DNA of 64,000 nt from Candidatus Cloacimonadota bacterium (GTDB lineage Bacteria > Cloacimonadota > Cloacimonadia > Cloacimonadales > JAIOQZ01). Shown in pieces: positions 1-64,000 of the stretch; positions within the stretch are counted from its first letter, which is position 1, and each line of letters opens with the position of its first letter. The translations under genes were made by a program, and so were the position numbers. Under the pieces are notes generated by a model, which saw only the letters and a program-made list of their open reading frames with translations, was not told where the DNA came from and ran no database searches. Where the stretch lies: contig JAIOQZ010000057.1 in assembly GCA_021108395.1 (NCBI GenBank), positions 1 through 64,000 on the forward strand, written 5' to 3'.

Positions 1-556
1 AAACCGGAAAATATCATGTAACTTGCGGAAAACGTGATTTGTGCAAAGGTCTTTCAGATCATCGGTGAGATGGCGATGCAGTTTCGCGTATTCCAGTACA
101 GGAAGTGAAATCGTTTTTTCACCGAAATTTCGCCGTTTTTTCACTTTCGCCCTGAAACTGCCCCATTTCTCAAGGTGAAAAAGCGAAAAAGCGTAATAAC
201 GCGACGCTTGTGCCGAAATTTCGAGGGCTCAAAACCGTAAACGCTTAACAACTGCAACTCTTACAGGCTTATACAGTCAAGGCAACAGCCCTGAAAGTCC
301 GTCGTTAGTGGATGTATAGTGGATGGTAATACCCGCAAAACACCGCGAATGGAAAAAGTGCAATAACGATTTGAAATACCGCGCATCTGATTGAATATCA
401 AACGCATACGCAACAGCGAAACCGCTTTTTCAGAAAGACGTCAAGGGTGTCTCTTTACATCCTGCTTCTTCACTCGCAGTTTTTTTCTTGACATCCTCGC
501 TCACTTCATATCAATCATAAATTCCCCCCGCTCAATAAACTTGAACGGAGTTGCCT
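1..556. other. Intergenic / left-edge region without a confident gene
   Basis: No convincing complete gene is visible. A minus-strand frame stays open from 228 to the left edge (76 codons after a TGA at 231-229) but has no plausible start codon, so it is either the tail of a gene outside the window read without its start or chance. The perfect palindrome CGAAATTTCG occurs twice (123-132 and 214-223), with A/T-rich near-repeats built on GTGAAAAAGC between them. A TTGACA at 488-493 is the likely -35 element for the gene starting at 557; no strong -10 follows. Confidence 0.5.
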
Positions 557-2713
557 ATGCGAACAGCTATCATTGTTGTGTGCCTCATCCTTGCCGCGTC
601 TCTCATCGCCAAGCCGACCATCCCCATCAGCCGAGTCTCGTCGCCCATCGTCATCGACGGCGTTCTCGATGACGCCGCCTGGCAGGACATAGCACCGCTG
701 CCGCCGCCGATCGAGTACGTCCCCAACGAGGGCGAGCCACCCACGCAACGCACCGAAGTGCGCATAGCTTACGACAACGACTGGTTCTACATCGTGTTCG
801 AGGCCTGGTGCGACCCAGAGCAACTGAAGGTGACCGTCGCCCCGCGAAGTGGCTGGAGCAGCGATGACCAGGTGGTCTTCTGCATCGACGTGTATAACAC
901 CGACCGCGAGTGCTGTCTCTTCAACTTCAACGCCCTCGGCAACCCCAAGGACTGGTTGAACTCGACTTCCGGCGCCAGTGACATGAACTGGGACATTCCA
1001 TTGCGCAGCACAGGCCGCATCTACAGTGATCGCTACATCGTCGAAGCGGCCATCCCGTTCCGTTCGCTCAGCTTTGATGACAGCCTGCCCGAGCAGCGCT
1101 GGGGGTTTTACTACTTTCGCAAGGACGAACAGCATAATGAGCATTGCGTCTATCCGCCGCGTTCGCAGAGCATAAACAACCTGCTATCGCAAAACGGCGT
1201 GCTCGATGGCATGCGGGACGTGAAGGCCGGCAACAGGATCGAGCTTGTGCCCTACGGCTTCGGCAGTTACATTCACGCCGACAGCACCTGGGATGGCGAC
1301 GTCGGTGTAGATGTGGAGACGGCGCTCACATCGCAGCTTCAGCTTTCGGCCACGCTCAACCCCGACTACTCGCAGATCGAGGCCGACGCTTTCGACATCG
1401 AGGTCAATAGCCGCGATCTGCAATGGCTCGAGGAAAAAAGGCCGTTCTTCACACGCGGTCTCGACTTCTTTCATACAGGCATGATAAACCTGCTGTACAC
1501 TCGCAACATAGTCAATCCCGTGGCAGGGATGAAACTAAGCGGAAAATATACGGACAGCAGTTTCGGCCTTCTCTCGGCGCTCGATGAAGGCGTGGATGGC
1601 GACCGCAACGATCTCTACAACATCTTCCGCTGGCGGCACAACGTCCTCAGCGAATCCACCGCCGGACTCATCCTCACGAGCAGAGATGACCTCGACAGCG
1701 ACACCTGGAACCGCGTGGCCGCCGGCGACTTCATGCTGCGTCTGCCGCCAAACACTGTCTGCAAGCTACAGATCGTTGGCAGCGCCGACCACTCTTCTCT
1801 CGACGATGACACCTCGAAAGGCTGGGCCGGCAATGCTACATTCAACTACAACAGCGACGCTCTCGATGTCAATAGCTGGGTGAGCGCCTTTTCCGAGAAC
1901 TTCGAGCCAGGCGCTGGTTTTCTCAATTCGCGCGACAGAAACACACTGCGCATGGGATCCTTCGCAAACCACGATATTTGGAAGGATGTGGGGCCGTGGG
2001 AAGAGATCAGCGTATTTGCCGGAACAGGTGGCGTTACCAGCATCGATCTCGTTTCTGGCGATCGCAATCACTGGTTCGGTATCGAGGCGGACTGGAACAA
2101 CCGGATGTGGACCCAGCTCGAAGGCAAAATCAATCATAACGAGCATACCTGGATCGAGAACGGCATCGAACAGGAGCGGATGTTTAACTCATTCGAAATC
2201 GAGTTTCACTCGTGGAAATACTGGAGCGGCGCGTTCGACGGCTGGTTCAACGCCGACGTTGGCCACGAACCCTGGTATGGCGACAACGACAACGACGAAG
2301 ACCCCGGCTTCGAGGGCTGGTATGCCTCGTGCAACTATGGCTGCAACGTCCGCCCGCTCGACCGCCTGAGCCTGGACATGAACATGAGTATCTACGATTT
2401 GCGCACCCGCTGGCAGGGTGACCGTAAGCATGCCTATGTCACCCTGTGGAGCAAAGTGAGTGTGATGCTCACTCGCGGTCTCTTCCTGCGCAATATCGTG
2501 CAGGCGCAGCGTGAGTGGATGGAATACCCCCGCGACTCCTCCAAAGCAAGCTGCGTCAACACCATCGCCTCCTGCAACGTGCTGCTGACGTGGGAATATC
2601 AACCACTGAGCACGGTCTATGTCGGTTGCAACCTGCTCGACTTCGACCGCTGGGACAACATGGGTGACAACGTGCAGGCCTTCGCCAAGATGAACTATCT
2701 CTGGTCGCTATAG
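557..2713 (+). CDS. DUF5916-type protein with N-terminal CBM9-like domain
   Basis: 718 residues. A signal peptide (about residues 1-19) is followed by a carbohydrate-binding-family-9-like beta-sandwich (about 25-190; the opening IDGVLDDAAWQD is typical of this family). The rest is a long region rich in alternating hydrophobic residues and aromatics, as in DUF5916 proteins, which are predicted outer-membrane beta-barrels. I chose the ATG at 557 over the in-frame TTG at 551 because GGAG lies 6 bases upstream of it. It lacks the PNPFNP sorting tail of its neighbours, as expected if it stays in the outer membrane. Substrate is unknown; sugar or peptide handling at the surface is a family-level guess. 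Confidence 0.75.
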   Translation: MRTAIIVVCLILAASLIAKPTIPISRVSSPIVIDGVLDDAAWQDIAPLPPPIEYVPNEGEPPTQRTEVRIAYDNDWFYIVFEAWCDPEQLKVTVAPRSGWSSDDQVVFCIDVYNTDRECCLFNFNALGNPKDWLNSTSGASDMNWDIPLRSTGRIYSDRYIVEAAIPFRSLSFDDSLPEQRWGFYYFRKDEQHNEHCVYPPRSQSINNLLSQNGVLDGMRDVKAGNRIELVPYGFGSYIHADSTWDGDVGVDVETALTSQLQLSATLNPDYSQIEADAFDIEVNSRDLQWLEEKRPFFTRGLDFFHTGMINLLYTRNIVNPVAGMKLSGKYTDSSFGLLSALDEGVDGDRNDLYNIFRWRHNVLSESTAGLILTSRDDLDSDTWNRVAAGDFMLRLPPNTVCKLQIVGSADHSSLDDDTSKGWAGNATFNYNSDALDVNSWVSAFSENFEPGAGFLNSRDRNTLRMGSFANHDIWKDVGPWEEISVFAGTGGVTSIDLVSGDRNHWFGIEADWNNRMWTQLEGKINHNEHTWIENGIEQERMFNSFEIEFHSWKYWSGAFDGWFNADVGHEPWYGDNDNDEDPGFEGWYASCNYGCNVRPLDRLSLDMNMSIYDLRTRWQGDRKHAYVTLWSKVSVMLTRGLFLRNIVQAQREWMEYPRDSSKASCVNTIASCNVLLTWEYQPLSTVYVGCNLLDFDRWDNMGDNVQAFAKMNYLWSL

Positions 2714-2811
2714 CGAAATAAAACACCACTGTTGGCTCATTTATCGAGCGAACGGAATGGAAATTGCACCTTCTTTGTATGAATTAATATCATACTGAAG
2801 GAAGGTCTATA

Positions 2812-5800
2812 ATGCGTAACGTTTTATTCACTCTGTTTCTGCTGAGCTTCGGCATGCTTGCCGCTGGTGTCGTTCAGCAGTCATACACTATTCCCGTGCC
2901 GTCCGTCGAACTCGTGGACGGCTGGCACCGCGTCGCCCTCGAAGGCGGCGTCACTCTCACCCAGCCAGGGCTGCCCAGCCTGCCCGTCTGGCCGGTGCGC
3001 CTGCTTCTGCCTCCGGGCGAGCGAGCCGTGTCGGTCGAGGTCTCGTGGGCCGACGCCGTGAACCTCGGTGACGGTTACGAAGTGTTCCCTCAGCAGACGC
3101 CCGTGCCCACCAGCCATCAGGGCGCCATCGACTTCACCGCGCCCGACGCCACTGTTTATGGCAGCGATTCCGCCTGGCCCGCCGCCGACTTCACCACGCC
3201 CGACACACAGTACATGCGCGGACACTCCATCGCGCTGCTGCAGGTGTGTCCGGTGCGTTATCGCCCCGCCTCCGGCGAGTTGCTCTATCACCCCGAAGTA
3301 ACCGTGACCATCACGACTGCCCCGCACATCGAGGCGCAGTCTGCCCTACAGCGCCACCGTGGCGACCAGCGCACCATCGACCGCGTCGAAACCTCTGTGG
3401 ACAATCCATCATCACTGGCATTGTATCCCGCCACCACCCGCGACCGCATCGAAGGGCACATGCTGGTCATCATCACCGGCGCCGGCCAGGTCAGCTACTT
3501 CGACGATTTCGTCGAGTTCAAGACCCGCCAGGGGTTCAACCCGCTGGTGATGACCGTCGAGGACATCGATTCCAATTACACGGGCGTAGATACACAGGAT
3601 CGCATCCGCGCCTTCATCATCGACTGCTACGACGAGCATGATACCGACTACGTCATCCTGGGCGGTGACGTGCAAATCGTGCCCTTTCGCGGCTTCTATC
3701 TTCAAGCCGGCAGCACCGTCGATAACAACCTGCCCGCCGACATGTATTTCTCATGCCTCGACCGCGTGGGCATGGGCGACGGGCCCGACTGGAACACCAA
3801 CGGCAACAACCACTGGGGCGAACCAGGCGAAGCCGACTACTTCCCCGAGCTGGCCATCGGGCGTATCAGCGCCAACACGTCCGCTCAGTTCGACGCCGCG
3901 CTCAACAAGCAGATCATGTACCAGCTCAATCCTGTTGTCGGCGACCTTGACGAGGCGCTCATGGTTGGCGAGGAGCTGAATGACAATCCGCTCACCTGGG
4001 GTGGCGACTACAAAGACCAGATCATTGACGGCGGAAGCTATAACGGCTATACAACCACAGGTATAAGCAACGACTTCGACACCGACACCATGTACGAGCG
4101 CAATGGTAACTGGAGCCGCAGTCAACTCACTAACCGTATGAACGCCGGCCTCAACCTGCTGAACCATCTCGGCCACTCGAGCACCGACTACAACATGAAG
4201 TTCAGCAACCAGCATGTGACAGACAACAACCTCACCTCGAACGGCGTGAATCACAATTTCTTCATTATCTATTCACAGGGTTGCTACCCGGCGGCATTTG
4301 ACTACAACGACTCCATTGCCGAGAAGTTCACCACCATCGATAACGGCTGCGGCGTGTTTGTGGGCAATTCCCGCTATGGCTGGTACCAGCCCGGCGGCAC
4401 CAACTCGAGTTCGCAATACATGGACCGCCAGTTCTACGACGCCCTGTTCGGCGAGGGTATCACCCGCGTAGGCGACGCCAACGACGACTCGAAGGTGGAC
4501 GGCGCCGGACAGTGCAACGGCGACGCCTGGTTCCGCTGGACATACTACGAACTCAACGTGCTGGGCGACCCCAGTCTCGATGTGTGGACATCGACGCCGC
4601 AAACCCTCACCACAGATTACAGTCAGCAGATTCCGCTGACGACGACAATACTGCCCGTTGCCGCCGGCGCCCCGAACGCACTCATCTGTGTGAGCAAAGA
4701 CGGCGAGCAGCTTGTGAGCGCCTGGGCCAATGCCAACGGCAACACCGTGCTGAACTTTCCGGAGCCGTTCACCGACCTGGGTATCCTCGATATCTATATC
4801 ACCGCGCACGACTACCTCATCCACACGGGCGCCATCCAAATTATCGCAGCCGATCAGCCCTTCATTATCGTGGACGACTGGTCGATTCTGTCGGGTGACG
4901 ACGACCAGCTCGAGTTCGGCGAAAGCGGCACAATCACCCTCAGCCTGCGCAATATCGGCAACCAGCCATCCGACGACATCGACATCGACCTTTCGACGTT
5001 GAGCTCATACCTCGATTTCACCGACAACACCGAACAAATCACCGCTCTGGCCGCCGGTGAGCTTATCGAACTCGAGGCCGCCTTCTCGTTCGAGCTCGAA
5101 GCGGACGTGCCCGATCAACAACCCATCCCGATAACCATCGACATGAGCGACGGCTCATATAGCTGGTCGCCCCAGATTGTACCAATCGCCCTTGCGCCGC
5201 TGCTGGCGCTGGGCAATATCGTCGTTGACGACGATAACGGCCACCTCGACCCAAGCGAAACCGTCGATGTCGAAGTTTGGCTGGGCAACGACGGTTCGGC
5301 TGACCTGCACGACCTGGTCGTCAACCTCTCCACCGCCGATCCATACATCACCCTCAACCAGTCCACAGCCTCCATCAGCCTGCTGGAAGCCGGAAACCAG
5401 GTATCGATGGCGTTCAACATCACCGTTTCCTCTGACGTAGAAGAAGGCTATATGGCCAGCTTCGTCTTCGAGGTGGATGCCGAGCAGGGCATCGATTATT
5501 ATGACACCTTCGTGCTCATGGTGGGCGTTCTTGGCGAAAATTTCGAGACAGGCGACTTCTCCAACTACGATTGGGAAACGAGCGGCAGCGCCGACTGGTA
5601 TGTCACCTCCGGCGCATATGAAGGCAGCTACTGCGCGCGCTCCGGCAACATCGGCAACAACCAGACCACCACGCTGTCTCTCGACCTCAACACGCTCCAG
5701 AACGGCACGATTGGCTTCTGGTACAAGGTGAGCTGCGAAAACGGCCCCGCCAACAACTACGATTACCTCTGTTTCACTATCGACGGACAGGAGCAGGGCC

Positions 5801-6627
5801 GTTGGGATGGCATTATCGGCTGGAGCTATGCGTCATTTCCCGTCACTGGCGGCCAGCACACATTCTCGTGGGCATATTCCAAAGACCCTGCCGTGAGCAG
5901 CGGCTCCGACTGTGTCTGGATCGACATGGTCGAGTTCCCGCCGTTTGTGGGCGACGTGCTTTCGGTCTTCTTCCTCAGCCCCTCCGAACTCGATTTCGGC
6001 GTGGTGGACGTTGGACAGAGCGCCACGCGCAGCTTCACTATCTTCAACATGGGCTCGGCGACGCTCACAGGCAACATCAACGTGCCCGAAGGCTTCAGCC
6101 TCGACAGCGCCGCCTCGACGCGCAAGCCCAGCGAAACAGGCCGCGGTGAGCCAGCCAGCCGCACCGAGGTGCCATACAACATCGAGCCGTCACAGATGGC
6201 GCAGTTCCAGCTAACCTTCACACCGCCGGAAGAGGGCGATTTCAGCGCCGGCATCATCATCACCTCGAACGACCCGTTCCACGCGGCCAACGTGCTGAAC
6301 GTGATTGCCAGCACATTTGTGGCGACAGATGATGAAGCGGTGCAATTTGTGGACGCGCTGCTGAGCAACCACCCCAATCCCTTCAATCCGACAACGACCA
6401 TAGCGCTCAGTGTAGCCTCCAACCACACACCCGTTCGCGTGGACATCTACAACCTGCGCGGCCAACGGGTGCTCACTCTGCACGACGGTCTGCTCGACCA
6501 AGGCGAACACAGCCTTGTGTGGCATGGTCAGGACGACCAGGATCGCGCCGTCGGCTCCGGCATTTACTTCCTACGCACCCAGATCGGTGACAAAGCCTTC
6601 CTGCGCAAGATGCTGATGCTGAAGTAA
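2812..6627 (+). CDS. Secreted gingipain-family (C25) cysteine peptidase with C-terminal sorting domain
   Basis: 1271 residues with a signal peptide (1-18) and a propeptide-like region. The peptidase C25 domain spans about 215-600; the motif NHLGHSS places the catalytic His at 455 and SQGCYP the catalytic Cys at 491, a spacing close to that of gingipains. Ig-like/CARDB-type repeats follow (about 690-900), then a jelly-roll segment (about 910-1050), an Ash/choice-of-anchor-type domain, and a C-terminal FlgD-like sorting domain from PNPFNPTTTI to the final KMLMLK. It should be exported and processed at the surface by a type IX-like system. GGAAGG precedes the ATG and a strong terminator follows. 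Convergent with a second C25 gene. Confidence 0.88.
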   Translation: MRNVLFTLFLLSFGMLAAGVVQQSYTIPVPSVELVDGWHRVALEGGVTLTQPGLPSLPVWPVRLLLPPGERAVSVEVSWADAVNLGDGYEVFPQQTPVPTSHQGAIDFTAPDATVYGSDSAWPAADFTTPDTQYMRGHSIALLQVCPVRYRPASGELLYHPEVTVTITTAPHIEAQSALQRHRGDQRTIDRVETSVDNPSSLALYPATTRDRIEGHMLVIITGAGQVSYFDDFVEFKTRQGFNPLVMTVEDIDSNYTGVDTQDRIRAFIIDCYDEHDTDYVILGGDVQIVPFRGFYLQAGSTVDNNLPADMYFSCLDRVGMGDGPDWNTNGNNHWGEPGEADYFPELAIGRISANTSAQFDAALNKQIMYQLNPVVGDLDEALMVGEELNDNPLTWGGDYKDQIIDGGSYNGYTTTGISNDFDTDTMYERNGNWSRSQLTNRMNAGLNLLNHLGHSSTDYNMKFSNQHVTDNNLTSNGVNHNFFIIYSQGCYPAAFDYNDSIAEKFTTIDNGCGVFVGNSRYGWYQPGGTNSSSQYMDRQFYDALFGEGITRVGDANDDSKVDGAGQCNGDAWFRWTYYELNVLGDPSLDVWTSTPQTLTTDYSQQIPLTTTILPVAAGAPNALICVSKDGEQLVSAWANANGNTVLNFPEPFTDLGILDIYITAHDYLIHTGAIQIIAADQPFIIVDDWSILSGDDDQLEFGESGTITLSLRNIGNQPSDDIDIDLSTLSSYLDFTDNTEQITALAAGELIELEAAFSFELEADVPDQQPIPITIDMSDGSYSWSPQIVPIALAPLLALGNIVVDDDNGHLDPSETVDVEVWLGNDGSADLHDLVVNLSTADPYITLNQSTASISLLEAGNQVSMAFNITVSSDVEEGYMASFVFEVDAEQGIDYYDTFVLMVGVLGENFETGDFSNYDWETSGSADWYVTSGAYEGSYCARSGNIGNNQTTTLSLDLNTLQNGTIGFWYKVSCENGPANNYDYLCFTIDGQEQGRWDGIIGWSYASFPVTGGQHTFSWAYSKDPAVSSGSDCVWIDMVEFPPFVGDVLSVFFLSPSELDFGVVDVGQSATRSFTIFNMGSATLTGNINVPEGFSLDSAASTRKPSETGRGEPASRTEVPYNIEPSQMAQFQLTFTPPEEGDFSAGIIITSNDPFHAANVLNVIASTFVATDDEAVQFVDALLSNHPNPFNPTTTIALSVASNHTPVRVDIYNLRGQRVLTLHDGLLDQGEHSLVWHGQDDQDRAVGSGIYFLRTQIGDKAFLRKMLMLK

Positions 6628-6646
6628 CTGAGTAACCGGATATAGT

Positions 6647-6677
6647 AAGAGGCACGCCATACGGCGTGCCTCTTTTT
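6647..6677 (+). terminator. Rho-independent terminator after the first C25 gene
   Basis: GAGGCACGCC (6649-6658), a four-base loop and GGCGTGCCTC (6663-6672) form a perfect 10-bp stem, extendable by A-T pairs and followed by TTTTT. It lies between two convergent genes and may also stop the opposing transcript, though the minus-strand T-run is weak. Confidence 0.9.
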
Positions 6678-6694
6678 GTATGCTGGTTGCTGCG

Positions 6695-9600
6695 CTACTT
6701 CAGCAGCAGCGCCTTACGGACGCGGATGTAGCCTGGGGCTTCGAGGCGATAGAGGTATATGCCCGAGGCGCAGCCTTCGGCTGTCCAGGTAATGGTATGT
6801 CCACCGGCTTGCATGTATTCATCTACAAGCGTTGTCACCAGCTGCCCGCGCAGGTTGTACACCTTGACGGTGGCGCGGCCTGGCTGCGCCATGCTGAACG
6901 CGATGGTCGTGGTGGGGTTGAAGGGGTTGGGATAGTTGGGCCGCAACGCGGTGACAAAGCCGGGCACGGTATCGCCGTCGCCGCCCTCTGGTGGCTCGAT
7001 GTTGATGTAAACCAACTCGCTGGGCGCGCTGATGCCGGTGTCATAGAGCTGCTCGACCCAGAACAGGTACTCGCGCTCGGTGTCGATGACGGTCTGCCAG
7101 ATGCCGGCGCCTGCAACCGAGTCAACCATTGTGGCCTGTCCGGCTTCCTGTTGCATCCAGATGTTGGTCTGGACATAGTCATAGCGCTGGGTGTTGGCGC
7201 TGGCGCGGCGACTGGCGTCGTGCTTGCGGGTGGACAGAATCAGCTCATCCCAGGTGAGAGTGAGGTTGCCCTCGTCGTCGAGGTCATAGTCCACCGAGTC
7301 GATGGGCGGCAGCCATAGCAGCTCGAGGTCCTGGTCGAACAGTTCATCGCCCTGCGCCAATTCGAGGCCGGCCAGAATGCCCGACTCATACCAGCGCAGA
7401 CCGCCAGTGAGGTCGTAGGTGTCGGCGGTAGCGTAGAGTGTATAGTCGCCCGCTTCGTCGGGATGAATGGCGAACGGCCCGGCGTTCACCCAGATGTCCT
7501 CGATCGGGTCGTGGGCGTCGTCCATGCTCACAGTACCGTGCAGGATACCAGAGCGTTCCGTTCCACCGCTCACAACAACGTCGTCGATAGCCCATCCATA
7601 AGCCACCGTGCTGCCGTCGGAACCGAAGTGCCAGCGCAGCTTGATGTCGTCGTTTGCATATGCGGCAAGGTCGAATGTGACCGGCACCCAACCGCCGGAA
7701 TCACCGGAGAAGCCCGGCTCGCCCCCGATTGCCGAGTTGCCGTTGGACATCGAAGCCGTGGGATAACCGCCCACCGGCTCGACGACGTTCCAGGTGATGC
7801 CGTTGTTGGTCGAAAGCTTCACGTTGCCGCCATCGGCGTTTTCCTGGGTGTCATAGTAGTGCCAGAAGGAGAGAGTGGTGTTGTCGCCGATGAAGAACGC
7901 CGATGTGCCGACAAACCACGCGACATTGTTGCCGTAGTTCGTGCCGATATGCGTTGCCCAGGCATGTGTGCCCGAATGCGAGCCCACGCTGGGTTCGCCA
8001 TACTGCCAGCCGCCGTAGGCCATGAATCCGCCGTTGTCGGCCTCGAAATCCTCCTCGAAACCCCAATCGCCGATGCCCATCGGGAGTTCGAAACTCTGTG
8101 TGGACATGAAAGTGGCGTCGGCCTCGAAATCATACCACGCCGAACTGGGAACAGGCGCTCCGGCATCGACGGTAACGGTGAACACGCGCTGCACGGATTC
8201 GCCCGGCAGGAGGTCACCGAAGGGCATTTCTTCCTGCTCGATGCTGACCCACTCGTTGTCGGTGGCGAGCAGGCTCTGGATGTCCATGGCCGGCGACATG
8301 CTTTCATTGCACAGGTTGACGATGAGCTTGCCTGTTTCACCGGGGTCCATCACGCCGTTGTTGTTGCCCTCGAGGTCGTTGATCATCGTCGAGAACACGC
8401 TCAGGGTTGGCTTGTGAACGGTGAGGAAGAACGGGTATGACCAGTTGCCGTCGGCATTCGATATGCTGATGGCACAGGCCAGTTCACGGCCATCTGGTGC
8501 ACCCGATGAGATCGTCATGCGATAATAGCTGCGGTTGACGCCCTTCGATCCGGCGTCGATGAAGCGATATGCCGAGGTGTCGCTTTCGATAGTGGCATAG
8601 CCGTCGTAGCACTCGATGGTGGCGAAGGCGCCGAAGCTTGGGCTCATGCCGATGTTTTCGAGGTAGATGCCCAGATCAACGGTCTCGCCGGCGTCGATGA
8701 AACCGCTGCCGTTCTCGTCGTGAACGGTGATGTCGCCTAACGTCAGCCAGGAGTCGGGATACACAATGGGCGTGGTGGTGAACAGAATCGCTTTGTTTGT
8801 GCCCAGCGCTCGGCCGCCTGGAGCGTAACTGTTGTCGTAGCTGTACTGTAGGCCCATGCCACCGCAGGGACTTTGGAGACCGACGGTGCAGTAGTTGCCC
8901 TGTGCGCCGCTGGCCGAGTTCGAGCCGTCAACGTTGTTGAAGTCGGCGTACTGAATCTTGATGATGCCGTCGCCGGTGGGCGTGGGGTTAAACGCCTGAT
9001 CGTAGAGCAGAATCTGGAACGTTTCATTGGTGTTGCCAATGCTGTTCTTGGCGTCCCACTGAATGATGAAGCAGGGCGTTTCGGGGTGGGTTGTGTCGTC
9101 GAACCAGGTGTAAACGCCGCCGCCGCTGGTACGCAGGTCGTCCCAGAAAGCGGCCACCATCGCGTTGGGGCCCAGGCCGTCGGGAAGAGGCCAGTTACGG
9201 AAAGTGACCTGCTCCGTTGGCAGGAAACTGATCCAGCCGTTGCTACAGATGGTGATGCCGGTGTACTCTTCGCCGTAGAAGCGGAAAGTGAACGGCAGAT
9301 CGATCCAGACAATGTCGTCGCCCTCGTCGCTGGTATCGCTCAAACCGGTGTCAGTGCCGGGGCCGCCGCTGCCGGGCGCTATCTCGATCCACTCGTAGTC
9401 GGGCGCCTGGTCGTAGCCGTTGTCGCCGTCGTCAAAGCAGATATAGCCATAGGCGTCGGGGCCGGCCGCGTCATCCACGGTCACCGTACCCACATCCATG
9501 ATAAAGGTTTCGATTTCCTCATAGCCGTCGGCGTTGAAGAAAGTCACCTGTAGTTCGATGCACATGCCGGGGATTAGCTGATTGAGTCCTTCAATCTCGA

Positions 9601-12175
9601 ACGGATCGGCGGTGCAGGTTGCAGAACCACCGGCTGGGATGTCGCCGAAGAAGGCCATCGTGTCGATCTCGGAGATGAGGCCGTTGAGCGAGTAGAGGTC
9701 GGCGTAAACATCGGTGAGGTCGGTCTCGCCGTTGTTGGTCACGGTGAGCCGCAAGGGGGCCTGTTCGCCCGGATCGATGTTGCCGTTACCGCCGTCAACC
9801 ACTTCGTAGGCGGTGATGTCCAAATCATTGCCGTGTATATACAGCCACATGCGGCTGGACCATGTATCGCCGCTGTCGTCGCTGATGGACAGGATAATCA
9901 TGGCCTCGTGGCGGTCGGGTGCGTCCGCCATGATTTCAATATCGTAGTCCTCGAGGCACTCGGCGGTTCCACCGGCGCCGATGGAGCCAAAGTCTTCGGT
10001 GTTGTCGATGATGCTGATGAAGGGGCTACCGCAACTGAGAGTGGCGCTCACGCCGGAAACGCTCGAGGCGCTCCAGTTCTTCAGGCTCACGATAAGCTCG
10101 ATGAGCTCGCCGGGGTTGGCGTCGCCGTTGTTGTTGCCCTGCGAATCGCCGTTCGAGTCGTCGTCGATAACCATCTGTTGAAAGCTGACGCCGCCAGTGG
10201 CAGCAATGTCGAACTCGCCCAGGTGGGGGATGTAGTCGGGCTTGGTGACGGTAAGGTCAACCTCGCCGGGGATCATGGCGTTCAGGCGCAGCGTAATCTG
10301 CCCTGATGCATCGGTGTAGCCAGTGGCAAAGATGTCGTCATCGCCCTGGCGCGCAGTCACCCACACCCCTTCCATGGCGCCGCCGTCGTCATCGGTGACA
10401 ACCACGTCCAGCCAATCCTGCCCCAGAGGTATCTCGGTGTCGTAGGCGGCGTTCAGCGGTAGCGGCTCGGCCACCCAGATGTCCATGCTGGGGTCGCCCA
10501 TCTGGTTGCACCAGTGAATGAACATCTGCGCATAGTTGGTGGCGCACTGGCCATAACTGAGCCACATGCTGAGTTCGGCGCGCACAAGCGCCTCTCCCAT
10601 TGTTCGCATGCCATCGCTGACCATCCCCTGATACAATCCGCCTTGCAGGATGTTGTTGAACTGCGTGTGCGTGCCCGAGGTGGCCATACCGATGGCCGAA
10701 ACGGCGCCGGTGGGCTGGCTGGGTGTGCCCGCGCGAAAGAACACCTCGGTGGTGGCAGTGCTGTTGAAGCTGCCGGTGGAGCAGGTGAAGATGGTGCCGT
10801 TGCACAGGCGGTTGACGTTTGTAAGGCCATTGATGTTGCTACTGCCCCAGCCGCTCATGCCAATCCAGCCACGGTAGTTGAAGACAAGGCTGCCCTGGTT
10901 GAGAGCCGCATCCATCTGGCTGGTGTTGGGGCTGGCCGCGTATAGCTCGGTGAATGTATGCTGGGGGTCGCTTTGAAGGAGTTGCTCTTTAACGTACTTG
11001 TTGGTGATGATGCACGACAAGCCGGACGGACTGGTGTCGCCCACGAGCAGGCTGTGATGATAGAGGCTCGGGTCGTCCATATAGACTTCACGCTCATAGA
11101 GGTTCATCTTGGCCAGGAAGGTCATCATGTGAGTTGTGGATTCGATGCTGATGCGGCCGATGAAGAGGTCTGGCAGGTAGTCGTTACCGGCCAGCAGGCT
11201 GTATGGATAGTCGCCAGCGCCGTTGTACCAACTATAGTTCTCTATCCATGTGGGAATACCGAAGCTGCCGCCAGTATCGCCGACGAGGACGACAAATTCC
11301 GGCGGGTTTTCCCATGTATCATATGCGTTCTGGATGTAGCTCTTGATGTTCGAGTTGGTGCTGCCGGTGACGCCTGTGTCCACGGCGACAATGTCGAAGC
11401 CTTTGGTGCGTTTCCAGTCAACGAACTGCTCTACCAGTTCGTCGAGGCTGGCGTTGTTTGCCTGAATGACAAGGATGCTGCGCGCCTGGAACGGCTCGTT
11501 CTCGTCGCGGATGTCGTCCCAGTTGAGGATGGTGGCGGCATAGAGGTTCTCGAAACTGCGCGAGGCGGGCATATGGCGCACCGGCGTGTTTCCGGCCGGA
11601 GTTCTGGTGTAGCGCAATCTCACTGTGGCGCTTTGCAACACCGTGAGGTCGCCGTTCAGCGGGTCGAAACGGAAGGGGTTGATGTTGACGCCGACAACGC
11701 GAACGCCGCGCATCAAAGAGGGTTCGCTGATGGTGACTGGCTCCTGCGACCACTGACGCATGCCGCTGTAGAAGGCTTCGTCACGAACGAATCCGCGAGT
11801 TTCGCCGTCGAGGTGCACGCCCTGTGACGGATATATGTTCATGCCGGGCAGCACGGTGTACTGCGGCTCGACGAGCTCGATTTCAACGCCGCCCTGGTCT
11901 GGAATGCCCAGCATGGTGGCAAAGAACGGCAGCTCGGGCAGCCCTTCCTCGATGGTCGTCGCTGACTGGCCATACGAAAGGCGCTGATAGTTTACACCGT
12001 CGATTTCTACCTGCTGCACACGGCAGGAAGGAAGCTGGAACGTGAACTCGGTGTACTCCTGGTTGGTTTGCGTGGCTGTGAATAGCGGGTCGAGATTGCG
12101 CCCAGTGAATTCGACTTGTGCAGCCATCATCGACGTGACGGCCAACAGAAACAGTAGGGGGAAGCATTGCTTCAT
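6695..12175 (-). CDS. Very large secreted C25-family peptidase-like protein with sorting domain
   Basis: 1826 residues from the ATG at 12175, which has AAGGAG 9 bases upstream and opens a clear signal peptide; the frame extends 31 codons further without a better start. After a propeptide, a C25-like domain (about 260-600) follows. The expected catalytic Cys is at 465 (FTCSTGS), but the position aligned by eye with the gingipain His is Trp 437 (NYRGWIG), so activity is uncertain. Then come a carboxypeptidase-regulatory-like segment, several CARDB/Ig repeats, a nidogen-like domain around DTSDEGDD and WISFLP, an immune-inhibitor-A/MAM-like jelly roll (about 1400-1580) and a type IX-like tail (PNPFNPTTTI ... 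ALLLK). Likely surface-exposed or released. Confidence 0.85.
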   Translation of the reverse strand: MKQCFPLLFLLAVTSMMAAQVEFTGRNLDPLFTATQTNQEYTEFTFQLPSCRVQQVEIDGVNYQRLSYGQSATTIEEGLPELPFFATMLGIPDQGGVEIELVEPQYTVLPGMNIYPSQGVHLDGETRGFVRDEAFYSGMRQWSQEPVTISEPSLMRGVRVVGVNINPFRFDPLNGDLTVLQSATVRLRYTRTPAGNTPVRHMPASRSFENLYAATILNWDDIRDENEPFQARSILVIQANNASLDELVEQFVDWKRTKGFDIVAVDTGVTGSTNSNIKSYIQNAYDTWENPPEFVVLVGDTGGSFGIPTWIENYSWYNGAGDYPYSLLAGNDYLPDLFIGRISIESTTHMMTFLAKMNLYEREVYMDDPSLYHHSLLVGDTSPSGLSCIITNKYVKEQLLQSDPQHTFTELYAASPNTSQMDAALNQGSLVFNYRGWIGMSGWGSSNINGLTNVNRLCNGTIFTCSTGSFNSTATTEVFFRAGTPSQPTGAVSAIGMATSGTHTQFNNILQGGLYQGMVSDGMRTMGEALVRAELSMWLSYGQCATNYAQMFIHWCNQMGDPSMDIWVAEPLPLNAAYDTEIPLGQDWLDVVVTDDDGGAMEGVWVTARQGDDDIFATGYTDASGQITLRLNAMIPGEVDLTVTKPDYIPHLGEFDIAATGGVSFQQMVIDDDSNGDSQGNNNGDANPGELIELIVSLKNWSASSVSGVSATLSCGSPFISIIDNTEDFGSIGAGGTAECLEDYDIEIMADAPDRHEAMIILSISDDSGDTWSSRMWLYIHGNDLDITAYEVVDGGNGNIDPGEQAPLRLTVTNNGETDLTDVYADLYSLNGLISEIDTMAFFGDIPAGGSATCTADPFEIEGLNQLIPGMCIELQVTFFNADGYEEIETFIMDVGTVTVDDAAGPDAYGYICFDDGDNGYDQAPDYEWIEIAPGSGGPGTDTGLSDTSDEGDDIVWIDLPFTFRFYGEEYTGITICSNGWISFLPTEQVTFRNWPLPDGLGPNAMVAAFWDDLRTSGGGVYTWFDDTTHPETPCFIIQWDAKNSIGNTNETFQILLYDQAFNPTPTGDGIIKIQYADFNNVDGSNSASGAQGNYCTVGLQSPCGGMGLQYSYDNSYAPGGRALGTNKAILFTTTPIVYPDSWLTLGDITVHDENGSGFIDAGETVDLGIYLENIGMSPSFGAFATIECYDGYATIESDTSAYRFIDAGSKGVNRSYYRMTISSGAPDGRELACAISISNADGNWSYPFFLTVHKPTLSVFSTMINDLEGNNNGVMDPGETGKLIVNLCNESMSPAMDIQSLLATDNEWVSIEQEEMPFGDLLPGESVQRVFTVTVDAGAPVPSSAWYDFEADATFMSTQSFELPMGIGDWGFEEDFEADNGGFMAYGGWQYGEPSVGSHSGTHAWATHIGTNYGNNVAWFVGTSAFFIGDNTTLSFWHYYDTQENADGGNVKLSTNNGITWNVVEPVGGYPTASMSNGNSAIGGEPGFSGDSGGWVPVTFDLAAYANDDIKLRWHFGSDGSTVAYGWAIDDVVVSGGTERSGILHGTVSMDDAHDPIEDIWVNAGPFAIHPDEAGDYTLYATADTYDLTGGLRWYESGILAGLELAQGDELFDQDLELLWLPPIDSVDYDLDDEGNLTLTWDELILSTRKHDASRRASANTQRYDYVQTNIWMQQEAGQATMVDSVAGAGIWQTVIDTEREYLFWVEQLYDTGISAPSELVYINIEPPEGGDGDTVPGFVTALRPNYPNPFNPTTTIAFSMAQPGRATVKVYNLRGQLVTTLVDEYMQAGGHTITWTAEGCASGIYLYRLEAPGYIRVRKALLLK

Positions 12176-12611
12176 AAGACTTAACTCCTTGTGATATTTG
12201 TCTCTATTCATTTCATTCTTTATTATACCTTGCTGTTGAGCTATTTCAAGACTCTCTTGAGGTTGCAATATTCATTCCTTCCGTGCGTTCATATTTATAT
12301 TGAAGTTCGTTTCCGGTTCATCTTTTCGGCGGGAAAGACAATCGGAATGCATCATGCATGGTTGTGTCTGTAGTTTTGTGTTTGCTTTTTCAAAAGCAAA
12401 TCGATAGCAAATTTGTTCAAACTGAGCGATACAGGTGCGTTTTAACACATCAATTCCGAAGTTTGGACAAATTTACATCGACTTTTGAATAAAATATTGG
12501 GTCGTTTTTCACACAATAGCAGGGGGCATGCCTGGTGTGTGGAAGGAATTTCTTGACAGGACTTTGCGCTTGTATATTGTAGGAGTGTTGTGAAATAACA
12601 GTGGGGGAAAG
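12176..12611. other. Divergent intergenic region
   Basis: This 436-base, A/T-rich spacer separates two divergent genes for exported proteins and should hold both promoters. No gene is seen. Toward the right a good promoter is present (see 12553-12580). The block AGCAAATCGATAGCAAATT contains a short direct repeat. I see no clear minus-strand promoter. Confidence 0.6.
12553..12580 (+). promoter_or_regulatory. Promoter for the secreted OB-fold protein
   Basis: TTGACA (12553-12558) is followed after 16 bases by TATTGT (12575-12580), about 30 bases before the start codon at 12612. The -35 is a perfect match and the -10 is partial. Confidence 0.5.
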
Positions 12612-13331
12612 ATGAAGCATACGATGATGTTCCTCGTGATGAGTTTGGCGCTGGTTTCGCTGGCCGCCACAAATATCGTCACGATTTATGATATTCAATA
12701 CACGAGCAACCCCGGTTGCGAAGGAACCTATCCCTCTCCGTATTGTGGCCTGACGATTCGCACATCAGGCATCGTCACCGCCATACACCCGGAATCCGGC
12801 ATTATGTACATGTCTGGCCTGCACGGCGGCGAATGGAACGCCATTTGCGTCAAGGCCGGCCGTCATATACATCAGAACCGCCTTCGTCCCGGAGTGCGCG
12901 TAGATCTCACCGGCATGGTTGTTGAGCAGTTTGGCATGACCATGTTGAGCGATGTTTCCAACATCGTGACAAATGGCGTGCAGACCACTCTGCCCGAAGT
13001 ATTAGCCACCACCGGCCTTGTCCGTGTGAACGAAAGTTACGAGAGCGCGCTTGTGCGCCTGCAAAACGTTTCGCTCATCAATCACGCCGGCGCCATCTGG
13101 GAAATCGACGACGGCTCGGGCGCCTGTGTGATGGAAGACGGCTTCGACGTGCTTTCAGCGCAACGGGTCAACTTTGATGAAGATGGTATCTGGCAGGAAG
13201 CGCGTGGCATCGTGTCATTCCGCTTCGGCGAGTTCCGTCTCAATCCGCGCACGCCCCTCGATCTGGGCGGCCAATATGGGCTGAATGTGAACCAGACATC
13301 CTGGGGCCGCATCAAATCGCTTTACAAATAA
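12612..13331 (+). CDS. Secreted protein with tandem OB-fold-like domains
   Basis: 239 residues. A signal peptide (1-19) precedes two segments resembling the YhcR/DUF5689-type OB-fold found at the front of secreted nucleases and in Bacteroidetes lipoproteins. One segment reads TSGIVTAIHPESGIMYM, the other LVRLQNVSL ... GSGACVMED, with alternating strands and a terminal helix-poor region. No nuclease domain is present, so only binding can be proposed. GGGGGAAAG sits directly before the ATG. It lacks the sorting tail. Four bases separate the following gene's leader from a short gap, so co-transcription with the next small membrane protein is possible. Confidence 0.6.
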   Translation: MKHTMMFLVMSLALVSLAATNIVTIYDIQYTSNPGCEGTYPSPYCGLTIRTSGIVTAIHPESGIMYMSGLHGGEWNAICVKAGRHIHQNRLRPGVRVDLTGMVVEQFGMTMLSDVSNIVTNGVQTTLPEVLATTGLVRVNESYESALVRLQNVSLINHAGAIWEIDDGSGACVMEDGFDVLSAQRVNFDEDGIWQEARGIVSFRFGEFRLNPRTPLDLGGQYGLNVNQTSWGRIKSLYK

Positions 13332-13395
13332 ACCATATCTCGGCAGAGTCAGACTTTCGCCGGGCTTCTTTTTCAATCTCACGCAGGAGGATAGC

Positions 13396-13785
13396 ATGTT
13401 GAAGTTTTTCAAACGAGTGTTTTGGCTTGGCGTATTTTCGTTCCTTGCCTACTGGGGCTGGAAACTCTACGAGCGTATTCGCGGCGCGATGAAGCTGGGC
13501 AATTCTCTGCCGCTGTTCCTCAAGAACACCGTCGGCGAGAAACCCTCTATGACGAGTAATCTCACCAACAACCGCCTTGATCTCACCCTCCTTTTCAAGC
13601 AGGAAACGCTCGACAAGGAACCGAACCTCGAGCAGATGGTACGCGAGTATATCGAGGATTTCTATCCTTCAGTCGCCGGAATGAATGTCCGCATCAATAT
13701 CGATGTTCGAGACGAAGACGATGTCGTTGAACCACAGGCTGAGGAAGAGCCGGTCGAGGAAAATCCTGCCAGCGACGAAGAGTGA
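13396..13785 (+). CDS. Small single-pass membrane protein with acidic tail
   Basis: 129 residues. One transmembrane helix near the N-terminus (about 9-24, preceded by Lys/Arg) is followed by a soluble region of about 80 residues and a strongly acidic tail (EDDVVEPQAEEEPVEENPAS). I do not recognise a family. AGGAGG lies 7 bases before the ATG, so translation is well supported. It sits between a secreted OB-fold protein and the HU-like gene. Confidence 0.65.
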   Translation: MLKFFKRVFWLGVFSFLAYWGWKLYERIRGAMKLGNSLPLFLKNTVGEKPSMTSNLTNNRLDLTLLFKQETLDKEPNLEQMVREYIEDFYPSVAGMNVRINIDVRDEDDVVEPQAEEEPVEENPASDEE

Positions 13786-13940
13786 CGCAATGTACCCATC
13801 ACGGTGATTCATGCATCTTCAGGGCTAACTTGTTGCCACCAGATGTATAGGAAAATCAAAAGATTAGACAAAATCCCTTGACAAGGATTTCGGAAAAAGA
13901 ATATGAGAGAAGCATACAAAATATCGACAAGGAGACTGAT

Positions 13941-14237
13941 ATGACGAAGGCAGATCTTGTTAAGACCATTGCGAATGAAACAGGAATCATTCGCAAGGAC
14001 GTCGCAATTGTCGTGGACACGTTCCTCGAAGCGCTTAAGGACAGCATGAAAGATGGCAACCACATAGAGATTCGCGGCTTCGGCACGTTCAAGCTCAAGG
14101 TGCGCAAGCCCCGTATCGGCCGCAATCCCAAAACAGCCGACAAGGTGCCGGTGCCCGAGCGCGTAGTTCCCACCTTCAAATTCAGCCGTGCCTTCAAAGA
14201 TGAAGTGGCCGAAGCCAACAAAGACATGCTGAAGTAG
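13941..14237 (+). CDS. HU/IHF-family nucleoid DNA-binding protein
   Basis: 98 residues with the whole HU/IHF fold: two N-terminal helices (MTKADLVKTIANETG), the beta-saddle IEIRGFGTFKLK, the DNA-inserting arm RKPRIGRNPKT with its conserved Pro, and a C-terminal helix. The ATG at 13941 has GGAG 7 bases upstream; in-frame extension to 13878 lacks support. RGFGTF and GRNPKT are family hallmarks. Bends and compacts DNA as a homodimer or heterodimer. TTGACA at 13878-13883 is a possible -35. The next gene, for a 30-residue basic protein, starts 8 bases after its stop, so the two are probably co-transcribed. Confidence 0.95.
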   Translation: MTKADLVKTIANETGIIRKDVAIVVDTFLEALKDSMKDGNHIEIRGFGTFKLKVRKPRIGRNPKTADKVPVPERVVPTFKFSRAFKDEVAEANKDMLK

Positions 14238-14245
14238 GGGGAACG

Positions 14246-14338
14246 ATGCCTTGCGGAAAGAAACGGAAGCTTCATAAAATCAATACGCACAAACGGAAAA
14301 AACGTCTGCGTAAGAATCGCCACAAGAAAAAGAAATAG
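14246..14338 (+). CDS. 30-residue AURKAIP1/COX24-domain basic protein
   Basis: A 30-codon frame, MPCGKKRKLHK... ending RHKKKK, is almost entirely Lys, Arg and His. It matches the pattern of the tiny bacterial AURKAIP1/COX24 (DUF1713) proteins. These are related to mitoribosomal mS38, and a mycobacterial relative (bS22) is a ribosomal protein. GGGGGAACG lies just before the ATG and a terminator follows the stop. Its place directly behind the HU gene fits constitutive, growth-linked expression. The family call is from motif memory; ribosome association in this organism is inferred. Confidence 0.8.
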   Translation: MPCGKKRKLHKINTHKRKKRLRKNRHKKKK

Positions 14339-14354
14339 AGCTTAACCGCTCACA

Positions 14355-14396
14355 AATACCTTTACCCGAAGACCAACATCTTCGGGTATTTTTGTT
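14355..14396 (+). terminator. Terminator of the HU / small basic protein unit
   Basis: TACCCGAAGA (14363-14372) pairs with TCTTCGGGTA (14379-14388) around a six-base loop and is followed by a T-rich run. Confidence 0.9.
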
Positions 14397-14430
14397 TGGC
14401 AAATCGTCGTGCGCGCCTCGCTTCCGACAT

Positions 14431-14458
14431 AAAAAAAGGAACCGCATAACGCGGTTCC
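14431..14458 (-). terminator. Terminator of the E-set/CBM48-like gene
   Basis: GGAACCGC (14438-14445) and GCGGTTCC (14451-14458) form the stem. Seven A residues at 14431-14437 give a seven-T run on the minus strand, downstream of the minus-strand gene ending at 14480. Confidence 0.88.
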
Positions 14459-14479
14459 AAAAATTGAGACACTCTGCCG

Positions 14480-14788
14480 TCAGACGGTTACAATCGAGTT
14501 GAAACAACTGCCGAATGGCGATTCGATATAGCCGTCAGCATCCCAGTCGTTTTCCCACTTGTGCCCATCGATGAGATAGCGGTATTGGTACTGGCGGTCT
14601 GTGTCCATCTCGATGGTAATCACCCAGTCGCCGCTTTTCTGGCGTTTCATCGGATGCGAGCTCGTGTCCCAGTTGTTGTTTTCGCCAACCATGTGCACCG
14701 ACTCAGCGAACTTGGCGGCTTCATTGGGCAACGTGAACGTCACCGAACATTTGGGTTTGTTCTTGAGATATTTTTTCACTGGTTTCAT
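14480..14788 (-). CDS. Stand-alone glycogen-binding-like E-set (CBM48/isoamylase N) protein
   Basis: 102 residues made of a single isoamylase-N/AMPK-beta-like domain: VHMVGENNNWDTSSHPMKR is the usual first sugar-facing stretch, WVITIEMD the middle strand and YQYRYLIDGHKWENDWDA the conserved second stretch. No catalytic domain or signal peptide is present. Such solitary cytoplasmic domains occur in FCB bacteria and Thermotogota; binding of glycogen-like glucan, or acting as a subunit of a glucan enzyme, is inferred from the fold. GGAG lies 9 bases before the ATG. It has its own terminator. Confidence 0.8.
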   Translation of the reverse strand: MKPVKKYLKNKPKCSVTFTLPNEAAKFAESVHMVGENNNWDTSSHPMKRQKSGDWVITIEMDTDRQYQYRYLIDGHKWENDWDADGYIESPFGSCFNSIVTV

Positions 14789-14940
14789 AGTGGCGCTCCG
14801 GATAGTCTTTTCTGGTTAACAACACAGCAAAACGCGATAGCCCTACGGCTATTCGACGACAATATACATGATTACTCGAACCATGCAATAAAAATTTTCT
14901 CGTGCTCGTAATTGAAAGGTTTCACTTGAGGAAACCAGAA

Positions 14941-14987
14941 AAAATTTAAGCGCAGGAGAGGCATGGTTGCTTCTCCTGCGCTTTTTC
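14941..14987 (-). terminator. Bidirectional terminator after the chemoreceptor gene
   Basis: GCGCAGGAGA (14951-14960) and TCTCCTGCGC (14973-14982) form a 10-bp stem. The A-run on its left gives T residues on the minus strand; TTTTT on its right gives them on the plus strand. It sits 60 bases beyond the stop of the minus-strand chemoreceptor gene. Confidence 0.88.
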
Positions 14988-15046
14988 TTATCTGGCTTGT
15001 GCCCTATCGCCCTCTGCTTGATGATCTGCGAAGAACTCCAGGGTTG

Positions 15047-17479
15047 TTAGAAGTCTTTGAAGTCATCATCGCCGACATCATCCAGAGGCAGCACCTTATC
15101 CGGGCTGATTTCGAGCATATCGTCGTCCTTCTTATGCTCGATTTGCTTGGGTTGATGACGACGATCGCTCCGTCCACCGCCTCGGCGTCTGCTGCCCTGG
15201 CTCAGATTGAACTCGGCAACCATGCCGTCCAGTTCACCAGACTGCCCAGTCAGCTCTTCAGAAGCGCTGGCGCTCTCTTCGGCGTTGGCGGCGTTATGTT
15301 GTGTCAGCGAGTTCAGCTCGGTGATGGCGCTGTTCACCTGGCTCACGCCCTGTGCCTGTTCATCGCTGGCCGCGCTGATTTCACTGACGATGTTGTTCAC
15401 CTTCTCGAAGCTGCCGCGAATTTCACCGAACGACTGTGACACCTGCTCAACAATCCTGGTGCCCGAATCGGTGTTCTTCATCGACTCTTCGATCAGTTCG
15501 GAGGTGTTGCGAGCAGCTTCGGCGCTACGCATGGCCAGGTTTTTCACTTCCTCGGCCACAACCGCAAAGCCCTTGCCGGCCTCGCCGGCGTGTGCTGCCT
15601 CTACAGCCGCGTTCAGCGCCAGCAGGTTCGTCTGGAAGGCGATTTCGTCGATTGTCTTGAGGATTTTGCCGGTTTCCACGGCGCTTGTGCTGATGTTTTG
15701 CATAGCGTCGTTCATCTGCGTCATCGCCGCGTTGCCTTTTTCTACATTATCCAGCGCCTGCCGTGCAAGGCTCGAGCCCTCCTTGGCGTTGTCGGCGTTA
15801 CCCACCGTCAGCGCGTTTATCTCTTCGAGGCTGCTGGCAACTTCTTCCAGACTGCTGGCCTGCTCACTCGAGCCTTCGGCCAGTGTCTGGCTGCCAGTGC
15901 TTATCTGGCCGGCGGCGGCAGCTATCTGCTCGACAGCCGTGCTCACCTGAGCCAGTGCGTCGTCGAGGTTGTCGGCGGCATTGTTGATATTCTGCTTGAA
16001 CTCGTTCAGGTCGCCCTTGTAGTTGCCGGTCAGTCGCAACGTCATGTCCTTGCCGGCCATGCCCGCCATCACTTCCATCGCTTCGTTCACAGGGGTGACG
16101 ACCGCCTCGAGCATCTCGTTGATGCCCTTGACTATCTGCTCGTAGTCACCCTCATGCTTCGAGGCGTTGGCGCGAGTGCTCAGTTGGCCGGCAAGCGCTG
16201 CCTGCACGAGTCCTGTTACGTCAGCCAGCATCGCGGTGAGCGCATCGATGCACTGGTTGAGGTTGTCCTTGAGCTTGTTGAAATCGCCGTTGTATGTGTC
16301 AGTAATCTTTGGCGGCATGTCTCCCTTACTGATGCGGTCGATGTACTCGCCCATGAGGTTGATGGGTCCCACGAACTCATCGATGATGTCATTGACACCT
16401 TGGGCGACGTCGCGGAAATCTATGCCGACGAGATCGGGATCGGCACGGGCTTCGAGGCGGCCATTCACCACTTCGCTCACGATATGAGAAGCCTGCTCGA
16501 TGAGACGACGGATGCCGCCCCCGAGGGCGCGAGAAACGATCCAGGTGACGAAACTGCCAATCACCAGCACGATGATCGAAAACACCAGCACCAGGACACT
16601 GGTGTTGGCTTCCGTGCTTTCCATCTTTTCATGCGAGATGGCGCGCATTTCCTCGGCGTGCTCCGTGAAAATGCGAGCGGAATTCCTGATTCCCAGCACA
16701 GCCTCTGTCTGCATGTGCTGCGCATCGACGTTGCTGTCAAACGCCGCGAGGTATGCTTTGGCGGAACGCTCAATTTCGTTCAACTGGTCGATGTTGGCCT
16801 GATCGGTCATGGTTGCGAGCGTTGCTTCGGCGGTGTCAATCAACAGGTTCATCCATTCATGCACTTCTTTCACATATTTTTCGTCATGACGCAGGGCAAA
16901 GTTCTTTTCTGCCTGACGGGCATGTTGCCCCGCTTCCACGATATGCACGGTTGCGCCGACTTTCTCGAAACGACTGCGCAGGCTGCCGTGTCCATGGCCG
17001 GCCCGTAACCCACGTATCATTTTCTGCTCCTGGTCGTCCTGCAGGGCTTCCGATTCGTGCTGTAGGAGACGGCCAGCCACCACCATCTGCTCGTTGGAAT
17101 CCACCTCCTGATCATGGGCCTCCACCAGCATATCGAAATGACTTGCGAAGTCAGCGAGGTTGTCGTTGATGTTGTCCAGAAGCTGGCGGTCAGACTCGGC
17201 CTTGAGCATGGCTTTCGTAACGGCGATGTTCTCCTCGGTTTCTTCTACCAGCGCGTGCATATCTGATATATACTTCTTATCCTCGCGCATGATGAAGTCT
17301 TTCGTGATAATTCGTGCCTGCCGCACTTCCTTGATCAGGTTGTTTGTGTTGGTGCTGATGGTTACATACTTGCTGATGCGCGCCAACCCCGTTATATTCA
17401 GGACAGCCAGTACGATTACAAGAACGAAGATAACGCCAATGCCAAGAAGCAGTTGTTTTCCGATGGGCCAGTTTTTCAT
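15047..17479 (-). CDS. Methyl-accepting chemotaxis protein with tandem HAMP-like units
   Basis: 810 residues from the ATG at 17479, preceded by GGAGGAG. Transmembrane helix 1 is at about 8-28. A helical periplasmic sensor region without an obvious ligand fold runs to about 290, and transmembrane helix 2 lies at about 293-316. Four HAMP-like units follow; three share a short motif of the form G(D/Q)hxxxhxxxY.GD(F/L/Y) before a helix. The signalling region is standard, with the tip around [19 protein letters not shown] (about 640-660). The C-terminus is an unusual tail: an Arg/Gly patch, then an acidic stretch ending DDDFKDF. Reports sensory input to CheA/CheW; no che genes are in the window. 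Confidence 0.93.
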
Positions 17480-17619
17480 TTCTCCTCCAGATTCATATCG
17501 GATTGTGTTTGGTTCGGTTGGCCGGAACGTCGGCTCAATGAAGCTTCGATGTGAGAAGGGCCGAAGATGAGCCGACCACAAATATTCTGAACTAGACCTT
17601 GATGTTTTTTGAGCGCCAT
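17476..17619 (-). CDS. Possible 47-residue leader ORF coupled to the chemoreceptor
   Basis: An ATG at 17619 preceded by GAGGGAG (5-base spacing) opens a 47-codon frame starting MALKKHQG and ending NLEEK. Its TGA overlaps the chemoreceptor ATG as ATGA, and it contains that gene's GGAGGAG site. This geometry is typical of translational coupling. The peptide resembles nothing I know, and a TTGACA lies 11 bases upstream of its ribosome site. It could equally be a chance frame in the 5' leader. Confidence 0.35.
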
Positions 17620-18097
17620 GAAAACTCCCTCAAGATGTCAAATCTCGTCTTTCAGTTTGTCACATGTAGATGATAGAATAAGAAAAAATCCAACCGCACC
17701 AAGTATTTTCTCCATTTCTGTGATTTATGCTGATTCTTTGCGAATCGATATTCTGCACTCGACTGTGGTCAACATCGCTTCGGCGTTCTTCGAGTTGTTT
17801 ATAGTGAGCGAGTTGCCCGTTCAGCTCTGCGATTTCTTGCTTCTGTGCTTTTTTCAGCCATTTTCATAAAAACTCACTACTTTGTTCAACCACATAACAG
17901 ATTGCAAACTGGGTTCTTCCTCATCAAGCAGATTGCCCGCTTGCAGTATTATGGAAATTCTACTTGGAAAACTCAAACTTCACAGTAAAATTTAATATGT
18001 AGGGGAAACGATAGTGAATTATCTAATGTTGCAGGTTGAACTGGCATAGGCAAAATCGGGTTTCTTTGCCGACAATGTAATTACAAGGAGCTGTTTC
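17620..18097. other. Intergenic region between divergent signalling genes
   Basis: About 480 A/T-rich bases separate the chemoreceptor unit (minus) from the hybrid kinase (plus). A TTGACA on the minus strand at 17641-17636 may serve the chemoreceptor. Short plus-strand frames here have no ribosome site and no recognisable sequence. I see no convincing RNA gene. Confidence 0.5.
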
Positions 18098-20566
18098 TTG
18101 AGAGGTGCTGATATGAGCGAGATGAGGCGCGATTCAACTTCTGGTTTACCGCAAAAAGCGGAAACGGGAGAGAATTGCCTCAATCCATTCACCGACCTGT
18201 ATAATCGCATGCGCGAAGGCTGGGTGCGCACAGACAAACATGGCCGCATAACATCCTGCAACCTCGCTTTTATGCAATTGGTGGGCTACAAGCGGCCTGA
18301 ACTCATCGGAATGTCATTTAAGCAGCTCACTCCTCAGCCAGAGAAACTCAGCGTTGATGAGGTTCTCGCCAATAATCTGCCCGACAATAGCGACTCAGCC
18401 GAACCCCTCCGCCTGCATTTCCATCACCGCGATGGCAGGCTGCTGCCTGTCGAGATTCAGTTCTATGCCATGCACAAGCCCACGGGTAAGCCCGACGGAG
18501 CGTGGGCCATCATCCGAAATCTATCTTCCCAGCAACAGCAGATCCGCCAGCTCAACACCCTTATCCGAATTGTCAACGCCGCGAACATGACCAGCGACAT
18601 GCAGGCGATGATGGCTCGAATCCGTGACGAACTGGGCACTCTCATCGATACAACGAACTTCTACATCGCTCTCTATGACAACCACACCGACAGCCTCAGC
18701 CTGCCCTTCCACACCGACCGCAAAGACCGCTTCGAGTCGTTTCCGGCGGGCAAGACGCTTACCGCCTATGTCATCCACACAGGCAAGCCCTTGATGGCTG
18801 ACGCGGCCACCATCGAACGCCTTGCAGCCGAGGGTCACATCGACATCATCGGCAATGTCGCCGAGATGTGGCTGGGCGTTCCACTCAGACGGGAAAAGCA
18901 AATCATTGGCGTGGTGGTTGTTCAGACATATTCAAAGGACAGGCTGTACACACAGGAAGATCTGGACGTACTACAGTTCGTTTCCGAACAGATTGCCATG
19001 GCCATTGGGAGACAACAGGCGGAGGACGAGCTGCGCACCAGCGAAGAACGCCTGCGCACCACCATCGACGGGCTGGATGAATCGGTGTATATGATTGATT
19101 ACGAAATGCGGTTGGTGCTGGTGAACAAGGCTTTGCGCCGTAGAGTAAGCGCATACGGATGGAAGGGCGACATCCTCGGAGCGAACGCCTTTGAAGTGTT
19201 ACCATTCCTTTCTGACAAGACTTTTGAAGAATACAGGAACGTGTTTGAAAGCGGGCAATCGCTCCGCACCGAAAAGAGCTTCGAGGTAGATGGACGGGTT
19301 ATCTGGACCCGCACCCGCAAACTCCCGTTGCTTGACAATCACGGTCTTGTGCGCTATGTGCTCACCGTAGTACAGGATGTGAGTGAACACCGTGAAGCCG
19401 AAAGAGCGCTATTGCAGGCTCAGAAAATGGAGGCGATGGGTACACTGGCCGGCGGAATTGCCCACGACTTCAACAATATTCTCTCAGTGGTTCTTGGTTA
19501 TGCCGAGATGGCGCACATCGAATCGACACAAGACTCGGTACGCCACTCGATCGAGGAAATATCGCAGGCCAGCAAACGCGCCAAGGGATTAGTTGGCCAG
19601 ATACTGTCTTTCAGTCGGCAGGAAAAGGAAAGCTTGCAACAGATCAGCATGAACCAGATAACCCGCGAAGTTCTTCGCATGCTGCGCGCTTCGCTGCCCA
19701 GCACGGTACTCATCAAGCGACAGGTGACAAGCAAGCGCACCGTAGCCGCCGACTCCACCCGCATCCACCAGATCATCATGAATCTGTGCACAAACGCATT
19801 TCACGCCATGCAGCCTGATGGTGGAATACTTTCTGTTGAGATGGAAGACATACTCCCCGAAGACGTTCCCGCATCGCTGCATCGTGATCCCATGCCTGAA
19901 TTCGTGCGCCTTCGAGTGAGTGACACCGGCAGCGGGATACCAATCGAACAGCAGTTGCGCATCTTCGAGCCTTACTACACAACGAAAGCTAAGGGTGAAG
20001 GCACTGGGCTGGGATTGGCCATCATCCACAGCATTGTCGCGTCCCTCAATGGAAAAATCAGCCTGCACAGCATACTTGGCGCAGGTACGACATTTACTGT
20101 CATCCTGCCTGCTTCGGACACCGAAATCGGTGATCTGAAAGAAGAAATCGCTGCACACAGAGTCATCACGCCCACCAGAATTTTGTTTGTGGACGACGAA
20201 CCGATGATTGTTTCGCTCAGTAAAACAGCACTCGAACGATATGGATATACCGTCACCGAGTTTACCAGCAGCAGCAAGGCAGAGCAGGCCTTCGAGCTGA
20301 ATCCTGACGACTATGACCTTGTTATCACCGACATGACAATGCCACACCCTACGGGCATCGAACTGGTACACAAGCTCCGCGCCATTCGCTCCGACATCCC
20401 TGTCATTATGTGCACCGGATACAACGATCTGACAAACAAGGAAGCGCTGGAAGAGGCGAACATCAAACACGTTCTGCTCAAACCAATTCCAACCTCAGCC
20501 TACGTCTCAGTCATCGAAGAACTGCGCGCCGCTTGCCCGACACCACCTGAAACCTGCGACGAATAA
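18098..20566 (+). CDS. Soluble hybrid histidine kinase (PAS-GAF-PAS-HisKA-HATPase-REC)
   Basis: 822 residues, no membrane segments. Order: PAS (about 33-155), GAF (about 165-315), PAS (about 320-440), HisKA with phospho-acceptor His 456 in AGGIAHDFNNIL, HATPase_c with N box (NLCTNAFHAM), DTGSGIP and GEGTGLGLAI, and a C-terminal receiver with acidic pair Asp 699/Asp 700, phospho-acceptor Asp 745 (VITDMTM) and Lys in LLKPIP. The HDFNN H-box is typical of this hybrid subclass. The TTG at 18098 has AAGGAG 7 bases upstream; an ATG at 18113 with GAGGTG 5 bases upstream is an alternative. No output regulator is adjacent, so the partner is unknown. Confidence 0.93.
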   Translation: MRGADMSEMRRDSTSGLPQKAETGENCLNPFTDLYNRMREGWVRTDKHGRITSCNLAFMQLVGYKRPELIGMSFKQLTPQPEKLSVDEVLANNLPDNSDSAEPLRLHFHHRDGRLLPVEIQFYAMHKPTGKPDGAWAIIRNLSSQQQQIRQLNTLIRIVNAANMTSDMQAMMARIRDELGTLIDTTNFYIALYDNHTDSLSLPFHTDRKDRFESFPAGKTLTAYVIHTGKPLMADAATIERLAAEGHIDIIGNVAEMWLGVPLRREKQIIGVVVVQTYSKDRLYTQEDLDVLQFVSEQIAMAIGRQQAEDELRTSEERLRTTIDGLDESVYMIDYEMRLVLVNKALRRRVSAYGWKGDILGANAFEVLPFLSDKTFEEYRNVFESGQSLRTEKSFEVDGRVIWTRTRKLPLLDNHGLVRYVLTVVQDVSEHREAERALLQAQKMEAMGTLAGGIAHDFNNILSVVLGYAEMAHIESTQDSVRHSIEEISQASKRAKGLVGQILSFSRQEKESLQQISMNQITREVLRMLRASLPSTVLIKRQVTSKRTVAADSTRIHQIIMNLCTNAFHAMQPDGGILSVEMEDILPEDVPASLHRDPMPEFVRLRVSDTGSGIPIEQQLRIFEPYYTTKAKGEGTGLGLAIIHSIVASLNGKISLHSILGAGTTFTVILPASDTEIGDLKEEIAAHRVITPTRILFVDDEPMIVSLSKTALERYGYTVTEFTSSSKAEQAFELNPDDYDLVITDMTMPHPTGIELVHKLRAIRSDIPVIMCTGYNDLTNKEALEEANIKHVLLKPIPTSAYVSVIEELRAACPTPPETCDE

Positions 20567-20585
20567 ACCTCAGACTGCCTACCGC

Positions 20586-21677
20586 TCAAGTGATAACCCG
20601 CAGGCGATCTATCTCGTGCTCTGCGGCTGTCAGCTCCTCCACATTGAGCTCAAGCTCTCGCAGTCGCGCAGCCAGCACAGGCACTATCGGATTCTCGGTG
20701 TGAAAATGTCCGGCCAGTACCAGCGGTACGGAGCTGTCCAACATACCGTGATAATTGCTTTCACCCAGCACAAAGACCTCGGCTCCGGCAGCCCGGGCTG
20801 CCCTTGTGAGTGTCCCCCCCGAGCCTCCACACACCGCCACGCGTCGCACCAGCTTATCCTCCGGTTGGCCCGCCGGCCACAACTGCGCCACAGGAGCGCC
20901 CAGTCGTTCACGGACAAGCTCTGCCACTCCGCGCAGCGTCATCGGCTCTGACAGCTCGCCCACCAACCCCAATCCGTGATTGGGATCTGGCCGACGCTGC
21001 GGATAGACGGCGTAAGCCGGGGTCTCATAGGGGTGAGCGGAGCGCATGGCGGACAGCACAGCGTCGAGGTGAGCGGTGTCGCAGAAGAATTCGAGCTTGT
21101 CCTCGCGCACACTTTCCATCTTTCCCACGCTGCCCACTGCCGGATGAGCGCCTTCGAGCGGACGGAACCGGCCATCGACGGGGTAGCTGTTGAGACAGTG
21201 ACTGTAGTTGCCCATCACGCCTGCGCCGGCCTCATGCACGGCATCGGCGACGCGCTGGGCGGCATCCGACGGAACATACACCGCAACGTGCAGCGGCTCC
21301 GCGCCTGACTCGTGACTGAGCAGGATGCAGTCGCGCAGGCCAAGACGCGCGGCCAGGGCGTGGTTGACGCCGCCGCGAGCCACGTCGAGGTTGGTGTGAG
21401 CACAATAGACGGCGATGCCGTGCCGCGCCAGTCGCAGGATGAGCGGGTTGTTGATGCGCGCCAGCGGCTTCAGAAACAGCGGGTGGTGACTGACGACGAG
21501 TCGGCAACCGGTGCGCACGGCTTTGTCCACGGCGGCGCGGGTGACATCCAGCGTGACGAGCACGCGCTCGACCTCCTGTCCGGCATCGCCCAGCAGCAGG
21601 CCGACATTGTCCCATTCCAGCGCCAAGCCAAGCGGCGCGAAGCGCTCAAGGGCGGTGGTGATGTCTCGAATTTTCAT
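20586..21677 (-). CDS. Nif3-like dinuclear metal-centre protein (YqfO type)
   Basis: 363 residues. The N-terminal Nif3 half carries ALEWDNVGLLLGD and the metal ligands in VVSHHPLF, and the C-terminal half carries LAGHFHTEN. Between them (about 130-240) is the inserted PII/CutA-like domain with HPYETPAYAVY, so this is the long YqfO form. Family members form toroidal hexamers with a di-metal site; annotations as GTP cyclohydrolase I type 2 exist but the physiological role is unsettled. The ATG has AAGGAA 7 bases upstream. Convergent with the kinase gene with only 19 bases between stops. Confidence 0.93.
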   Translation of the reverse strand: MKIRDITTALERFAPLGLALEWDNVGLLLGDAGQEVERVLVTLDVTRAAVDKAVRTGCRLVVSHHPLFLKPLARINNPLILRLARHGIAVYCAHTNLDVARGGVNHALAARLGLRDCILLSHESGAEPLHVAVYVPSDAAQRVADAVHEAGAGVMGNYSHCLNSYPVDGRFRPLEGAHPAVGSVGKMESVREDKLEFFCDTAHLDAVLSAMRSAHPYETPAYAVYPQRRPDPNHGLGLVGELSEPMTLRGVAELVRERLGAPVAQLWPAGQPEDKLVRRVAVCGGSGGTLTRAARAAGAEVFVLGESNYHGMLDSSVPLVLAGHFHTENPIVPVLAARLRELELNVEELTAAEHEIDRLRVIT

Positions 21678-21696
21678 GACATATTCCTTTTTTCTC

Positions 21697-21724
21697 TTGA
21701 CAGATATTGTTACGAGTGTATCTT
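21697..21724 (+). promoter_or_regulatory. Promoter of a putative small RNA
   Basis: A perfect TTGACA (21697-21702), 16 bases, then TATCTT (21719-21724). No plus-strand gene follows. The same -35/-10 pair, with 17 bases between, precedes the higB gene in this window. Confidence 0.5.
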
Positions 21725-21730
21725 TTAATT

Positions 21731-21790
21731 AATCCGCTGAAGCGGAGGTGGATGACATTTGTCATTGCCCCGGGAAACCGGGGGTTTTTT
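21731..21790 (+). ncRNA. Putative 60-nt structured small RNA
   Basis: Downstream of a good promoter lies a 60-base stretch that is nearly all hairpins: TCCGC-TGAA-GCGGA (21733-21746), ATGAC-ATTT-GTCAT (21752-21765) and a terminator CCCCGG-GAAA-CCGGGG (21768-21783) followed by G and TTTTTT. The terminator has no plus-strand gene upstream to serve, which argues for a short independent transcript. No reading frame of note. It lies antisense to the leader of the Nif3 gene, so an effect on that gene is possible. I do not recognise an RNA family. Confidence 0.5.
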
Positions 21791-22550
21791 ATGACAGTTT
21801 CTTGACGTCACACCCTTGATGTTTCCTTCTTTCATTTTTGTAGTATTCTTTTCTCGGATTTACAATAGCTTGAAGTAATGAATATGCACGATTAACCATT
21901 ACCAATATTTGATTAAATTCTACATTTCTTGCTTTCATTTGTATCTTTTCTGAATCCAATTGAAAGGTCACTATCACATTAGGTATATTGAATGCCCAAG
22001 TAGTTTGCTCACTTCTTAAAATTAGCTTTGCATCATCTTTTTTGGGCATTATTCGCATTGAATGTTTGAAAGCATTGTAGAAATCTCTATCAAGGTAGAT
22101 TTTAGATAAAGTTACTAAGTCTCTCCCAATTTTCTCGATTTGTTCACATGAAGTTTTATTATCACCAAGATAGTAAATTTTCTTCAATGTAGTACTTTCG
22201 AGCAAATTTCCCTTTGTGATTTGTTGAGCTGTTTGGCTGGGTTGTTTGACTTTTCGTAAATACAAATTTTTCACAATATGCGAAGGTTGCCTATAGAGAA
22301 CATTATGCAATTCAAGTAGAGCCTCAATGATATGATGCTGCAGAAAAATAGCCTCAAGATGTAAAAAGGATTTGTAATCACTATTCTGAAGTTCAGTGTT
22401 AGCCTTTTTGTCCTGAAAGATCTGCCAACTCATACTAATAGTTTGTATCTTATATTTCCAGAAATCAATGAAGTAATTTAGGAAAAACAGTTCATCCGCT
22501 TTTTTATCGTCAATGTTTCCATTCGCTGAAAAATTCATTGAAACAGTCAT
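21789..22550 (-). CDS. AT-rich orphan gene of unknown function
   Basis: 253 residues from the ATG at 22550, which has GAGGAG 6 bases upstream; the frame extends further to 22622 without a ribosome site. The predicted protein is largely helical, Lys/Asn/Ile-rich and without membrane segments, signal peptide or a motif I recognise. Base composition and codon use are far more AT-rich than the flanking Nif3 and methyltransferase genes, suggesting horizontal acquisition. It lies beside a dispersed hairpin repeat. A helical accessory or defence-related protein is possible but unsupported. Confidence 0.7.
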   Translation of the reverse strand: MTVSMNFSANGNIDDKKADELFFLNYFIDFWKYKIQTISMSWQIFQDKKANTELQNSDYKSFLHLEAIFLQHHIIEALLELHNVLYRQPSHIVKNLYLRKVKQPSQTAQQITKGNLLESTTLKKIYYLGDNKTSCEQIEKIGRDLVTLSKIYLDRDFYNAFKHSMRIMPKKDDAKLILRSEQTTWAFNIPNVIVTFQLDSEKIQMKARNVEFNQILVMVNRAYSLLQAIVNPRKEYYKNERRKHQGCDVKKLS

Positions 22551-22629
22551 ACTTGCTCCTCTATCTAATAGAGTTTTCCAATTAATTCGAAGTCTAATCA
22601 ACTTGTTGTGAATCAACAACATGGTGCTT

Positions 22630-22723
22630 CACGAATATGAACACAAGGATGCGTCAGCATCCACCAGAAGTTTTCGGTCTCGCCTTTTACAAAAGGCGAG
22701 CGGGGTATGAGGGGCAGCGCCCC
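22630..22723 (-). repeat. Dispersed hairpin repeat, copy A
   Basis: Read on the minus strand, this starts 1 base after the stop of the methyltransferase gene with a GGGGCGCTGCCCC hairpin (22723-22711). ACCCC and a 22-base palindrome (22700-22679: CTCGCCTTTT, 2-base loop, AAAAGGCGAG) follow, then ACCGAAAACTT and a GATGC...GCATC hairpin. The same order of blocks occurs at about 40.95 kb and 49.1 kb. Confidence 0.75.
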
Positions 22724-23470
22724 TTATCTTTCCCCCACCACACTCATCAGCGCCGCCTTGCCGGTCATGCGGTTCCATAAGGCGTCCTTGAGTCGCCAGA
22801 ACCACCACGGAAACGGCGCCAGCAGGCGGTTGAGTCGCAACGCCGATAGCGCCTTGTTGTTGTAGAGCATCACGCGGCGCACCCGGTAGCCGGTTGTTTC
22901 AATCATGGCGCGCAGCTTCTGCTCGTCAAAGCTGTGCAGGTGGGCGTTGACGGGTGTTTTCCTGTTACAGTGGATGCACAGACTGTACCTGATGCGCTCA
23001 CGATACGGCACCGAGACCAGCAGCCGTCCGCCGGGGGCCAGGAAACGCCGCCAGTGGTCGAGCGCATGCTGCGGCTTTTCGAGGTGTTCGAGCACCTCGT
23101 TGGCGGTGATGAGGTCGAAGGCCATGCCCTCGCAGGGGAGATCGCAGGCGTCGCCGTAGCGGGTGTCTATGCGCGGGTCGGCGGCCTTGATGCGGTCGAG
23201 GTTGCGCTGCGAGAGATCAACGGCGGTCACCTTTGCCCCGCGAGCGGCGGCGGCCTTGCAAAACCAGCCGCACCCCGAGCCGACCTCGAGCACATTCTTG
23301 CCGCGCATGCGGCCCGCCAATCGCAGCACGGTCTGACGGCGGCGTGTTTCGTCCACACCAACGCGGTCATGGTTCAGGTAATCGAACACCTCGGCGTCGA
23401 TGCGGTAATGTTCACTGTGGTTAGTGTATTTCATGCGCTCATGGTGGAAGTATGCCGAGGGACTGTCCAT
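22724..23470 (-). CDS. Class I SAM-dependent methyltransferase
   Basis: 248 residues. The Rossmann motifs are clear: motif [17 protein letters not shown] (about 60-75), acidic loop AVDLSQRNL, motif II region [14 protein letters not shown] and motif [19 protein letters not shown]. This is the Methyltransf_11/23 family. A C-x-x-C pair (SLCIHCNRK) and a basic C-terminus follow; substrate cannot be told, small molecule or lipid/quinone-type acceptors being usual. The start is uncertain: ATG 23470 is used, ATG 23434 is possible, and neither has a strong ribosome site. Divergent from uvrB. Confidence 0.82.
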
Positions 23471-23544
23471 ATCTTTTTCTCAAGTCGCTGGAAAAGACTT
23501 GTCAGGCTGTGGCGCATCGAGACTCTGTGAGAGAAGGAGAAGCC

Positions 23545-25548
23545 ATGAAGACGTTCCAGCTCGTGTCCAACTACCAGCCCACCGGCGACCAACCGCAGGC
23601 CATCGCCGAACTCACAAACGCCATCAACGCAGGCCAGCGTTACCAGACACTGCTGGGCGTCACCGGCAGCGGCAAGACCTTCACCATCGCCAACGTAGTG
23701 GCCCAGTTGAACAAGCCAACCCTGGTGATGTCGCACAACAAAACGCTGGCTGCGCAGCTCTATGGCGAGTTCAAGACGCTGTTCCCGCATAACGCCGTCG
23801 AGTTCTTCATCAGCTATTACGACTACTACCAGCCCGAGGCCTACATCCCCGGCAAAGACCTTTACATCGAGAAGGACAGCGACATCAACAGCGAGATCGA
23901 GAAGCTGCGTCTGCGGGCGACGATGTCATTGGCCGAGCGCCGCGACGTTATCATCGTCGCTTCGGTGTCGTGCATCTACGGACTGGGCATACCGGATAAC
24001 TACAAAGACGCGCTGGTGCGTTTGCGGGTGGGCGACGTGATGGACCGTGATGCGCTGCTCGAAAAGCTCGTGGGCATTCACTACGGTCGCAACGACATCG
24101 CCTTCGAGCGCGGCGCGTTTCGCGTCAAGGGCGACATAGTCGATATCTATCCCGCCTATCTCGACAAGTCCATCCGCATCGAGTTCTTTGGCGACGAAAT
24201 CGAGCGCATCACGCGCATCAACCCTATCGATAACCACGTCATCGAGGAGGTGGAGGAGTTTCCTATCTATCCGGCGAACCATTTCATCATCAACGAGGGC
24301 AGCATGGAGTGCGCCACCCGCTCGATTCGGGAGGAACTGTCGCAGCGGGTGAAGTTCTACCTCGACAAGGAAATGTGGGTCGAGGCGCAGCGTATTGAGC
24401 AGCGCACCAAATTCGACCTCGAGATGCTGTGTGAGCTGGGCTCGTGCTCGGGCATCGAGAACTACTCGCGTCACCTCACCGGCGCCAACCCCGGCGAGCC
24501 GCCCTACTGCCTGCTCGACTACTTCCCCGACGACTTCCTCATCATCATCGACGAATCGCACGCCTCGATCCCTCAGATTCACGGCATGTATGGCGGCGAC
24601 TTCACCCGCAAGAAAAACCTCATCGATTACGGCTTCCGCCTGCCCTCAGCATTCGACAACCGCCCCTTGCGTTTCGAGGAGTTCGAGAGCCACATCCGCC
24701 ACGCCATCTTTCTCTCGGCCACGCCGGGAAACTGGGAACTCGAGCAAACCGACGGCGTCTTTGTCGAGCAGATTATCCGCCCGACGGGGCTGGTTGACCC
24801 TGAGATAGAGATCAAACCGGTGAGCACGCAGGTGGATGACCTGCTCGAACAGATTCGCGTACGCAGTGATCGTAGCGAGCGCGTCCTCGTCACCACGCTC
24901 ACCAAGCGCATGTCCGAAGACCTCGCCACCTATCTCACCAACGCCGGTGTGCGCGCCCGCTACATGCACTCCGAGCTTACCGCCATCGAGCGCAGCAAGA
25001 TCATCCGCGACCTGCGGCTGGGCGAGTTTGACGTGCTGGTGGGCATCAATCTGCTGCGCGAGGGCCTCGACCTGCCGGAGGTGTCGCTGGTCGCCATCCT
25101 CGACGCCGACAAGTCGGGCTTCCTGCGCAACACGCGCTCGCTCATCCAGACCGCCGGACGCGCCGCGCGCAACATCAACGGCAAGGTCATCTTCTACGCC
25201 GACAAACTGACCCCCGCCATCCGCCAGACTGTGGACGAGACCAACCGCCGTCGCGCCAAACAGCTCGCCTACAACGAAGAGCACGGCATCACGCCGTCGG
25301 GCATCAGCAAGACGGTCGAGGACATCATGGGCTCCACCGCCGTGGCAGAGGGTTACGCCGAGTACGAGGGCCGGAAGAAGCAGGGCAAGCCCGACCGCGC
25401 CGAGTTTGAAGACTACCTGAACCTGGACAGCCGCGAGAAAGTGCTCGAAGTGCTCAAGCGCGAGATGGGCCACGCCGCCCGCACCCTCGACTTCGAGCGC
25501 GCCGCCGAGTTGCGGGACAGGATAATCGAGTTGGAGGAATTGAGCTGA
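23545..25548 (+). CDS. uvrB: Excinuclease ABC subunit UvrB
   Basis: 667 residues, the normal UvrB length. From the ATG at 23545 (AAGGAG 5 bases upstream): Walker A GVTGSGKT (38-45), the [12 protein letters not shown] beta-hairpin that probes DNA, the IIIDESH helicase motif, the C-terminal helicase domain with QTAGRAARN, and the C-terminal UVR domain ending [11 protein letters not shown] that contacts UvrC. It verifies bulky lesions handed over by UvrA and loads UvrC in nucleotide excision repair. uvrA and uvrC are not in the window. In-frame extension upstream to 23452 overlaps the divergent methyltransferase and is not favoured. Confidence 0.98.
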
Positions 25549-25606
25549 CAGAACATATATCCCAAGCAGGGAAAAATAACAATACACACAAAGGGAAATT
25601 TAATGC

Positions 25607-25649
25607 TTGACAAAATGGGAACAAGGAAGTATCTTGTCATATGAAGATA
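25607..25649 (+). promoter_or_regulatory. higBA promoter with palindromic operator over the start codon
   Basis: TTGACA (25607-25612), exactly 17 bases, then TATCTT (25630-25635). The -10 is the left arm of a perfect inverted repeat, TATCTT-GTCATATG-AAGATA (25630-25649), whose centre holds the higB ATG (25641). Transcription would begin about at the start codon, implying a leaderless or near-leaderless mRNA. The antitoxin HTH is the expected binder. Confidence 0.65.
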
Positions 25650-25952
25650 TCTAACAATGAAGCGTTGATTGAATTCATGCACAAACACAAAGATGTATCT
25701 GAGCTAGTGAAAACATGGAGAAACGATGTAAAGGCAGCCACATGGGATAGTCCTCATGCACTAAAGGAGTGTTTTCCAAAAGCAAGCATTATAGGGAGTG
25801 GCTGTGTTGTTTTCGATATCAAGGGGAACAAATATCGGATAGTAACAAAAATCAAATACAAGTTGCATATCGTCAACATACGTTGGTGTGGAAAACACAC
25901 TGAATACAACAAACTAGACCTGAGGAGCACGAAATGTCTGAGCCCAAGCTGA
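25641..25952 (+). CDS. higB: HigB-type mRNA interferase toxin
   Basis: 103 residues of the HigB/RelE-like fold (PF09907 type): central VVFDIKGNKYRIVTKIKY and C-terminal VNIRWCGKHTEYNKLDL match the conserved core where the toxin binds the ribosome and cleaves mRNA. There is no usual ribosome site: GGAAG lies too far upstream, and the -10 box ends 5 bases before the ATG. It overlaps the antitoxin gene by 19 bases, giving toxin-first order as in hig loci. AT-rich relative to neighbours; probably acquired. Confidence 0.85.
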   Translation: MKISNNEALIEFMHKHKDVSELVKTWRNDVKAATWDSPHALKECFPKASIIGSGCVVFDIKGNKYRIVTKIKYKLHIVNIRWCGKHTEYNKLDLRSTKCLSPS

Positions 25953-27139
25953 TTACTTCTGATAAAGAACATGAAGACGCAATGCGCCAACTCAACATCC
26001 TCCTTGATAAGGATGAGTTAAACGTTCAGGAAGAAAACAAGCTAGAGCTATTAGCATACCTTATCGAGAAGTATGAGGAAGAACATTTCCCAATAGGCAA
26101 TCCAGACCCCATCGAGGCCATCAAGTTTCGCATGGAGCAAATGGATTTGAGCCAGGATGATCTCGTGCCCTACATTGGTAGCAGTAGCAAAGTATCTGAA
26201 GTACTTAACAAGAAACGATCCCTTTCACTGAAAATGATCCGTGATCTCCACTTCGGCTTGGGCATCCCGTATGACTCCCTTCTTGGAAATAACGATAGCA
26301 ATGAAAACATGGTAACACTTGATTGGTTTAAGTTTCCCATAGCGGCTATGTATAGGCCCAAGTTCAAAAAGTATTTCTTCCCCTTGGTGAAAGTTCAGCT
26401 GAGCAGAATCAAAGAAAAAGCAGAAGAGTACCTACGTCCGTTAATAACGCCTTATCATCCAATTTTTCAGAATTGTTTTCGCAGGCAAAATGTCCGCATG
26501 GGTTCTTCGTCTGATGAATACGCACTGGTTGCTTGGATAGCCGCTTGTTGCCGCATTGCCGACCAAGAAAAATTACTTCAAGCATTCAATCCAAAACACG
26601 AAAAAGAACTTATCCAAGCCCTGAAATCCGTCAGTTTACTGGATGAAGGCCCTAAATTAGCTAAGGAGATGCTGAAGAAGTTTGGCATTCATCTGGTCAT
26701 TATACCACATCTGCCGAGAACTCATCTTGATGGTATTTCCTGCATTGGGTCAGACGGCAATCCTATCATCGGTATGACTCTTCGATATGACAGACTGGAC
26801 AACTTCTGGTTCACACTGTATCATGAACTTGCACATGTTCTGTTACATCTGCAAGGTTCCGATAGTAACGAGGCATTCGTTGATGACCTTAAATATCGAG
26901 CGAACAACGATAAAGAAAGCGATGCAGATGCTTTTGCCAGTACAACGCTGATAGACGACAAACTGTTGGAAGAAGATAATATGTTTGAAGACTATTCAGC
27001 TGAAAGAGTGCTTGAATTCGCTAACAAGCACTCGATACATCCTTCCATTGTAGCGGGACGAATCCGACATCATTTGAACAACTACCGGATTCTCTGGAAT
27101 CTCGTGGGCAATGGGCAAGTTCAAGAGCAACTATTTTAA
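25934..27139 (+). CDS. higA: HigA-like antitoxin fused to an ImmA/IrrE metallopeptidase domain
   Basis: 401 residues. The N-terminal third resembles HigA antitoxins: a helical lead (about 1-50), then an Xre-type HTH around IEAIKFRMEQMDLSQDDL and VSEVLNKKRSLSLKMI (about 60-110). The C-terminal half (about 245-370) is an ImmA/IrrE domain with zinc-peptidase motif HELAH at 297-301 and a downstream ESDADAFA acidic helix, the usual third ligand region. AGGAG sits 8 bases before the ATG, inside higB. The HTH should repress the operon; the peptidase could destroy the antitoxin or another repressor on a signal. AT-rich, so likely mobile. Confidence 0.85.
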   Translation: MSEPKLITSDKEHEDAMRQLNILLDKDELNVQEENKLELLAYLIEKYEEEHFPIGNPDPIEAIKFRMEQMDLSQDDLVPYIGSSSKVSEVLNKKRSLSLKMIRDLHFGLGIPYDSLLGNNDSNENMVTLDWFKFPIAAMYRPKFKKYFFPLVKVQLSRIKEKAEEYLRPLITPYHPIFQNCFRRQNVRMGSSSDEYALVAWIAACCRIADQEKLLQAFNPKHEKELIQALKSVSLLDEGPKLAKEMLKKFGIHLVIIPHLPRTHLDGISCIGSDGNPIIGMTLRYDRLDNFWFTLYHELAHVLLHLQGSDSNEAFVDDLKYRANNDKESDADAFASTTLIDDKLLEEDNMFEDYSAERVLEFANKHSIHPSIVAGRIRHHLNNYRILWNLVGNGQVQEQLF

Positions 27140-27286
27140 ACTTAAAACCGCCCACAGGCGAACCTGCAAGCGGCAGAAGACTCGTAGAGCCTCTCATAAG
27201 CAAAGAGAATTTACGAGGTTCAGCTTGTTTTGTCAAGCATTTTCTGTCCTTCGGGTTTGTCTGGGTACAAACAACGGAGAATTATA
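27140..27286. other. Spacer with 3' hairpin after higA
   Basis: CCGC (27148-27151) pairs with GCGG (27170-27173), enclosing CAGG-CGAA-CCTG (27155-27166), a compact two-tier hairpin. No T-run follows, so it may stabilise the toxin-antitoxin mRNA 3' end rather than terminate it. Confidence 0.4.
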
Positions 27287-27520
27287 ATGCCAAGAAAAAC
27301 AACGCACGTAGTTCCAGACTCAAAAGGCGGATGGAACGTCAAACAAGGTGGAGCAGGTCGTGCCACCAAGAACTTTGACACACAACAACAAGCCATTGAA
27401 TATGGACGAGGTTTGAGCGTCAGGCAAGGATCTGAGTTCATCATTCACCGTCCAGATGGCAGAATCAGACAGTGTGACAGCCATGGGGGTGACCCGTGTC
27501 CTCCCAAGGACAAGAACTAA
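27287..27520 (+). CDS. DUF2188 protein
   Basis: 77 residues matching DUF2188: HVVPDSKGGWNVKQGGAGRA, then a helix NFDTQQQAIEYGRGLSVRQG, then SEFIIHRPDGRIRQCDSHGGDPCPPKD. The fold is a small beta-alpha-beta element commonly found near toxin-antitoxin and mobile loci; its function is unknown. I use the ATG at 27287, preceded by GGAG; in-frame extension to 27230 is not supported. It follows the higBA pair, is also AT-leaning, and may be part of the same acquired block. Confidence 0.85.
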   Translation: MPRKTTHVVPDSKGGWNVKQGGAGRATKNFDTQQQAIEYGRGLSVRQGSEFIIHRPDGRIRQCDSHGGDPCPPKDKN

Positions 27521-27537
27521 CCAACACCTAACAAAAC

Positions 27538-27561
27538 ACCCGCCCCGGCATAGGGGCGGGT
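27538..27561. terminator. Shared hairpin between convergent genes
   Basis: ACCCGCCCC (27538-27546) and GGGGCGGGT (27553-27561) form a 9-bp stem with a 6-base loop. T-runs are weak on both sides (TTCGTC on plus, GTTTTGTT on minus). It lies between the DUF2188 gene and the convergent methyltransferase gene. Confidence 0.6.
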
Positions 27562-27611
27562 TCGTCTATCGCTTTGTCGTCAGCTGACAATACTTGCCGC
27601 GCTATCTGAAG

Positions 27612-28349
27612 TTATCTCCCCTCCGCGTCCAGCAGCCTGGCTTTTTTCATTGTGCGCAAAACCAGGTAAAGCGCCACAGCCACACATAGGGTTATTACCC
27701 AGTCTCGGTCGAGCTCGAAATGTCTTTCCTTGAATAAATCGCCCAGCACCTCCACAAACACGAAGCAGAAAACCATCGCCAGTACGCCGGAGTATTCGCG
27801 GCGCAGCACCGAACGAACGGAGAACGGCAGCCTGGCCGGTTTCCATTGGCTGAAGCGCGGAAAGAACGCCGGTGTGCGCTCCGACCACTCGATGTACGCC
27901 TGGCCGAACTTCTGCTTCAGGAAGGCTTCCTCGGCTATCATGATGCGCTCGTAATAGAAGGTGAACAATAACAGAAAAGAGAAGGTGAACCACAAGGATT
28001 GCGCGAACAACACGATTCCGAGCCACATCAAGAAATTGCCGAGATAAAGCGGGTGCCGCAAGACCGAATAGATGCCGGTGGTGTTCAGTTCGTCGGCCAC
28101 CTGCCGTTTGGTGTTGCGTCCGGAAGTGCGCTTGGGCACATAACCCACTGTAATCACCCGGATGGCCAGTCCCAGCATCGACAACCCGATGCAGATACCC
28201 TCGACTACGTCTTCGAGTAAGTCAAAGGTTTCAACCGGTCTCTTCTGCATCAGTGCAAATACAGCCATGACCACCAGGATGAGTGGAAGATAGCTGCGAT
28301 AACGGAACATCCAGTTTCCCTGCGCACGCATGCTGTCTGTAAGGCTCAT
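27612..28349 (-). CDS. ICMT/PEMT-family integral membrane methyltransferase
   Basis: 245 residues with about six transmembrane helices. The hallmark region TGIYSVLRHPLYLGNFLMWLG, followed by an E and KFGQAYIEW...PAFFPR, is the SAM-binding core of isoprenylcysteine carboxyl methyltransferase and phospholipid N-methyltransferase relatives. Bacterial members methylate lipids or small molecules rather than prenylated proteins; the substrate here is unknown. GGGAGG lies 7 bases before the ATG. The gene follows the ABC permease genes by 2 bases, so it is the last gene of that operon and may be a modifying partner of the exporter. Confidence 0.82.
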   Translation of the reverse strand: MSLTDSMRAQGNWMFRYRSYLPLILVVMAVFALMQKRPVETFDLLEDVVEGICIGLSMLGLAIRVITVGYVPKRTSGRNTKRQVADELNTTGIYSVLRHPLYLGNFLMWLGIVLFAQSLWFTFSFLLLFTFYYERIMIAEEAFLKQKFGQAYIEWSERTPAFFPRFSQWKPARLPFSVRSVLRREYSGVLAMVFCFVFVEVLGDLFKERHFELDRDWVITLCVAVALYLVLRTMKKARLLDAEGR

Positions 28350-28351
28350 GC

Positions 28352-29035
28352 TTAAACCTCCCGTTTACTGTATCCATACACCGCCAGCGCGGCTGCCAGA
28401 GCGTTCCACAGCAGCAACGCCAGCAACAGCGCCGTAACCACTGGCGGACGCCACATCGACTCCAACCACGCCAACCAGCGGCTGTACAGGCCAAAGCCAT
28501 CAAGCTGCGCCAGCAACGGCTCTGTGCCATAGCCATGACGTACGCAGGCGAACAGCATCAGGTGCAGCGCCGCAAGCAGCGTCGAGCCTGCGAGCAAGCC
28601 CCACACCAGCCCCAGCCGCAACACAGGCGGCACGACACAACCAATAATCAGGCTGATGACGACGGCTGTCAACAAAAGAAGCTGCGGCGAAAGCGGAACC
28701 ATGCCTGGCCGCGGCCATAGGTCCACCAGAAGGTCAACATAGAGCAAAAGCACGGCGGTGAGACCGAAGGCGACGGTCCAGGTGAAGATGTAGCGATGCA
28801 GAGCGAGCATGCCCCGTCTGGTGGGCAGAGATTGCATCAACTGGTGGCGGAACATGTATTCGTCGCGGATGAGCGGCACCAGGGCGAAAACACAGGCATA
28901 GAGAACTGCCAGCGTGTGGAGACCGCCAAGCCCCATCGCACGGTTGAGCGAGAGCAACCCGAAGTAGAGCAGCATCGCCCACAGGTAGCCGCCACTTCGC
29001 GTACTGATGAAATCGCGCTTCCAGAGCTTGAGCAT
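28352..29035 (-). CDS. ABC-2 type transporter permease subunit
   Basis: 227 residues with six predicted transmembrane helices (around 17-37, 43-60, 85-105, 121-143, 150-170 and 203-222). The loop LIRDEYMFRHQLMQSLPTRR resembles the coupling segment of ABC-2 permeases. I use ATG 29035 (AGGAGG 4 bases upstream) over GTG 29038. Second of two short permeases behind one ATPase, suggesting a heterodimeric channel. The usual partners of YtrA-type regulators are exporters for antibiotics or cell-envelope compounds; the substrate cannot be read from sequence. Confidence 0.78.
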   Translation of the reverse strand: MLKLWKRDFISTRSGGYLWAMLLYFGLLSLNRAMGLGGLHTLAVLYACVFALVPLIRDEYMFRHQLMQSLPTRRGMLALHRYIFTWTVAFGLTAVLLLYVDLLVDLWPRPGMVPLSPQLLLLTAVVISLIIGCVVPPVLRLGLVWGLLAGSTLLAALHLMLFACVRHGYGTEPLLAQLDGFGLYSRWLAWLESMWRPPVVTALLLALLLWNALAAALAVYGYSKREV

Positions 29036-29043
29036 CACGCCTC

Positions 29044-29712
29044 CTACAGTTCCTTGCGAGCGAAGATACGCTGACTGAGCCTCATCCCGCCAAAATGCAC
29101 AGCCGTTACCAGCCCCAGCAGCAGCGACATGAAAATAACCGGAGTCAGAAACGAGTGTATTGCGGAAAACAGCATAACGAGTTTATATATCCCTTTTTCG
29201 TTACCTGGGCGTGTCAGGAAAAATACTCCGATACCCGTACCGAAAAAAACGGTGATTACCACCACAGACGCAATGATTGCCGCAACGCCCACCCCGAACC
29301 GGTAAACGATGGGCATCATCAGTCCCGTGAATGTGGCGAAGACAAATACGACAAAAACGATGGCTTGCCAACTGAACAACGGGGCGACGGGAAGTTCACG
29401 GACGACATAAGTGATGGATACCACGAGCAGAAACCAGGCCATCGACAGCACGAACCAGACCCAGAAGGACGCGAACCGGCGGCGGATGTAGGCGTTTCGC
29501 TTCTGCGGAACACATGCCATCAGCGTCCAGCCATGAAAACGCTCCTCGCGCAACAGGCTCAACGCCGGCAAGAACAAAGCGAAAGGGACGATAACCATAT
29601 AAGCACCCCGCCCCTCCACAGGAAGGAAGGCCAGAATGATCGATGGCGCAATGAACACTGTGAGGATCAAGTGGCCATGCGCAAACCAGTCGGCCAGAAG
29701 GATTCTACGCAT
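29044..29712 (-). CDS. ABC-2 type transporter permease subunit
   Basis: 222 residues with about six transmembrane helices. It shares with the downstream permease a cytoplasmic segment of the form LLREERFHGWTLMACVPQKR, which probably contacts the ATPase. It overlaps the end of the ATPase gene by 8 bases, so translation is coupled. Together with the following permease and the ATPase it forms a complete exporter. Confidence 0.8.
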   Translation of the reverse strand: MRRILLADWFAHGHLILTVFIAPSIILAFLPVEGRGAYMVIVPFALFLPALSLLREERFHGWTLMACVPQKRNAYIRRRFASFWVWFVLSMAWFLLVVSITYVVRELPVAPLFSWQAIVFVVFVFATFTGLMMPIVYRFGVGVAAIIASVVVITVFFGTGIGVFFLTRPGNEKGIYKLVMLFSAIHSFLTPVIFMSLLLGLVTAVHFGGMRLSQRIFARKEL

Positions 29713-30574
29713 GATGCACTCCCTTGTTCAGGTAGAACATGATGTCTTCGAGGCTGGCGCGCTCGATGACCACGTCATCGCCGAACCTGCTGCGGACAGC
29801 CTGCGTGTCGTCACACAGCGCCTCGAAACCGAACTGGCTCATGCGATGTCCGCGGAACAGCGCAGTCGTTTCGGCGGTCAGCAACTCGCGGCCACCCTTG
29901 ACCACGCACCAGCGTTCGCCGACTTCCTCGCGCGTGGCGCTGAACACCACTTCGCCATCGTGGACAAAGGTGATGTAGTCGGCGATTTTTTCGAGGTCGG
30001 AGGTTATGTGGGTCGAGAACAGCACGCTCTTCTTGTCGTCCAGCAACAGGTTGCCGAGGCGTTCCAGCAACTCGCGACGAAACACCGGATCGAGGCCGGC
30101 TGTGGGTTCGTCCATGAGAATGAGGTCGGCGTCGTGTGACAAGGCGACGGCAAGCCCGAACTTCATCTTCTGTCCCTGCGAAAGCTTGCCGAATTTCTTG
30201 CGCGGCGACAGATCGAACTCCTCCAATAGCTGGTCAAAGTAGTGCTGGTTCCACTTGCGGTAGAACATGGAAACGATGCGAGCATTGGCGCGCAGGCTGA
30301 TGTCATCGTAATATGGCGGCCTGTCCAGCACGAACCCGATGCGCTCCTTAATCTCCACCTCGTTCTCCAGGATGTCCCTGCCAAACAAGCGAATCGAGCC
30401 GCTGTCGCGGCGCAGCAGGTTCAGTATCAGCTTGATGATCGTCGTTTTGCCCGCGCCGTTAGCGCCAATCATGCCCATAACGAAACCGTAGGGGATGCGC
30501 AGCGAGACATCTTTCAACTCGAAGCCGTTGCGCTTTTTGTGCAGGCCTTCTATTTCCAGGATATATTCGTTCAT
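29705..30574 (-). CDS. ABC transporter ATP-binding protein
   Basis: 289 residues: Walker A GANGAGKTT (about 37-45), Q-loop region ERIGFVLDRPPYYDD, signature LSQGQKMKFG, Walker B LILMDEPTAGLDP and switch His in FSTHITSDLEK. A C-terminal extension of about 80 residues resembles that of YtrB/BcrA-type exporter ATPases. It energises the two permeases encoded downstream. The ATG overlaps the regulator stop (TAATG), showing tight coupling. Confidence 0.93.
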   Translation of the reverse strand: MNEYILEIEGLHKKRNGFELKDVSLRIPYGFVMGMIGANGAGKTTIIKLILNLLRRDSGSIRLFGRDILENEVEIKERIGFVLDRPPYYDDISLRANARIVSMFYRKWNQHYFDQLLEEFDLSPRKKFGKLSQGQKMKFGLAVALSHDADLILMDEPTAGLDPVFRRELLERLGNLLLDDKKSVLFSTHITSDLEKIADYITFVHDGEVVFSATREEVGERWCVVKGGRELLTAETTALFRGHRMSQFGFEALCDDTQAVRSRFGDDVVIERASLEDIMFYLNKGVHHA

Positions 30575-30948
30575 TATTCCTCCTCACACAGCACTGCAAG
30601 CATGTTCATCAGGTCTTCCCGTCCAATGCCCAGCATACGCGCCTCGCGCACAGCTTCGGCCAGTATGTTCTCTACCTGTTTCATCTTCTTCTCCCTCAGC
30701 AGGTCTTTGTTCTGCATCGCCACAAAGCTGCCTTTGCCCGTGACCGTATCGATGAAACCCTCGCGCTCGAGCTCGTCGAAGGCTCTCTTGGTAGTGATTA
30801 CGCTGATCTGGAGCTCCCTGGCGAGCCCGCGAATGGAAGGCAGCGCGTCACCCTCCCGCAGTTCGTCCGACAGGATATGCCCCCTTATCTGTCGAGCTAT
30901 CTGCTCGTAGATCGGATCATCGGATGCGTTCGAGATCACGATTTTCAT
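30574..30948 (-). CDS. YtrA-type GntR transcriptional regulator
   Basis: 124 residues: a winged helix of the GntR family (PIYEQIARQIRGHILSDEL, LPSIRGLARELQISVITTKRAFDEL, GFIDTVTGKGSFVA) with only a short helical tail for dimerisation, the YtrA subgroup. These repress ABC exporters in their own operon and are released by cell-envelope stress or antibiotics. I use ATG 30948 with GGAGG 5 bases upstream. It heads the operon with the ATPase, two permeases and the membrane methyltransferase. Confidence 0.93.
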   Translation of the reverse strand: MKIVISNASDDPIYEQIARQIRGHILSDELREGDALPSIRGLARELQISVITTKRAFDELEREGFIDTVTGKGSFVAMQNKDLLREKKMKQVENILAEAVREARMLGIGREDLMNMLAVLCEEE

Positions 30949-30975
30949 GTTGTCCTCCAGTCGATTGCGTGCTGA

Positions 30976-31024
30976 CTGTACATACATTGCATATACAATT
31001 TATACAGACAGCACAATAATGTCA
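30976..31024 (-). promoter_or_regulatory. Promoter/operator of the YtrA-ABC operon
   Basis: An imperfect palindrome runs from CTGTA (30976-30980) to TACAG (31003-31007), with inner TTG...CAA arms at 30987-30997. On the minus strand TTGACA (31024-31019) followed by TATAAA 15 bases on overlaps its distal arm. Position and symmetry fit an autorepression site for the GntR protein. Confidence 0.45.
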
Positions 31025-31053
31025 AATTATTTTTTTCGTTTTGTAAAAACTGC

Positions 31054-31097
31054 TTGACGTTTTTCGTTGAGTGTGCGCTCATTGACATGAGACTCAA
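31054..31097 (+). promoter_or_regulatory. Promoter and candidate TetR operator
   Basis: A TTGACG -35-like element (31054-31059) precedes a two-tier inverted repeat: TTGAGT (31067-31072) pairs with ACTCAA (31092-31097), and CTCAT (31078-31082) with ATGAG (31087-31091). It ends 14 bases before the TetR ATG, ideal for autorepression. Confidence 0.5.
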
Positions 31098-31111
31098 TAA
31101 AGGCGGACGCT

Positions 31112-31708
31112 ATGAATAAAAGACAACAGCAAAAACTCGCCACCAGACAGAAACTCGTGAACACCGCACGCAAGCTGTTTATCAAGCAGGGCTTTCTGGA
31201 AACCACCACAGTCCAGATAGCCAAACAGAGCGGTGTGGCGCACGGCACGTTATTCGTCCACTTCCCCACCCGTGACTATCTCATGATTGAAGTGCTGGAT
31301 GCGGAAATGGAGCTGCTCAGCGACGAGCTGAACCAGGTTGCGAGCCGCACGGGAGACTTCTTCGAGCTGCTTGACCGCTATCTCGATTTCCTCATCGAGC
31401 ACGAAGACATCTTCGCCGTGCTTGCCCGTGAACTGCCCTTCTACCCTGACGAGCTTCGCCGCAAGGCGCTGTTCCGTCAAGCGGGCATCCAGGGGCATTT
31501 TCACCGAGCGCTGTCGGACGCCGTGGTGACTGACCGGTTTCCCGCTTGCAATGCCGGCATGGTCGTGCAAACTGTGTTCGCCCAGTTGCACTACTATCTG
31601 TCGTTGCGGTCTGTGTTCGTTGATGAAGGCAGTGTGATCGAGCGATTTCGCCGGCGCATCGTGTCCATCGCGCGGAGTCTGGTGACATTCAGCGGGGAGA
31701 AATCATGA
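31112..31708 (+). CDS. TetR-family transcriptional regulator
   Basis: 198 residues: N-terminal TetR DNA-binding domain (LVNTARKLFIKQGFLETTTV, IAKQSGVAHGTLFVHFPTRDYLM) and an all-helical ligand domain from about 65. Divergent from the YtrA operon; the 163-base gap carries separate operator-like palindromes for each. Its last bases overlap the MutL-like gene (ATGA at 31705-31708), so the two are translationally coupled and the regulator probably controls that gene. The ligand is unknown. Confidence 0.93.
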   Translation: MNKRQQQKLATRQKLVNTARKLFIKQGFLETTTVQIAKQSGVAHGTLFVHFPTRDYLMIEVLDAEMELLSDELNQVASRTGDFFELLDRYLDFLIEHEDIFAVLARELPFYPDELRRKALFRQAGIQGHFHRALSDAVVTDRFPACNAGMVVQTVFAQLHYYLSLRSVFVDEGSVIERFRRRIVSIARSLVTFSGEKS

Positions 31709-34700
31709 AGCACGAAGAAACCATCTACACCTGTCAGAGTTGTGGCCGCATTATGCAGCAGGCCAGTGACTTTGGCGGTGGCCGCGTGGGCAACGCCTAC
31801 TGTAGCCGCTGCGCCGACGAATTCGGCTTTCTGCGCGGCTACTCCGACGTCGTTTCCGGCATACACGCCATGCTCGAACAACAGCTCGACATCGCCCCCG
31901 GCGAAGCCCGACGCATCGCCGAGGAAAACATCTATAACGTTCCAGCCTGGATGAAAAGGGAGAAACACATGCAGGACACAACCACTATCCTTATCACCGA
32001 CATAGGAAGCACTACGACTAAAGCCGTATTGCTTGAGAAAAGCGACGCCGGCTTCGCCATAGTCGATTTGCACCACGCGCCCACTACGGTCGAGAAACCG
32101 CACGAGGATGTTCGCATCGGAGTCTGGCAGGCAGTGAAAGGCCTGGAAGAAAAAACGGGCAGAACGCTGCTGCTGGCAAACACTACGCCGCAGGAACTCG
32201 CCTTCGCGCCCGGTGTGCTCTACCTCACCACCAGCAGCGCCGGTGGCGGACTGCAAATACTCGTGGTCGGCCTCACCGTTACCGACTCGGCCAGTAGCGC
32301 CCGTCGCGCCGCCTATGGCGCAGGCGGCGTACTGCTCGACACCTTCGCCATCGACGACAAGCGGTCGGCTGTCGAGCAGATGCTGGCCATGCAGGCGCTT
32401 CACCCCGATATCATCCTGTTCTCCGGCGGCATCGATGGCGGCGCCGTCACCGGGCTTGTTCGCCTGGCCGAGATATTGTCGCTGTCAAATCCGCGTCCCA
32501 AGTTCGGCGGCAGCTCAATACCGCTGGTGTACGCCGGCAACCGCGACGCGGAAGCCCTTGTCCGTAGCGTTTTCGCCGACAGCTTCGATCTGCACGTTGT
32601 TCCCAACCTGCGCCCCACCATGACCGACGAAAACCTCGAACCGGCGCGGCAGACAATTCACCGCCTGTTCATGGATAAAGTAATGCAGCAGGCGCCGGGC
32701 TACGGCGAAGTGAAGAAAATCGCCACCGACGACATCATCCCCACGCCGATGGGCGTCATCAAGTCGCTGCAACTGCTCAGTCGCTCGCTGGACGAGAACA
32801 TCGTCGCCGCAGACATCGGCGGCGCCACCACCGACATCTTCTCCAACATCCTGGGGCAATACTATCGCACCGTCAGCGCCAACCTGGGCATGAGTTACTC
32901 TGTGTGCAATGTGCTGGCCGAAACCGGCTATGCCAACATTGCCCGCTGGCTGCCGGGCAGTCTCGACGAGACAGCCGTGCGCGATTATATCGGCAACAAG
33001 ATGTTGCGACCAGAGCAGAACCCGTCGTGGGACTGGGAATTCGCAATCGAACATGCCTGTGCGCGGGAAGCGCTGCGTTTGGCTCTTGCGCAACATATGG
33101 GCATGCACTTCAACACCGAAAAGATTGGCTTTCTCGACCGCCTCAAGCTCGTGGACTATGACAAGTTCACCGAGACCGTTTATGTCGAGAAGAAGATGGA
33201 AGAGCGCAAGTTTCGCGGAGACTCGATCAACATAATGATTGCCGCCGGTGGCGTTATCTCGGCTGCCTCGCCACAGCAGGCCGCGCTCATCATCGCCGAT
33301 GGAATGCAGCCGCGGGGCGTCACCGAGATATGGCGAGACCGCCGCTTCATCTCGCCACACCTCGGCAAGCTCAGCGATATGGACGAACAGCTCGCCCTCG
33401 ACCTGCTGCTCGAACACACCTATCAGCGGTTGGCGGTGGTCATTCGCCCCGTTTGGCGCAAGGCGCGCCCTGGCGAAGAAGCGTTCGAGCTGAAAATCGA
33501 TGGCCCGCAGGGTGTCGAGACGCTGACGGTGAAGACCGACAGCCTGATGTGGTTGCCGGCCACGAACGGCGTACGCCGGTTGAGCTGGATCACGCGCAAG
33601 GGTTACGGGCTGCCTGAAAACGCGGACATGGAGACCGAGCTGCCGGTACTCATCGATACGCGACTCGAGCCAAGCTCCTGCCGCGATGCAGCCCTCGAAA
33701 TGTCCGGTTTCGCTACCGTAGCGCCACCGGACATACACGAGCCGCATCCATCGAGGTTGATGGCTGATATGGCCGGAGAAGACCTCTCGGTTCGCCTCGA
33801 ACTGCCCTATCCGGGCGAGATTCTCGTCAAGGCCGGCGACAGAGTGCAGCCGAACACGCTGGTGGGTGAAAACCGCTACGACCCGCCCAAAATTTTCATC
33901 CTGTCCCTGTTCAACCTCGACGGGTTGGCTATGGACGCCGAGCGGTTGCGCCAGAGCCTGCTGGTCAAGATTGGCGACGAGATACGCGCCGGGCAGAAGA
34001 TCGTGGACACCCGCGATCACGGCCTGCTCGACGACCTCACCGGCAAGCGAAAGAATTTCCACTCCCCCATAAGGGGCAGGGTCGAGGGCATCAACTACGA
34101 AGCAGGAGTCATCGTGGCGCGTGAGATTCAGGACTACTCGACAAAGCCGGTAAAGGTGAACGTGGCCGCCAAACTTGGAGTCGAGCCCAAAAGCGTCAGA
34201 GGCCTGATGAAAAAGAAGCGCGGCGATTTCGTCTATGCGGGCGAAGTGCTGGCCAGTCGCCTGCTCGACCGCAACGCCGCGCCGTCGAAGATGTTCTGCC
34301 ACGCGCCATCCACCGGCACCATCACCGACATCGACACAAAATCGGGCAAGGCCACCATCCGCTACGACCGTGAGCCTTTCGAGCTACACGCGGGCGTGTG
34401 TGGCGTGGTGGAAAGCGTCGAAGAGACGCGGGCGGCCACCATCCGTTTCGAGGGACTTCAGATGTACGGCATTATCGGGTTCGGTCCGCACGGGTGGGGT
34501 ACGCTCGATGTACTGGAGAAGGCCGCCCTGCCCATTGACGCCCGCCTCGACGGCAAAGTTCTGGCCTGCATGCAGCCGGTCGATGCGGCCTTCATGCGGG
34601 CGGCTGTGAAAGCTGGCGTGAACGGAGTCGTGGCGCCATCGATGCCACAAAAGGAAGCGGTGGCCTGGCTCGAGGCCGAGATTGGGGTGGCGCTCACGGG

Positions 34701-34878
34701 CAATGAACCTGTGGCCTGTCCGCTTGTGCTCACCGAAGGATTCGGGCTGCTGCCGATGAGCGCGGAGCGACGTGAGCGATTTACCGAGCACAGCGGAGGA
34801 ATGTGTTATCTGCGCGCAGCCACGCAAATTCGGGCAGGCGTGGAGCGTCCGCGAATAGTGCTCTATAACAGCGAGTGA
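31705..34878 (+). CDS. Large MutL/GlmL-like ASKHA protein with zinc ribbon and barrel-sandwich extension
   Basis: 1057 residues. The N-terminal zinc ribbon has Cys 10, 13, 33 and 36, followed by a helical linker. The MutL (glutamate mutase accessory, PF13941) ATPase domain spans about 90-560, with phosphate loops DIGSTTTKAV (about 96) and ADIGGATTDI (about 369) and the glycine run LFSGGIDGGAV. MutL proteins are thought to protect or reactivate B12-dependent mutases. Beyond 690 lie two biotinyl/RnfC-like barrel-sandwich segments (LPYPGEILVKAGDRVQPNTL; KKKRGDFVYAGEVLASRL) and a further alpha/beta domain, well beyond the usual length of about 460-600. No mutase is adjacent; a cobalamin adenosyltransferase is encoded at 50.4 kb. 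Confidence 0.85.
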   Translation: MKHEETIYTCQSCGRIMQQASDFGGGRVGNAYCSRCADEFGFLRGYSDVVSGIHAMLEQQLDIAPGEARRIAEENIYNVPAWMKREKHMQDTTTILITDIGSTTTKAVLLEKSDAGFAIVDLHHAPTTVEKPHEDVRIGVWQAVKGLEEKTGRTLLLANTTPQELAFAPGVLYLTTSSAGGGLQILVVGLTVTDSASSARRAAYGAGGVLLDTFAIDDKRSAVEQMLAMQALHPDIILFSGGIDGGAVTGLVRLAEILSLSNPRPKFGGSSIPLVYAGNRDAEALVRSVFADSFDLHVVPNLRPTMTDENLEPARQTIHRLFMDKVMQQAPGYGEVKKIATDDIIPTPMGVIKSLQLLSRSLDENIVAADIGGATTDIFSNILGQYYRTVSANLGMSYSVCNVLAETGYANIARWLPGSLDETAVRDYIGNKMLRPEQNPSWDWEFAIEHACAREALRLALAQHMGMHFNTEKIGFLDRLKLVDYDKFTETVYVEKKMEERKFRGDSINIMIAAGGVISAASPQQAALIIADGMQPRGVTEIWRDRRFISPHLGKLSDMDEQLALDLLLEHTYQRLAVVIRPVWRKARPGEEAFELKIDGPQGVETLTVKTDSLMWLPATNGVRRLSWITRKGYGLPENADMETELPVLIDTRLEPSSCRDAALEMSGFATVAPPDIHEPHPSRLMADMAGEDLSVRLELPYPGEILVKAGDRVQPNTLVGENRYDPPKIFILSLFNLDGLAMDAERLRQSLLVKIGDEIRAGQKIVDTRDHGLLDDLTGKRKNFHSPIRGRVEGINYEAGVIVAREIQDYSTKPVKVNVAAKLGVEPKSVRGLMKKKRGDFVYAGEVLASRLLDRNAAPSKMFCHAPSTGTITDIDTKSGKATIRYDREPFELHAGVCGVVESVEETRAATIRFEGLQMYGIIGFGPHGWGTLDVLEKAALPIDARLDGKVLACMQPVDAAFMRAAVKAGVNGVVAPSMPQKEAVAWLEAEIGVALTGNEPVACPLVLTEGFGLLPMSAERRERFTEHSGGMCYLRAATQIRAGVERPRIVLYNSE

Positions 34879-35177
34879 GGCAGGTTTGAAGCGGTGTTGC
34901 ATGGGGGGAACACAACCCTGTGTTCCTGACTGGGTTAAAAATTAGTTTGACAAGGGGTAAAGCGGCTTGAAAAGATGTATAATCTATAAGCGGGGGCAGC
35001 GTAACGGTTTGAAACAAACGGTGGCTGTTTCCTCTGCACCTGCAATGCATATACGGAAGGAACAGTGTGAAACCGAACATGTCGATAACAGCCGACGTTT
35101 GCCAGATTTGCCGACCCCAAGTATTTTGTAATCCCCCCATGTTCGCAACATAGTTATAATACATCCAAGGAGAACGT
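34879..35177. other. Intergenic region ahead of the four-gene membrane operon
   Basis: A TTGACA at 34947-34952 and a perfect TATAAT at 34978-34983 are 25 bases apart, too far for a standard pair; the TATAAT may be used with another -35. No terminator follows the MutL-like gene that I can see. A 28-codon frame from 35044 has no ribosome site and is probably chance. Confidence 0.45.
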
Positions 35178-38100
35178 ATGATGCGCAGACTACACTTGCC
35201 GCTTCTCTTCATCATGTCGATGTTGGCCTGTGTCGTGTTTTTGAACGCACAGGAAAACATCGTGCAGAACCTCCTGGTGGAAGACGTCCCAGACGATGAC
35301 GGCAGCGGCCTCATCCTCAGTTGGGCGCCTCTTCCCAAGGAAGAACGGATCATCGAGTACCGCGTCTATCGCGGCCTCAGTCCCGATTCGCTGTTTTTCA
35401 TCGGCAACATCCCGGTGAATGCAGAGGTGGGCGTCGCCGCCGAAAAGATGTACTTCTACGACAAGGACTACAGCAGGTTCCTTGGAATCAACTCGCCTGG
35501 TCGCTTGAAGCAGGAGAGACAACAGCCGGAGGGCAGCCCGCTTTATCGGGAGATCCCCCGTGATCTCAACATCACAGGCCCCATGCTGGCTCACTTTCGC
35601 ATTCTGGGCGTGATTCCAGTCGATGAATTCTACCACCACTCCACCAAGATCGTCTATCCGGCAGAAGCGCCCGCCGATACGACTATGGAGCAGGAAGACG
35701 ACGAAGTCTGGGCCGGCCTCAAGATTCGCCAGCTCTCGATGTACAAGAAGCTCAAGTCCAATCATCCATACTGGTACACCGTTGTGGCAGTGAACGAGTC
35801 GCGCCGTTTCTATCCTCACGCCGAACCGGCCATGGGTATCCCGCGCGACAACGCTCCCGAGTTGATTGGAGATCAATTTTATGCCGCTTTTGTGGATGGC
35901 GCCGAGAAGGACTGGCTGCAGTTCGAGTGGGAATATCCACTGGTGCAGGCCGATGTCGCTTATTTCAGCGTCTATGTGATGTCCAAAGACGACCTGGCGG
36001 CCTTTGAGGCCTTTACCACATACCAGAGCGACTACGCGGCCTTCATGATGGAAGCGCTCAACTACCGCGAACTCGTGGTGGCCGAGATCGAGAACGTTAT
36101 CGCTGTTCTGCGCGATGGCGGCGCAGTTGCGCAGTCCACCATCGAGAGCCTCGAAGGTTTCATCTTTACCACGCGCATGACCCCCGGCTCGCGTATGGCC
36201 GATGCCCGCGAGGAACTGTTGGCGGAAATCGCCGAGGCCGGCCCGGCAGATGAGCCGCTGGTGCGCCCGCTGCTCGAACGCATCAAATACAGCGCCACAG
36301 CAGAGATGCCTCTGCTGATGACCGAACGCATAGACGCCGGCGAGGCGATTGCCGAGACCGATTTCGCCCCGCGCCTTACGATTGTTGAACCCGAAGCTAT
36401 CGAGAACCCCGCGAACGTTATATATCGCGAGCAGCGTATGCTTGCCCCTCTGCCACCCAACAGTTGCGTGGTCGAGCTGGACGAACGCAGCCACATCATC
36501 GATACCGACTGGGACGTCGATATCGCGCTCGACACCGCGGCGATGGAGAATTACTGCTTCATTTTCTCCCTCTACGACGGTGGCGGAGCCGAGACCTTCT
36601 CGAACGTGAAGTTCATGTATGCGGACGGCCCGCAGAAGAACATCCTCGTCGAATCCGATCTGCCTGCGCTGCCCGATAATTTCCAGATTATCGACAGTCC
36701 CAACGACCAGGGTGACTATAACTCTGTTATGTGGGGCCGGCCAGTGGTGCATCTCACTAAGAGCGAATTCCTGGATGACGACCACACCAGACTGCGCGTC
36801 AACTACGACATAGTGACCAACGAACTGTACACCATCAAGAACGTTTACTTCGATGTTTACGATAACTTTGCCGGTGAAGGCGAGCCAATCTTCACGTCCG
36901 ACGAATTCTTTCAGGATTCCAAGATCATCGTGAACCTGCCCGAAGGCACTGACTACAAGAGCACACCGCTCACATTTGTCATGAGATTCCGCACAGACAA
37001 CGATGAAGAACTGGGCGAGAACTACGCCTTCGTGCAAAACCTGGAGTGGAATACCGAGTCACGCTCGATGGCGCCGACTGAACTCATCTTCCAGGGCGAG
37101 AACGTCAATGACTTCAGTTATTTCATCTACAACCAGGCCATGATGGACCCGCAATACACGCTGGTCAAGAAAACCCAGGGCTCCCAGCGCAATCTCGATG
37201 ACAGCATCAGCTATGTCGAGAACGTATTCAAGGGCATCGGTCGCTATGACGCCGACGAGCAGGTTGTGCTGGTGAGCACCACCATCGACGTCCTGCGCGA
37301 TCATGAATACGAGGTCGATCTGCGCACGGACATCTATCACTCCCTGCGCGATGAATACTCCGCGGACATCGATGAATACACCGCAGAGCTGGTCGAGCTG
37401 AGAACCACGCACACAGAGCAGCTCGCCGTCTTCCGCGCCGCCGCCGCTCTCGCCGATGGCGAACTGGGCGACCTCGCCCGCCACCTTGTTTCCGCCGAAG
37501 AAGCCCTGCTGGCCGACCCGGAAAACAAAGAGGCCAAAGAGCAGCTTACACTCGCATGGATAGCGCTGAACAACGCCGGCGACATCGATGGCCAGGGCGA
37601 GCTTTATGGCGCCGATGGCCAGATCGCTCGTCTTCAGGACAACCTCCTGGAAGCCCAGCGCCAGCTCGAAAACCCGGTGATGCAGCGTTCATTCGAGTTC
37701 GGCAGCAATAAAAGCCGCATGCGCTATTTGATGGCCGAACGCCATAAAGTGAAGCGCACCTTCCGCTACTATATGGTGAAGACCGACGGCGAGGCGCGGT
37801 TCAATCGCTCTGCCGTCTATGTGAACCCGGGGGGCGAAGAATGGCTCTACCCGGTGTCCAACTGGTTCGACACCGACAAGATCGTGATGCTGATCGCCAC
37901 GGCAATATTCGCCTTCATGGTGTTCTTCATGATCCGCAAGGCGCGCAAGGGGCACGACCTCTACCTGCGTCCCATCGCCGGTATCCAGGAGATTGACAAC
38001 GCCATTGGCCGCGCTACCGAGATGGGCCGCCCCATCCTGTTCGTGCCGGGCCTTTCGGGCATCGGCGACGTTGCCACACTGGCCGGACTGGCCATTCTGG

Positions 38101-38633
38101 GCAAGGTGGCCAAGAAAGCCGCCGAATACGACACCCGCATTCTGGTGCCGTGTCGTGACTACATCGTGCTGCCCATCGCTCAGTCCATCGTGCGTGAGGC
38201 GCACTATGAAGCCGGGCGCCCCGACACCTACGACAAGAACAGCGTCTTCTTCATCACTACTTCGCAGTTCGCCTTCGTGGCGGGCGTGAACGGTATCATG
38301 ATTCGTGAAAAGACAGCTACCAACTTCTATATGGGCATGTTCTACGCCGAGTCGCTCATTATGACCGAGACCGGCACAGTGACAGGCGCCATCCAGATAT
38401 CCGGTACCGACGCCGTCACCCAGATCCCGTTCTTCATCACCACATGTGACTACACACTCATTGGTGAAGAACTTTACGCCGCCGCCGCCTATCTGGCGCG
38501 CGAGCCGAAATTGCTGGGAACGCTCAAGGCGCAGGACTACTTCAAGTTCCTTGTTCTGACCTTCATCATCGCGGGAACGATATTGTCATCGCTGCACGTC
38601 ACGTTCCTGATTAACACCTTCCCCGAAAGATAG
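35178..38633 (+). CDS. Large DUF6754-type membrane protein, first gene of a four-gene operon
   Basis: 1151 residues. Signal peptide (1-24), a fibronectin-III-like start (LILSWAPLPKEERIIEYRVYR), then a long extracytoplasmic region with several beta-sandwich stretches and a charged helical, probably coiled-coil, segment (about 735-840). A transmembrane helix at about 902-922 precedes a cytoplasmic domain with the DUF6754 pattern (IQEIDNAIGRATEMGRPILFVPGLSGIGD, from about 935), and a last transmembrane helix lies at about 1124-1146. AAGGAG is 5 bases before the ATG. Function unknown; a surface sensor or transport scaffold whose cytoplasmic part works with the next three proteins is an inference from gene order. 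Confidence 0.7.
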   Translation: MMRRLHLPLLFIMSMLACVVFLNAQENIVQNLLVEDVPDDDGSGLILSWAPLPKEERIIEYRVYRGLSPDSLFFIGNIPVNAEVGVAAEKMYFYDKDYSRFLGINSPGRLKQERQQPEGSPLYREIPRDLNITGPMLAHFRILGVIPVDEFYHHSTKIVYPAEAPADTTMEQEDDEVWAGLKIRQLSMYKKLKSNHPYWYTVVAVNESRRFYPHAEPAMGIPRDNAPELIGDQFYAAFVDGAEKDWLQFEWEYPLVQADVAYFSVYVMSKDDLAAFEAFTTYQSDYAAFMMEALNYRELVVAEIENVIAVLRDGGAVAQSTIESLEGFIFTTRMTPGSRMADAREELLAEIAEAGPADEPLVRPLLERIKYSATAEMPLLMTERIDAGEAIAETDFAPRLTIVEPEAIENPANVIYREQRMLAPLPPNSCVVELDERSHIIDTDWDVDIALDTAAMENYCFIFSLYDGGGAETFSNVKFMYADGPQKNILVESDLPALPDNFQIIDSPNDQGDYNSVMWGRPVVHLTKSEFLDDDHTRLRVNYDIVTNELYTIKNVYFDVYDNFAGEGEPIFTSDEFFQDSKIIVNLPEGTDYKSTPLTFVMRFRTDNDEELGENYAFVQNLEWNTESRSMAPTELIFQGENVNDFSYFIYNQAMMDPQYTLVKKTQGSQRNLDDSISYVENVFKGIGRYDADEQVVLVSTTIDVLRDHEYEVDLRTDIYHSLRDEYSADIDEYTAELVELRTTHTEQLAVFRAAAALADGELGDLARHLVSAEEALLADPENKEAKEQLTLAWIALNNAGDIDGQGELYGADGQIARLQDNLLEAQRQLENPVMQRSFEFGSNKSRMRYLMAERHKVKRTFRYYMVKTDGEARFNRSAVYVNPGGEEWLYPVSNWFDTDKIVMLIATAIFAFMVFFMIRKARKGHDLYLRPIAGIQEIDNAIGRATEMGRPILFVPGLSGIGDVATLAGLAILGKVAKKAAEYDTRILVPCRDYIVLPIAQSIVREAHYEAGRPDTYDKNSVFFITTSQFAFVAGVNGIMIREKTATNFYMGMFYAESLIMTETGTVTGAIQISGTDAVTQIPFFITTCDYTLIGEELYAAAAYLAREPKLLGTLKAQDYFKFLVLTFIIAGTILSSLHVTFLINTFPER

Positions 38634-38642
38634 GAGCAGACA

Positions 38643-39272
38643 ATGTTCAAACGACAAATACCGCTGATGATTGTCATCATCCTGGGTTTCATATTTGTGG
38701 CGCATAGTTTCATACCCGCCAAGATTTCTCAGGATTTCTATTTCGAATGGTACCAGCCCTGGGTCAAAGCGATGAGTCCGTTTGCTGTCATCCTGGGCAT
38801 TATGAGCCTGGTTATGGTGCATGGCACCAAGATCAAGCGTAAAGCACCCAACTGGCCATACAGCCTGGTCATCTTCGCTGGGCTTATCGCTACTGCGGCA
38901 TTCGGTTTCATCTGGGGACGTCAGGCTGGCACCCCCTACATGTGGATGTTCGAGAACGTGCAGATGCCGCTGGGCGCTACCATGTTCTCGCTATTGGCGT
39001 TCTATATCGCCTCGGCGGCCTACAAGGCGTTCCGAGCGAGATCACCGGAGGCGACCGTGCTGCTCATTGCAGCCGTAATCGTCATGCTGGGGCGGATTCC
39101 GCTGGGCGCCGCCATCACCCACTGGATTCCCGACAGCACCACCTGGATTCTGAATGTACCCAACCTGGCGGCCAAACGTGGCATTGCGCTGGGAGTGGGA
39201 CTGGGTATGGTGGCCACGTCATTGAAAATCATTCTCGGCATCGAGCGCACCTATCTCGGTGGCGGGGAATAG
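38643..39272 (+). CDS. Six-helix membrane protein of the DUF6754 operon
   Basis: 209 residues, nearly all membrane: helices at about 6-24, 44-61, 71-91, 109-128, 139-158 and 183-202. Short cytoplasmic loops carry Arg/Lys pairs. I recognise no transporter signature or catalytic motif. AGGAG lies before the ATG, 9 bases after the stop of the large first gene, so translation is coupled. Its membership in this operon suggests a role as a channel or anchor for the large first protein. Confidence 0.72.
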   Translation: MFKRQIPLMIVIILGFIFVAHSFIPAKISQDFYFEWYQPWVKAMSPFAVILGIMSLVMVHGTKIKRKAPNWPYSLVIFAGLIATAAFGFIWGRQAGTPYMWMFENVQMPLGATMFSLLAFYIASAAYKAFRARSPEATVLLIAAVIVMLGRIPLGAAITHWIPDSTTWILNVPNLAAKRGIALGVGLGMVATSLKIILGIERTYLGGGE

Positions 39273-39282
39273 GGGAGGACGC

Positions 39283-40242
39283 ATGAACTTCTTTGATAAA
39301 CTGCAACATCTCGACCGGCGCTGGATTTACCTTGTAGTGGCGCTGGCCATCATCATCCCCTTCCTGATACCGTTCAACCAACGTACATACACAACCGAGC
39401 CGGTAGAGAACATTTATCAGTTGCTCGACAGCTACAAAGGCAGCGACGAAAGAGCGCTACTAATGGTCTTTTCGCACGATGCCGGCACCATGCCCGAGCT
39501 GTTCCCCATGGAGGTGGCCGTCCTGCGCCACTGCTTCCTGCGGAAGATCAAGGTGTTCACGCTGTGTTTCACCCCTACCGCCGAGCCTATCATGACGATG
39601 GCCATCGAGGAAGTGAAAATCGAATTCCCCGATATCGAGTCGGGGGTGGACTACTGCAACTTCGGATACAAGCCCTATGCGCTGTATATGCCAATCGTTC
39701 TGGGCATGGGCGACGACATCGCCGAGGCTGTCGAAACAGACGCCGAGGGACGCAATATCGCCGAACTCCCCATCATGGAAGGTATCGTCAATTACAACGA
39801 GATGAACTTCGTGATGGAATTCTCGGCTTCATCCGCCGGCTATATGTGGTACACCTTCGCCCGAGCGCGATTTGGCGCCAACGTTGCCGCCGGCATCACC
39901 GCCGTTATGGCCGCCGACCAATACCCGTTCATCCAGAGTGGGCAGCTTGTAGGCATTCTGGGCGGGCTCAAGGGCGCCGCCGAGTATGAAGAACTGGTTG
40001 ACATCTTCGCCGCTCACGAGAATGAGCAGGGCGAACCGGCTCCGAGAGAGTTTTCGAGGGCCATTGTGATGGATGCCGACGAGGCGATTGACATCACCAG
40101 CGATTCAGTGCCCTACGAGTTCAAGAAAGCGCGACTGGGCATGAACGCCCAAACCGTCGCTCATGTGATGATCATCGTGTTCATCTTGCTGGGCAACATT
40201 GGTTTCTTCTTGCAGCGTCGCAAAGAAAAGAGAATGGGTTAG
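39283..40242 (+). CDS. Membrane-anchored protein of the DUF6754 operon
   Basis: 319 residues from ATG 39283 (GGGAGG 4 bases upstream). One N-terminal helix (15-34) and one C-terminal helix (about 288-309) flank a soluble domain of about 250 residues. That domain begins with a Rossmann-like stretch RALLMVFSHDAGTMPELFPMEVAVLRH and has a glycine-rich middle (GANVAAGITAVMAADQYPFI). No known active site is evident. The pattern of anchored soluble domain and polytopic partners suggests a complex with the other three products. Confidence 0.7.
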   Translation: MNFFDKLQHLDRRWIYLVVALAIIIPFLIPFNQRTYTTEPVENIYQLLDSYKGSDERALLMVFSHDAGTMPELFPMEVAVLRHCFLRKIKVFTLCFTPTAEPIMTMAIEEVKIEFPDIESGVDYCNFGYKPYALYMPIVLGMGDDIAEAVETDAEGRNIAELPIMEGIVNYNEMNFVMEFSASSAGYMWYTFARARFGANVAAGITAVMAADQYPFIQSGQLVGILGGLKGAAEYEELVDIFAAHENEQGEPAPREFSRAIVMDADEAIDITSDSVPYEFKKARLGMNAQTVAHVMIIVFILLGNIGFFLQRRKEKRMG

Positions 40243-40252
40243 GGAGGATAGC

Positions 40253-40855
40253 ATGGCAGAACTCACATTTGGAAAAATCGTTGCTGCATTTCTCACGTTG
40301 TGCATCTTCTCGTTTCTCTACAAGGAGAATCCGTTCTATCGCTTCGCCGAACACCTGTTTGTCGGCGTGTCGATGGGCTACGCGATACCGCTGGTGTATG
40401 ACAACGTGTTCATCCCCTATGTATATGTGCCCATAGTCCTGGAGCACAACTTCATCATCATCATCCCCGCCCTCGTGGGTATCATGTATCTCACACGGTT
40501 CAGCCGCAATCTCGGCTGGATGAGTCGCTACCCGATGGTGTTCTTCATGGCCGCCACCGGTATGTACGTCGCTCTGTCGATGAACGCTTCGGTGCTGGTG
40601 CAGATGCGCTCGGCCATGTTGCCCATCGAAAACTTCAATATCTTCCTCATCTTCATCGGTACCGTGAGCGTCCTGATGTACTTCTTCTTCAGCAAGGCCC
40701 ACACCGGGTTCTATGGGAAGTTCACCAAGATTGGCATCTGGTATATGATGATAGGCTTCGGCGCGTCATTCGGTTACACTGTGATGGCGCGTATCTCGCT
40801 GCTCATCGGACGTATCCAGTTCCTCATGGGCGATGTGCTGGGGATTATGAAATAG
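40253..40855 (+). CDS. Polytopic membrane protein closing the DUF6754 operon
   Basis: 200 residues with about six transmembrane helices. The first loop carries the motif KENPFYRFAEHLFVGVSMGY, which I believe is conserved in such operons. ATG 40253 has GGGAGG 5 bases upstream and starts 10 bases after the previous stop. No transporter or enzyme signature is apparent. A strong terminator follows, so the operon ends here. Confidence 0.7.
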   Translation: MAELTFGKIVAAFLTLCIFSFLYKENPFYRFAEHLFVGVSMGYAIPLVYDNVFIPYVYVPIVLEHNFIIIIPALVGIMYLTRFSRNLGWMSRYPMVFFMAATGMYVALSMNASVLVQMRSAMLPIENFNIFLIFIGTVSVLMYFFFSKAHTGFYGKFTKIGIWYMMIGFGASFGYTVMARISLLIGRIQFLMGDVLGIMK

Positions 40856-40876
40856 GCGATTAACAACACACAACAC

Positions 40877-40907
40877 AGCCCCCGGTGCACTCGTGCCGGG
40901 GGCTTTC
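40877..40907 (+). terminator. Terminator of the DUF6754 operon
   Basis: AGCCCCCG (40877-40884) pairs with CGGGGGCT (40897-40904), with an inner GCAC/GTGC pair, followed by TTT. Confidence 0.85.
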
Positions 40908-40943
40908 ATATTTGGAATGCCGCAGGGCGATACTGCACCTAAG

Positions 40944-41070
40944 ACAGGGCTCCATCCCTGAACCCCGCTCGCCTTTTGCAAAAGGCGAGACCGAAAACTT
41001 TTGATGGAAACTTCGTTTCCTTTGTACAACAACACACTCCTCTGACACAAGAATGCGCCAGCATCCTTGT
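40944..41070 (+). repeat. Dispersed hairpin repeat, copy B
   Basis: The blocks run in order: a GACAGGGCTCCATCCCTG hairpin, AACCCC, a 22-base palindrome (40968-40989), ACCGAAAACTTTTG, the GGAAAC-TTC-GTTTCC hairpin (41006-41020), TTTGTACAACA, then GATGC-like/GCATCC remnants near 41053-41066. It lies behind the operon terminator and ahead of the AraC gene. The stretch from the palindrome to TTTGTACAACA is nearly identical to copy C at 49.15 kb. With the terminator it accounts for the 294-base gap here. Confidence 0.78.
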
Positions 41071-41149
41071 TTTATTGCAAAAGTCAGGCAGATAAATTGA
41101 CACTTCTGAACCAGGGTGTATAAAGCAAAAAAAGTCAAAAAGGGAACAC

Positions 41150-42007
41150 ATGGATTACAGGCGCAGCATTCAATCGACGCTCAACCTGATGGAAGACAGG
41201 CTCACTCGCCAGATTTCCACCGATGAACTGGCAGATCGAGCGGGCTTTTCGATGTATCACTTTCACCGTGTGTTTCGGTATCATACCGGCCACACGCCAA
41301 AGGCCTACCTGCGTCTGCGGCGTTTATCCGAAGCGGCCAAAGAAGTGACGTTCACCGCGAACTCGCTGAAATCGATTGCAGCTCGATACGGCTATGAATC
41401 TCAGCAGGTTTTTACGCGAATCTTCAAGAGTACATTCGGGATAACTCCTGGGAGAATGAGGAAAACCAAACAGGCGTTTCACTATCTAAGACCGGTCAGA
41501 TTGGTGGAACGCGCAACCAGAGGAGAAGAAATGAAACCCGATATCATCGAAAAGGCGGGAATGAAGCTTATCGGAATGAGAACCACCACGACAACCGGGG
41601 AAAACGAGATTCCCCAGTTGTGGAAGCGGTTTATGTCGCGATTGAAAGAAATCGAGAATGCCACGGAAAACGATATAATGGTGGGTGTCTGCCCCTATGA
41701 GAATATGGACATAGGCGATTACACCCCGGAAACTCCATTCGACTATCTGGCGTGTGTTCTTGTCGAGTCATCGCAGAATATACCGGATGGAATGGAATTC
41801 ATCGAGATTCCGCCGGCTAAGTACGCTCGGTTCATTCACAAAGGGGCGCTTGACACCCTGGTGAAAACCTACGAAGCAATCTACAGCGGGTGGGTGAACG
41901 ACACCGAGCACAAACTCGCCGAAACTGATCAGATCGAGTGGTACGACAATCGCTTCGAGTTCGGGCAACCGGATTCCGAGATGGACATCCTGATTCCGAT
42001 ACAGTGA
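41150..42007 (+). CDS. AraC-family regulator with GyrI-like ligand domain
   Basis: 285 residues: two helix-turn-helix units at the N-terminus (STDELADRAGFSMYHFHRVF and LKSIAARYGYESQQVFTRIF, ending FGITPGRMRK), then a GyrI/AraC-E-binding domain from about 130 (IIEKAGMKLIGMRTTTTTGE ... MEFIEIPPAKYARFIHKG). This is the Rob/SoxS-type arrangement of multidrug-sensing activators. It stands alone with its own terminator. AAGGGA precedes the ATG. Confidence 0.93.
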   Translation: MDYRRSIQSTLNLMEDRLTRQISTDELADRAGFSMYHFHRVFRYHTGHTPKAYLRLRRLSEAAKEVTFTANSLKSIAARYGYESQQVFTRIFKSTFGITPGRMRKTKQAFHYLRPVRLVERATRGEEMKPDIIEKAGMKLIGMRTTTTTGENEIPQLWKRFMSRLKEIENATENDIMVGVCPYENMDIGDYTPETPFDYLACVLVESSQNIPDGMEFIEIPPAKYARFIHKGALDTLVKTYEAIYSGWVNDTEHKLAETDQIEWYDNRFEFGQPDSEMDILIPIQ

Positions 42008-42015
42008 TAATGGAC

Positions 42016-42046
42016 GGGGGCGACTATTGTCGCCCCCCCATTTGTT
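42016..42046. terminator. Terminator between convergent araC-like and yfhO-like genes
   Basis: GGGGGCGAC (42016-42024) and GTCGCCCCC (42029-42037) around TATT, followed by ATTTGTT on the plus strand. It probably serves the AraC gene and may also block the opposing transcript. Confidence 0.8.
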
Positions 42047-42066
42047 GTGCATAATGCAGGCTGTCG

Positions 42067-44556
42067 TTACTTCAGCACATACACGTTCTGGCCGCGAAAG
42101 TTGCGGCGATACCACAGCACAGCGCCGATAATGGTGACGACTGTGGCCAGCAGTAGTCCGATGAGACTGAGCCAGGCGCTGACGGCGTAGCTCGCCGGCG
42201 CGAACACCATCTCGACGCGGTGCTCGCCCTGTGGAATCACCACACCGCGCAGGATGTAGTTCACCGGCACGATGGGCGTTTCTTCGCCGTCGATGTAGGC
42301 ATGCCAGCCCGCGGGGTAGTAAACCTCGCTCACCACCAGCAACGCCCGCTTGTCTGTGTGAACGTCGAAGGCGATGTTGTGCAGAGCGAAGGCCTCGTGG
42401 TCAGTGGTCACACCGGCGCTGTCCGGCGCGGCAATGCCATCGAGCGGTGACTCGAGGATGGCGGTGGTGGCCGGGTTGAAGCCCTGGTCGTTGAGGGCAT
42501 CGAAAATCTGCTGTTTGTCGTCGGCCACAAAGGTGGAATCGACGAACCAGGCACGCGGCAGATAGCCCAGATTCTCGTAGAGCGGCAGGTTGCTCATGCG
42601 CCAGGAGAGTCCCCGAAAGTGGCCTCGCGGCAGCTTGGGGTGCAAGATGTATTTGGTGTTCAGCATGTTGACGACATTCATATTGAACGGAAACCAATGC
42701 ACGGTTGGCTTGTACATGCAGTTCTGAAGTATCTCGTTGTATCGCTTGAGCTTGGAGGGATGATAGCCCCAGATGGACTGATGATAGCTGGCCCAGCGGT
42801 TGCTTTCCATCTGCAGGTTACGCCGCTCCATGTCCTGCTCACTGTAAGCGATTGGCAAGATGCGAAATACATCGGTGTCTGCCAGCAAGTATTCGTCAAC
42901 TTTGGTCTTGGCGAAGCTCTGGTTGTCCAGCTCGCTCTCTGGAATAAGCCCACTCGGGTTGCTGTTGCTGGCGACCCGCAGGAAGCGCGTGTCAACGACC
43001 ATCAGGTCGGCAACGACGAGAATGACCACCAGCCACAGCCATGAATACTTGCCCAGTTTGCGGGCCACAAAAGCCCAGGTCAGCCCCAGAAACACGCCCA
43101 TGAACACAAAGGCGCGCACGAGATCGCCGGTGAGGGCGGCCAGCCGCTCGGTCTTGAGCTGTTCGAGATATTGCGGGTATTGCGCATAGCGCGAGGCGTC
43201 ATTGGCGTGTTCCAGCCCCTGGGCGGCCACGATGCCCCGTCCCGCCAGGAACAGCACAAACAACACCGGCAGGGCTATCATGGCAATCTTGATTGCCCTG
43301 GCGAAGCGGGCATCGGCAGCCTCCGCCTTCTCGATGATGAGCCTGACGCCGTAAGCAGCCAGCACCACCACAGCGAACTCGACCAGCGCCAGCGCCATGG
43401 CCGGCACGCGAAATTTGTCGAAGTAGGGCAGATATTTCAGCAGCAGCAGCGACAGCCAGTTCATGTGCCTGCCAAACGACACGAGCAGCGCGATAACGCT
43501 CACCACCGACAGAACGCGCACCAGCAGCCACTGTCGCCAGCCCCAGAACACCCCCACCAGCGCCAGCAGCAATAGCACGATGCCCATGTACACCGACACC
43601 TCCTGCCCCGGCATCCAGCCCCAGTATTGCGCGCCCGTGCCGCCAAACCAGTTTGGCGCCACGAAGGTGATCATCTCGAACGGGTGAAAGCTCCATGCTT
43701 GGGCGTAACCGGTGTCGAGGCCTTCTTTGTCACGGATGGTGTAGTCGCTATACTCCTTGATGGATACATATGGATTGGCCACGGCCAAAGCGGTGATGAG
43801 CGCCGCCGCCAGCACCATCGCAGTGAACACCACGAACTGCTTGCGCTCGTCGTTGCGCAGGGCCTGCACAAGCTGAAAAACCCACGTTACTCCCAGCAGC
43901 ATGAGGGTGTAATAGACAATCTGCGGGTGGTTCTCGCGGAACTGGCTGATGAGAAACACTGCCAGCAGCCCCAGCCCCAGCAGGCTCAATCGATCCTTCA
44001 GGTAGAGCCACGAGAGGAATATCCAGGGGATGAAGGCGATGGCGCGAATCTTGGTATTGTGGCCAATCTGAATGAGCCCGATGAAGTGGCACGACAGCGC
44101 GAACCCGGCCGCGCCGAGGAACGCCACCAGCGGCTCGAAGCCCAGCATGAGCAGCAGCAGATACACGCCCAGCCCGGCTGCAAACAGCGTCAGCACCCGC
44201 CAGTTGACCACATGCGAAAGCAACAGCCGCATCTCGTTGAGAAACGGATACCTGGGCGGAAAGGCAATCATGTAGGCGGGCATACCGGAAAAGATATTGG
44301 GCGTCCACAGCGCCTGGTCGGAATGGGTATCGTTGTAATCGCGCAGTACCTGCGAGGAACCCTTCCAGTGAATGGTGTCGCTGGCTTGCGGCACGTAGCC
44401 CCGAAACGAGATATTGAACAGCCACAGCACGAGGAACAGGAACAGGATACCGCCAAGTGTCCAGGTGGCGGCGCGACTTGTATGCAGACGCTCGGAGAAG
44501 GCTTGCAGCTTTCCTGCGCGTGGTTCAGATGGTGGTATCGATTTGCGTTTGGCCAT
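42067..44556 (-). CDS. YfhO-family polytopic membrane protein (putative glycosyltransferase)
   Basis: 829 residues with about 12-13 transmembrane helices in the first two-thirds, a periplasmic domain (about 520-780) and a final helix at about 795-815. The N-terminal loop VPQASDTIHWKGSSQVLRDY and LWTPNIFSGMPAYMI are typical of the FCB branch of YfhO proteins. These belong to the GT-C-like superfamily implicated in transferring sugars to lipoteichoic acid or other surface polymers in Bacillus; in diderms the acceptor is unknown. The C-terminal VVSEVYYPAGWHAYIDGEETPI is also characteristic. AGAGGA lies just before the ATG. Single-gene unit. Confidence 0.85.
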   Translation of the reverse strand: MAKRKSIPPSEPRAGKLQAFSERLHTSRAATWTLGGILFLFLVLWLFNISFRGYVPQASDTIHWKGSSQVLRDYNDTHSDQALWTPNIFSGMPAYMIAFPPRYPFLNEMRLLLSHVVNWRVLTLFAAGLGVYLLLLMLGFEPLVAFLGAAGFALSCHFIGLIQIGHNTKIRAIAFIPWIFLSWLYLKDRLSLLGLGLLAVFLISQFRENHPQIVYYTLMLLGVTWVFQLVQALRNDERKQFVVFTAMVLAAALITALAVANPYVSIKEYSDYTIRDKEGLDTGYAQAWSFHPFEMITFVAPNWFGGTGAQYWGWMPGQEVSVYMGIVLLLLALVGVFWGWRQWLLVRVLSVVSVIALLVSFGRHMNWLSLLLLKYLPYFDKFRVPAMALALVEFAVVVLAAYGVRLIIEKAEAADARFARAIKIAMIALPVLFVLFLAGRGIVAAQGLEHANDASRYAQYPQYLEQLKTERLAALTGDLVRAFVFMGVFLGLTWAFVARKLGKYSWLWLVVILVVADLMVVDTRFLRVASNSNPSGLIPESELDNQSFAKTKVDEYLLADTDVFRILPIAYSEQDMERRNLQMESNRWASYHQSIWGYHPSKLKRYNEILQNCMYKPTVHWFPFNMNVVNMLNTKYILHPKLPRGHFRGLSWRMSNLPLYENLGYLPRAWFVDSTFVADDKQQIFDALNDQGFNPATTAILESPLDGIAAPDSAGVTTDHEAFALHNIAFDVHTDKRALLVVSEVYYPAGWHAYIDGEETPIVPVNYILRGVVIPQGEHRVEMVFAPASYAVSAWLSLIGLLLATVVTIIGAVLWYRRNFRGQNVYVLK

Positions 44557-44714
44557 GTGTCCTCTTTCGTAATGTGTCCTTTCTCCTGCTTATCGTGAAC
44601 GGCGTGACCGGTCAACGAAAAAAATCAGGGTGAGGCGCGAGAATGCAAAAAAACCTTGCTGAATTACACTGCTGTAAGAAAATAAGAGACATGAAAATGT
44701 GAGGAGATTGCGCT

Positions 44715-45167
44715 GTGAAACACCTGCTTTGCCTGCTGCTTGTCGTCGGGGCGGCGATGCCCCTGGTGGCCGCTTACGACACAGGCCGCCAGCCTCTGAA
44801 GGCTGCCGCGCTGTCGCTGGCTGTTCCCGGCGGCGGGCAGGTATATAACAGCGAGTTCATCAAGGCGGCGCTGATACTCGGCATCGAGGGCTGGTTCCTG
44901 GGCAGCGCTATCTATCACAACGCAAAAATGAACGATGCTTACGACAACGCCCAAAACGCCACCGGAGACGACTTTGCCCACTGGGAGAGCGAGTATAACC
45001 GGCATTACAACAGCCGCCAGAGTGACTACTGGTGGCTGGGCACAACCGTGTTCCTGTCGGTGATAGACGCCTTCGTGGATGCACATCTATACAACTACAA
45101 ATCAGAAAAGCAAAGACTGCGCCTGAAGTTCAACCCGGAAGGCGTGGCGCTTTCCTGGCAATTTTAA
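44715..45167 (+). CDS. DUF5683-type small exported protein
   Basis: 150 residues with a signal peptide (1-20), then KAAALSLAVPGGGQVYNSEFIKAAL, the conserved opening of DUF5683 proteins, with two hydrophobic segments (about 50-66 and 108-122) and a WWLGTTVFLSVIDAFVDAHL stretch. Probably outer-envelope associated; function unknown. GTG start with AGGAG 9 bases upstream. The next gene, a sodium:solute symporter, begins 56 bases later, so they may be co-transcribed. Confidence 0.78.
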   Translation: MKHLLCLLLVVGAAMPLVAAYDTGRQPLKAAALSLAVPGGGQVYNSEFIKAALILGIEGWFLGSAIYHNAKMNDAYDNAQNATGDDFAHWESEYNRHYNSRQSDYWWLGTTVFLSVIDAFVDAHLYNYKSEKQRLRLKFNPEGVALSWQF

Positions 45168-45223
45168 TAGCGCTGAGCACGATTCTTGCATGTATGGCAG
45201 GTCGAGCTGTTAAGGAGAGTTGA

Positions 45224-46759
45224 ATGAACGAAGCTATAACCGCAACCGAGGGCATGGACGCCACCGGAATCGTGAAAATCGTTGTGCTGTCCATATATGC
45301 ACTCATCATTATCGTCGTGGGCCTGTTCGGCATGCGCCGCACCAAGACCTTCGCCGATTACTTCCTGGGCGGCGGCAAGGTGGGCGCCATCATGACCGCT
45401 TTCACCTACGGCACGGCCTATTTCTCGGCAGTGCTGTTCATCGGGTTCGCCGGCAAGATTGGCTGGGGCTTCGGCCTGTCGGGACTGTGGATTACCCTGG
45501 GCAACGCCCTGATTGGCACCTTGCTGGTGTGGTGGCTGATAGGCACCCGCATCCGGCGCGTTTCGGCGGAGTGGGGCATCTCCACGATGGGCGAGTTCTT
45601 CGAGAAACGCTATAACAGCAAAATCCTGAAGTTCTTCGGCGCCGTCACCATATTCATCTTTTTCATCCCCTACTCGGCCGCGGTGTTCAAAGGCCTTTCG
45701 TACCTCTTCACCGAGAACTTCGGCATCCCCTTCGAGTGGGCAGTGATACTCATCGGCCTGTTCACCGCCGTATATCTCGTGCTGGGCGGCTATAAGTCGA
45801 TGACCCTCATCGACCTCATCTTCGGCATCATCATGGTCGCAGGGGTGATTACGCTTCTCATCTTCACCTCCCGCGCCGGCGGCGGCCTCGCTCAGATTAC
45901 CAGCGATTTGCGAGAGATCGATCCCAAGCTGGTCGCGCCTGTCGGGCCTCCGGGATGGTGGCCGCTATTGAGCCTGTTCCTTCTCACCAGCATCGCGCCG
46001 TTCGCCATGCCGCAACTCGTGCAGAAGTTCTATGCCATCAAGGATGAAAAGGCCATCCGCACGGGCATGATCGCCTCGACCATCTTCGCCCTGCTCATCG
46101 GCGGCGTGGCCTACTTCACCGGCGCCACTACGCGCATCTTCATCACCCCCGAAACCGCGCCGGACGTCTTTGCCGGAGGCGGCCTCAACGTCGATATGCT
46201 CATGCCCAAGATACTCAACACGGTCGTCCCCGACTCACTCAGCATCCTGATGCTGCTGCTCATCATGTCCGCCTCGATGAGCACACTCGCGGCGCTGGTG
46301 CTCATATCGAGCAGCTCGGTGGCCAAAGACCTCTACGCCGGGTTCTTTCGTCCCGGCATCTCCGACCGCGCACTGACCACGCTCACGCGGGTGATGGCCG
46401 GTTTCTTCGTCATGCTGTCGGTCGTGCTGGCCATCATGAACCCATCGACCATCGTCAGCATCCTCGGCATCAGTTGGGGAGCCATCGGCTCGGTGTTCCT
46501 GGGACCGTTCATCTGGGGCCTTTTCTGGAAGAAGGCCAACGAGTTCGGCGCTGTGTCGTCCGCCGTGCTGGGACTGGCCACCTGTCTCACGCTCTACTTC
46601 ACAGGCACGCCCTCGCCCCAGGCCGGCACCATCGGCATGGGCGTGTCGCTTGTCATCAACCCGCTGTTCAGTCTCATCCTGCCAAACGCAGGCCGTCGCG
46701 CCCCAAAGGAAATCTGGGAGCGCCACCACCGCGATCATAAATCAGGGGAAAAGGAGTAA
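45224..46759 (+). CDS. Sodium:solute symporter (SSS family)
   Basis: 511 residues with about 13 transmembrane helices. Family marks include FADYFLGGGKVGAIMTAFTYGTAYFSA at the unwound first helix, GISTMGEFFEKRYNSKILK in the loop, FAMPQLVQKFYAIKDEKAIR before helix 8, and ISSSSVAKDLYAGF in the Na2-site helix. Co-transports Na+ with a small solute; its overall look is closest to proline/pantothenate-type members, but substrate is not decidable. AAGGAG precedes the ATG. The stop is followed after 4 bases by the M6 peptidase start, hinting that products of extracellular proteolysis are taken up. Confidence 0.92.
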   Translation: MNEAITATEGMDATGIVKIVVLSIYALIIIVVGLFGMRRTKTFADYFLGGGKVGAIMTAFTYGTAYFSAVLFIGFAGKIGWGFGLSGLWITLGNALIGTLLVWWLIGTRIRRVSAEWGISTMGEFFEKRYNSKILKFFGAVTIFIFFIPYSAAVFKGLSYLFTENFGIPFEWAVILIGLFTAVYLVLGGYKSMTLIDLIFGIIMVAGVITLLIFTSRAGGGLAQITSDLREIDPKLVAPVGPPGWWPLLSLFLLTSIAPFAMPQLVQKFYAIKDEKAIRTGMIASTIFALLIGGVAYFTGATTRIFITPETAPDVFAGGGLNVDMLMPKILNTVVPDSLSILMLLLIMSASMSTLAALVLISSSSVAKDLYAGFFRPGISDRALTTLTRVMAGFFVMLSVVLAIMNPSTIVSILGISWGAIGSVFLGPFIWGLFWKKANEFGAVSSAVLGLATCLTLYFTGTPSPQAGTIGMGVSLVINPLFSLILPNAGRRAPKEIWERHHRDHKSGEKE

Positions 46760-46763
46760 ATCC

Positions 46764-49085
46764 ATGTATAAGGCTCTTCTCGTTCTGCTTGCACTGCTGC
46801 TGGCAGCCACGCTGCCCGCCGCGCTCATCCGCAATCAGCCAATGACCATCACCCAGCCCGACGGGACTGCCTACGATGTCTTCGCCTCGGGCGATGAGTT
46901 CTTCAACTACCTGCACGACGAGGCGGGATTCACCATCATCCCCGACCGCGACACGGATTGGTATCACTATGCCGAGCGCAGCGGCGATGACCTGATACCC
47001 GGCCCCTGGCGCGTGGGCGAAGTCGAGCCGGAAGCAGCCGGCCTCGAACCGTACACGCTCATCAGCCAGTCGGCCTACCTTGCCCGCCGCAACGCCTGGA
47101 TGGATGGCGTACGCGACGACAGCCGCATCCCCGACACCGGCGACGTGAACAACCTCGTAGTCTATATCCGCTTCGCCGACCAGAGCGAATTCGACCTCAC
47201 CCGCGAATTCTACGACCAGAAGTTCAACGACGTCACGCCCGGCGCCGAGTCGATGTATAACTACTACAACGAGGTGTCCTACGGCGAGATGTTTCTCTAC
47301 AGCTATCACTTCCCCGTGTGCGACATGACCACCAACCTTTCCTACCAGGACAGCCACAGTCGCGGCTACTTCAGCCCATATTCGGTTGGCAACCCCGACG
47401 GCTACCAGACCGACACCGAACGCCGCCTGCGCGAGCACCAGCTTCTGGCCGACGCCGTGGCCGACATCGAGGGCGAAGTGCCGCTCGATCTCGTCATCGA
47501 CGGTGACAGCGACGGCCAGGTCGATAACGTCTGCTTCATTATTCGCGGCGGCAATGACGGCTGGAACGACCTCCTGTGGGCGCACCGCTGGGTGTTGTGG
47601 AGCTTCGATGTTTATTTGCACGGTATGCTCGTGTACGACTACACCTTTCAGCCAGAATCCCAGAACTCGGTGGGAACGCTCAACCACGAGATGTTCCACT
47701 CTCTCGGCGCCCCCGATCTCTATCACTACAACGGCGGCCCCTATTCACCGGTTGGCCCCTGGGACCTCATGGACGGCGGCGACGCCCACATGTGCGCCTA
47801 CATGAAATATCGCTACTCGACCTGGATAAGCGATATCCCCGTCATCTCCGAAAGTGGCGTCTATACGCTGTATCCGCTGCTCGAAGCCGACAACAACTGC
47901 TATCGCATCAACTCGCCCAACTCCGGCAGCGAGTATTTCGTGGTCGAGTACCGTAAGTACACGCCTGGCACCTTCGAACAGAACATCCCCGGCTCAGGAC
48001 TCGTCATCTACCGCATCAACGGCGCGCTGCACGGCCAGGGCAACGCCTCCGGCCCGCCAGACGAAATATATGCCTACCGCCCCGGCGGCACCAACACCAG
48101 CAACGGCTCGCCCAACCAGGCCAATTTCTCGTACGAAACAGGCCGCACCGAGTTCAGCGACTACACCAATCCCTCCTGTTTTCTCACCAACAACGGCGAG
48201 GGCGGCATCTTCATCCACCAGGTGGGCCCCGCCGGCGACTCGATCACCTTCATCCTCGATCCGCAAGTTGGTTTCATTAATGGCGCGGTCGAGGCAGAAA
48301 ACCCCGAAGCCAACCTGTCAGACGTGGTCATCACGCTGGAGGATCAGACATTCTCGCCCAACTCGAGCGGTACGTTCTCGGTTGCCTATCTGCAAGGCGC
48401 CTACCCCATCTCGGCCACTCTCATAGGCTACAGCACCGACGTTCAGGAAGTGACTGTTCCGGTAGGGGGCAACGGCGAAGTCAATTTCTATCTCGAATAC
48501 CTCGAACCGCCCACCAATCTCGAATACGAACTGGGCGAACAGAACGGCAACACGATGCCCTGCACGCTCACCTGGGATTTCCCGACCGGCGTCGAGGATT
48601 TCGAGAACTTCAGGGTGTGGATCAATGTCTTCGGCTACTTCAGCCCCATCGCAACGCCTGTCGATCCGATACACGAAATAACGCTGGCGATGGACCGCAA
48701 CTATCAGTTCTATGTCTGCGCCGAATACAGCAACGGCGAGAGCGATTCATCCAACGTCGTCGCTGTCAACTTTGTGGGGGTGGAGCACGAGGAGACGCCT
48801 CCGGCCATGACCCGTCTGGACGGCAATGTGCCCAATCCGTTCAATCCAGAGACGACGGTGAGCTACGAACTGGCAACAGCGTCCAACGTGAAGCTCGACG
48901 TATTTGATGTTCGTGGCCGTCGGGTCGCCACGCTGGTCACCGGCAATATGCCCGCAGGCCGCCACGAAGCCTTGTGGCAAGGCCGCGACACGCAGGGACA
49001 CGCTGTGAGCAGCGGGGTTTACTTCTACCGGCTGACGGTGAACGGCTGCACGGTGGCCACGCGCAAAATGCTGTTGCTGAAGTAA
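46764..49085 (+). CDS. Secreted M6-family metalloprotease with C-terminal sorting domain
   Basis: 773 residues from ATG 46764 (AAGGAG 7 bases upstream). Signal peptide (1-20); prodomain; M6 immune-inhibitor-A catalytic domain with zinc motif HEMFHSLGAPD (His 308, Glu 309, His 312) and the Met-turn-like GPWDLMDGG; then a carboxypeptidase-regulatory-like domain (about 510-575), a fibronectin-like domain and a sorting tail from VPNPFNPETTVSY to KMLLLK. Exported and probably processed by the same type IX-like machinery as the two C25 proteins. Sits directly behind the symporter gene. It ends at a dispersed hairpin repeat that may act as terminator. Confidence 0.92.
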   Translation: MYKALLVLLALLLAATLPAALIRNQPMTITQPDGTAYDVFASGDEFFNYLHDEAGFTIIPDRDTDWYHYAERSGDDLIPGPWRVGEVEPEAAGLEPYTLISQSAYLARRNAWMDGVRDDSRIPDTGDVNNLVVYIRFADQSEFDLTREFYDQKFNDVTPGAESMYNYYNEVSYGEMFLYSYHFPVCDMTTNLSYQDSHSRGYFSPYSVGNPDGYQTDTERRLREHQLLADAVADIEGEVPLDLVIDGDSDGQVDNVCFIIRGGNDGWNDLLWAHRWVLWSFDVYLHGMLVYDYTFQPESQNSVGTLNHEMFHSLGAPDLYHYNGGPYSPVGPWDLMDGGDAHMCAYMKYRYSTWISDIPVISESGVYTLYPLLEADNNCYRINSPNSGSEYFVVEYRKYTPGTFEQNIPGSGLVIYRINGALHGQGNASGPPDEIYAYRPGGTNTSNGSPNQANFSYETGRTEFSDYTNPSCFLTNNGEGGIFIHQVGPAGDSITFILDPQVGFINGAVEAENPEANLSDVVITLEDQTFSPNSSGTFSVAYLQGAYPISATLIGYSTDVQEVTVPVGGNGEVNFYLEYLEPPTNLEYELGEQNGNTMPCTLTWDFPTGVEDFENFRVWINVFGYFSPIATPVDPIHEITLAMDRNYQFYVCAEYSNGESDSSNVVAVNFVGVEHEETPPAMTRLDGNVPNPFNPETTVSYELATASNVKLDVFDVRGRRVATLVTGNMPAGRHEALWQGRDTQGHAVSSGVYFYRLTVNGCTVATRKMLLLK

Positions 49086-49087
49086 GA

Positions 49088-49293
49088 CAGGGGCGCCGCC
49101 CCTGAACCCCTTGAAGAAATGCTATACTGTGTAGTAAGCTCGCTTTTTGTAAAAAGCGAGACCAAAAACTTTTGCGGAAACTGCGTTTCCTTTGTACAAC
49201 AGTTTTTTACACAATGATGCGAAGCATCTACCAAGAGTTTTTGATCCAAACTTTTTGCAAAAAGTTTGGCGGGGGTCGGGGCAGCGCCCCATC
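49088..49293. repeat. Dispersed hairpin repeat, copies C and D, inverted
   Basis: Copy C reads on the plus strand from GGGGCGCCGCCCC (49090-49102) through AACCCC, a palindrome CTCGCTTTTT/AAAAAGCGAG (49139-49160), ACCAAAAACTTTTG, GGAAAC-TGC-GTTTCC (49176-49190), TTTGTACAACA and GATGC-GAA-GCATC (49216-49228). Copy D reads on the minus strand from GGGGCGCTGCCCC (49290-49278) through ACCCCCG to a perfect 24-base palindrome (49269-49246). The outer hairpins thus form terminal inverted repeats of a roughly 200-bp unit without a gene, filling the gap between the M6 gene and lpxK. Confidence 0.78.
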
Positions 49294-50328
49294 TTACGGT
49301 GAGAATATCCGTTCGAGCAGTGCCGTCTGCTCTGGCACAAAGGTGATGGGCAGCGCCACCAGCGGCAGATCAAGCGCCGGCAGAGCACGTAGGCGGGCGG
49401 CGTCCTTGGCGGTGGTGAGCAGCCGCTCGATACCGTCACGGCGCAGGCGGGCGCACAAACTGTCCAGTTCTGGGGCGTAGTCGTGGTGGTCGGGATAGGC
49501 GTAGTGAGCGGCAAACTCGAGGCCGAGGCCGCGCACGGTCTGCTCGAACGAGGCAGGGTTGCCAATGCCCGACAGCAGCGCCAGCTTCTGCCTGCGCAGC
49601 TCATCTATGCTGACCGGCTCGCCCGTCATTGTCACCAGTTCACCCGGCTGGAAGTGACCACGCAGTACCGGCAGCCCTGTGGACGCGAGAAATCCGGCGT
49701 CGCCATCCCCCACCAGCACGGCGGCATCTGCAACGCGGGCGACAGCGAGCGGCTCCCGCAACGGGCCTGACGGCAGCAGTATACCGTTGCCAAGCCCGCG
49801 TGAGGCGGAGAACAGCACAAAGCTGACGTCGTGCGGCAGGCGCAGATGCTGAAAGGCGTCATCGAGCACAACCCAGCGCAGTGAGGGCATTATGCGCCGC
49901 AGCCGCTCTATGGACGTGCGTCGATTGCGCCCCACGGCCACGGGGATGCCGGGCAGGCTCTCCGCCAGCAGCAGGGCTTCGTCGCCGGCCAGGTGTGCGC
50001 CGGGGCGCAAGCCTTCCGTATCCGACACGATGCCACCGCAACGCTCCCAAGCGCCGCGATAGCCTCGCAACGCCACTGCAACGGGTTCACCGCGCTGCTG
50101 TAGCCATTGCGCCAAAAAGATAGTGAAAGGCGTTTTGCCGCTGCCACCGACGAGGATATTGCCCACGCAAACGGTGCGCACACCGTCGGGCAGCGGTTTG
50201 GGTGGTATGAGGCGGCGGTGGAAGCGATGCAGCCGTTGCGCCAGTCCCCATAGCCCGGACAACGGCCACAGAAGGTAGTTGGCCACCCCACGGCGTGACC
50301 AGAAAGCGTGTGGATTCGTAGGGGTCAT
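49294..50328 (-). CDS. lpxK: Tetraacyldisaccharide 4'-kinase LpxK
   Basis: 344 residues: WPLSGLWGLAQRLHR at the N-terminal membrane-associated helix, VCVGNILVGGSGKTPFTIFL with the Walker A loop, LRGYRGAWE, GDEALLLAESLPGIPVAVG, and VVLDDAFQHLRLPHDV with the catalytic DDAFQH. It phosphorylates lipid A disaccharide at the 4' position at the inner membrane, so this is a lipopolysaccharide-making diderm. Start ATG 50328 is chosen for homology, since its ribosome site is weak and the frame continues to 50469 inside cobO; it follows cobO by 52 bases. Confidence 0.95.
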   Translation of the reverse strand: MTPTNPHAFWSRRGVANYLLWPLSGLWGLAQRLHRFHRRLIPPKPLPDGVRTVCVGNILVGGSGKTPFTIFLAQWLQQRGEPVAVALRGYRGAWERCGGIVSDTEGLRPGAHLAGDEALLLAESLPGIPVAVGRNRRTSIERLRRIMPSLRWVVLDDAFQHLRLPHDVSFVLFSASRGLGNGILLPSGPLREPLAVARVADAAVLVGDGDAGFLASTGLPVLRGHFQPGELVTMTGEPVSIDELRRQKLALLSGIGNPASFEQTVRGLGLEFAAHYAYPDHHDYAPELDSLCARLRRDGIERLLTTAKDAARLRALPALDLPLVALPITFVPEQTALLERIFSP

Positions 50329-50380
50329 TCGTCCGTATCGAGCCTGGCGCCGTCCTTGCGCAGCGCCTTGTCGGCTCCCA

Positions 50381-50887
50381 TCAATACTCGATACCCTTGC
50401 GAGCTGGAATCTCCCGCTCGTAATAATGGCGCACCTCGCGCATCTCGGTGACAAGATCGGCGCGGGCAATCACCTCAGGCATCGCATAGCGACCAGTCAT
50501 AACCAGTTCGGCGTCGCCGGCCATTTCCATCAGCGCCAGTTGTCGTTCGACCGGCAGTACGCCCCAGGCAGCGGCAACGTTAATCTCGTCCAGCACGACC
50601 AGGTTGAAACCGCCGGTGGTGAGAGCTTCTTCCGCTTTGTCGGCAGCTTCTTTCGCCTCGGCACGGTCAAGCTCGGTCACATTTTCAGGATCGACGAAGA
50701 CGTCGGCGCCAAACTGAAAAATCATCACGCCAGACTGTTGATCGAGAAAACGAATCTCACCCCAGGTGTCATCCGGTTTCATGAATTGCACCAGACATAT
50801 CTGGCGATCATAGCCCAGGCTGCGCATAATGAGTCCCAGCGCAGCGGTCGTTTTCCCTTTGCCATTGCCGGTATAAACATGTATCAT
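50381..50887 (-). CDS. cobO: Cob(I)alamin adenosyltransferase (CobO/BtuR type)
   Basis: 168 residues: P-loop TGNGKGKTTAALGL (6-19), then ICLVQFMKPDD and FNLVVLDEINVAAAWG with the catalytic acidic pair region, LVMTGRYAMPEVI, and a C-terminal TEMREVRHYYEREIPARKGIEY. It attaches adenosyl to cobalamin, giving the cofactor needed by B12 mutases and ribonucleotide reductases. The likely client in this window is the mutase system implied by the MutL-like gene at 31.7 kb. Upstream on the same strand is the ferritin-like gene (35 bases). Confidence 0.95.
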   Translation of the reverse strand: MIHVYTGNGKGKTTAALGLIMRSLGYDRQICLVQFMKPDDTWGEIRFLDQQSGVMIFQFGADVFVDPENVTELDRAEAKEAADKAEEALTTGGFNLVVLDEINVAAAWGVLPVERQLALMEMAGDAELVMTGRYAMPEVIARADLVTEMREVRHYYEREIPARKGIEY

Positions 50888-50922
50888 AGCTTGTCAGGCG
50901 CTTCGTTTCGCGCCCGCCTCCG

Positions 50923-51390
50923 TTAGTTGTCGGTCAGCAGATAATCGTCGTAGAGCTTCTCGAAGTGCAGTTTGTGTGTGGCTTCCTCGTGGGCGATGCG
51001 TTGCAACACCTTGCTCATCTCGGTGCCCGAGAAGCTGTCTGCAAGCTCGGTGTACAGTTTGAAGCTGCTTTCTTCGCGCTTCATCGCGGTAACAAGGATG
51101 TCCTGATAGGTCATATGCTCGGTTGGTGGCGCTTCGACCAGATACTCGCTGATCTTGAGGTCAGGCACAGCGCTCAGTTCCACTTCGCTTTCTTTGATGC
51201 CCTGCAGTCCCTTGTCCCGAATGTTTTCGAGCATCTTGACATGCCCGCGTTCCATGTCTGCCATCTCGCCTAACATCTGCTTCTGGGCGGCAAAACCGGC
51301 CATCTTCTGCAGGTCGGTGTAGAACTGCACAGCTTCATGCTCGCGGAGCAGGGCGAAATCGATTATCTCGTTGAAAAGTTCAAGCGTCAT
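50923..51390 (-). CDS. Ferritin-like (erythrin/rubrerythrin N-type) protein
   Basis: 155 residues forming one four-helix bundle with carboxylate/His ligands: FALLREHEAVQFY (helix 1), EMADMERGHVKMLE (helix 2), AMKREESSFKLYTELAD (helix 3), RIAHEEATHKLHFEKLYDDY (helix 4). The EXXH pairs fit a di-iron site. No rubredoxin domain is attached. Likely peroxide or iron handling. A strong terminator upstream (51471-51502) separates it from the oxygen-defence operon, so it has its own promoter. Confidence 0.85.
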   Translation of the reverse strand: MTLELFNEIIDFALLREHEAVQFYTDLQKMAGFAAQKQMLGEMADMERGHVKMLENIRDKGLQGIKESEVELSAVPDLKISEYLVEAPPTEHMTYQDILVTAMKREESSFKLYTELADSFSGTEMSKVLQRIAHEEATHKLHFEKLYDDYLLTDN

Positions 51391-51470
51391 CAGTCAGCCT
51401 CCTTGAATCTATCGTGAATACATGATTACACAAAGTTTGCAACCCTGTAAATGTATTTCTGGGATGATTC

Positions 51471-51502
51471 AAAAAAAAGTGGGCTGCCGTTTCTGGCAGC
51501 CC
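51471..51502 (-). terminator. Terminator of the oxygen-defence operon
   Basis: GGGCTGCC (51481-51488) and GGCAGCCC (51495-51502) form the stem; eight A residues at 51471-51478 give a T-run on the minus strand, right behind the rubredoxin gene. Confidence 0.9.
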
Positions 51503-51514
51503 GCGAAATCACGG

Positions 51515-51655
51515 TTAGTCCACTTTGCTGAACAAGTCTTTGCCCACGCCGCATTCGGGGCAAACCCAGTCATCGGCCAGGTCATCGAAGGCGACGTTGT
51601 TATTCTCGGCAGGGTCGTAGATGTACCCGCACACGTCACACTGATATTTCTGCAT
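51515..51655 (-). CDS. Rubredoxin
   Basis: 46 residues, slightly short but complete: Cys 6/Cys 9 (YQCDVCGY) and Cys 32/Cys 35 (WVCPECGVG) hold a single Fe(SCys)4 site, with the conserved aromatics YIYDP and FDDLADDW. It passes electrons to the flavodiiron protein, rubrerythrin or superoxide reductase encoded just upstream. Two ATGs in a row (51658, 51655); the second has better spacing to GGAGG. Last gene of the operon. Confidence 0.95.
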
Positions 51656-51680
51656 CATTCCTCCATGTATTGGTTGGTGA

Positions 51681-52268
51681 TCAATAAGTTTCTTTCCAGA
51701 GTTCAAAATATTCGCGGCCATGCAGACAGACGGGGCACCTCGCGGGGGCTTCGCCTGCTTCGACGATGTGCCCGCAATTGAGGCATTTCCAGAACACCTG
51801 GCCGTCCCGAACGAAGACCCTGTGGTTCTCGACGTTATCGTGAAGCTTGCGGAAACGCGCCTCGTGACGTTCTTCCACCAGAGCCACCAGGCGAAAAGTT
51901 TTTGCCACATCCAGGTAGCCCTCGGCCTCCGCTTCGTTGGCAAAGCTGACGTAAAGGGTAGTCCACTCCTCCTGCTCACCGTCTGCGGCGTATTGCAGGT
52001 TCTTCAGTGTGTCGTCCATGGCAACCGGGTAGCCGGCACCGTCTATGACGACTACCTGTTCGTTCATGCCATGTTCGAGCAGCTTCTTGTAGAACAGCTT
52101 GGCGTGTTCTTTCTCGTTCTCGGCTGTTTCGATGAATATAGCTGCGATTTGCAGATAACCCTGCTTGCGGGCGACCCCTGCGTAATAGGTGTAGCGATTG
52201 CGCGCCTGAGACTCGCCGGCAAAGGCCTTCATGAGGTTGCGGGCGGTCTTGCTGTCCTTGAACTCCAC
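51681..52268 (-). CDS. rbr: Rubrerythrin
   Basis: 195 residues. The GTG at 52268 is preceded by AGGAGG, giving the standard rubrerythrin length; in-frame extension to 52424 runs into the superoxide reductase gene. The di-iron four-helix domain has [51 protein letters not shown] and [12 protein letters not shown]. The C-terminal rubredoxin-like domain has CLNCGHIV and [14 protein letters not shown](P)H-dependent peroxide reductase in anaerobes, using the adjacent rubredoxin as donor. Confidence 0.96.
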
Positions 52269-52284
52269 ATCTCCTCCTGTTTTG

Positions 52285-52665
52285 TCAGCCTTTCCACAAA
52301 CCGTGCAGGTTGCACCATGCGCGCACCTTGACGATGTCGGCTTTCGGAACTCCGTAAAACCTTTCGGGCGCGTCTCCGGGCTTGAGCTCGAAGCGGCATA
52401 TCTTGTCCACTTTATGCAGCTCAATAAATTTGATGTAATGATTCTCCAACATCGGGTGCGGAGTGTTCTTGCCCACTTTCACGAGTACGCCGTCGGCGGT
52501 TTCTTCGATGTAGGGCACATGCTTTTCGGTACCGGCGTCGGCTGTCTTTTCTTCGAGCAGGTTCATCGGCTGGCCACAGCAGACCAAAGCCGGCTGGCCT
52601 TCATTGAATATCTCGACAACGTTGCCGCAAATCTCGCAGTAGTAGATGTCTCTGAGCTTGGTCAT
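52285..52665 (-). CDS. dfx: Desulfoferrodoxin (superoxide reductase, class with two iron centres)
   Basis: 126 residues. The N-terminal desulforedoxin-type centre I has Cys 10, Cys 13, Cys 29 and Cys 30. Centre II, the Fe(His)4Cys active site, has His 49 (EKHVPY), His 70 and His 76 (NTPHPMLENHYI), and Cys 118/His 121 (WCNLHGLW). It reduces superoxide to peroxide without making oxygen; rubrerythrin next door removes the peroxide. 11 bases separate it from the ferritin gene upstream. Confidence 0.97.
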   Translation of the reverse strand: MTKLRDIYYCEICGNVVEIFNEGQPALVCCGQPMNLLEEKTADAGTEKHVPYIEETADGVLVKVGKNTPHPMLENHYIKFIELHKVDKICRFELKPGDAPERFYGVPKADIVKVRAWCNLHGLWKG

Positions 52666-52676
52666 AGAGTTTCTCC

Positions 52677-53186
52677 TTAATTGCTGGTGGGTGGCGTGAA
52701 GGTGCGGGCGGCAAGCTCTTTGTCGAGCATGAGCATACCGTGTCCCCTGCCATCGACGAGCTTCAGCTTTTGCAGGATTCCGTCCATCGAGGCTTCTTCC
52801 TCCACCTGCTCGTCGATGAACCAGTTGAGCATACTGCGGGTGGCGTGGTCGCTCTGCTCGATAGCCAGATCCATCAGCTCGTTGATGCTTTTGGTGACGA
52901 ACTGCTCGTGCTTATAGGCAAGCTCGAAAATCTCTTCGGCGCTGCTGAAATCGACCTTGGGCTGGTCAATCTGCTTGAGTATGACCCGTCCGCCGCGATC
53001 GTTGAGATAGCGCCAGAACTTCATAACGTGAAACCGCTCTTCCTGCGCCTGCACGACAAAGAAATTGGCGAAACCGGGTAAGTTCATGGCCTCGAACCAT
53101 GCGGCCATGGACAGATAGAAGTATTCTGAATAGAGTTCCTTGTTAATCTGTTCGTTGATAGCGTCCTGCAACTTCTCGACGAGCAT
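52677..53186 (-). CDS. ftnA: Bacterial non-haem ferritin
   Basis: 169 residues with the ferritin di-iron centre: ELYSEYFYLSMAAWFE, EERFHVMKFWRYLNDRGGRV, FELAYKHEQFVTKSINELMDLA and HATRSMLNWFIDEQVEEEASM. It stores iron as a 24-mer and limits Fenton chemistry, which explains its place inside an oxygen-defence operon between the flavodiiron and superoxide reductase genes. Confidence 0.96.
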   Translation of the reverse strand: MLVEKLQDAINEQINKELYSEYFYLSMAAWFEAMNLPGFANFFVVQAQEERFHVMKFWRYLNDRGGRVILKQIDQPKVDFSSAEEIFELAYKHEQFVTKSINELMDLAIEQSDHATRSMLNWFIDEQVEEEASMDGILQKLKLVDGRGHGMLMLDKELAARTFTPPTSN

Positions 53187-53199
53187 AGAGTCCTCCAGT

Positions 53200-54372
53200 T
53201 TATGTTATCTTTGGTATGCGGGCCAGAACGCTGTCGCGCATGGCCGCCAGATTGTCGTTTGTGGGGATGTATTGCTGGCGTAGCGGTTCGAGCGTCTCGA
53301 AGCCGCACTCGTTCAGAATGGCGTCGATCTGTTTCACGCTCTGCTCGCCCCAGCCGTATGAACCGAAGGCAAGCCCGTGCCTGCCCCTGGGCGCCAGGCC
53401 CTTCATGTAGGTGAGAAACGCCGCCACGGAGGGCAGCATGTTTCTGTTGAGCGTGGGCGAACCGACGCAGACATAGCGCGCCGAGAGGATTTCGGTCATG
53501 ATGTCGGAGATGTGGTTCTGTTGCAGGTTGCACATGCGGATGCTATAGCCCGCCGACTCGAAGGCGTCGCGGATGGCGCCGGCCATTTTGCGGGTGCTGC
53601 CCCACATCGTGTCGTAGATGATGATCGCCTTGGGAACGGTCTCGTTGCCTGCCCATTTGCGATACTCGCCGATGATGGCGGGGATGTTGTCGCGCCAGAT
53701 AAGCCCGTGGCTGGGCGCGATGACCTCGATGTCGAGGCCGCCGACCACCTCCAGCGCTTTCTGCACTTGCGAGGAATAGGGCAGCACGATGTTGGCGTAA
53801 TACTTGGCCGCCTCCTCTATGAGGGTGCTGAAAGGATATTCGTCGTCGAAGCGTTCCGAACTGGCAATGTGCTGGCCAAAGGCGTCGTTCGAGAACAGAA
53901 TCTTTTCCTGCGGGCAGTAGCTGACCATGTTGTCGGGCCAGTGAACCATCGGCGTCTGCACAAAGTGCAGTGTGCGTTTGCCCAGATTCAGCGTGTCGCC
54001 CGACTTGACAGCGCGAAAGTTCCACTCGCGGAAGTAATGTTTGGGCAGCCCTTCGATGCCTTTGGGCGAGGCGATTACCTCGGCGTTCGGACACAACTCC
54101 ATAATGCGGGGCAAACTGCCGGAGTGATCCATCTCGATGTGGTTTTGCACTATGTAGTCGATCTTAGCCGGGTCTATCACCTCGCTGATGCGCTCGATCA
54201 GTTCTTCCGTGAATTGCTGCTTCACGTTGTCGATGAGAGTGATCTTCTCGTCGATGATGAGGTAAGCGTTGTAGGTGGAACCGCGCTGAGTGAGGTAGCC
54301 GTGAAAGTTACGCAAATCCCAGTCGATGCCGCCAACCCAGTACACGCCGTGCTTTATCATGGTCGCTTTCAT
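53200..54372 (-). CDS. Flavodiiron protein (FprA/ROO type)
   Basis: 390 residues. The metallo-beta-lactamase-like di-iron domain has HIEMDHSGS (His 78, Glu 80, Asp 82, His 83), MVHWPDNMVSY, SNDAFGQHI and a late His in APSHGLIW. The flavodoxin domain from about 250 has IIYDTMWGSTRKMA for FMN phosphate and CVGSPTLNRN. Reduces O2 to water (or NO to N2O) with electrons from rubredoxin. Two-domain class A, no fused rubredoxin; a rubredoxin gene closes the operon. 19 bases after mutM. Confidence 0.97.
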   Translation of the reverse strand: MKATMIKHGVYWVGGIDWDLRNFHGYLTQRGSTYNAYLIIDEKITLIDNVKQQFTEELIERISEVIDPAKIDYIVQNHIEMDHSGSLPRIMELCPNAEVIASPKGIEGLPKHYFREWNFRAVKSGDTLNLGKRTLHFVQTPMVHWPDNMVSYCPQEKILFSNDAFGQHIASSERFDDEYPFSTLIEEAAKYYANIVLPYSSQVQKALEVVGGLDIEVIAPSHGLIWRDNIPAIIGEYRKWAGNETVPKAIIIYDTMWGSTRKMAGAIRDAFESAGYSIRMCNLQQNHISDIMTEILSARYVCVGSPTLNRNMLPSVAAFLTYMKGLAPRGRHGLAFGSYGWGEQSVKQIDAILNECGFETLEPLRQQYIPTNDNLAAMRDSVLARIPKIT

Positions 54373-54391
54373 ACTGTTTCTCCCTATAGAA

Positions 54392-55186
54392 TTAATGCTG
54401 ACACGAGGGACACCACCAGGTACCGCGCCCCGCCTGCACGATGCGTATCACGGGAGCGCCGCAGTCACAGACGCTTTTGCCATAAACGCGCAACATGCGC
54501 TGAAACTCGCCGGTTTTGTCATCCACGCGACGGAAATCGTCGATGGTGGTACCGTTGTGCGCGATGGCCAGGCTCAGGATGTCGCGGGTGGCGCTCACCA
54601 GCCGCTCCAGTTCGTCCACATCAAGCGAACGACCTTCTCTGCGCGGGTCGATGCCTGCCTCGTGCAGGATTTCGCAGACGTAGATATTGCCCAGCCCGGC
54701 GATAATATCCTGCCGCAACAGCAAGTTTTTCACCGGCGCTTTTCTTTTTTGAAATATAGCCTGGAGGTAGTGGCTGTCAAATGATTTTTCAAGGGGCTCG
54801 GGGCCAAGCCCTGCGAGCCTGCTTTCCGCCTGCGCCGCTGTGAGCAGTTCGAGGGTGCCGAAGGTGCGCGGATCGACGAACCACAGCCTGCCGCCGCCCG
54901 CCAGTTCGAGCACGGCGCGCACATGCGTCGCCGCGCTGTCCAGGGGTTGCGTGGCGACAAACTTGCCGGTCATGCGCAGATGGGCGAGCAGACGCAGGTC
55001 GGTGTCTGTGTGCAGCAGGATGTATTTGCCCCTGCGGGTAGCGTGGGTGAACCGCAGCGGCCAGCGCACTTCGGCGCTCACCTGCACCGTGCCTGGCCGC
55101 AGCTCGCACAGAGCCAGCGCTTCGCACGGCAGCGCCAAGCTGTTCAGGCCATCGACAACCGTCTGCACCTCTGGAAGCTCCGGCAT
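54392..55186 (-). CDS. mutM: Formamidopyrimidine-DNA glycosylase (Fpg/MutM)
   Basis: 264 residues starting MPELPEVQTV, with catalytic Pro 2 and Glu 3, the RRGKYILLH lysine motif, GLGNIYVCEILHEAGIDP of the H2TH region and a C-terminal zinc finger CDCGAPVIRI ... WWCPSCQH. It excises 8-oxoguanine and opens the strand. Its position directly upstream of the flavodiiron gene makes it the probable first gene of the oxygen-defence operon, joining DNA repair to oxygen removal. Confidence 0.97.
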   Translation of the reverse strand: MPELPEVQTVVDGLNSLALPCEALALCELRPGTVQVSAEVRWPLRFTHATRRGKYILLHTDTDLRLLAHLRMTGKFVATQPLDSAATHVRAVLELAGGGRLWFVDPRTFGTLELLTAAQAESRLAGLGPEPLEKSFDSHYLQAIFQKRKAPVKNLLLRQDIIAGLGNIYVCEILHEAGIDPRREGRSLDVDELERLVSATRDILSLAIAHNGTTIDDFRRVDDKTGEFQRMLRVYGKSVCDCGAPVIRIVQAGRGTWWCPSCQH

Positions 55187-55224
55187 AGCTGGCTCCCCCT
55201 TGCAGTTTATTGTGTTCCGGATGA

Positions 55225-55253
55225 TAAACTAAACTGCACCAGTGATGTGTCAA
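55225..55253 (-). promoter_or_regulatory. Promoter of mutM and the oxygen-defence operon
   Basis: On the minus strand TTGACA (55253-55248) is followed 16 bases later by TAGTTT (55231-55226), about 40 bases ahead of the mutM start. No clear operator palindrome is seen. Confidence 0.5.
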
Positions 55254-55356
55254 ATGATATTTTCAATACCGTCAATATTTCATAGCGGCAAGAAGTTTCG
55301 TGACGCGAGAACAGCAAGCGCTTGACAATCCGCGCACCTGCGCTTTGCTGGACGCC

Positions 55357-56460
55357 ATGAGACATCACGCTTGGCTTATCCTGCTGCTGGCCGCCGTCTG
55401 CCTGCCCCTGTGGGCGCAGAATGTGGACAGCAGACGCACCGAGCTCGAAGAGCTGCAGCGGCAGATCAGCGAGTCGGAGCGGCTGATGCGCGAGGTGGAG
55501 CAACGCGCCAGTGGCGCCCAGCGCGACCTGCAAGAAAACCGCCGCAGCTACCGTCGCATCAGAGGCGCGCTGCGGGAGCTTGAAACGCAGGAAAATCGCC
55601 TGGCACAGGAACTGACAACCGTGCAGGCCAGTCTGGCACAAAACACCCTGCGCATCCAGGTGCTGTCGGAGTTGTGTCGCGGTGAATTCCGCGAACTGTT
55701 CTACGCCGACATCAATCAGCGGCTGGAGCTTGGCGATGCGCCTGAACCACTGCTTCTGGTACTGCTCATCAACACCACCACCGGTGAGCTGGGTCGCTAC
55801 CAGGGCGAGCGCGACGAGCTTGACTCCGCCCACAGCCGGCGCCAGGAGGCGTGGAGCAGCGCCCGGCAGGAGCGCCACAGCGTCAGTGAGCAGCGCCAGA
55901 GCGCCGGTGTGCAACTGAGTGAGCTCGAGACGAACCTGGCCAACATCGAGCACGAGAGGCAGGGATACCTGACTCATATCGATGAGCTTCGCGCAAGGGC
56001 ACAGGCCATCGAAGAACTGATCGCTCGGATCGAACTGGCATCCGAAACAGGGGAATACAGCTACCGCTTCACCCGTGAGCATATCGTCTGGCCGGCCAGG
56101 GGACGTGTGGTGCGGCCGTTTGGAGAATACCGCGGCGAAGACCCGCGCATCAAGTTCATGAGCAACGGCATTGACATCGCCGTACCGGTAGGTACTGAGG
56201 TGCAGTGCGTTGATGACGGGGTGGTCATGTTCTCCGAATGGTATCCGCGCACGGGTAAGGTTGTCATCGTGGACCACCAGAATGGCTTTCTGTCCACCTA
56301 CTCGCACAACAGCCAGTTGCTGGTGACTGTGGGCGACAGCGTCAAGCGCGGGCAGTTGGTGGCGCTTTCGGGAGACTCCGGCGCAACCGGGGAACCCCTG
56401 CTGCACTTCGAGCTGCGCAAGCGCCGCGTTCCAGTTGACCCGATGGCCTACCTGGAATAA
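55357..56460 (+). CDS. envC: EnvC-like murein hydrolase activator with degenerate LytM domain
   Basis: 367 residues from ATG 55357, which opens a signal peptide (1-21); the frame runs back to 55300 but that would bury the signal. A long coiled coil (about 25-230, Glu/Arg/Gln-rich) precedes a LytM/M23 domain (about 245-365). The zinc ligands are lost: the usual HGxDI reads NGIDI and the HLHFE motif reads LLHFEL. This is the pattern of EnvC/NlpD activators, which regulate amidases in septal splitting instead of cutting peptidoglycan themselves. Ribosome site weak. Confidence 0.88.
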   Translation: MRHHAWLILLLAAVCLPLWAQNVDSRRTELEELQRQISESERLMREVEQRASGAQRDLQENRRSYRRIRGALRELETQENRLAQELTTVQASLAQNTLRIQVLSELCRGEFRELFYADINQRLELGDAPEPLLLVLLINTTTGELGRYQGERDELDSAHSRRQEAWSSARQERHSVSEQRQSAGVQLSELETNLANIEHERQGYLTHIDELRARAQAIEELIARIELASETGEYSYRFTREHIVWPARGRVVRPFGEYRGEDPRIKFMSNGIDIAVPVGTEVQCVDDGVVMFSEWYPRTGKVVIVDHQNGFLSTYSHNSQLLVTVGDSVKRGQLVALSGDSGATGEPLLHFELRKRRVPVDPMAYLE

Positions 56461-56498
56461 ATGAAATAACCGATTGTAAACAAACTACATTGAGAGAT

Positions 56499-57575
56499 AT
56501 GAAAACCTACGCTACACTTTCAGACGAGATGGTGCGACAGACCAGAACACACTTGCTGAACGGCGAGACCTGCCTGCACCATACCGGCAACATGCCGGGC
56601 CTGGGCGGCTGCGCTTTTGACCCCGAAGTTCAGCAGTGCATCGCCAGACTCAAGGGCCGGGGCACCGACAAAGGCGGCATCGTGCTGGTTCCCTCCGCCG
56701 ATTGCCTGTCCGACCTGGGCGTCACAATCAGTCCGCGAGTGGCCCGGCTGCTGGGACAATACTGGCCGGGCAACCTCAGCGTCATTCTGCCCTGCAACGA
56801 CTCCGACCTCGCCCACCTCGCCGTCAAGGGCGCAGTGGCGTTTCGGGCGCCCACGGCGGTGGCGCTGCGCGACTGGCTGGCCGGACTGGAAACACCCATC
56901 ACCAGCACCAGCGTAAACCACAACGGCGAGCCGCCTCTGCTTGACCTCGAACACATCGGCGACGACATGGCCGACTGGTTCGACATCGCTGTTCTGTTCG
57001 AGCGGGAATACCTCGAAGCGCCCGAACCATCCACGCTCGTGCGCCTCACGGGCAATCACCTCGAAGCGCTGCGCGAAGGCTCGATACCGGCAGACGAACT
57101 CGAACGCTCATGGGAAGCCCCGCTCGTGCTGTTCGTGTGCACGGGCAACATCTGCCGCAGCCCAATGGCGGAATTTTACGCCCGCAGGCATTTTCAGTCG
57201 CTTGACCTGCCCGTGCGAGTGGCTTCGGCTGGGTTTCTCATTGCCGGATTGTCGGCCTCGGCGCCGGGGCTTCAGGTGCTGGGCGAACACGGCCTCGACG
57301 GCGGCAGCCATAAGTCAACGCAGCTCTCACCAGCGCTCATCCGTAGCGCCTGGCGCATCTATACGATGGAGCAGGCTCACCTCGACGAGATTGTGCGCCT
57401 CAACCCCAATGCCGAAGGCAAGGTGTTCACTCTGGGTGAAGCCGGCGGCCTGCCCGGCGACGTGGCCGACCCCTATATGCAACCGGTGGGGCAATACCGC
57501 GAAACATACGCTATCCTGAAGGAAAGAATTGACGCTCTGGGACATATACTCGAAGTAGAGTTCAACAACGCTTGA
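56499..57575 (+). CDS. Fusion of a Sua5/YrdC-like domain and a low-molecular-weight phosphatase
   Basis: 358 residues. The first half (about 15-195) is YrdC-like: [39 protein letters not shown] and [13 protein letters not shown] are recognisable. The leading motif, normally PT(D/E)TVYGLG, reads [10 protein letters not shown], so threonylcarbamoyl-AMP synthesis is doubtful. The second half (about 208-355) is a low-molecular-weight protein tyrosine phosphatase with P-loop CTGNICRS (Cys 214, Arg 220) and general acid Asp 324 (ADPYMQP). Such fusions may act as arginine or tyrosine phosphatases. I prefer ATG 56499 over TTG 56490. 10 bases ahead of purL. Confidence 0.85.
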
Positions 57576-57585
57576 GAGGAACGCC

Positions 57586-59796
57586 ATGAACGAACCCGCT
57601 ATCACGCCGGAACTGATTGAAGAGCACGGGCTGAGCCCCGAAGAATACAAGCTGGTCTGCGACACGATAGGCCGCGAACCCACCTTTACCGAGCTGGGCA
57701 TCGTCTCGGTGATGTGGTCGGAGCACGCCAGTTACAAAAACTCGGTTCGCTGGCTCAAGACGCTACCCCGCGAAGGCGACAGGCTGCTCACCAAAACCGG
57801 CGAGGAAAACGCCGGCGTCATCGACATCGGTGACGGACTGGGCGTGAGCTTCAAGATCGAGAGCCACAACCACCCCTCGGCGCTCGAACCATATCACGGC
57901 GCGGCCACCGGCGTGGGCGGCATCCTGCGCGACATCTTTACAATGGGCGCGCGCCCCATCGCGGCGCTCAACTCGCTGCGCTTTGGCCGCCCCGACAACC
58001 CGCAGGTGAAACACCTCATGCACGGTGTGGTGCATGGCATCGCCGACTACGGCAACTGCTTCGGCGTGCCCACCGTTGGCGGCGAGGTTTACTTCGAGGA
58101 CGCCTACGAGGGCAACCCGCTGGTGAACGCCATGGCTGTGGGCATCGTGAAGCATGACCAAATGGCCACCGCCGCCGCCGATGAAGTCGATAACTGGGTT
58201 GTCTATGTCGGCTCGAAGACAGGCCGCGATGGTATTCACGGCGCCACGTTCGCCTCCGTCGAACTCTCGGAGGAGAGCGAAGCCAGGCGCACTTCGGTGC
58301 AGGTCGGCGACCCGTTCATGGAGAAGCTGTTGCTCGAAGCCACGCTCGAGGTGATTGAAAAGGGCCTCATCGAAGGCGTGCAGGACATGGGCGCCGCCGG
58401 TCTCACATGCAGCAGCAGCGAGATGGCCGGCAAGTCCGGCACCGGCATCGAGCTTGACGTGGCCCTGGTGCCCCAGCGCGAGAGCGGCATGACCGCTTAC
58501 GAAATCATGCTGTCCGAGTCGCAGGAGCGCATGTTGATGATTGTCGCCCCGGAGAAGTTCGAACAGGTCGAGGCGGTGTTCGAGAAGTGGGATCTGCATG
58601 CGGTGCGCATTGGCACGGTGCGAGACGACGGCATGCTCTCGGTGCGGCACAACGGCGTTCTCATGGCCGAGCTGCCGGCGCAGATGCTGGTGCTGGGCGG
58701 CGACGCGCCAGTGTATGAGCGCGAAACCAAACGCCCGGCCTACCTCGACAAGACCCGCGCCTTCGACCCCGACAGCCTGCCCGTCCCTGCCGATTTCAAC
58801 GACGTGCTACTGCGTCTGCTGAGTACGCCCAACATCGCCAGCAAACGCCCCATATACCGTCAATACGATCACATGGTGCAGATCGGCACGATGCTCGAGC
58901 CTGGCTCCGACGCCGCTGTCATCCGCGTGATGGACTCGAACAAAGCGCTGGCTCTGTGCACCGACTGCAACGGCCGCCACGTCTATCTCGACCCCTACGA
59001 GGGCGCCAAGGGAGCCGTGGCCGAGTCTGCCCGCAATGTGGTGTGCACCGGCGCCAAGCCGCTGGCCATCACCAACTGTCTCAACTTCGGCAATCCTTAC
59101 AAGCCGGAGGTGTACTGGACATTCGTCGAGGCCATTCGTGGTATGAGCGACGCCTGCCGCGCCTTCGACACCCCCGTCACCGGCGGCAATGTTTCCTTTT
59201 ACAACGAGAACCCCACCGCCGCCATATATCCCACGCCCACCATCGGTATGCTGGGCCTGCTGGAAGACCGCAGCAAGGCGCTGTCGCAGGAATTCAAGAA
59301 CGAGGGCGACGTTATCCTGCTGCTGGGTGAGCCATGCGGCGAAGTGGGTGGCAGTGAATATCTCAAGACCATCCACGACACCGTGGCCGGCATGCCACCG
59401 CTGGTTGACCTGGACGCCGAAAAACGCCTCTACAATGCCTTCCTGGCAGTGGCCGACCGCGGACTGGCCTGCTCGGCGCATGACTGCTCCGACGGCGGCC
59501 TCGCCACTACCTTGGCCGAGTGCTGCTTCCGTCACGACGGCAGCGTTGTCGGGGCGAGGGTGCGCCTGGACATGCGGCGCCGCGCCGACTTCGAGCTTTT
59601 CGGCGAGTCGCACGGACGCATCGTGACAACTGCGATCGAGGCCGAGGCGCCGGTGGCGCTGGCCATCTGCGAGAAGCACGGCGTACCGGCGCGCATCATC
59701 GGCAAGGTGGGCGGCGAGCGCCTGGTTGTCGAGGGGCATCTCGACGCCGACGTGGCCAAGCTACGCCACGCTTGGGAAACCGGCCTGAGGTGGTAG
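57586..59796 (+). CDS. purL: Phosphoribosylformylglycinamidine synthase subunit PurL
   Basis: 736 residues, the small-PurL length that works with PurS and PurQ. Marks: [36 protein letters not shown] with the ATP/FGAR site, [32 protein letters not shown], and the second AIRS-like half with [24 protein letters not shown] and [15 protein letters not shown]. It converts FGAR to FGAM in purine synthesis. GAGGAACG precedes the ATG. An 18-base stretch in its last codons recurs at 60685-60702, the border of a small AT-rich insert. Confidence 0.97.
59765..59782 (+). repeat. Left 18-bp direct repeat at purL 3' end
   Basis: GCCACGCTTGGGAAACCG in the purL C-terminal codons, repeated exactly at 60685-60702. 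Bases on either side differ between copies, so the match is sharply bounded as in attachment-site duplications. Confidence 0.75.
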
Positions 59797-59809
59797 GGGT
59801 GGCTACAGC

Positions 59810-59833
59810 AAAACAGCCGCTCGCAGGCGGCTG
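59810..59833 (-). terminator. Terminator of the NYN-domain gene
   Basis: CAGCCGC (59814-59820) and GCGGCTG (59827-59833) form a 7-bp stem; the four A residues to its left give a T-run on the minus strand. It lies 14 bases beyond the stop of the minus-strand gene. Confidence 0.65.
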
Positions 59834-59847
59834 AATAAAGTGTTTTG

Positions 59848-60485
59848 TTAGAACATATGGCGTTTAAGGAACGTAGTTTCGTAATCTGTGTGTTCCCGCA
59901 GACTTTCTTTTACATGATTCGTTAATGCGTCGAGAGTTACAATCATTCCTTCCTTTCGGGCAAGCTTGAATGCAGGTATGAAATCTGAATCCCCTGTTAA
60001 GATTACCATCCTTTGCACCTGTCTCTTCAGTGCAATAAGGGCTATATCGATCCCAAGTTTCATATCAACAGCCTTCTGTTGAAAAACCGGTGATATATCA
60101 TTCACAGCAATAGTTTTCGTTTCGCCTTTGCACAATTTACCAACAACACCATCTTTTATCATCCACTTATGTCCTTGCCAATTGACATATCCCAAGCGAA
60201 CAGCCATGTTTTGAGTCAACTTCAAACTCTGTAATAGTGCAAGACTCTTTTTAGTTTGAGTGGTCTGTGAAAAATCGATTTCTTCTCCAGTGATAGGATG
60301 CTTCACTTTATCCTGATATGGTTCAGCATCATAGTAGAATATTCGATATATTTCTTCTCTTTTGCCTTGTCCAAATGCATGCAACAGTACTTATGAATAT
60401 TTTCGGCTGTGTAGTAAAATGCCTTGGTTTTAAACACAACTTCTCTCATAAATTGCCCATCAATGATGAAAGCAACTCGTTTCAT
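59848..60485 (-). pseudogene. Frameshifted NYN-domain (LabA/DUF88-like) ribonuclease gene
   Basis: The first part (from ATG 60485, AAAGGAG upstream) reads MKRVAFIIDGQFMREVVF ... AENIHKYC, the start of a NYN domain with its first Asp. The rest is in another frame from about 60396: HAFGQGKREEIYRIFYYDAEPY, LGIDIALIALK, MVILTGDSDFIPAFKLAR and EHTDYETTF, containing the remaining acidic residues. Reading across TAC-TG, one missing base near 60394-60396 would restore a single protein of about 212 residues. It is a pseudogene, a sequencing slip or a programmed shift. NYN proteins are PIN-like RNases. AT-rich, inside the 18-bp-repeat-bounded insert. Confidence 0.8.
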
Positions 60486-60501
60486 GTGTTCTCCTTTGGA
60501 T

Positions 60502-60563
60502 AAAAAAAGTCCCGTGGTCCTTATCGGCGCTATTTAAGTGAATGCCGATACTTCACACGGGAC
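60502..60563 (-). promoter_or_regulatory. Nested hairpin attenuator in the NYN gene leader
   Basis: On the minus strand GTCCCGTG (60563-60556) pairs with CACGGGAC (60516-60509), and inside it TATCGGC (60550-60544) pairs with GCCGATA (60528-60522). The outer stem is followed at once by seven T residues (60508-60502), and the ribosome site AAAGGAG comes 5 bases later. A terminator placed just before the ribosome site of the gene it precedes fits transcription attenuation, or a separate short RNA. Confidence 0.6.
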
Positions 60564-60581
60564 ACTATTTCAAAGACATTT

Positions 60582-60612
60582 ATAATATCGGCCAACACCG
60601 ATAAAATGTCAA
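60582..60612 (-). promoter_or_regulatory. Promoter with TATCGG/CCGATA operator for the NYN gene
   Basis: TTGACA (60612-60607) is followed by TATTAT (60587-60582) at 19 bases. In the spacer lies the inverted repeat TATCGG-6-CCGATA (60603-60586), the same half-site that forms the inner stem of the leader hairpin. A repressor site between -35 and -10 is likely. Confidence 0.5.
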
Positions 60613-60624
60613 GAAGAATATTTT

Positions 60625-60687
60625 TGGTGCTGTAGATTTGAATTCGTGACCCTTCGATGTGAATGAAGCACGCTAACCAGTTGTGCC
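60625..60687 (-). pseudogene. Decayed tRNA-like sequence
   Basis: Read on the minus strand: a D-arm (GCAC ... ACTGGTTAGC ... GTGC), an anticodon-arm-like CTTC/GAAG hairpin with loop TTCACAT (anticodon would be CAC), a TTCAAAT T-loop and a terminal ACCA at 60628-60625. The T-stem and acceptor stem do not pair, and the 5' end is replaced by the purL-derived repeat. So it is not a working tRNA. tRNA ends are common attachment sites, which fits its place at an insert border. Confidence 0.4.
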
Positions 60688-60702
60688 ACGCTTGGGAAAC
60701 CG
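60685..60702 (+). repeat. Right 18-bp direct repeat of the purL end
   Basis: An exact second copy of the purL C-terminal stretch at 59765-59782, 920 bases away. Together they frame the AT-rich NYN segment. Confidence 0.75.
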
Positions 60703-60841
60703 ACATTCTGAAAAAGCGATCAGCGCGAAACTCACACAGGGCAGGATATTGTAGAAAATATCGGGAAACGCGCCGAGTCAGATTGCCCTTGACAAAAAGC
60801 CTTGGGACAGTTTTGGTCAGTCTGATGGAGGAATAATCGTT

Positions 60842-61804
60842 GTGCTATTCAGATTTTCAGTCGCTGCCCTGTTCATTTTTGTAGCAGCGCAGATATGCGG
60901 CTTCCCGCTGGTATATGACGCCCGCTACATTTCCAGAGGCGACTCAATTGTCTGCAAATTCATGGCAAAGGATATACCACGCGGAGCACATGTACAACTG
61001 GATATGGTGCAGGCGGATGGAACTCTGCTATTGCTTGGCGGGAAAACGGTCGAGTGTGCGATTGGCCATCCTGTGAGCGACTCGCTCGTTGTTTCGGCAG
61101 CGTCATTTGCCCCGGAGTCCGCGTTTCTCAAGGTTATCGTCGATGGCATTGAATACGGAGAGATGGTGCATATCCCTGCCGGAAGATATTCAATCTGTAT
61201 CGCTGATAGAATGATCGAGCAATTTTCTCTGAAAGACTACTTCATCAGCAAGCGTGAGATAAGCAATGAACAATACAGACAATTCATCAGAGCAGACGGG
61301 TACGACAGCGAATCAGTGTGGATTATCGCCGAAGGATTGATGAAGGACACCAGAATCGGCTGGCATTACCAGGGCACGAGAAAGCTGTCCAAGCCGATTG
61401 AATGGGATTATGGCATCGAGCCGTGGTTTGCGAACTCCCCATTCGACGCCGGCCATAACAGCGTCGCAGGCATCACCTGGTTCGAGGCGAACGCTTTCTG
61501 CAACTGGATCGGCGCCTCCATGCCCACCTATGGCCAGCTCGCTTCGTGTTTTCCGGGCGAGTCATTCGCAGGCAGCGCGCAAAAAGAACAAACCGCGCTG
61601 GTTCTGGGAGTCGCAGACGGCGCCGCCGAGTGGACATGCTCTGGTATCGACCCGCAATCCTCCTCCTGTGGAGGCTGTAATGAGATGAGGCTGCTGGAGA
61701 ACAGCGAAGTGAACCAGTGTCCATTCCCCATGAGCAGCTACAAGTGCCCTCTCTTCCGCAACGAGTATCTGGGATTCAGAATTGCAGTGCCGTACAACAA
61801 TTAG
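60842..61804 (+). CDS. Exported sulfatase-modifying-factor-like (FGE-sulfatase domain) protein
   Basis: 320 residues from GTG 60842 (GGAGGA 9 bases upstream). Signal peptide (1-20); a beta-rich N-terminal domain (about 20-105) like the leader of SUMF1-type lipoproteins; then the FGE/SUMF1 fold: MVHIPAGRYSI, YFISKREISNEQYRQFIRADGY, HNSVAGITWFEANAFCNWIG, GVADGAAEWTCSG and EYLGFRIAV. The paired Cys of true formylglycine-generating enzymes is not evident, so a binding or structural role is likelier. Overlaps the DUF1007 gene by 23 bases, making it part of a metal-transport operon. Confidence 0.8.
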   Translation: MLFRFSVAALFIFVAAQICGFPLVYDARYISRGDSIVCKFMAKDIPRGAHVQLDMVQADGTLLLLGGKTVECAIGHPVSDSLVVSAASFAPESAFLKVIVDGIEYGEMVHIPAGRYSICIADRMIEQFSLKDYFISKREISNEQYRQFIRADGYDSESVWIIAEGLMKDTRIGWHYQGTRKLSKPIEWDYGIEPWFANSPFDAGHNSVAGITWFEANAFCNWIGASMPTYGQLASCFPGESFAGSAQKEQTALVLGVADGAAEWTCSGIDPQSSSCGGCNEMRLLENSEVNQCPFPMSSYKCPLFRNEYLGFRIAVPYNN

Positions 61805-62369
61805 CCTGGCCATTCTTCTGATGGCTTCGATGAGCTTGCCGGCGCATCCGCATTGCTTCATCGACAACCGATATGAGATCGAGATCGATGCGCAGGGGAT
61901 GAGAGACCTAACCGTCAGTTGGCGGTTCGATGAGATGTTTTCCGAATCGATTTTTGCCGACTACGACGCCAATCAGAACGGTCGTTTTGAAGAAAATGAG
62001 ATTCACGACATCTACAACGAGGCTTTTGTCGCCCTCAAAGATTACAATTACTTCCTCGATATAGAAGTTGACGGCAATTATTTCTCGGTTGAATCTGTCA
62101 GCGATTTCGCGCCGTCAATTGATGGTGATTGCCTTATCTACCGATTTCATGTCGCCCTGCAAGTGGACATTTCCTCTGCAAGACGAAGCGTGTCCATCAT
62201 GTGCTACGATCCGACCGGCTACATCTTGATCGAGAGCAGTCCGCAACTTGGCATTTCTGCCCCGTCCGGCGTTGACTATAGCGCCGACATTGCGGAAAGA
62301 ATGGTCGAATTCGAGGCGTTCGGCATGTTGCCTGTCGATGCTCTGATAATTACGCTGGAGGCGAATTAG
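61782..62369 (+). CDS. DUF1007 exported protein
   Basis: 195 residues with a signal peptide ending at SLPAHPHCF, the usual start of mature DUF1007 proteins (HPHxFI...). LTVSWRFDEMFSESIFADYD, NQNGRFEENEIHDIYN (EF-hand-like acidic loop) and DPTGYILIE follow the family pattern. DUF1007 proteins pair with NicO-type transporters and probably hand over metal ions in the periplasm. The start is uncertain: TTG 61782 is used, and the overlap with the previous gene implies coupling. The NicO gene follows with no gap. Confidence 0.85.
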   Translation: MQCRTTISLAILLMASMSLPAHPHCFIDNRYEIEIDAQGMRDLTVSWRFDEMFSESIFADYDANQNGRFEENEIHDIYNEAFVALKDYNYFLDIEVDGNYFSVESVSDFAPSIDGDCLIYRFHVALQVDISSARRSVSIMCYDPTGYILIESSPQLGISAPSGVDYSADIAERMVEFEAFGMLPVDALIITLEAN

Positions 62370-63239
62370 ATGCGCTACAGACTGGCGCTGCTCATCGTCA
62401 TGCTTGTTATCGTTGCATCAGTGCAGGCGCAGAACCCGCTGTTCAACCGCAGTGACGACCACAAGCCCGCGCCAGCCAAGCAGGACACCATCGAGGTTCG
62501 CGCCCATGAAGAGGTGACCGCCGTTGCCAGGTTGAAGCACAAGTTGCTGCAATGGCAGGAGCAGCTTTACCGTCAGCTCTATCGCCAAAAAAGCGCCGCG
62601 ACCACTTTCACGGGAATGATGTATGCGCTTCTTCTGGTTTTTGCCTATGGATTCCTTCACGCGCTTGGTCCCGGACATGGCAAGCTCATCATTTCCGGTT
62701 ACTTTCTGGCCTCACAATCGCGGATTAGCAAAGGAATTATTGGCGGTTTTGTCGCTGGTATGCTGCATGCGATGGCCGCTCTGATTCTCGTTTTATCACT
62801 TCATTTCATTCTCAACTCGTCTATCACCAGTTCTTCCGATGCGATACATACACAGTTTCAAATCATCAGCTTCAGCGTACTGCTGCTTGTTGGTTTCTTC
62901 ATGCTGTATAAGTCGATACGCTCGACGCCTCACAGCCACGAGAAGGGATCGTTCTGGGGCATGGCTCTGTCTGTGGGGCTTGTCCCCTGTCCCGGCGCCG
63001 TAATGATTTCCGTTTATGGCATCAGCGTTCTCGAAAGCCTCACCCGAACCATACTTCTCATTCTGATAATGGGGCTTGGCATGAGTTTCGCCATCTCCAT
63101 TTTTGCGGTGGCGCCGATTCTGATTCACAAAATCAAACACCCTGTGTTGCAGTCGCCTCTTCTGTGGAAATACCTTTCAATCGGCGGCTCGGTCGTTATT
63201 ATTTCATTCTCCGCCATATTCCTGTTTGCATTGATATAG
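62370..63239 (+). CDS. NicO/RcnA-family nickel-cobalt transporter
   Basis: 289 residues: signal-like first helix, a charged periplasmic stretch (about 22-75), then six transmembrane helices. The family motifs are clear: HALGPGHGKLIISGYFL, GFVAGMLHAMAALILVL and GLVPCPGAVMISVYG. Moves Ni2+ or Co2+ (possibly Zn2+); direction cannot be set from sequence, though the RcnA/DUF1007 branch includes exporters. The ATG directly abuts the DUF1007 stop. Nickel and cobalt handling fits a B12-using anaerobe. Confidence 0.9.
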   Translation: MRYRLALLIVMLVIVASVQAQNPLFNRSDDHKPAPAKQDTIEVRAHEEVTAVARLKHKLLQWQEQLYRQLYRQKSAATTFTGMMYALLLVFAYGFLHALGPGHGKLIISGYFLASQSRISKGIIGGFVAGMLHAMAALILVLSLHFILNSSITSSSDAIHTQFQIISFSVLLLVGFFMLYKSIRSTPHSHEKGSFWGMALSVGLVPCPGAVMISVYGISVLESLTRTILLILIMGLGMSFAISIFAVAPILIHKIKHPVLQSPLLWKYLSIGGSVVIISFSAIFLFALI

Positions 63240-63305
63240 CTCGCTTTAAACACATATACACAGCAGACTTTCCCTCACCTCGACGAAGAAACGGCAACAA
63301 ACTAT

Positions 63306-63345
63306 TTGACAAGTTAGGCGCGGCTAATTAACTTTGGTGTAGCTA
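63306..63345 (+). promoter_or_regulatory. Promoter and operator of the DtxR-FeoA gene
   Basis: TTGACA (63306-63311), 17 bases, TAACTT (63329-63334). The spacer holds a near-palindrome TTAGGCGCGGCTAA (63314-63327), resembling metal-regulator boxes with TTAG...CTAA arms; a further GCTAAA half-site lies just downstream. Confidence 0.5.
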
Positions 63346-63364
63346 AACTCAAGTGAGGTGAAAC

Positions 63365-64000
63365 ATGGCCGCAACAAGTGAACTCAGCGCCAGCCTCGAG
63401 GACTACCTCGAAGCTATCTATCATCTCGTCAAAGAAAAGCAAGCCGCCCGCGTAAAGGACATCGCAGAGCGCCTGCATGTGAAGGCAGCTTCTGTGACGG
63501 GCGCTTTGCGCGCTCTTTCCGAAAGAGAGCTGGTGAACTACACTCCCTACGAGATAGTCACCTTCACCAGAAGCGGTGAGGCAGCCGCGCTGGACGTTGT
63601 GCGCAGACACAGCGCATTGAAGGACTTCTTCGTCAAAATTCTCCTGGTGGACGAAGCATCTGCCGACAGTGCCGCCTGCGCGATGGAGCACAGCGTTACT
63701 CGGCCACTGTTGGAGCGATTCGTTCATTTCACGCAGTTCGTAGAAGATTGCCCCCGTGCCGGAACGAAATGGGTTCGCGGTTTCAGCTATTACTGTGACC
63801 ACGATTCCAAGCAGGACAACTGCGAAAAGTGCATGCGCACCAATCTCGATGAAGTGATTCAGAAAAAAGCGAATAAAGGAGCGCAAGCAATGACAGAGCA
63901 ACAACTCGGGAGCCTGAAACCAGGCCAGAAAGCGAAAATTGTCAGGGTTGCCCTGGCAGACGCGGCCAGTCGTAGACTGGTGGAGATGGGGATGACAGTG
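63365..64000 (+). CDS. DtxR/MntR-family metal-dependent regulator with FeoA domain (partial, runs off right edge)
   Basis: 212 codons to the window edge with no stop. ATG 63365 follows GAGGTG. The N-terminus is a winged helix (SASLEDYLEAIYHLVKEKQA, VKDIAERLHVKAASVTGALR, GEAAALDVVRRHSALKDFF), then the DtxR dimer/metal region (ASADSAACAMEHSVT). An unusual Cys-rich stretch follows (ERFVHFTQFVEDCPRAG ... YYCDHDSKQDNCEKCMRTN), then the start of an FeoA/SH3-like domain (LGSLKPGQKAKIVRV ... RLVEMGMTV). Represses metal uptake when Fe2+ or Mn2+ is ample. It probably sits at the head of a feo-type locus outside the window. Confidence 0.9.
   Translation, partial: MAATSELSASLEDYLEAIYHLVKEKQAARVKDIAERLHVKAASVTGALRALSERELVNYTPYEIVTFTRSGEAAALDVVRRHSALKDFFVKILLVDEASADSAACAMEHSVTRPLLERFVHFTQFVEDCPRAGTKWVRGFSYYCDHDSKQDNCEKCMRTNLDEVIQKKANKGAQAMTEQQLGSLKPGQKAKIVRVALADAASRRLVEMGMTV

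What the first reader, a model, noticed from the sequence alone, without database searches (positions are those of the whole stretch)
21697..21790. Candidate small RNA with three hairpins antisense to the Nif3 leader
A consensus promoter, three back-to-back hairpins and a strong terminator with GAAA loop occupy 94 bases on the strand opposite to both flanking genes. A terminator with no gene upstream is hard to explain otherwise.
Basis: partly seen in the sequence, partly recalled or inferred. Interest (0 to 1): 0.58.

Follow-up and report, generated by a model that had tools for sequence, protein, structure and literature searches.

The report
Orphan DUF3800-linked three-hairpin small RNA
A 60-base RNA gene sits alone here, but its relatives in several bacterial phyla lie against the end of a gene for a nuclease-like protein of unknown function (DUF3800), so this looks like one half of a little-known RNA-protein pair.

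Summary
On the + strand there is a promoter (21697-21724), three hairpins (21733-21783) and a U-tract ending at 21790. It is one member of a conserved RNA family. A covariance model built from this copy alone found clear homologues in other Cloacimonadota; a six-sequence model then found it in genomes outside the class. I accept 16 copies (15 distinct). Helices covary: 98.7% of 234 cells pair, and 11 of 16 pairs show compensatory change. A promoter lies at a fixed distance upstream in 13 of 16. No Rfam match was found. Seven of 15 distinct copies lie against the 3' end of a whole or contig-split DUF3800 gene on the opposite strand. Six more, this window included, adjoin a broken DUF3800 or its tail. 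This genome has no DUF3800 gene. So it is an orphan RNA gene of a DUF3800-linked module. My best mechanism, a protein-binding RNA that probably restrains its DUF3800 partner, is inferred. 'Antisense to the Nif3 leader' is not supported: the RNA starts 54 bases upstream of Nif3 and runs away from it. DUF3800-linked RNAs are known; this class is not in Rfam.

The parts
21697..21724 (+). sigma-70-type promoter TTGACA-16-TATCTT, 6 bases before the RNA start
   Evidence: the same fixed position in 13 of 16 accepted copies and 0 of 6 rejected hits
21731..21790 (+). the RNA: three hairpins and a U-tract; start at A21731 is inferred from the promoter
   Evidence: folding; homologues; covariation
21733..21746 (+). 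hairpin 1 (TCCGC-TGAA-GCGGA)
   Evidence: 5 pairs, 3 with changes on both sides among 16 copies
21747..21750 (+). conserved linker GGTG between hairpins 1 and 2 (context GGAGGTGGATG)
   Evidence: alignment A9
21751..21766 (+). hairpin 2 (GATGAC-ATTT-GTCATT)
   Evidence: 6 pairs, 3 with changes on both sides among 16 copies
21768..21790 (+). hairpin 3 with GAAA loop and U-tract, intrinsic terminator
   Evidence: 5 modelled pairs, all 5 with changes on both sides
21789..21845 (-). remnant of the 3' end of a DUF3800 gene (about 18 codons and stop), now the tail of another ORF
   Evidence: DNA similarity to L123 and L125 beats 2000 of 2000 shuffles, to L122 1993 of 2000; BLASTN of the unit 21697-21845 against L123, E 1.7e-8. 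Protein-level profile not significant (0.3 bits)
21789..22550 (-). 253-codon AT-rich ORF (277 codons from the first ATG at 22622), convergent with the RNA; function unknown; not recognisably DUF3800
   Evidence: no family or homologue found
20586..21677 (-). Nif3/DUF34 gene, divergent from the RNA; neighbour only

Best explanation
This is an intact RNA gene, about 60 bases, belonging to a family of small structured RNAs that pair with a subfamily of DUF3800 proteins. SHOWN by sequence: a sigma-70-type promoter at a fixed distance, an RNA starting at AAUCC, three covarying hairpins, and a terminator whose U-tract abuts or overlaps the stop codon of a DUF3800 gene on the other strand; the promoter-RNA-DUF3800 block is shared between unrelated locations. 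In this genome the DUF3800 gene is gone except for its last codons, which end another ORF. INFERRED: the RNA is made in trans and is bound by the DUF3800 protein (RNase H-like fold in print), most likely restraining it as an RNA antitoxin does, which would explain why the RNA keeps its promoter and fold after the protein gene is lost. My confidence is about 0.9 that it is a homologous small-RNA gene, 0.8 that the family is functionally tied to DUF3800, and 0.3 for the antitoxin-like step.
For: The model from the window copy alone scored 50, 49, 46 and 38 bits in four other Cloacimonadota genomes, E 4e-16 to 8e-11 per genome. The six-sequence model found copies in genomes outside the class at 32-57 bits, and one more at 25 bits. 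Covariation: 11 of 16 pairs with changes on both sides, 37 such cells against 1-12 when partners are slid (alignment fitted to the model); on an independent MAFFT alignment of 15 copies, 11 pairs predicted, 6 with double changes. Promoter at the fixed place in 13 of 16, although the models hold no promoter. Gene context, also not in the models: DUF3800 or a piece of it adjoins 13 of 15 distinct copies; L204 and L205 among these were found through DUF3800 and so do not count as independent. The converse: 9 of the 14 genomes with a DUF3800 relative at E <= 1e-12 among 386 carry this RNA at the DUF3800 3' end. The shared block runs from the -10/-35 region to the DUF3800 start and no further. More distant DUF3800 genes carry a different, two-hairpin RNA in the same place. 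DUF3800: RNase H fold and ncRNA association as printed in PMC10910872 (passages).
Against: No transcript data exist here. Two of 15 distinct copies (L180, L190) have no DUF3800 tail; L180 has a different DUF3800 gene about 450 bases away on the other side. The protein-level test of the window tail failed (0.3 bits). The decayed copy L177 (= L145) shows no tail similarity to the window (1054 of 2000 shuffles as good). RNA antitoxins of known type III systems lie upstream of the toxin on the same strand, unlike here (recalled). That DUF3800 proteins are toxic or bind these RNAs is untested. The phage DUF3800 relative L195 shows no such RNA by eye.
Confidence: 0.72

Rival explanations
1. A cis antisense device: convergent transcription from the RNA promoter, and base pairing of the RNA with the read-through 3' end of the DUF3800 (here 253-codon) mRNA, lowers expression of that gene. 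The structure is just a terminator with extra stems.
For: The RNA ends exactly at the stop codon of the convergent gene in most copies, so a mRNA reading through would carry its full complement.
Against: Pure antisense pairing needs no conserved fold or conserved unpaired letters across distant bacteria, yet AAUCC, GGAGGUGGAUG and CAUYG are kept and stems covary. Orphan copies keep them without the gene. L204 lies about 90 bases from the stop.
Confidence: 0.2
2. Partner exchange: the 253-codon AT-rich ORF has taken the place of DUF3800 and is the new protein partner of this RNA.
For: The ORF stops in the same place relative to the terminator as DUF3800 does, and has a ribosome site before an ATG at 22550; the RNA, promoter and terminator are intact.
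Against: No homologue was found to show a second such pair: 58 genomes, viral contigs, plasmids, phages. The fold prediction was useless (mean pLDDT 38).
Confidence: 0.15
3. DNA remnant of a mobile element: RNA plus tail are the inert right end left after deletion, with no RNA function now.
For: Patchy distribution (7 of 124 genomes of the class), decayed copies (L177, L178), a sharp module boundary, the empty site next to an aconitase-like gene in most relatives.
Against: No transposase, inverted terminal repeats or second end were seen. In the window the conserved RNA letters, stems and promoter are all intact while the adjoining DUF3800 tail has drifted, which is the opposite of uniform decay.
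Confidence: 0.15
4. Antisense or divergent regulator of Nif3.
For: It lies directly upstream of Nif3.
Against: The RNA runs away from Nif3, starting 54 bases upstream of its start codon. By eye, the Nif3 upstream stretches that could be read in relatives show no such element (the minus-strand loci there were printed on the wrong side and say nothing), and the homologous RNAs that I accept sit beside other genes.
Confidence: 0.05
5. Guide RNA of a DUF3800 nuclease, as omega-RNA is for TnpB/IscB.
For: DUF3800 is printed as RNase H-like and linked with ncRNAs and with Cas12 loci (PMC10910872).
Against: The RNA begins at the first stem and ends in its terminator; no free 5' or 3' stretch that could vary as a guide was seen; only hairpin loops vary. 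It is on the opposite strand from the gene.
Confidence: 0.07

Closest known systems
Rfam DUF3800 RNA motifs (DUF3800-I RF02969 and DUF3800-IX RF02968 seen named in PMC11701678; the series and its 2017 source are recalled, and that paper is not held)
   Same: Structured bacterial RNAs found next to DUF3800 genes.
   Different: No match of the window or of the homologous loci to any Rfam family above gathering score at the RNA, nor to a DUF3800 family at lax thresholds. RF02969 rang in 0 of 386 genomes, its control also silent. Their orientation towards DUF3800 could not be checked.
Type III toxin-antitoxin systems (ToxIN-like; recalled)
   Same: A small structured RNA paired with a ribonuclease-type protein, with a terminator between RNA and gene.
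   Different: Here one RNA unit on the opposite strand with its own promoter, no direct repeats, and a different protein fold.
TnpB/IscB omega-RNA systems (recalled; RAGATH-18 case seen in listing only)
   Same: RNA at the 3' end of an RNase H-type nuclease gene within a mobile block.
   Different: Opposite strand, own promoter, intrinsic terminator, no guide stretch, no transposon ends.

Membership tests
DUF3800-linked convergent RNA family described here (class A) | covariance-model match | tested here: met
   The window copy seeded R1; R1 found L122-L125 independently at E <= 8e-11; with R2 the window scores 73 bits, but it is in the training set
DUF3800-linked convergent RNA family described here (class A) | promoter with the -10 box 4-9 bases before AAUCC | tested here: met
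   10 of 12 matches, 14 of 2000 shuffles as good
DUF3800-linked convergent RNA family described here (class A) | intact DUF3800 gene ending at the terminator | tested here: not met
   no DUF3800 in the genome; only a DNA-level tail remains
Rfam DUF3800 motifs | match to the Rfam covariance models | tested here: not met
Rfam DUF3800 motifs | proximity to a DUF3800 gene | tested here: inconclusive
   met in relatives (7 of 15 distinct with a whole or contig-split gene), tail only in the window
Type III toxin-antitoxin | antitoxin RNA repeats upstream of the toxin on the same strand | tested here: not met
   single unit, opposite strand
Type III toxin-antitoxin | RNA neutralises the protein | not testable with these tools
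   needs expression assays
TnpB/IscB omega-RNA | RNA overlaps the nuclease gene on the same strand and carries a guide | tested here: not met
   opposite strand; ends at its terminator without extension

The most novel reading that the evidence does not exclude
DUF3800 proteins in many bacterial lineages form an undescribed two-part system with a small structured RNA transcribed head-on into the gene's 3' end. At least two RNA classes (three hairpins with GGAGGUGGAUG; two hairpins with a GGAU...GUCGGCG core) share a GGAU-stem-CGG core and follow the protein subfamily. The RNA half persists alone, as here, as an orphan antitoxin-like RNA or with a new protein partner.
Probability: 0.35. Interest if true: 0.78.

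Novelty: new variant of a known kind. Interest (0 to 1): 0.62.

Why it matters
DUF3800 is a widespread nuclease-like domain of unknown function, known to be near candidate RNAs and Cas12 loci. This work shows a recurring architecture (own promoter, RNA ending at the stop codon of the opposite gene), compact boundaries, defence-gene neighbours in some copies, and orphan copies. It gives tractable pairs on plasmids of harmless bacteria in which RNA-protein binding and toxicity can be tested directly.

Tried and rejected
Small peptide: GGAGGUGGAUG resembles a ribosome site and start codon, but by reading A9 the frame and peptide are not kept and L204 and L205 lack the ATG; rejected.

Known Rfam sRNA: weak hits (PsrR1 18.4 bits against a gathering score of 42, anti-hemB 15.3 against 49.5) are terminator resemblance; rejected.

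Most of the 65 of 147 genomes with R1 hits at E <= 0.1 look like ordinary GC-rich terminators; only the best were looked at. In one search, 30 places in 28 genomes passed E <= 1e-4. I examined 20 of the 30. I accepted 14 as class A (six are the training copies) and rejected L185-L189 and L191 because they lie within or across ORFs, lack most of the conserved letters and lack the promoter. The promoter contrast is therefore partly circular for these six. Ten places were not examined. L204 and L205 entered through the DUF3800 protein search and cmsearch, giving 16. The viral pattern hit L176 was chance.

Protein-level proof that the window ORF tail is DUF3800 failed (8 tails used for the profile). 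Structure prediction of the 253-codon protein gave mean pLDDT 38 and was not searched further. My simple terminator rule missed the Alphaproteobacterial and phage class-B RNAs, whose U-tract is short or interrupted (0 of 5: L192, L193, L194, L196, L197; L210, L184 and L195 also gave none). Among 40 control genes in that call, 5 had a convergent terminator and 2 also a promoter; both of those 2 are loci counted here as members. RF02969 search: 0 of 386, control silent, so uninformative. Literature: searches for DUF3800 with RNA motif, DUF3800 alone, the 2017 title, DUF3800 with antisense, a six-term search and Cloacimonadota with small RNA showed no description of this class; only open-licence papers are held.

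Full report
1. What is there. The window lies in a 2.89 Mb Cloacimonadota genome (phylum inferred from the Nif3 relatives). Between Nif3 (20586-21677, minus) and an AT-rich ORF (21789-22550, or to 22622, minus) the + strand carries TTGACA-16-TATCTT, then from 21731 three adjacent hairpins and a U-tract ending at 21790. The T-run overlaps the stop codon of the AT-rich ORF. Promoter and terminator taken singly are within chance expectation; the three-hairpin block is the only one of its kind among 109 T5 runs in the window. Rfam has no match above gathering score in the window, and weak matches only at lax thresholds.

2. It is a family. A covariance model made from this one copy and its fold (R1) found one strong place in its own genome and four strong homologues elsewhere: L122 (G078, 50.3 bits), L123 (G096, 48.7), L124 (G058, 45.9, near-identical to L123) and L125 (G119, 37.6). 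A fifth, decayed, copy (L145/L177 in G025) was found beside a broken DUF3800 gene. The six-copy model R2 searched 386 genomes. With the gene-context finds L204 and L205 I accept 16 copies: 7 in 7 of 124 genomes of the window's class (handles G000-G123) and 9 in genomes listed only as 'same domain'.

3. It is an RNA. On the 16 copies, 98.7% of 234 pair cells are standard pairs. Eleven of 16 pairs have changes on both sides, and there are 37 double-change cells against 1-12 when partners are slid by 1-3 columns and 10.5 on average in shuffles (this alignment was fitted to the model). On an independent MAFFT alignment of the 15 distinct copies RNAalifold recovers helices 1 and 2, with 11 pairs of which 6 have double changes; it does not recover helix 3, where gaps abound. 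AAUCC, GGAGGUGGAUG and CAUYG are largely kept. A promoter of at least 9 of 12 matches, with the -10 box 4-9 bases before AAUCC, is present in 13 of 16 copies; L125, L177 and L182 score 8. It is present in 0 of 6 rejected hits.

4. It belongs with DUF3800. Among the 15 distinct copies: an intact DUF3800 ORF converges on the RNA in L122, L123, L182, L184, L205 and, with about 90 bases between, L204. In L181 the gene is split over contig ends. Broken genes or tails only: L125, L177, L178, L179, L183 and the window. None: L180 and L190; L180 has another kind of DUF3800 gene on its other side. Conversely, of 14 genomes with a relative of the L182 protein at E <= 1e-12 among 386, 9 carry this RNA class at the 3' end. 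Four (L206, L207, L210, L211) carry the second class by inspection, and one (L208) a promoter and terminator without that core. DUF3800 proteins with class A RNA form one side of a branch, support 78/61, which is not strong.

5. Module boundaries. BLASTN of L217 against L218 shows a shared block from 16 bases before the RNA to the start of DUF3800, about 950 bases, and L216 against L220 one from the -35 box into the broken gene. The window shares 150 bases with L123 (E 1.7e-8), window 21697-21845: promoter, RNA and about 18 codons of DUF3800 tail. The tail similarity beats 2000 of 2000 shuffles for L123 and L125 and 1993 of 2000 for L122. It does not for the decayed L177, and a protein profile of the tail gives only 0.3 bits. 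In one lineage the module sits upstream of an aconitase-like gene: of 30 such loci searched, 3 carry RNA and DUF3800, 1 a decayed copy, and the others no convincing copy (best other hit 14.3 bits).

6. The window copy is an orphan. The genome has no DUF3800 match. The convergent ORF here has no recognised family and no homologue found. Orphans occur elsewhere too: of 17 plasmid records with the class-B RNA of a Bradyrhizobium plasmid, 13 have an annotated DUF3800 under the match. Of the 4 without, I looked at 3: one has an unannotated DUF3800 (43% identity), and two have none within 1.5 kb.

7. A second class. More distant DUF3800 genes (Bradyrhizobium, Methylobacterium, Novosphingobium and Shinella plasmids, Pseudomonas phage JBD68 and others) carry in the same place a two-hairpin RNA with the core GGAU...GUCGGCG. 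Nine sequences (L208 and L195 left out) give 22 predicted pairs, 12 with double changes. Rfam again shows no DUF3800 family match at E <= 0.05.

8. How it may work. Shown: gene structure, conservation, linkage, orphaning. From print: DUF3800 has an RNase H fold with rearranged catalytic residues and known ncRNA neighbours (PMC10910872, passages); Rfam lists DUF3800-I and -IX (PMC11701678, passages). Inferred: the RNA binds DUF3800 and restrains it. Fixed letters in unpaired stretches, co-inheritance with the protein subfamily, intact orphans and the compact movable block fit an RNA-protein pair better than plain antisense control. Nine contexts were fetched; I scanned neighbour proteins in three of them, chosen by eye (L214, L215, L222), and found defence-type genes in each: a type IIG restriction enzyme, an IetA-like ATPase, and a TIR/Pycsar effector with a Res subunit. 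That choice is not a fair sample. The sequence does not decide between antitoxin, cofactor and regulator.

9. Verdict. It is a new variant of a known kind, DUF3800-linked RNAs, with an orphan state that makes the RNA's own role testable.

Noticed in passing
L192, L193, L194, L196, L197, L206, L207, L210, L211 (3' of DUF3800): A second, two-hairpin convergent RNA class at the stop codon of more distant DUF3800 genes on plasmids and a phage, covarying and without an Rfam match.
   Followed up: partly
window 25641-27139 (+): HigB-type toxin gene (PF09907) followed by a gene with an IrrE/M78 domain: a likely toxin-antitoxin pair about 4 kb from the RNA, in AT-rich DNA.
   Followed up: partly
window 21789-22550 (-): 253-codon AT-rich ORF (about 33% GC against about 60% in the flanks) without any detectable homologue; its tail is a drifted DUF3800 end.
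   Followed up: partly
L223 and L224 (Bradyrhizobium plasmids): Class-B RNA copies with no DUF3800 within 1.5 kb; in L223 the next genes are an XRE regulator and a DUF4411 gene.
   Followed up: partly
L222 around 4849-9791: DUF3800 plus class-A RNA next to a Res-type helicase and a TIR/Pycsar-type effector.
   Followed up: no
window about 14944-14981: A long GC-rich inverted repeat with T runs on both sides, a strong bidirectional terminator, the most stable in the window.
   Followed up: no
L180 / L215: Class-A RNA beside a DUF4391 gene, with an unrelated DUF3800 gene on the other side and an IetA-like ATPase nearby.
   Followed up: no

Follow-up and report, generated by a model that had tools for sequence, protein, structure and literature searches.

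A conserved gene cassette built around a DUF6754 protein and its association with a MutL/GlmL-type ATPase in Cloacimonadota and other bacterial phyla

We found that four adjacent membrane-protein genes of a Cloacimonadota genome, here called A, B, C and D, together with an upstream ATPase gene (E), belong to one real and conserved envelope system. This membership is well supported and rests on synteny. In its full form the system reads F-E1-E2-A-B-C-D, E1 and E2 being the two parts fused in protein E. In our reading, positions 31705-40855 of the window (the whole stretch of 64,000 nucleotides that was analysed) would be one copy of it, termed set I. The system is newly recognised in the sense that no described counterpart was found in the searches made here.

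Results

Organization of the gene cassette

The window derives from a 2.9-Mb genome that is 98% complete. A, B, C and D are separated by gaps of 9, 10 and 10 nt, each is preceded by a purine-rich ribosome-binding site, and the operon is closed by an intrinsic terminator whose GC-rich stem of 12 pairs and T-rich tail follow D at 40877-40904 (Table 1). All four genes truly encode proteins; this is beyond doubt because their homologues retain 28-58% identity across phyla. The gap between A and the upstream gene E measures 299 nt.

The first-pass annotation, made from sequence alone, had described four well-translated genes with 9-10 base gaps and a single terminator, centred on a 1151-residue DUF6754-type protein with two late membrane helices and completed by a six-helix protein, an anchored soluble-domain protein and a second polytopic protein, none of them with a known transporter or enzyme motif. 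All of this held: PF20539 lies at the C-terminus of A, the two helices of A are found at residues 899-923 and 1110-1138 of the AF2 model, the other three proteins are B, C and D, and no member of A-D matched a known transporter. Two points need amending. The "giant" size of A is a lineage variant, most relatives having an A protein of 350-500 aa, and the boundary was drawn too narrowly, as the upstream gene E is part of the same conserved system.

Table 1. Features of the conserved system in the window. Positions are nucleotides of the window unless given as residues.
Feature	Position	Strand	Description and basis
E	31705..34878	+	1057-aa cytosolic protein, E1 fused to E2; Pfam and conserved synteny
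E1 part of E	residues 95-570	+	MutL/GlmL-type ASKHA ATPase, PF13941 (E=1.3e-92)
E2 part of E	residues about 751-797 and about 816-1056		barrel-sandwich domain (first range), conserved C-terminal domain (second range)
A	35178-38633	+	ORF, 1151 aa, exported, signal peptide (topology inferred from sequence)
DUF6754 domain of A	37857..38618	+	Pfam match, alignment, AF2 model
B	38643-39272	+	209-aa six-helix membrane protein, no family
C	39283-40242	+	319 aa from ATG 39283; helix, soluble domain, helix; no family
D	40253-40855	+	200 aa from ATG 40253; polytopic, about six helices, no family
Intrinsic terminator	40877..40912	+	12-pair stem with 9 G-C pairs, T-rich tail; closes the operon

Distribution and gene order

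Loci kept from a scan of a genome collection and loci from the window's own phylum were searched with profiles of A, B, C and D. The scan returned at least 576 relatives, and 79 loci were kept from the best 80 matches, so the spread beyond the phyla listed here is not measured. Altogether 113 complete A-B-C-D cassettes were identified in Cloacimonadota and about nine other phyla, with a median intergenic gap of 3 nt and 97% of the gaps not exceeding 60 nt. According to their titles the loci belong to Cloacimonadota, Zixiibacteriota, Coatesbacteria, Latescibacterota, Stahlbacteria/WOR-3, Fermentibacteria/Aegiribacteria, Neomarinimicrobiota, Gemmatimonadota, Planctomycetota (Phycisphaerae, Gimesia, Planctomycetaceae) and Caldithrix. 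These labels are those of the depositors and some are apparently wrong: one "Armatimonadetes" locus (L045) is 78% identical to the Cloacimonadota query. Many of the scanned genomes are draft metagenome assemblies, and most incomplete cassettes are cut by contig ends. Real exceptions are five extra A genes directly following a full cassette (L028, L029, L030, L033, L034) and one A gene fused to an S49 peptidase (L074). At one Caldithrix locus (L107) the cassette genes are set apart by inserts, the order still being kept.

Within Cloacimonadota, DUF6754 was detected in 122 of 125 genomes and a homologue of C in 38 of 40 relatives. The three genomes without a DUF6754 match still carry MutL-family genes, and the missing domain may be due to incomplete assemblies. 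A genome of this phylum usually has two or three DUF6754 proteins, with a short form of about 370 aa and a long form of about 930-1150 aa; overall the copy number ranges from 1 to 7. All 14 control genomes lacked the domain, and the system is absent from the model organisms tested.

Conservation of the four-gene order in distant phyla had been proposed as a check by the first-pass annotation and was met by the 113 cassettes. Neither outcome that it regarded as refuting was seen: apart from the five extra A genes and the peptidase fusion there were no clear stand-alone genes in relatives, and no member matched a well-known unrelated transporter. Its suggestion that the four genes act together, based on gene order only, is thus supported by synteny; physical interaction is not shown. 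The idea of a dedicated envelope machine is supported but incomplete, as ATPase E (elsewhere also F and a separate E2) is part of the system, and of its "two channels or anchors" two channels are not shown.

Duplication of the cassette

Zixiibacteriota are among the groups with two or three cassettes in tandem, ABCD-ABCD(-ABCD), and the host genome itself has a second full cassette with all four genes on a third contig (L015, 7348-11171). Distances in the trees of A, B, C and D are correlated (Spearman 0.73-0.82), and at loci with several cassettes the four proteins chose the same nearest paralogous cassette in 413 of 490 comparisons. Whole cassettes were duplicated as units. The closest relatives of the window cassette are the long-A cassettes of its phylum, followed by certain cassettes from other phyla (L053_c2, L060_c3). 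It does not group with the second cassette of the host genome, and the duplication is therefore likely to be ancient. A viral origin of the cassette was also considered and rejected, no relative being found in IMG/VR.

Protein A and the DUF6754 domain

A is a clear member of Pfam family PF20539 (DUF6754): the profile matches residues 894-1147 with E=6.7e-117 and 389.6 bits against a gathering score of 27, covering profile positions 3-256 of 257. The Pfam entry describes this domain only; the association with B, C, D, F and E lies outside it. We inferred from sequence that A consists of a signal peptide, a long periplasmic part with a helical or coiled-coil stretch, a membrane helix, the DUF6754 domain and a second membrane helix, the positive-inside rule placing the domain in the cytosol. 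In the AF2 model (pLDDT 88.8) the two helices flank an alpha/beta domain at 936-1107, a soluble Rossmann-like part with six strands. Across 56 sequences from about ten phyla the domain has a mean column identity of 63%, compared with 49% for B, 47% for D and 36% for C. The ectodomain above this near-invariant cytosolic domain is variable, with fibronectin-III matches in 3 of 28 A proteins. The alignment contains one invariant cysteine.

Proteins B, C and D

B, which directly follows A in every complete cassette, C and D, the last gene of the cassette, gave no match above cut-off to any family in Pfam or NCBIfam. For B we noticed a weak, sub-threshold 7TMR-DISM match; neither B nor D matched PF01618 or PF02472 in Pfam. 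The AF2 model of C (pLDDT 89.5) shows an N-terminal helix, a Rossmann-like alpha/beta domain at 39-249 and a C-terminal helix. By the positive-inside rule the soluble domain of C is inferred to be periplasmic. No cysteine of C is invariant in the alignment.

Both the DUF6754 domain and C are thus predicted by modelling to be Rossmann-like domains between membrane helices, without a confident structural match. Foldseek searches of the PDB returned no match at E<=1e-3 for either model, only scattered Rossmann-type and chance matches with TM of about 0.2-0.4, and searching PDB sequences with profiles of the A domain and of C yielded nothing usable. The two alpha/beta domains share the same order of helices and strands; homology between them was not supported by profile-profile comparison and is not claimed.

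The upstream ATPase E and protein F

When all proteins flanking the loci were clustered, the most widespread neighbour family (36 loci) was that of E. E is a member of PF13941 (311.4 bits against a gathering score of 27) in which both ATPase phosphate-binding motifs, TDIGSTTTK and DIGGATTD, are intact. The closest named relatives of E1 are GlmL and ornithine OR-4; E fails the cut-off of the GlmL equivalog NF040745 (191 vs 475 bits) and that of TIGR01319 (127 vs 204). A borderline zinc ribbon is found at residues 9-82 (Zn_ribbon_2, 22.2 vs 22.5 bits) and an RnfC_N match (E=7.6e-5) stays below cut-off. With E alone, the best hit of a PDB search had an E-value of 0.39.

In other phyla E is usually split into two genes, E1 of about 610 aa and E2 of about 375 aa, which immediately precede A in Planctomycetota, Gemmatimonadota, Fermentibacteria, Neomarinimicrobiota and others. 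E2 gives weak but recurrent matches to biotinyl-lipoyl, RnfC_N, NqrA_N and KOW models; the N-terminal barrel-sandwich domains of RnfC (PF13375) and NqrA (PF05896) were hit by 8 and 5 of 18 members, respectively, and most E2 proteins have a KOW-like C-terminal tail. In other phyla E1 is preceded by F, a small protein of about 115 aa without a Pfam match, which is also present in 13 of 13 Cloacimonadota genomes searched. Complete F-E1-E2-A-B-C-D runs were found at four loci (L126, L132, L147, L149), and 28 of 29 genomes checked have a MutL-family gene (PF13941). Cloacimonadota outside the window's lineage often encode E apart from ABCD, at another locus. The host genome has the fused E beside the long-A cassette in the window and a separate F-E1-E2 run on another contig (L121). 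On the basis of synteny E, and elsewhere F and separate E2, belong to the ABCD system.

Genomic neighbours

Of 27 genomes from outside Cloacimonadota, 9 encode ExbD/TolR no more than 10 kb away from A or E1, with 1.4 expected from copy numbers. The underlying probability treats the genomes as independent, which they are not: these neighbours stem from about four lineages, and 18 of the 27 genomes have none. Tol-Pal follows E2 in Zixiibacteriota, ExbB-ExbD-ExbD follows D in WOR-3, ExbBDD precedes F in Gimesia, and a TonB receptor with ExbB and ExbD follows D in Fermentibacteria. No ExbD is located near the window copy in its own genome. Some set II cassettes of Cloacimonadota lie in a cluster with genes for a TonB-dependent receptor and for an ECF-type ABC importer, one subunit of which is CbiQ-like. 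PlsX-FabH is found after E1 in WOR-3/Stahlbacteria and after D in Phycisphaerae, and a DUF4388 protein is encoded downstream of D in WOR-3. The conserved neighbours of E1 are F, E2 and A-D and do not include mutase subunits.

Discussion

Comparison with known systems

E1 shares the MutL domain and both phosphate-binding motifs with the GlmL/MutL family (PF13941; NCBIfam NF040745, TIGR01319). Unlike these proteins it falls below all NCBIfam cut-offs, is linked to membrane genes rather than to a B12-dependent mutase, beside which an accessory protein of the GlmL type would be encoded, and has a barrel-sandwich protein either as a fusion partner or encoded after it. E2 for its part resembles the barrel-sandwich domains of RnfC and NqrA but lacks the rest of these proteins, and the Fe-S domains and partner subunits are absent; no Fe-S, flavin or quinone-binding Pfam domain was found in A-E, which sets the system apart from Rnf and Nqr redox complexes. 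TonB-ExbBD and Tol-Pal are neighbours in the nine genomes and likely act in the same compartment, but A-D are not homologous to ExbB, ExbD, TolQ, TolR or TonB, and the subunits lack the MotA/TolQ/ExbB and ExbD/TolR domains of these proton-channel systems. Likewise they have neither an ABC ATPase nor an ABC or ECF transmembrane domain in Pfam.

PilM of type IV pili and FtsA of the divisome are examples of envelope machines driven by an ASKHA protein. By analogy, the present system may work like these, with a cytosolic actin-fold ATPase serving a set of inner-membrane proteins; no homology of the membrane subunits was seen. In the open-licence literature searched we found no paper naming DUF6754 and no relevant work on membrane operons that include a GlmL-like ATPase, and the main text of the Planctopirus limnophila essential-gene paper (PMC10632474) mentions neither DUF6754 nor MutL.

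A possible mechanism and its alternatives

The best reading is an ATP-driven inner-membrane machine that serves the envelope. It ranks ahead of its rivals, and we nevertheless hold it only tentatively, with confidence clearly below even: mechanism and cargo are inferred, the function remains open, and direct evidence is lacking for a complex, for ATPase activity, for a cargo and for the localisation. In this view A, B, C and D would form one inner-membrane complex with B and D as membrane core. The parts facing the periplasm would be C and the variable N-terminal region of A, which is fibronectin-III-like in the cases where it is recognised, while the near-invariant DUF6754 domain would face the cytosol and dock the ATPase module. 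E1 would bind and hydrolyse ATP through its actin/Hsp70-type fold, the barrel-sandwich protein E2, with F where present, may couple it to A, and the resulting conformational change would be passed across the membrane. Where paralogous cassettes differ in the A ectodomain, they would represent the same engine fitted to different periplasmic partners. The most likely job would be to assemble, export or energise a component of the outer envelope, a role that we favour because ExbBD/TolQR genes are recurrently found nearby.

Four rivals are not excluded. The first, which remains possible, is an uptake system, e.g. for a cofactor or metal complex, in which the A-D module would cooperate with a TonB-dependent receptor and ExbBD while E provides ATP. 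It is supported by the receptor and importer genes beside set II cassettes of several Cloacimonadota, by the receptor with ExbB and ExbD in Fermentibacteria and by ExbBDD in WOR-3 and Gimesia. However, none of the proteins has a known importer as a relative, the neighbouring importer is complete by itself, and most cassettes have no receptor nearby.

The second rival takes E as a GlmL-like reactivating chaperone for a membrane-bound B12 or redox cofactor enzyme formed by A-D (Rnf/Nqr-like or corrinoid). The PF13941 assignment of E1, its named relatives and the resemblance of E2 to RnfC and NqrA speak for it. We consider it unlikely, as E misses the GlmL equivalog cut-off, A-E contain no corrinoid, flavin or Fe-S domain in Pfam, A has only one invariant cysteine and C has none, and no mutase gene travels with the system. 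Similarly unlikely is a system for lipid or membrane homeostasis (phospholipid supply or trafficking). The PlsX-FabH pair common to two phyla would fit, but it is a housekeeping cluster, none was found close to the system in the other phyla viewed, and the proteins have no recognised lipid-binding fold. A signalling complex, with the variable A ectodomain as envelope sensor and the Rossmann-like domain passing the signal on to partners in the cytosol, agrees with the variability of A over its near-invariant domain, the DUF4388 neighbour and the weak match of B, but is very unlikely since the system has no conserved partner of the receiver, kinase, cyclase or DNA-binding type and the ATPase would be left unexplained.

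Significance

For five of the seven components there is no described family, or only a DUF, and the absence from the model organisms tested is a possible reason why the system was overlooked. A bolder version of the preferred machine reading, for and against which we see the case as close to balanced, is that F-E1-E2-A-B-C-D represents a widespread class of ATP-driven, inner-membrane-spanning envelope machines with interchangeable periplasmic heads, which occurs in almost all Cloacimonadota as well as in many FCB bacteria, Planctomycetota and candidate phyla, without counterpart in the model bacteria tested. The strict gene order over about ten phyla, the presence in nearly every genome of one phylum and the high identity of the DUF6754 domain indicate strong constraint on the seven-gene module, which therefore probably has a basic role in the cell envelope. 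Its function is directly testable because it is found in Gimesia-type planctomycetes and in a genome labelled Caldithrix, genera with cultured members.

Variation within the cassette and in E

At locus L074 an S49 peptidase domain is joined to the C-terminus of a protein carrying the DUF6754 domain, the domain found at the end of A, the first gene of the membrane cassette A-B-C-D; B, C and D do not adjoin this fusion gene. Some Cloacimonadota families (L028, L029, L030, L033, L034) show the arrangement A-B-C-D-A', a second long A gene following D. In the own genome's second cassette (L015), B contains an insert of about 165 residues that was absent from the listed relatives and that we infer to lie in a periplasmic loop.

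The N-terminal extension of E, the fused MutL/GlmL-type ATPase, matched a zinc ribbon only at the borderline (22.2 versus 22.5 bits) and was not seen in other fused E proteins viewed.

Coordinates of variant and neighboring features
Feature	Location	Length	Remark
DUF6754-S49 peptidase fusion protein	L074 6485-8872		Zixiibacteriota chromosome; S49 E=1e-43
B, second cassette of own genome	L015 8820-10010	396 aa	TPR-like repeat insert
TonB-dependent receptor and ECF-type importer	L015 11199-15186		adjoins set-II cassette
TetR-family regulator gene	window 31112-31708		4-nt overlap with E start
Extra N-terminal segment of E	window 31705-31950	~85 residues	borderline zinc-ribbon match

Neighboring genes

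Record titles disagreed with sequence or distribution for L045 (Armatimonadetes) and L114 (Puniceispirillum), which are likely misnamed metagenome bins.

Directly upstream of F, the small-protein gene preceding E1 (the ATPase part), we noticed a ComF-like gene in Cloacimonadota and Caldithrix (L121, L122, L125, L129). Three lineages (L061, L124, L126, L138-L140) have, upstream of F-E1, a gene that looks like glycine dehydrogenase subunit 2. Both labels were assigned by eye, the former from sequence.

The TetR-family gene beside E was not conserved in other loci viewed; it could possibly regulate E. Upstream of A, the receptor and importer also adjoin the set-II cassette, the other cassette type, in L021 and L022; the importer comprises a CbiQ-like subunit and two ABC ATPases.
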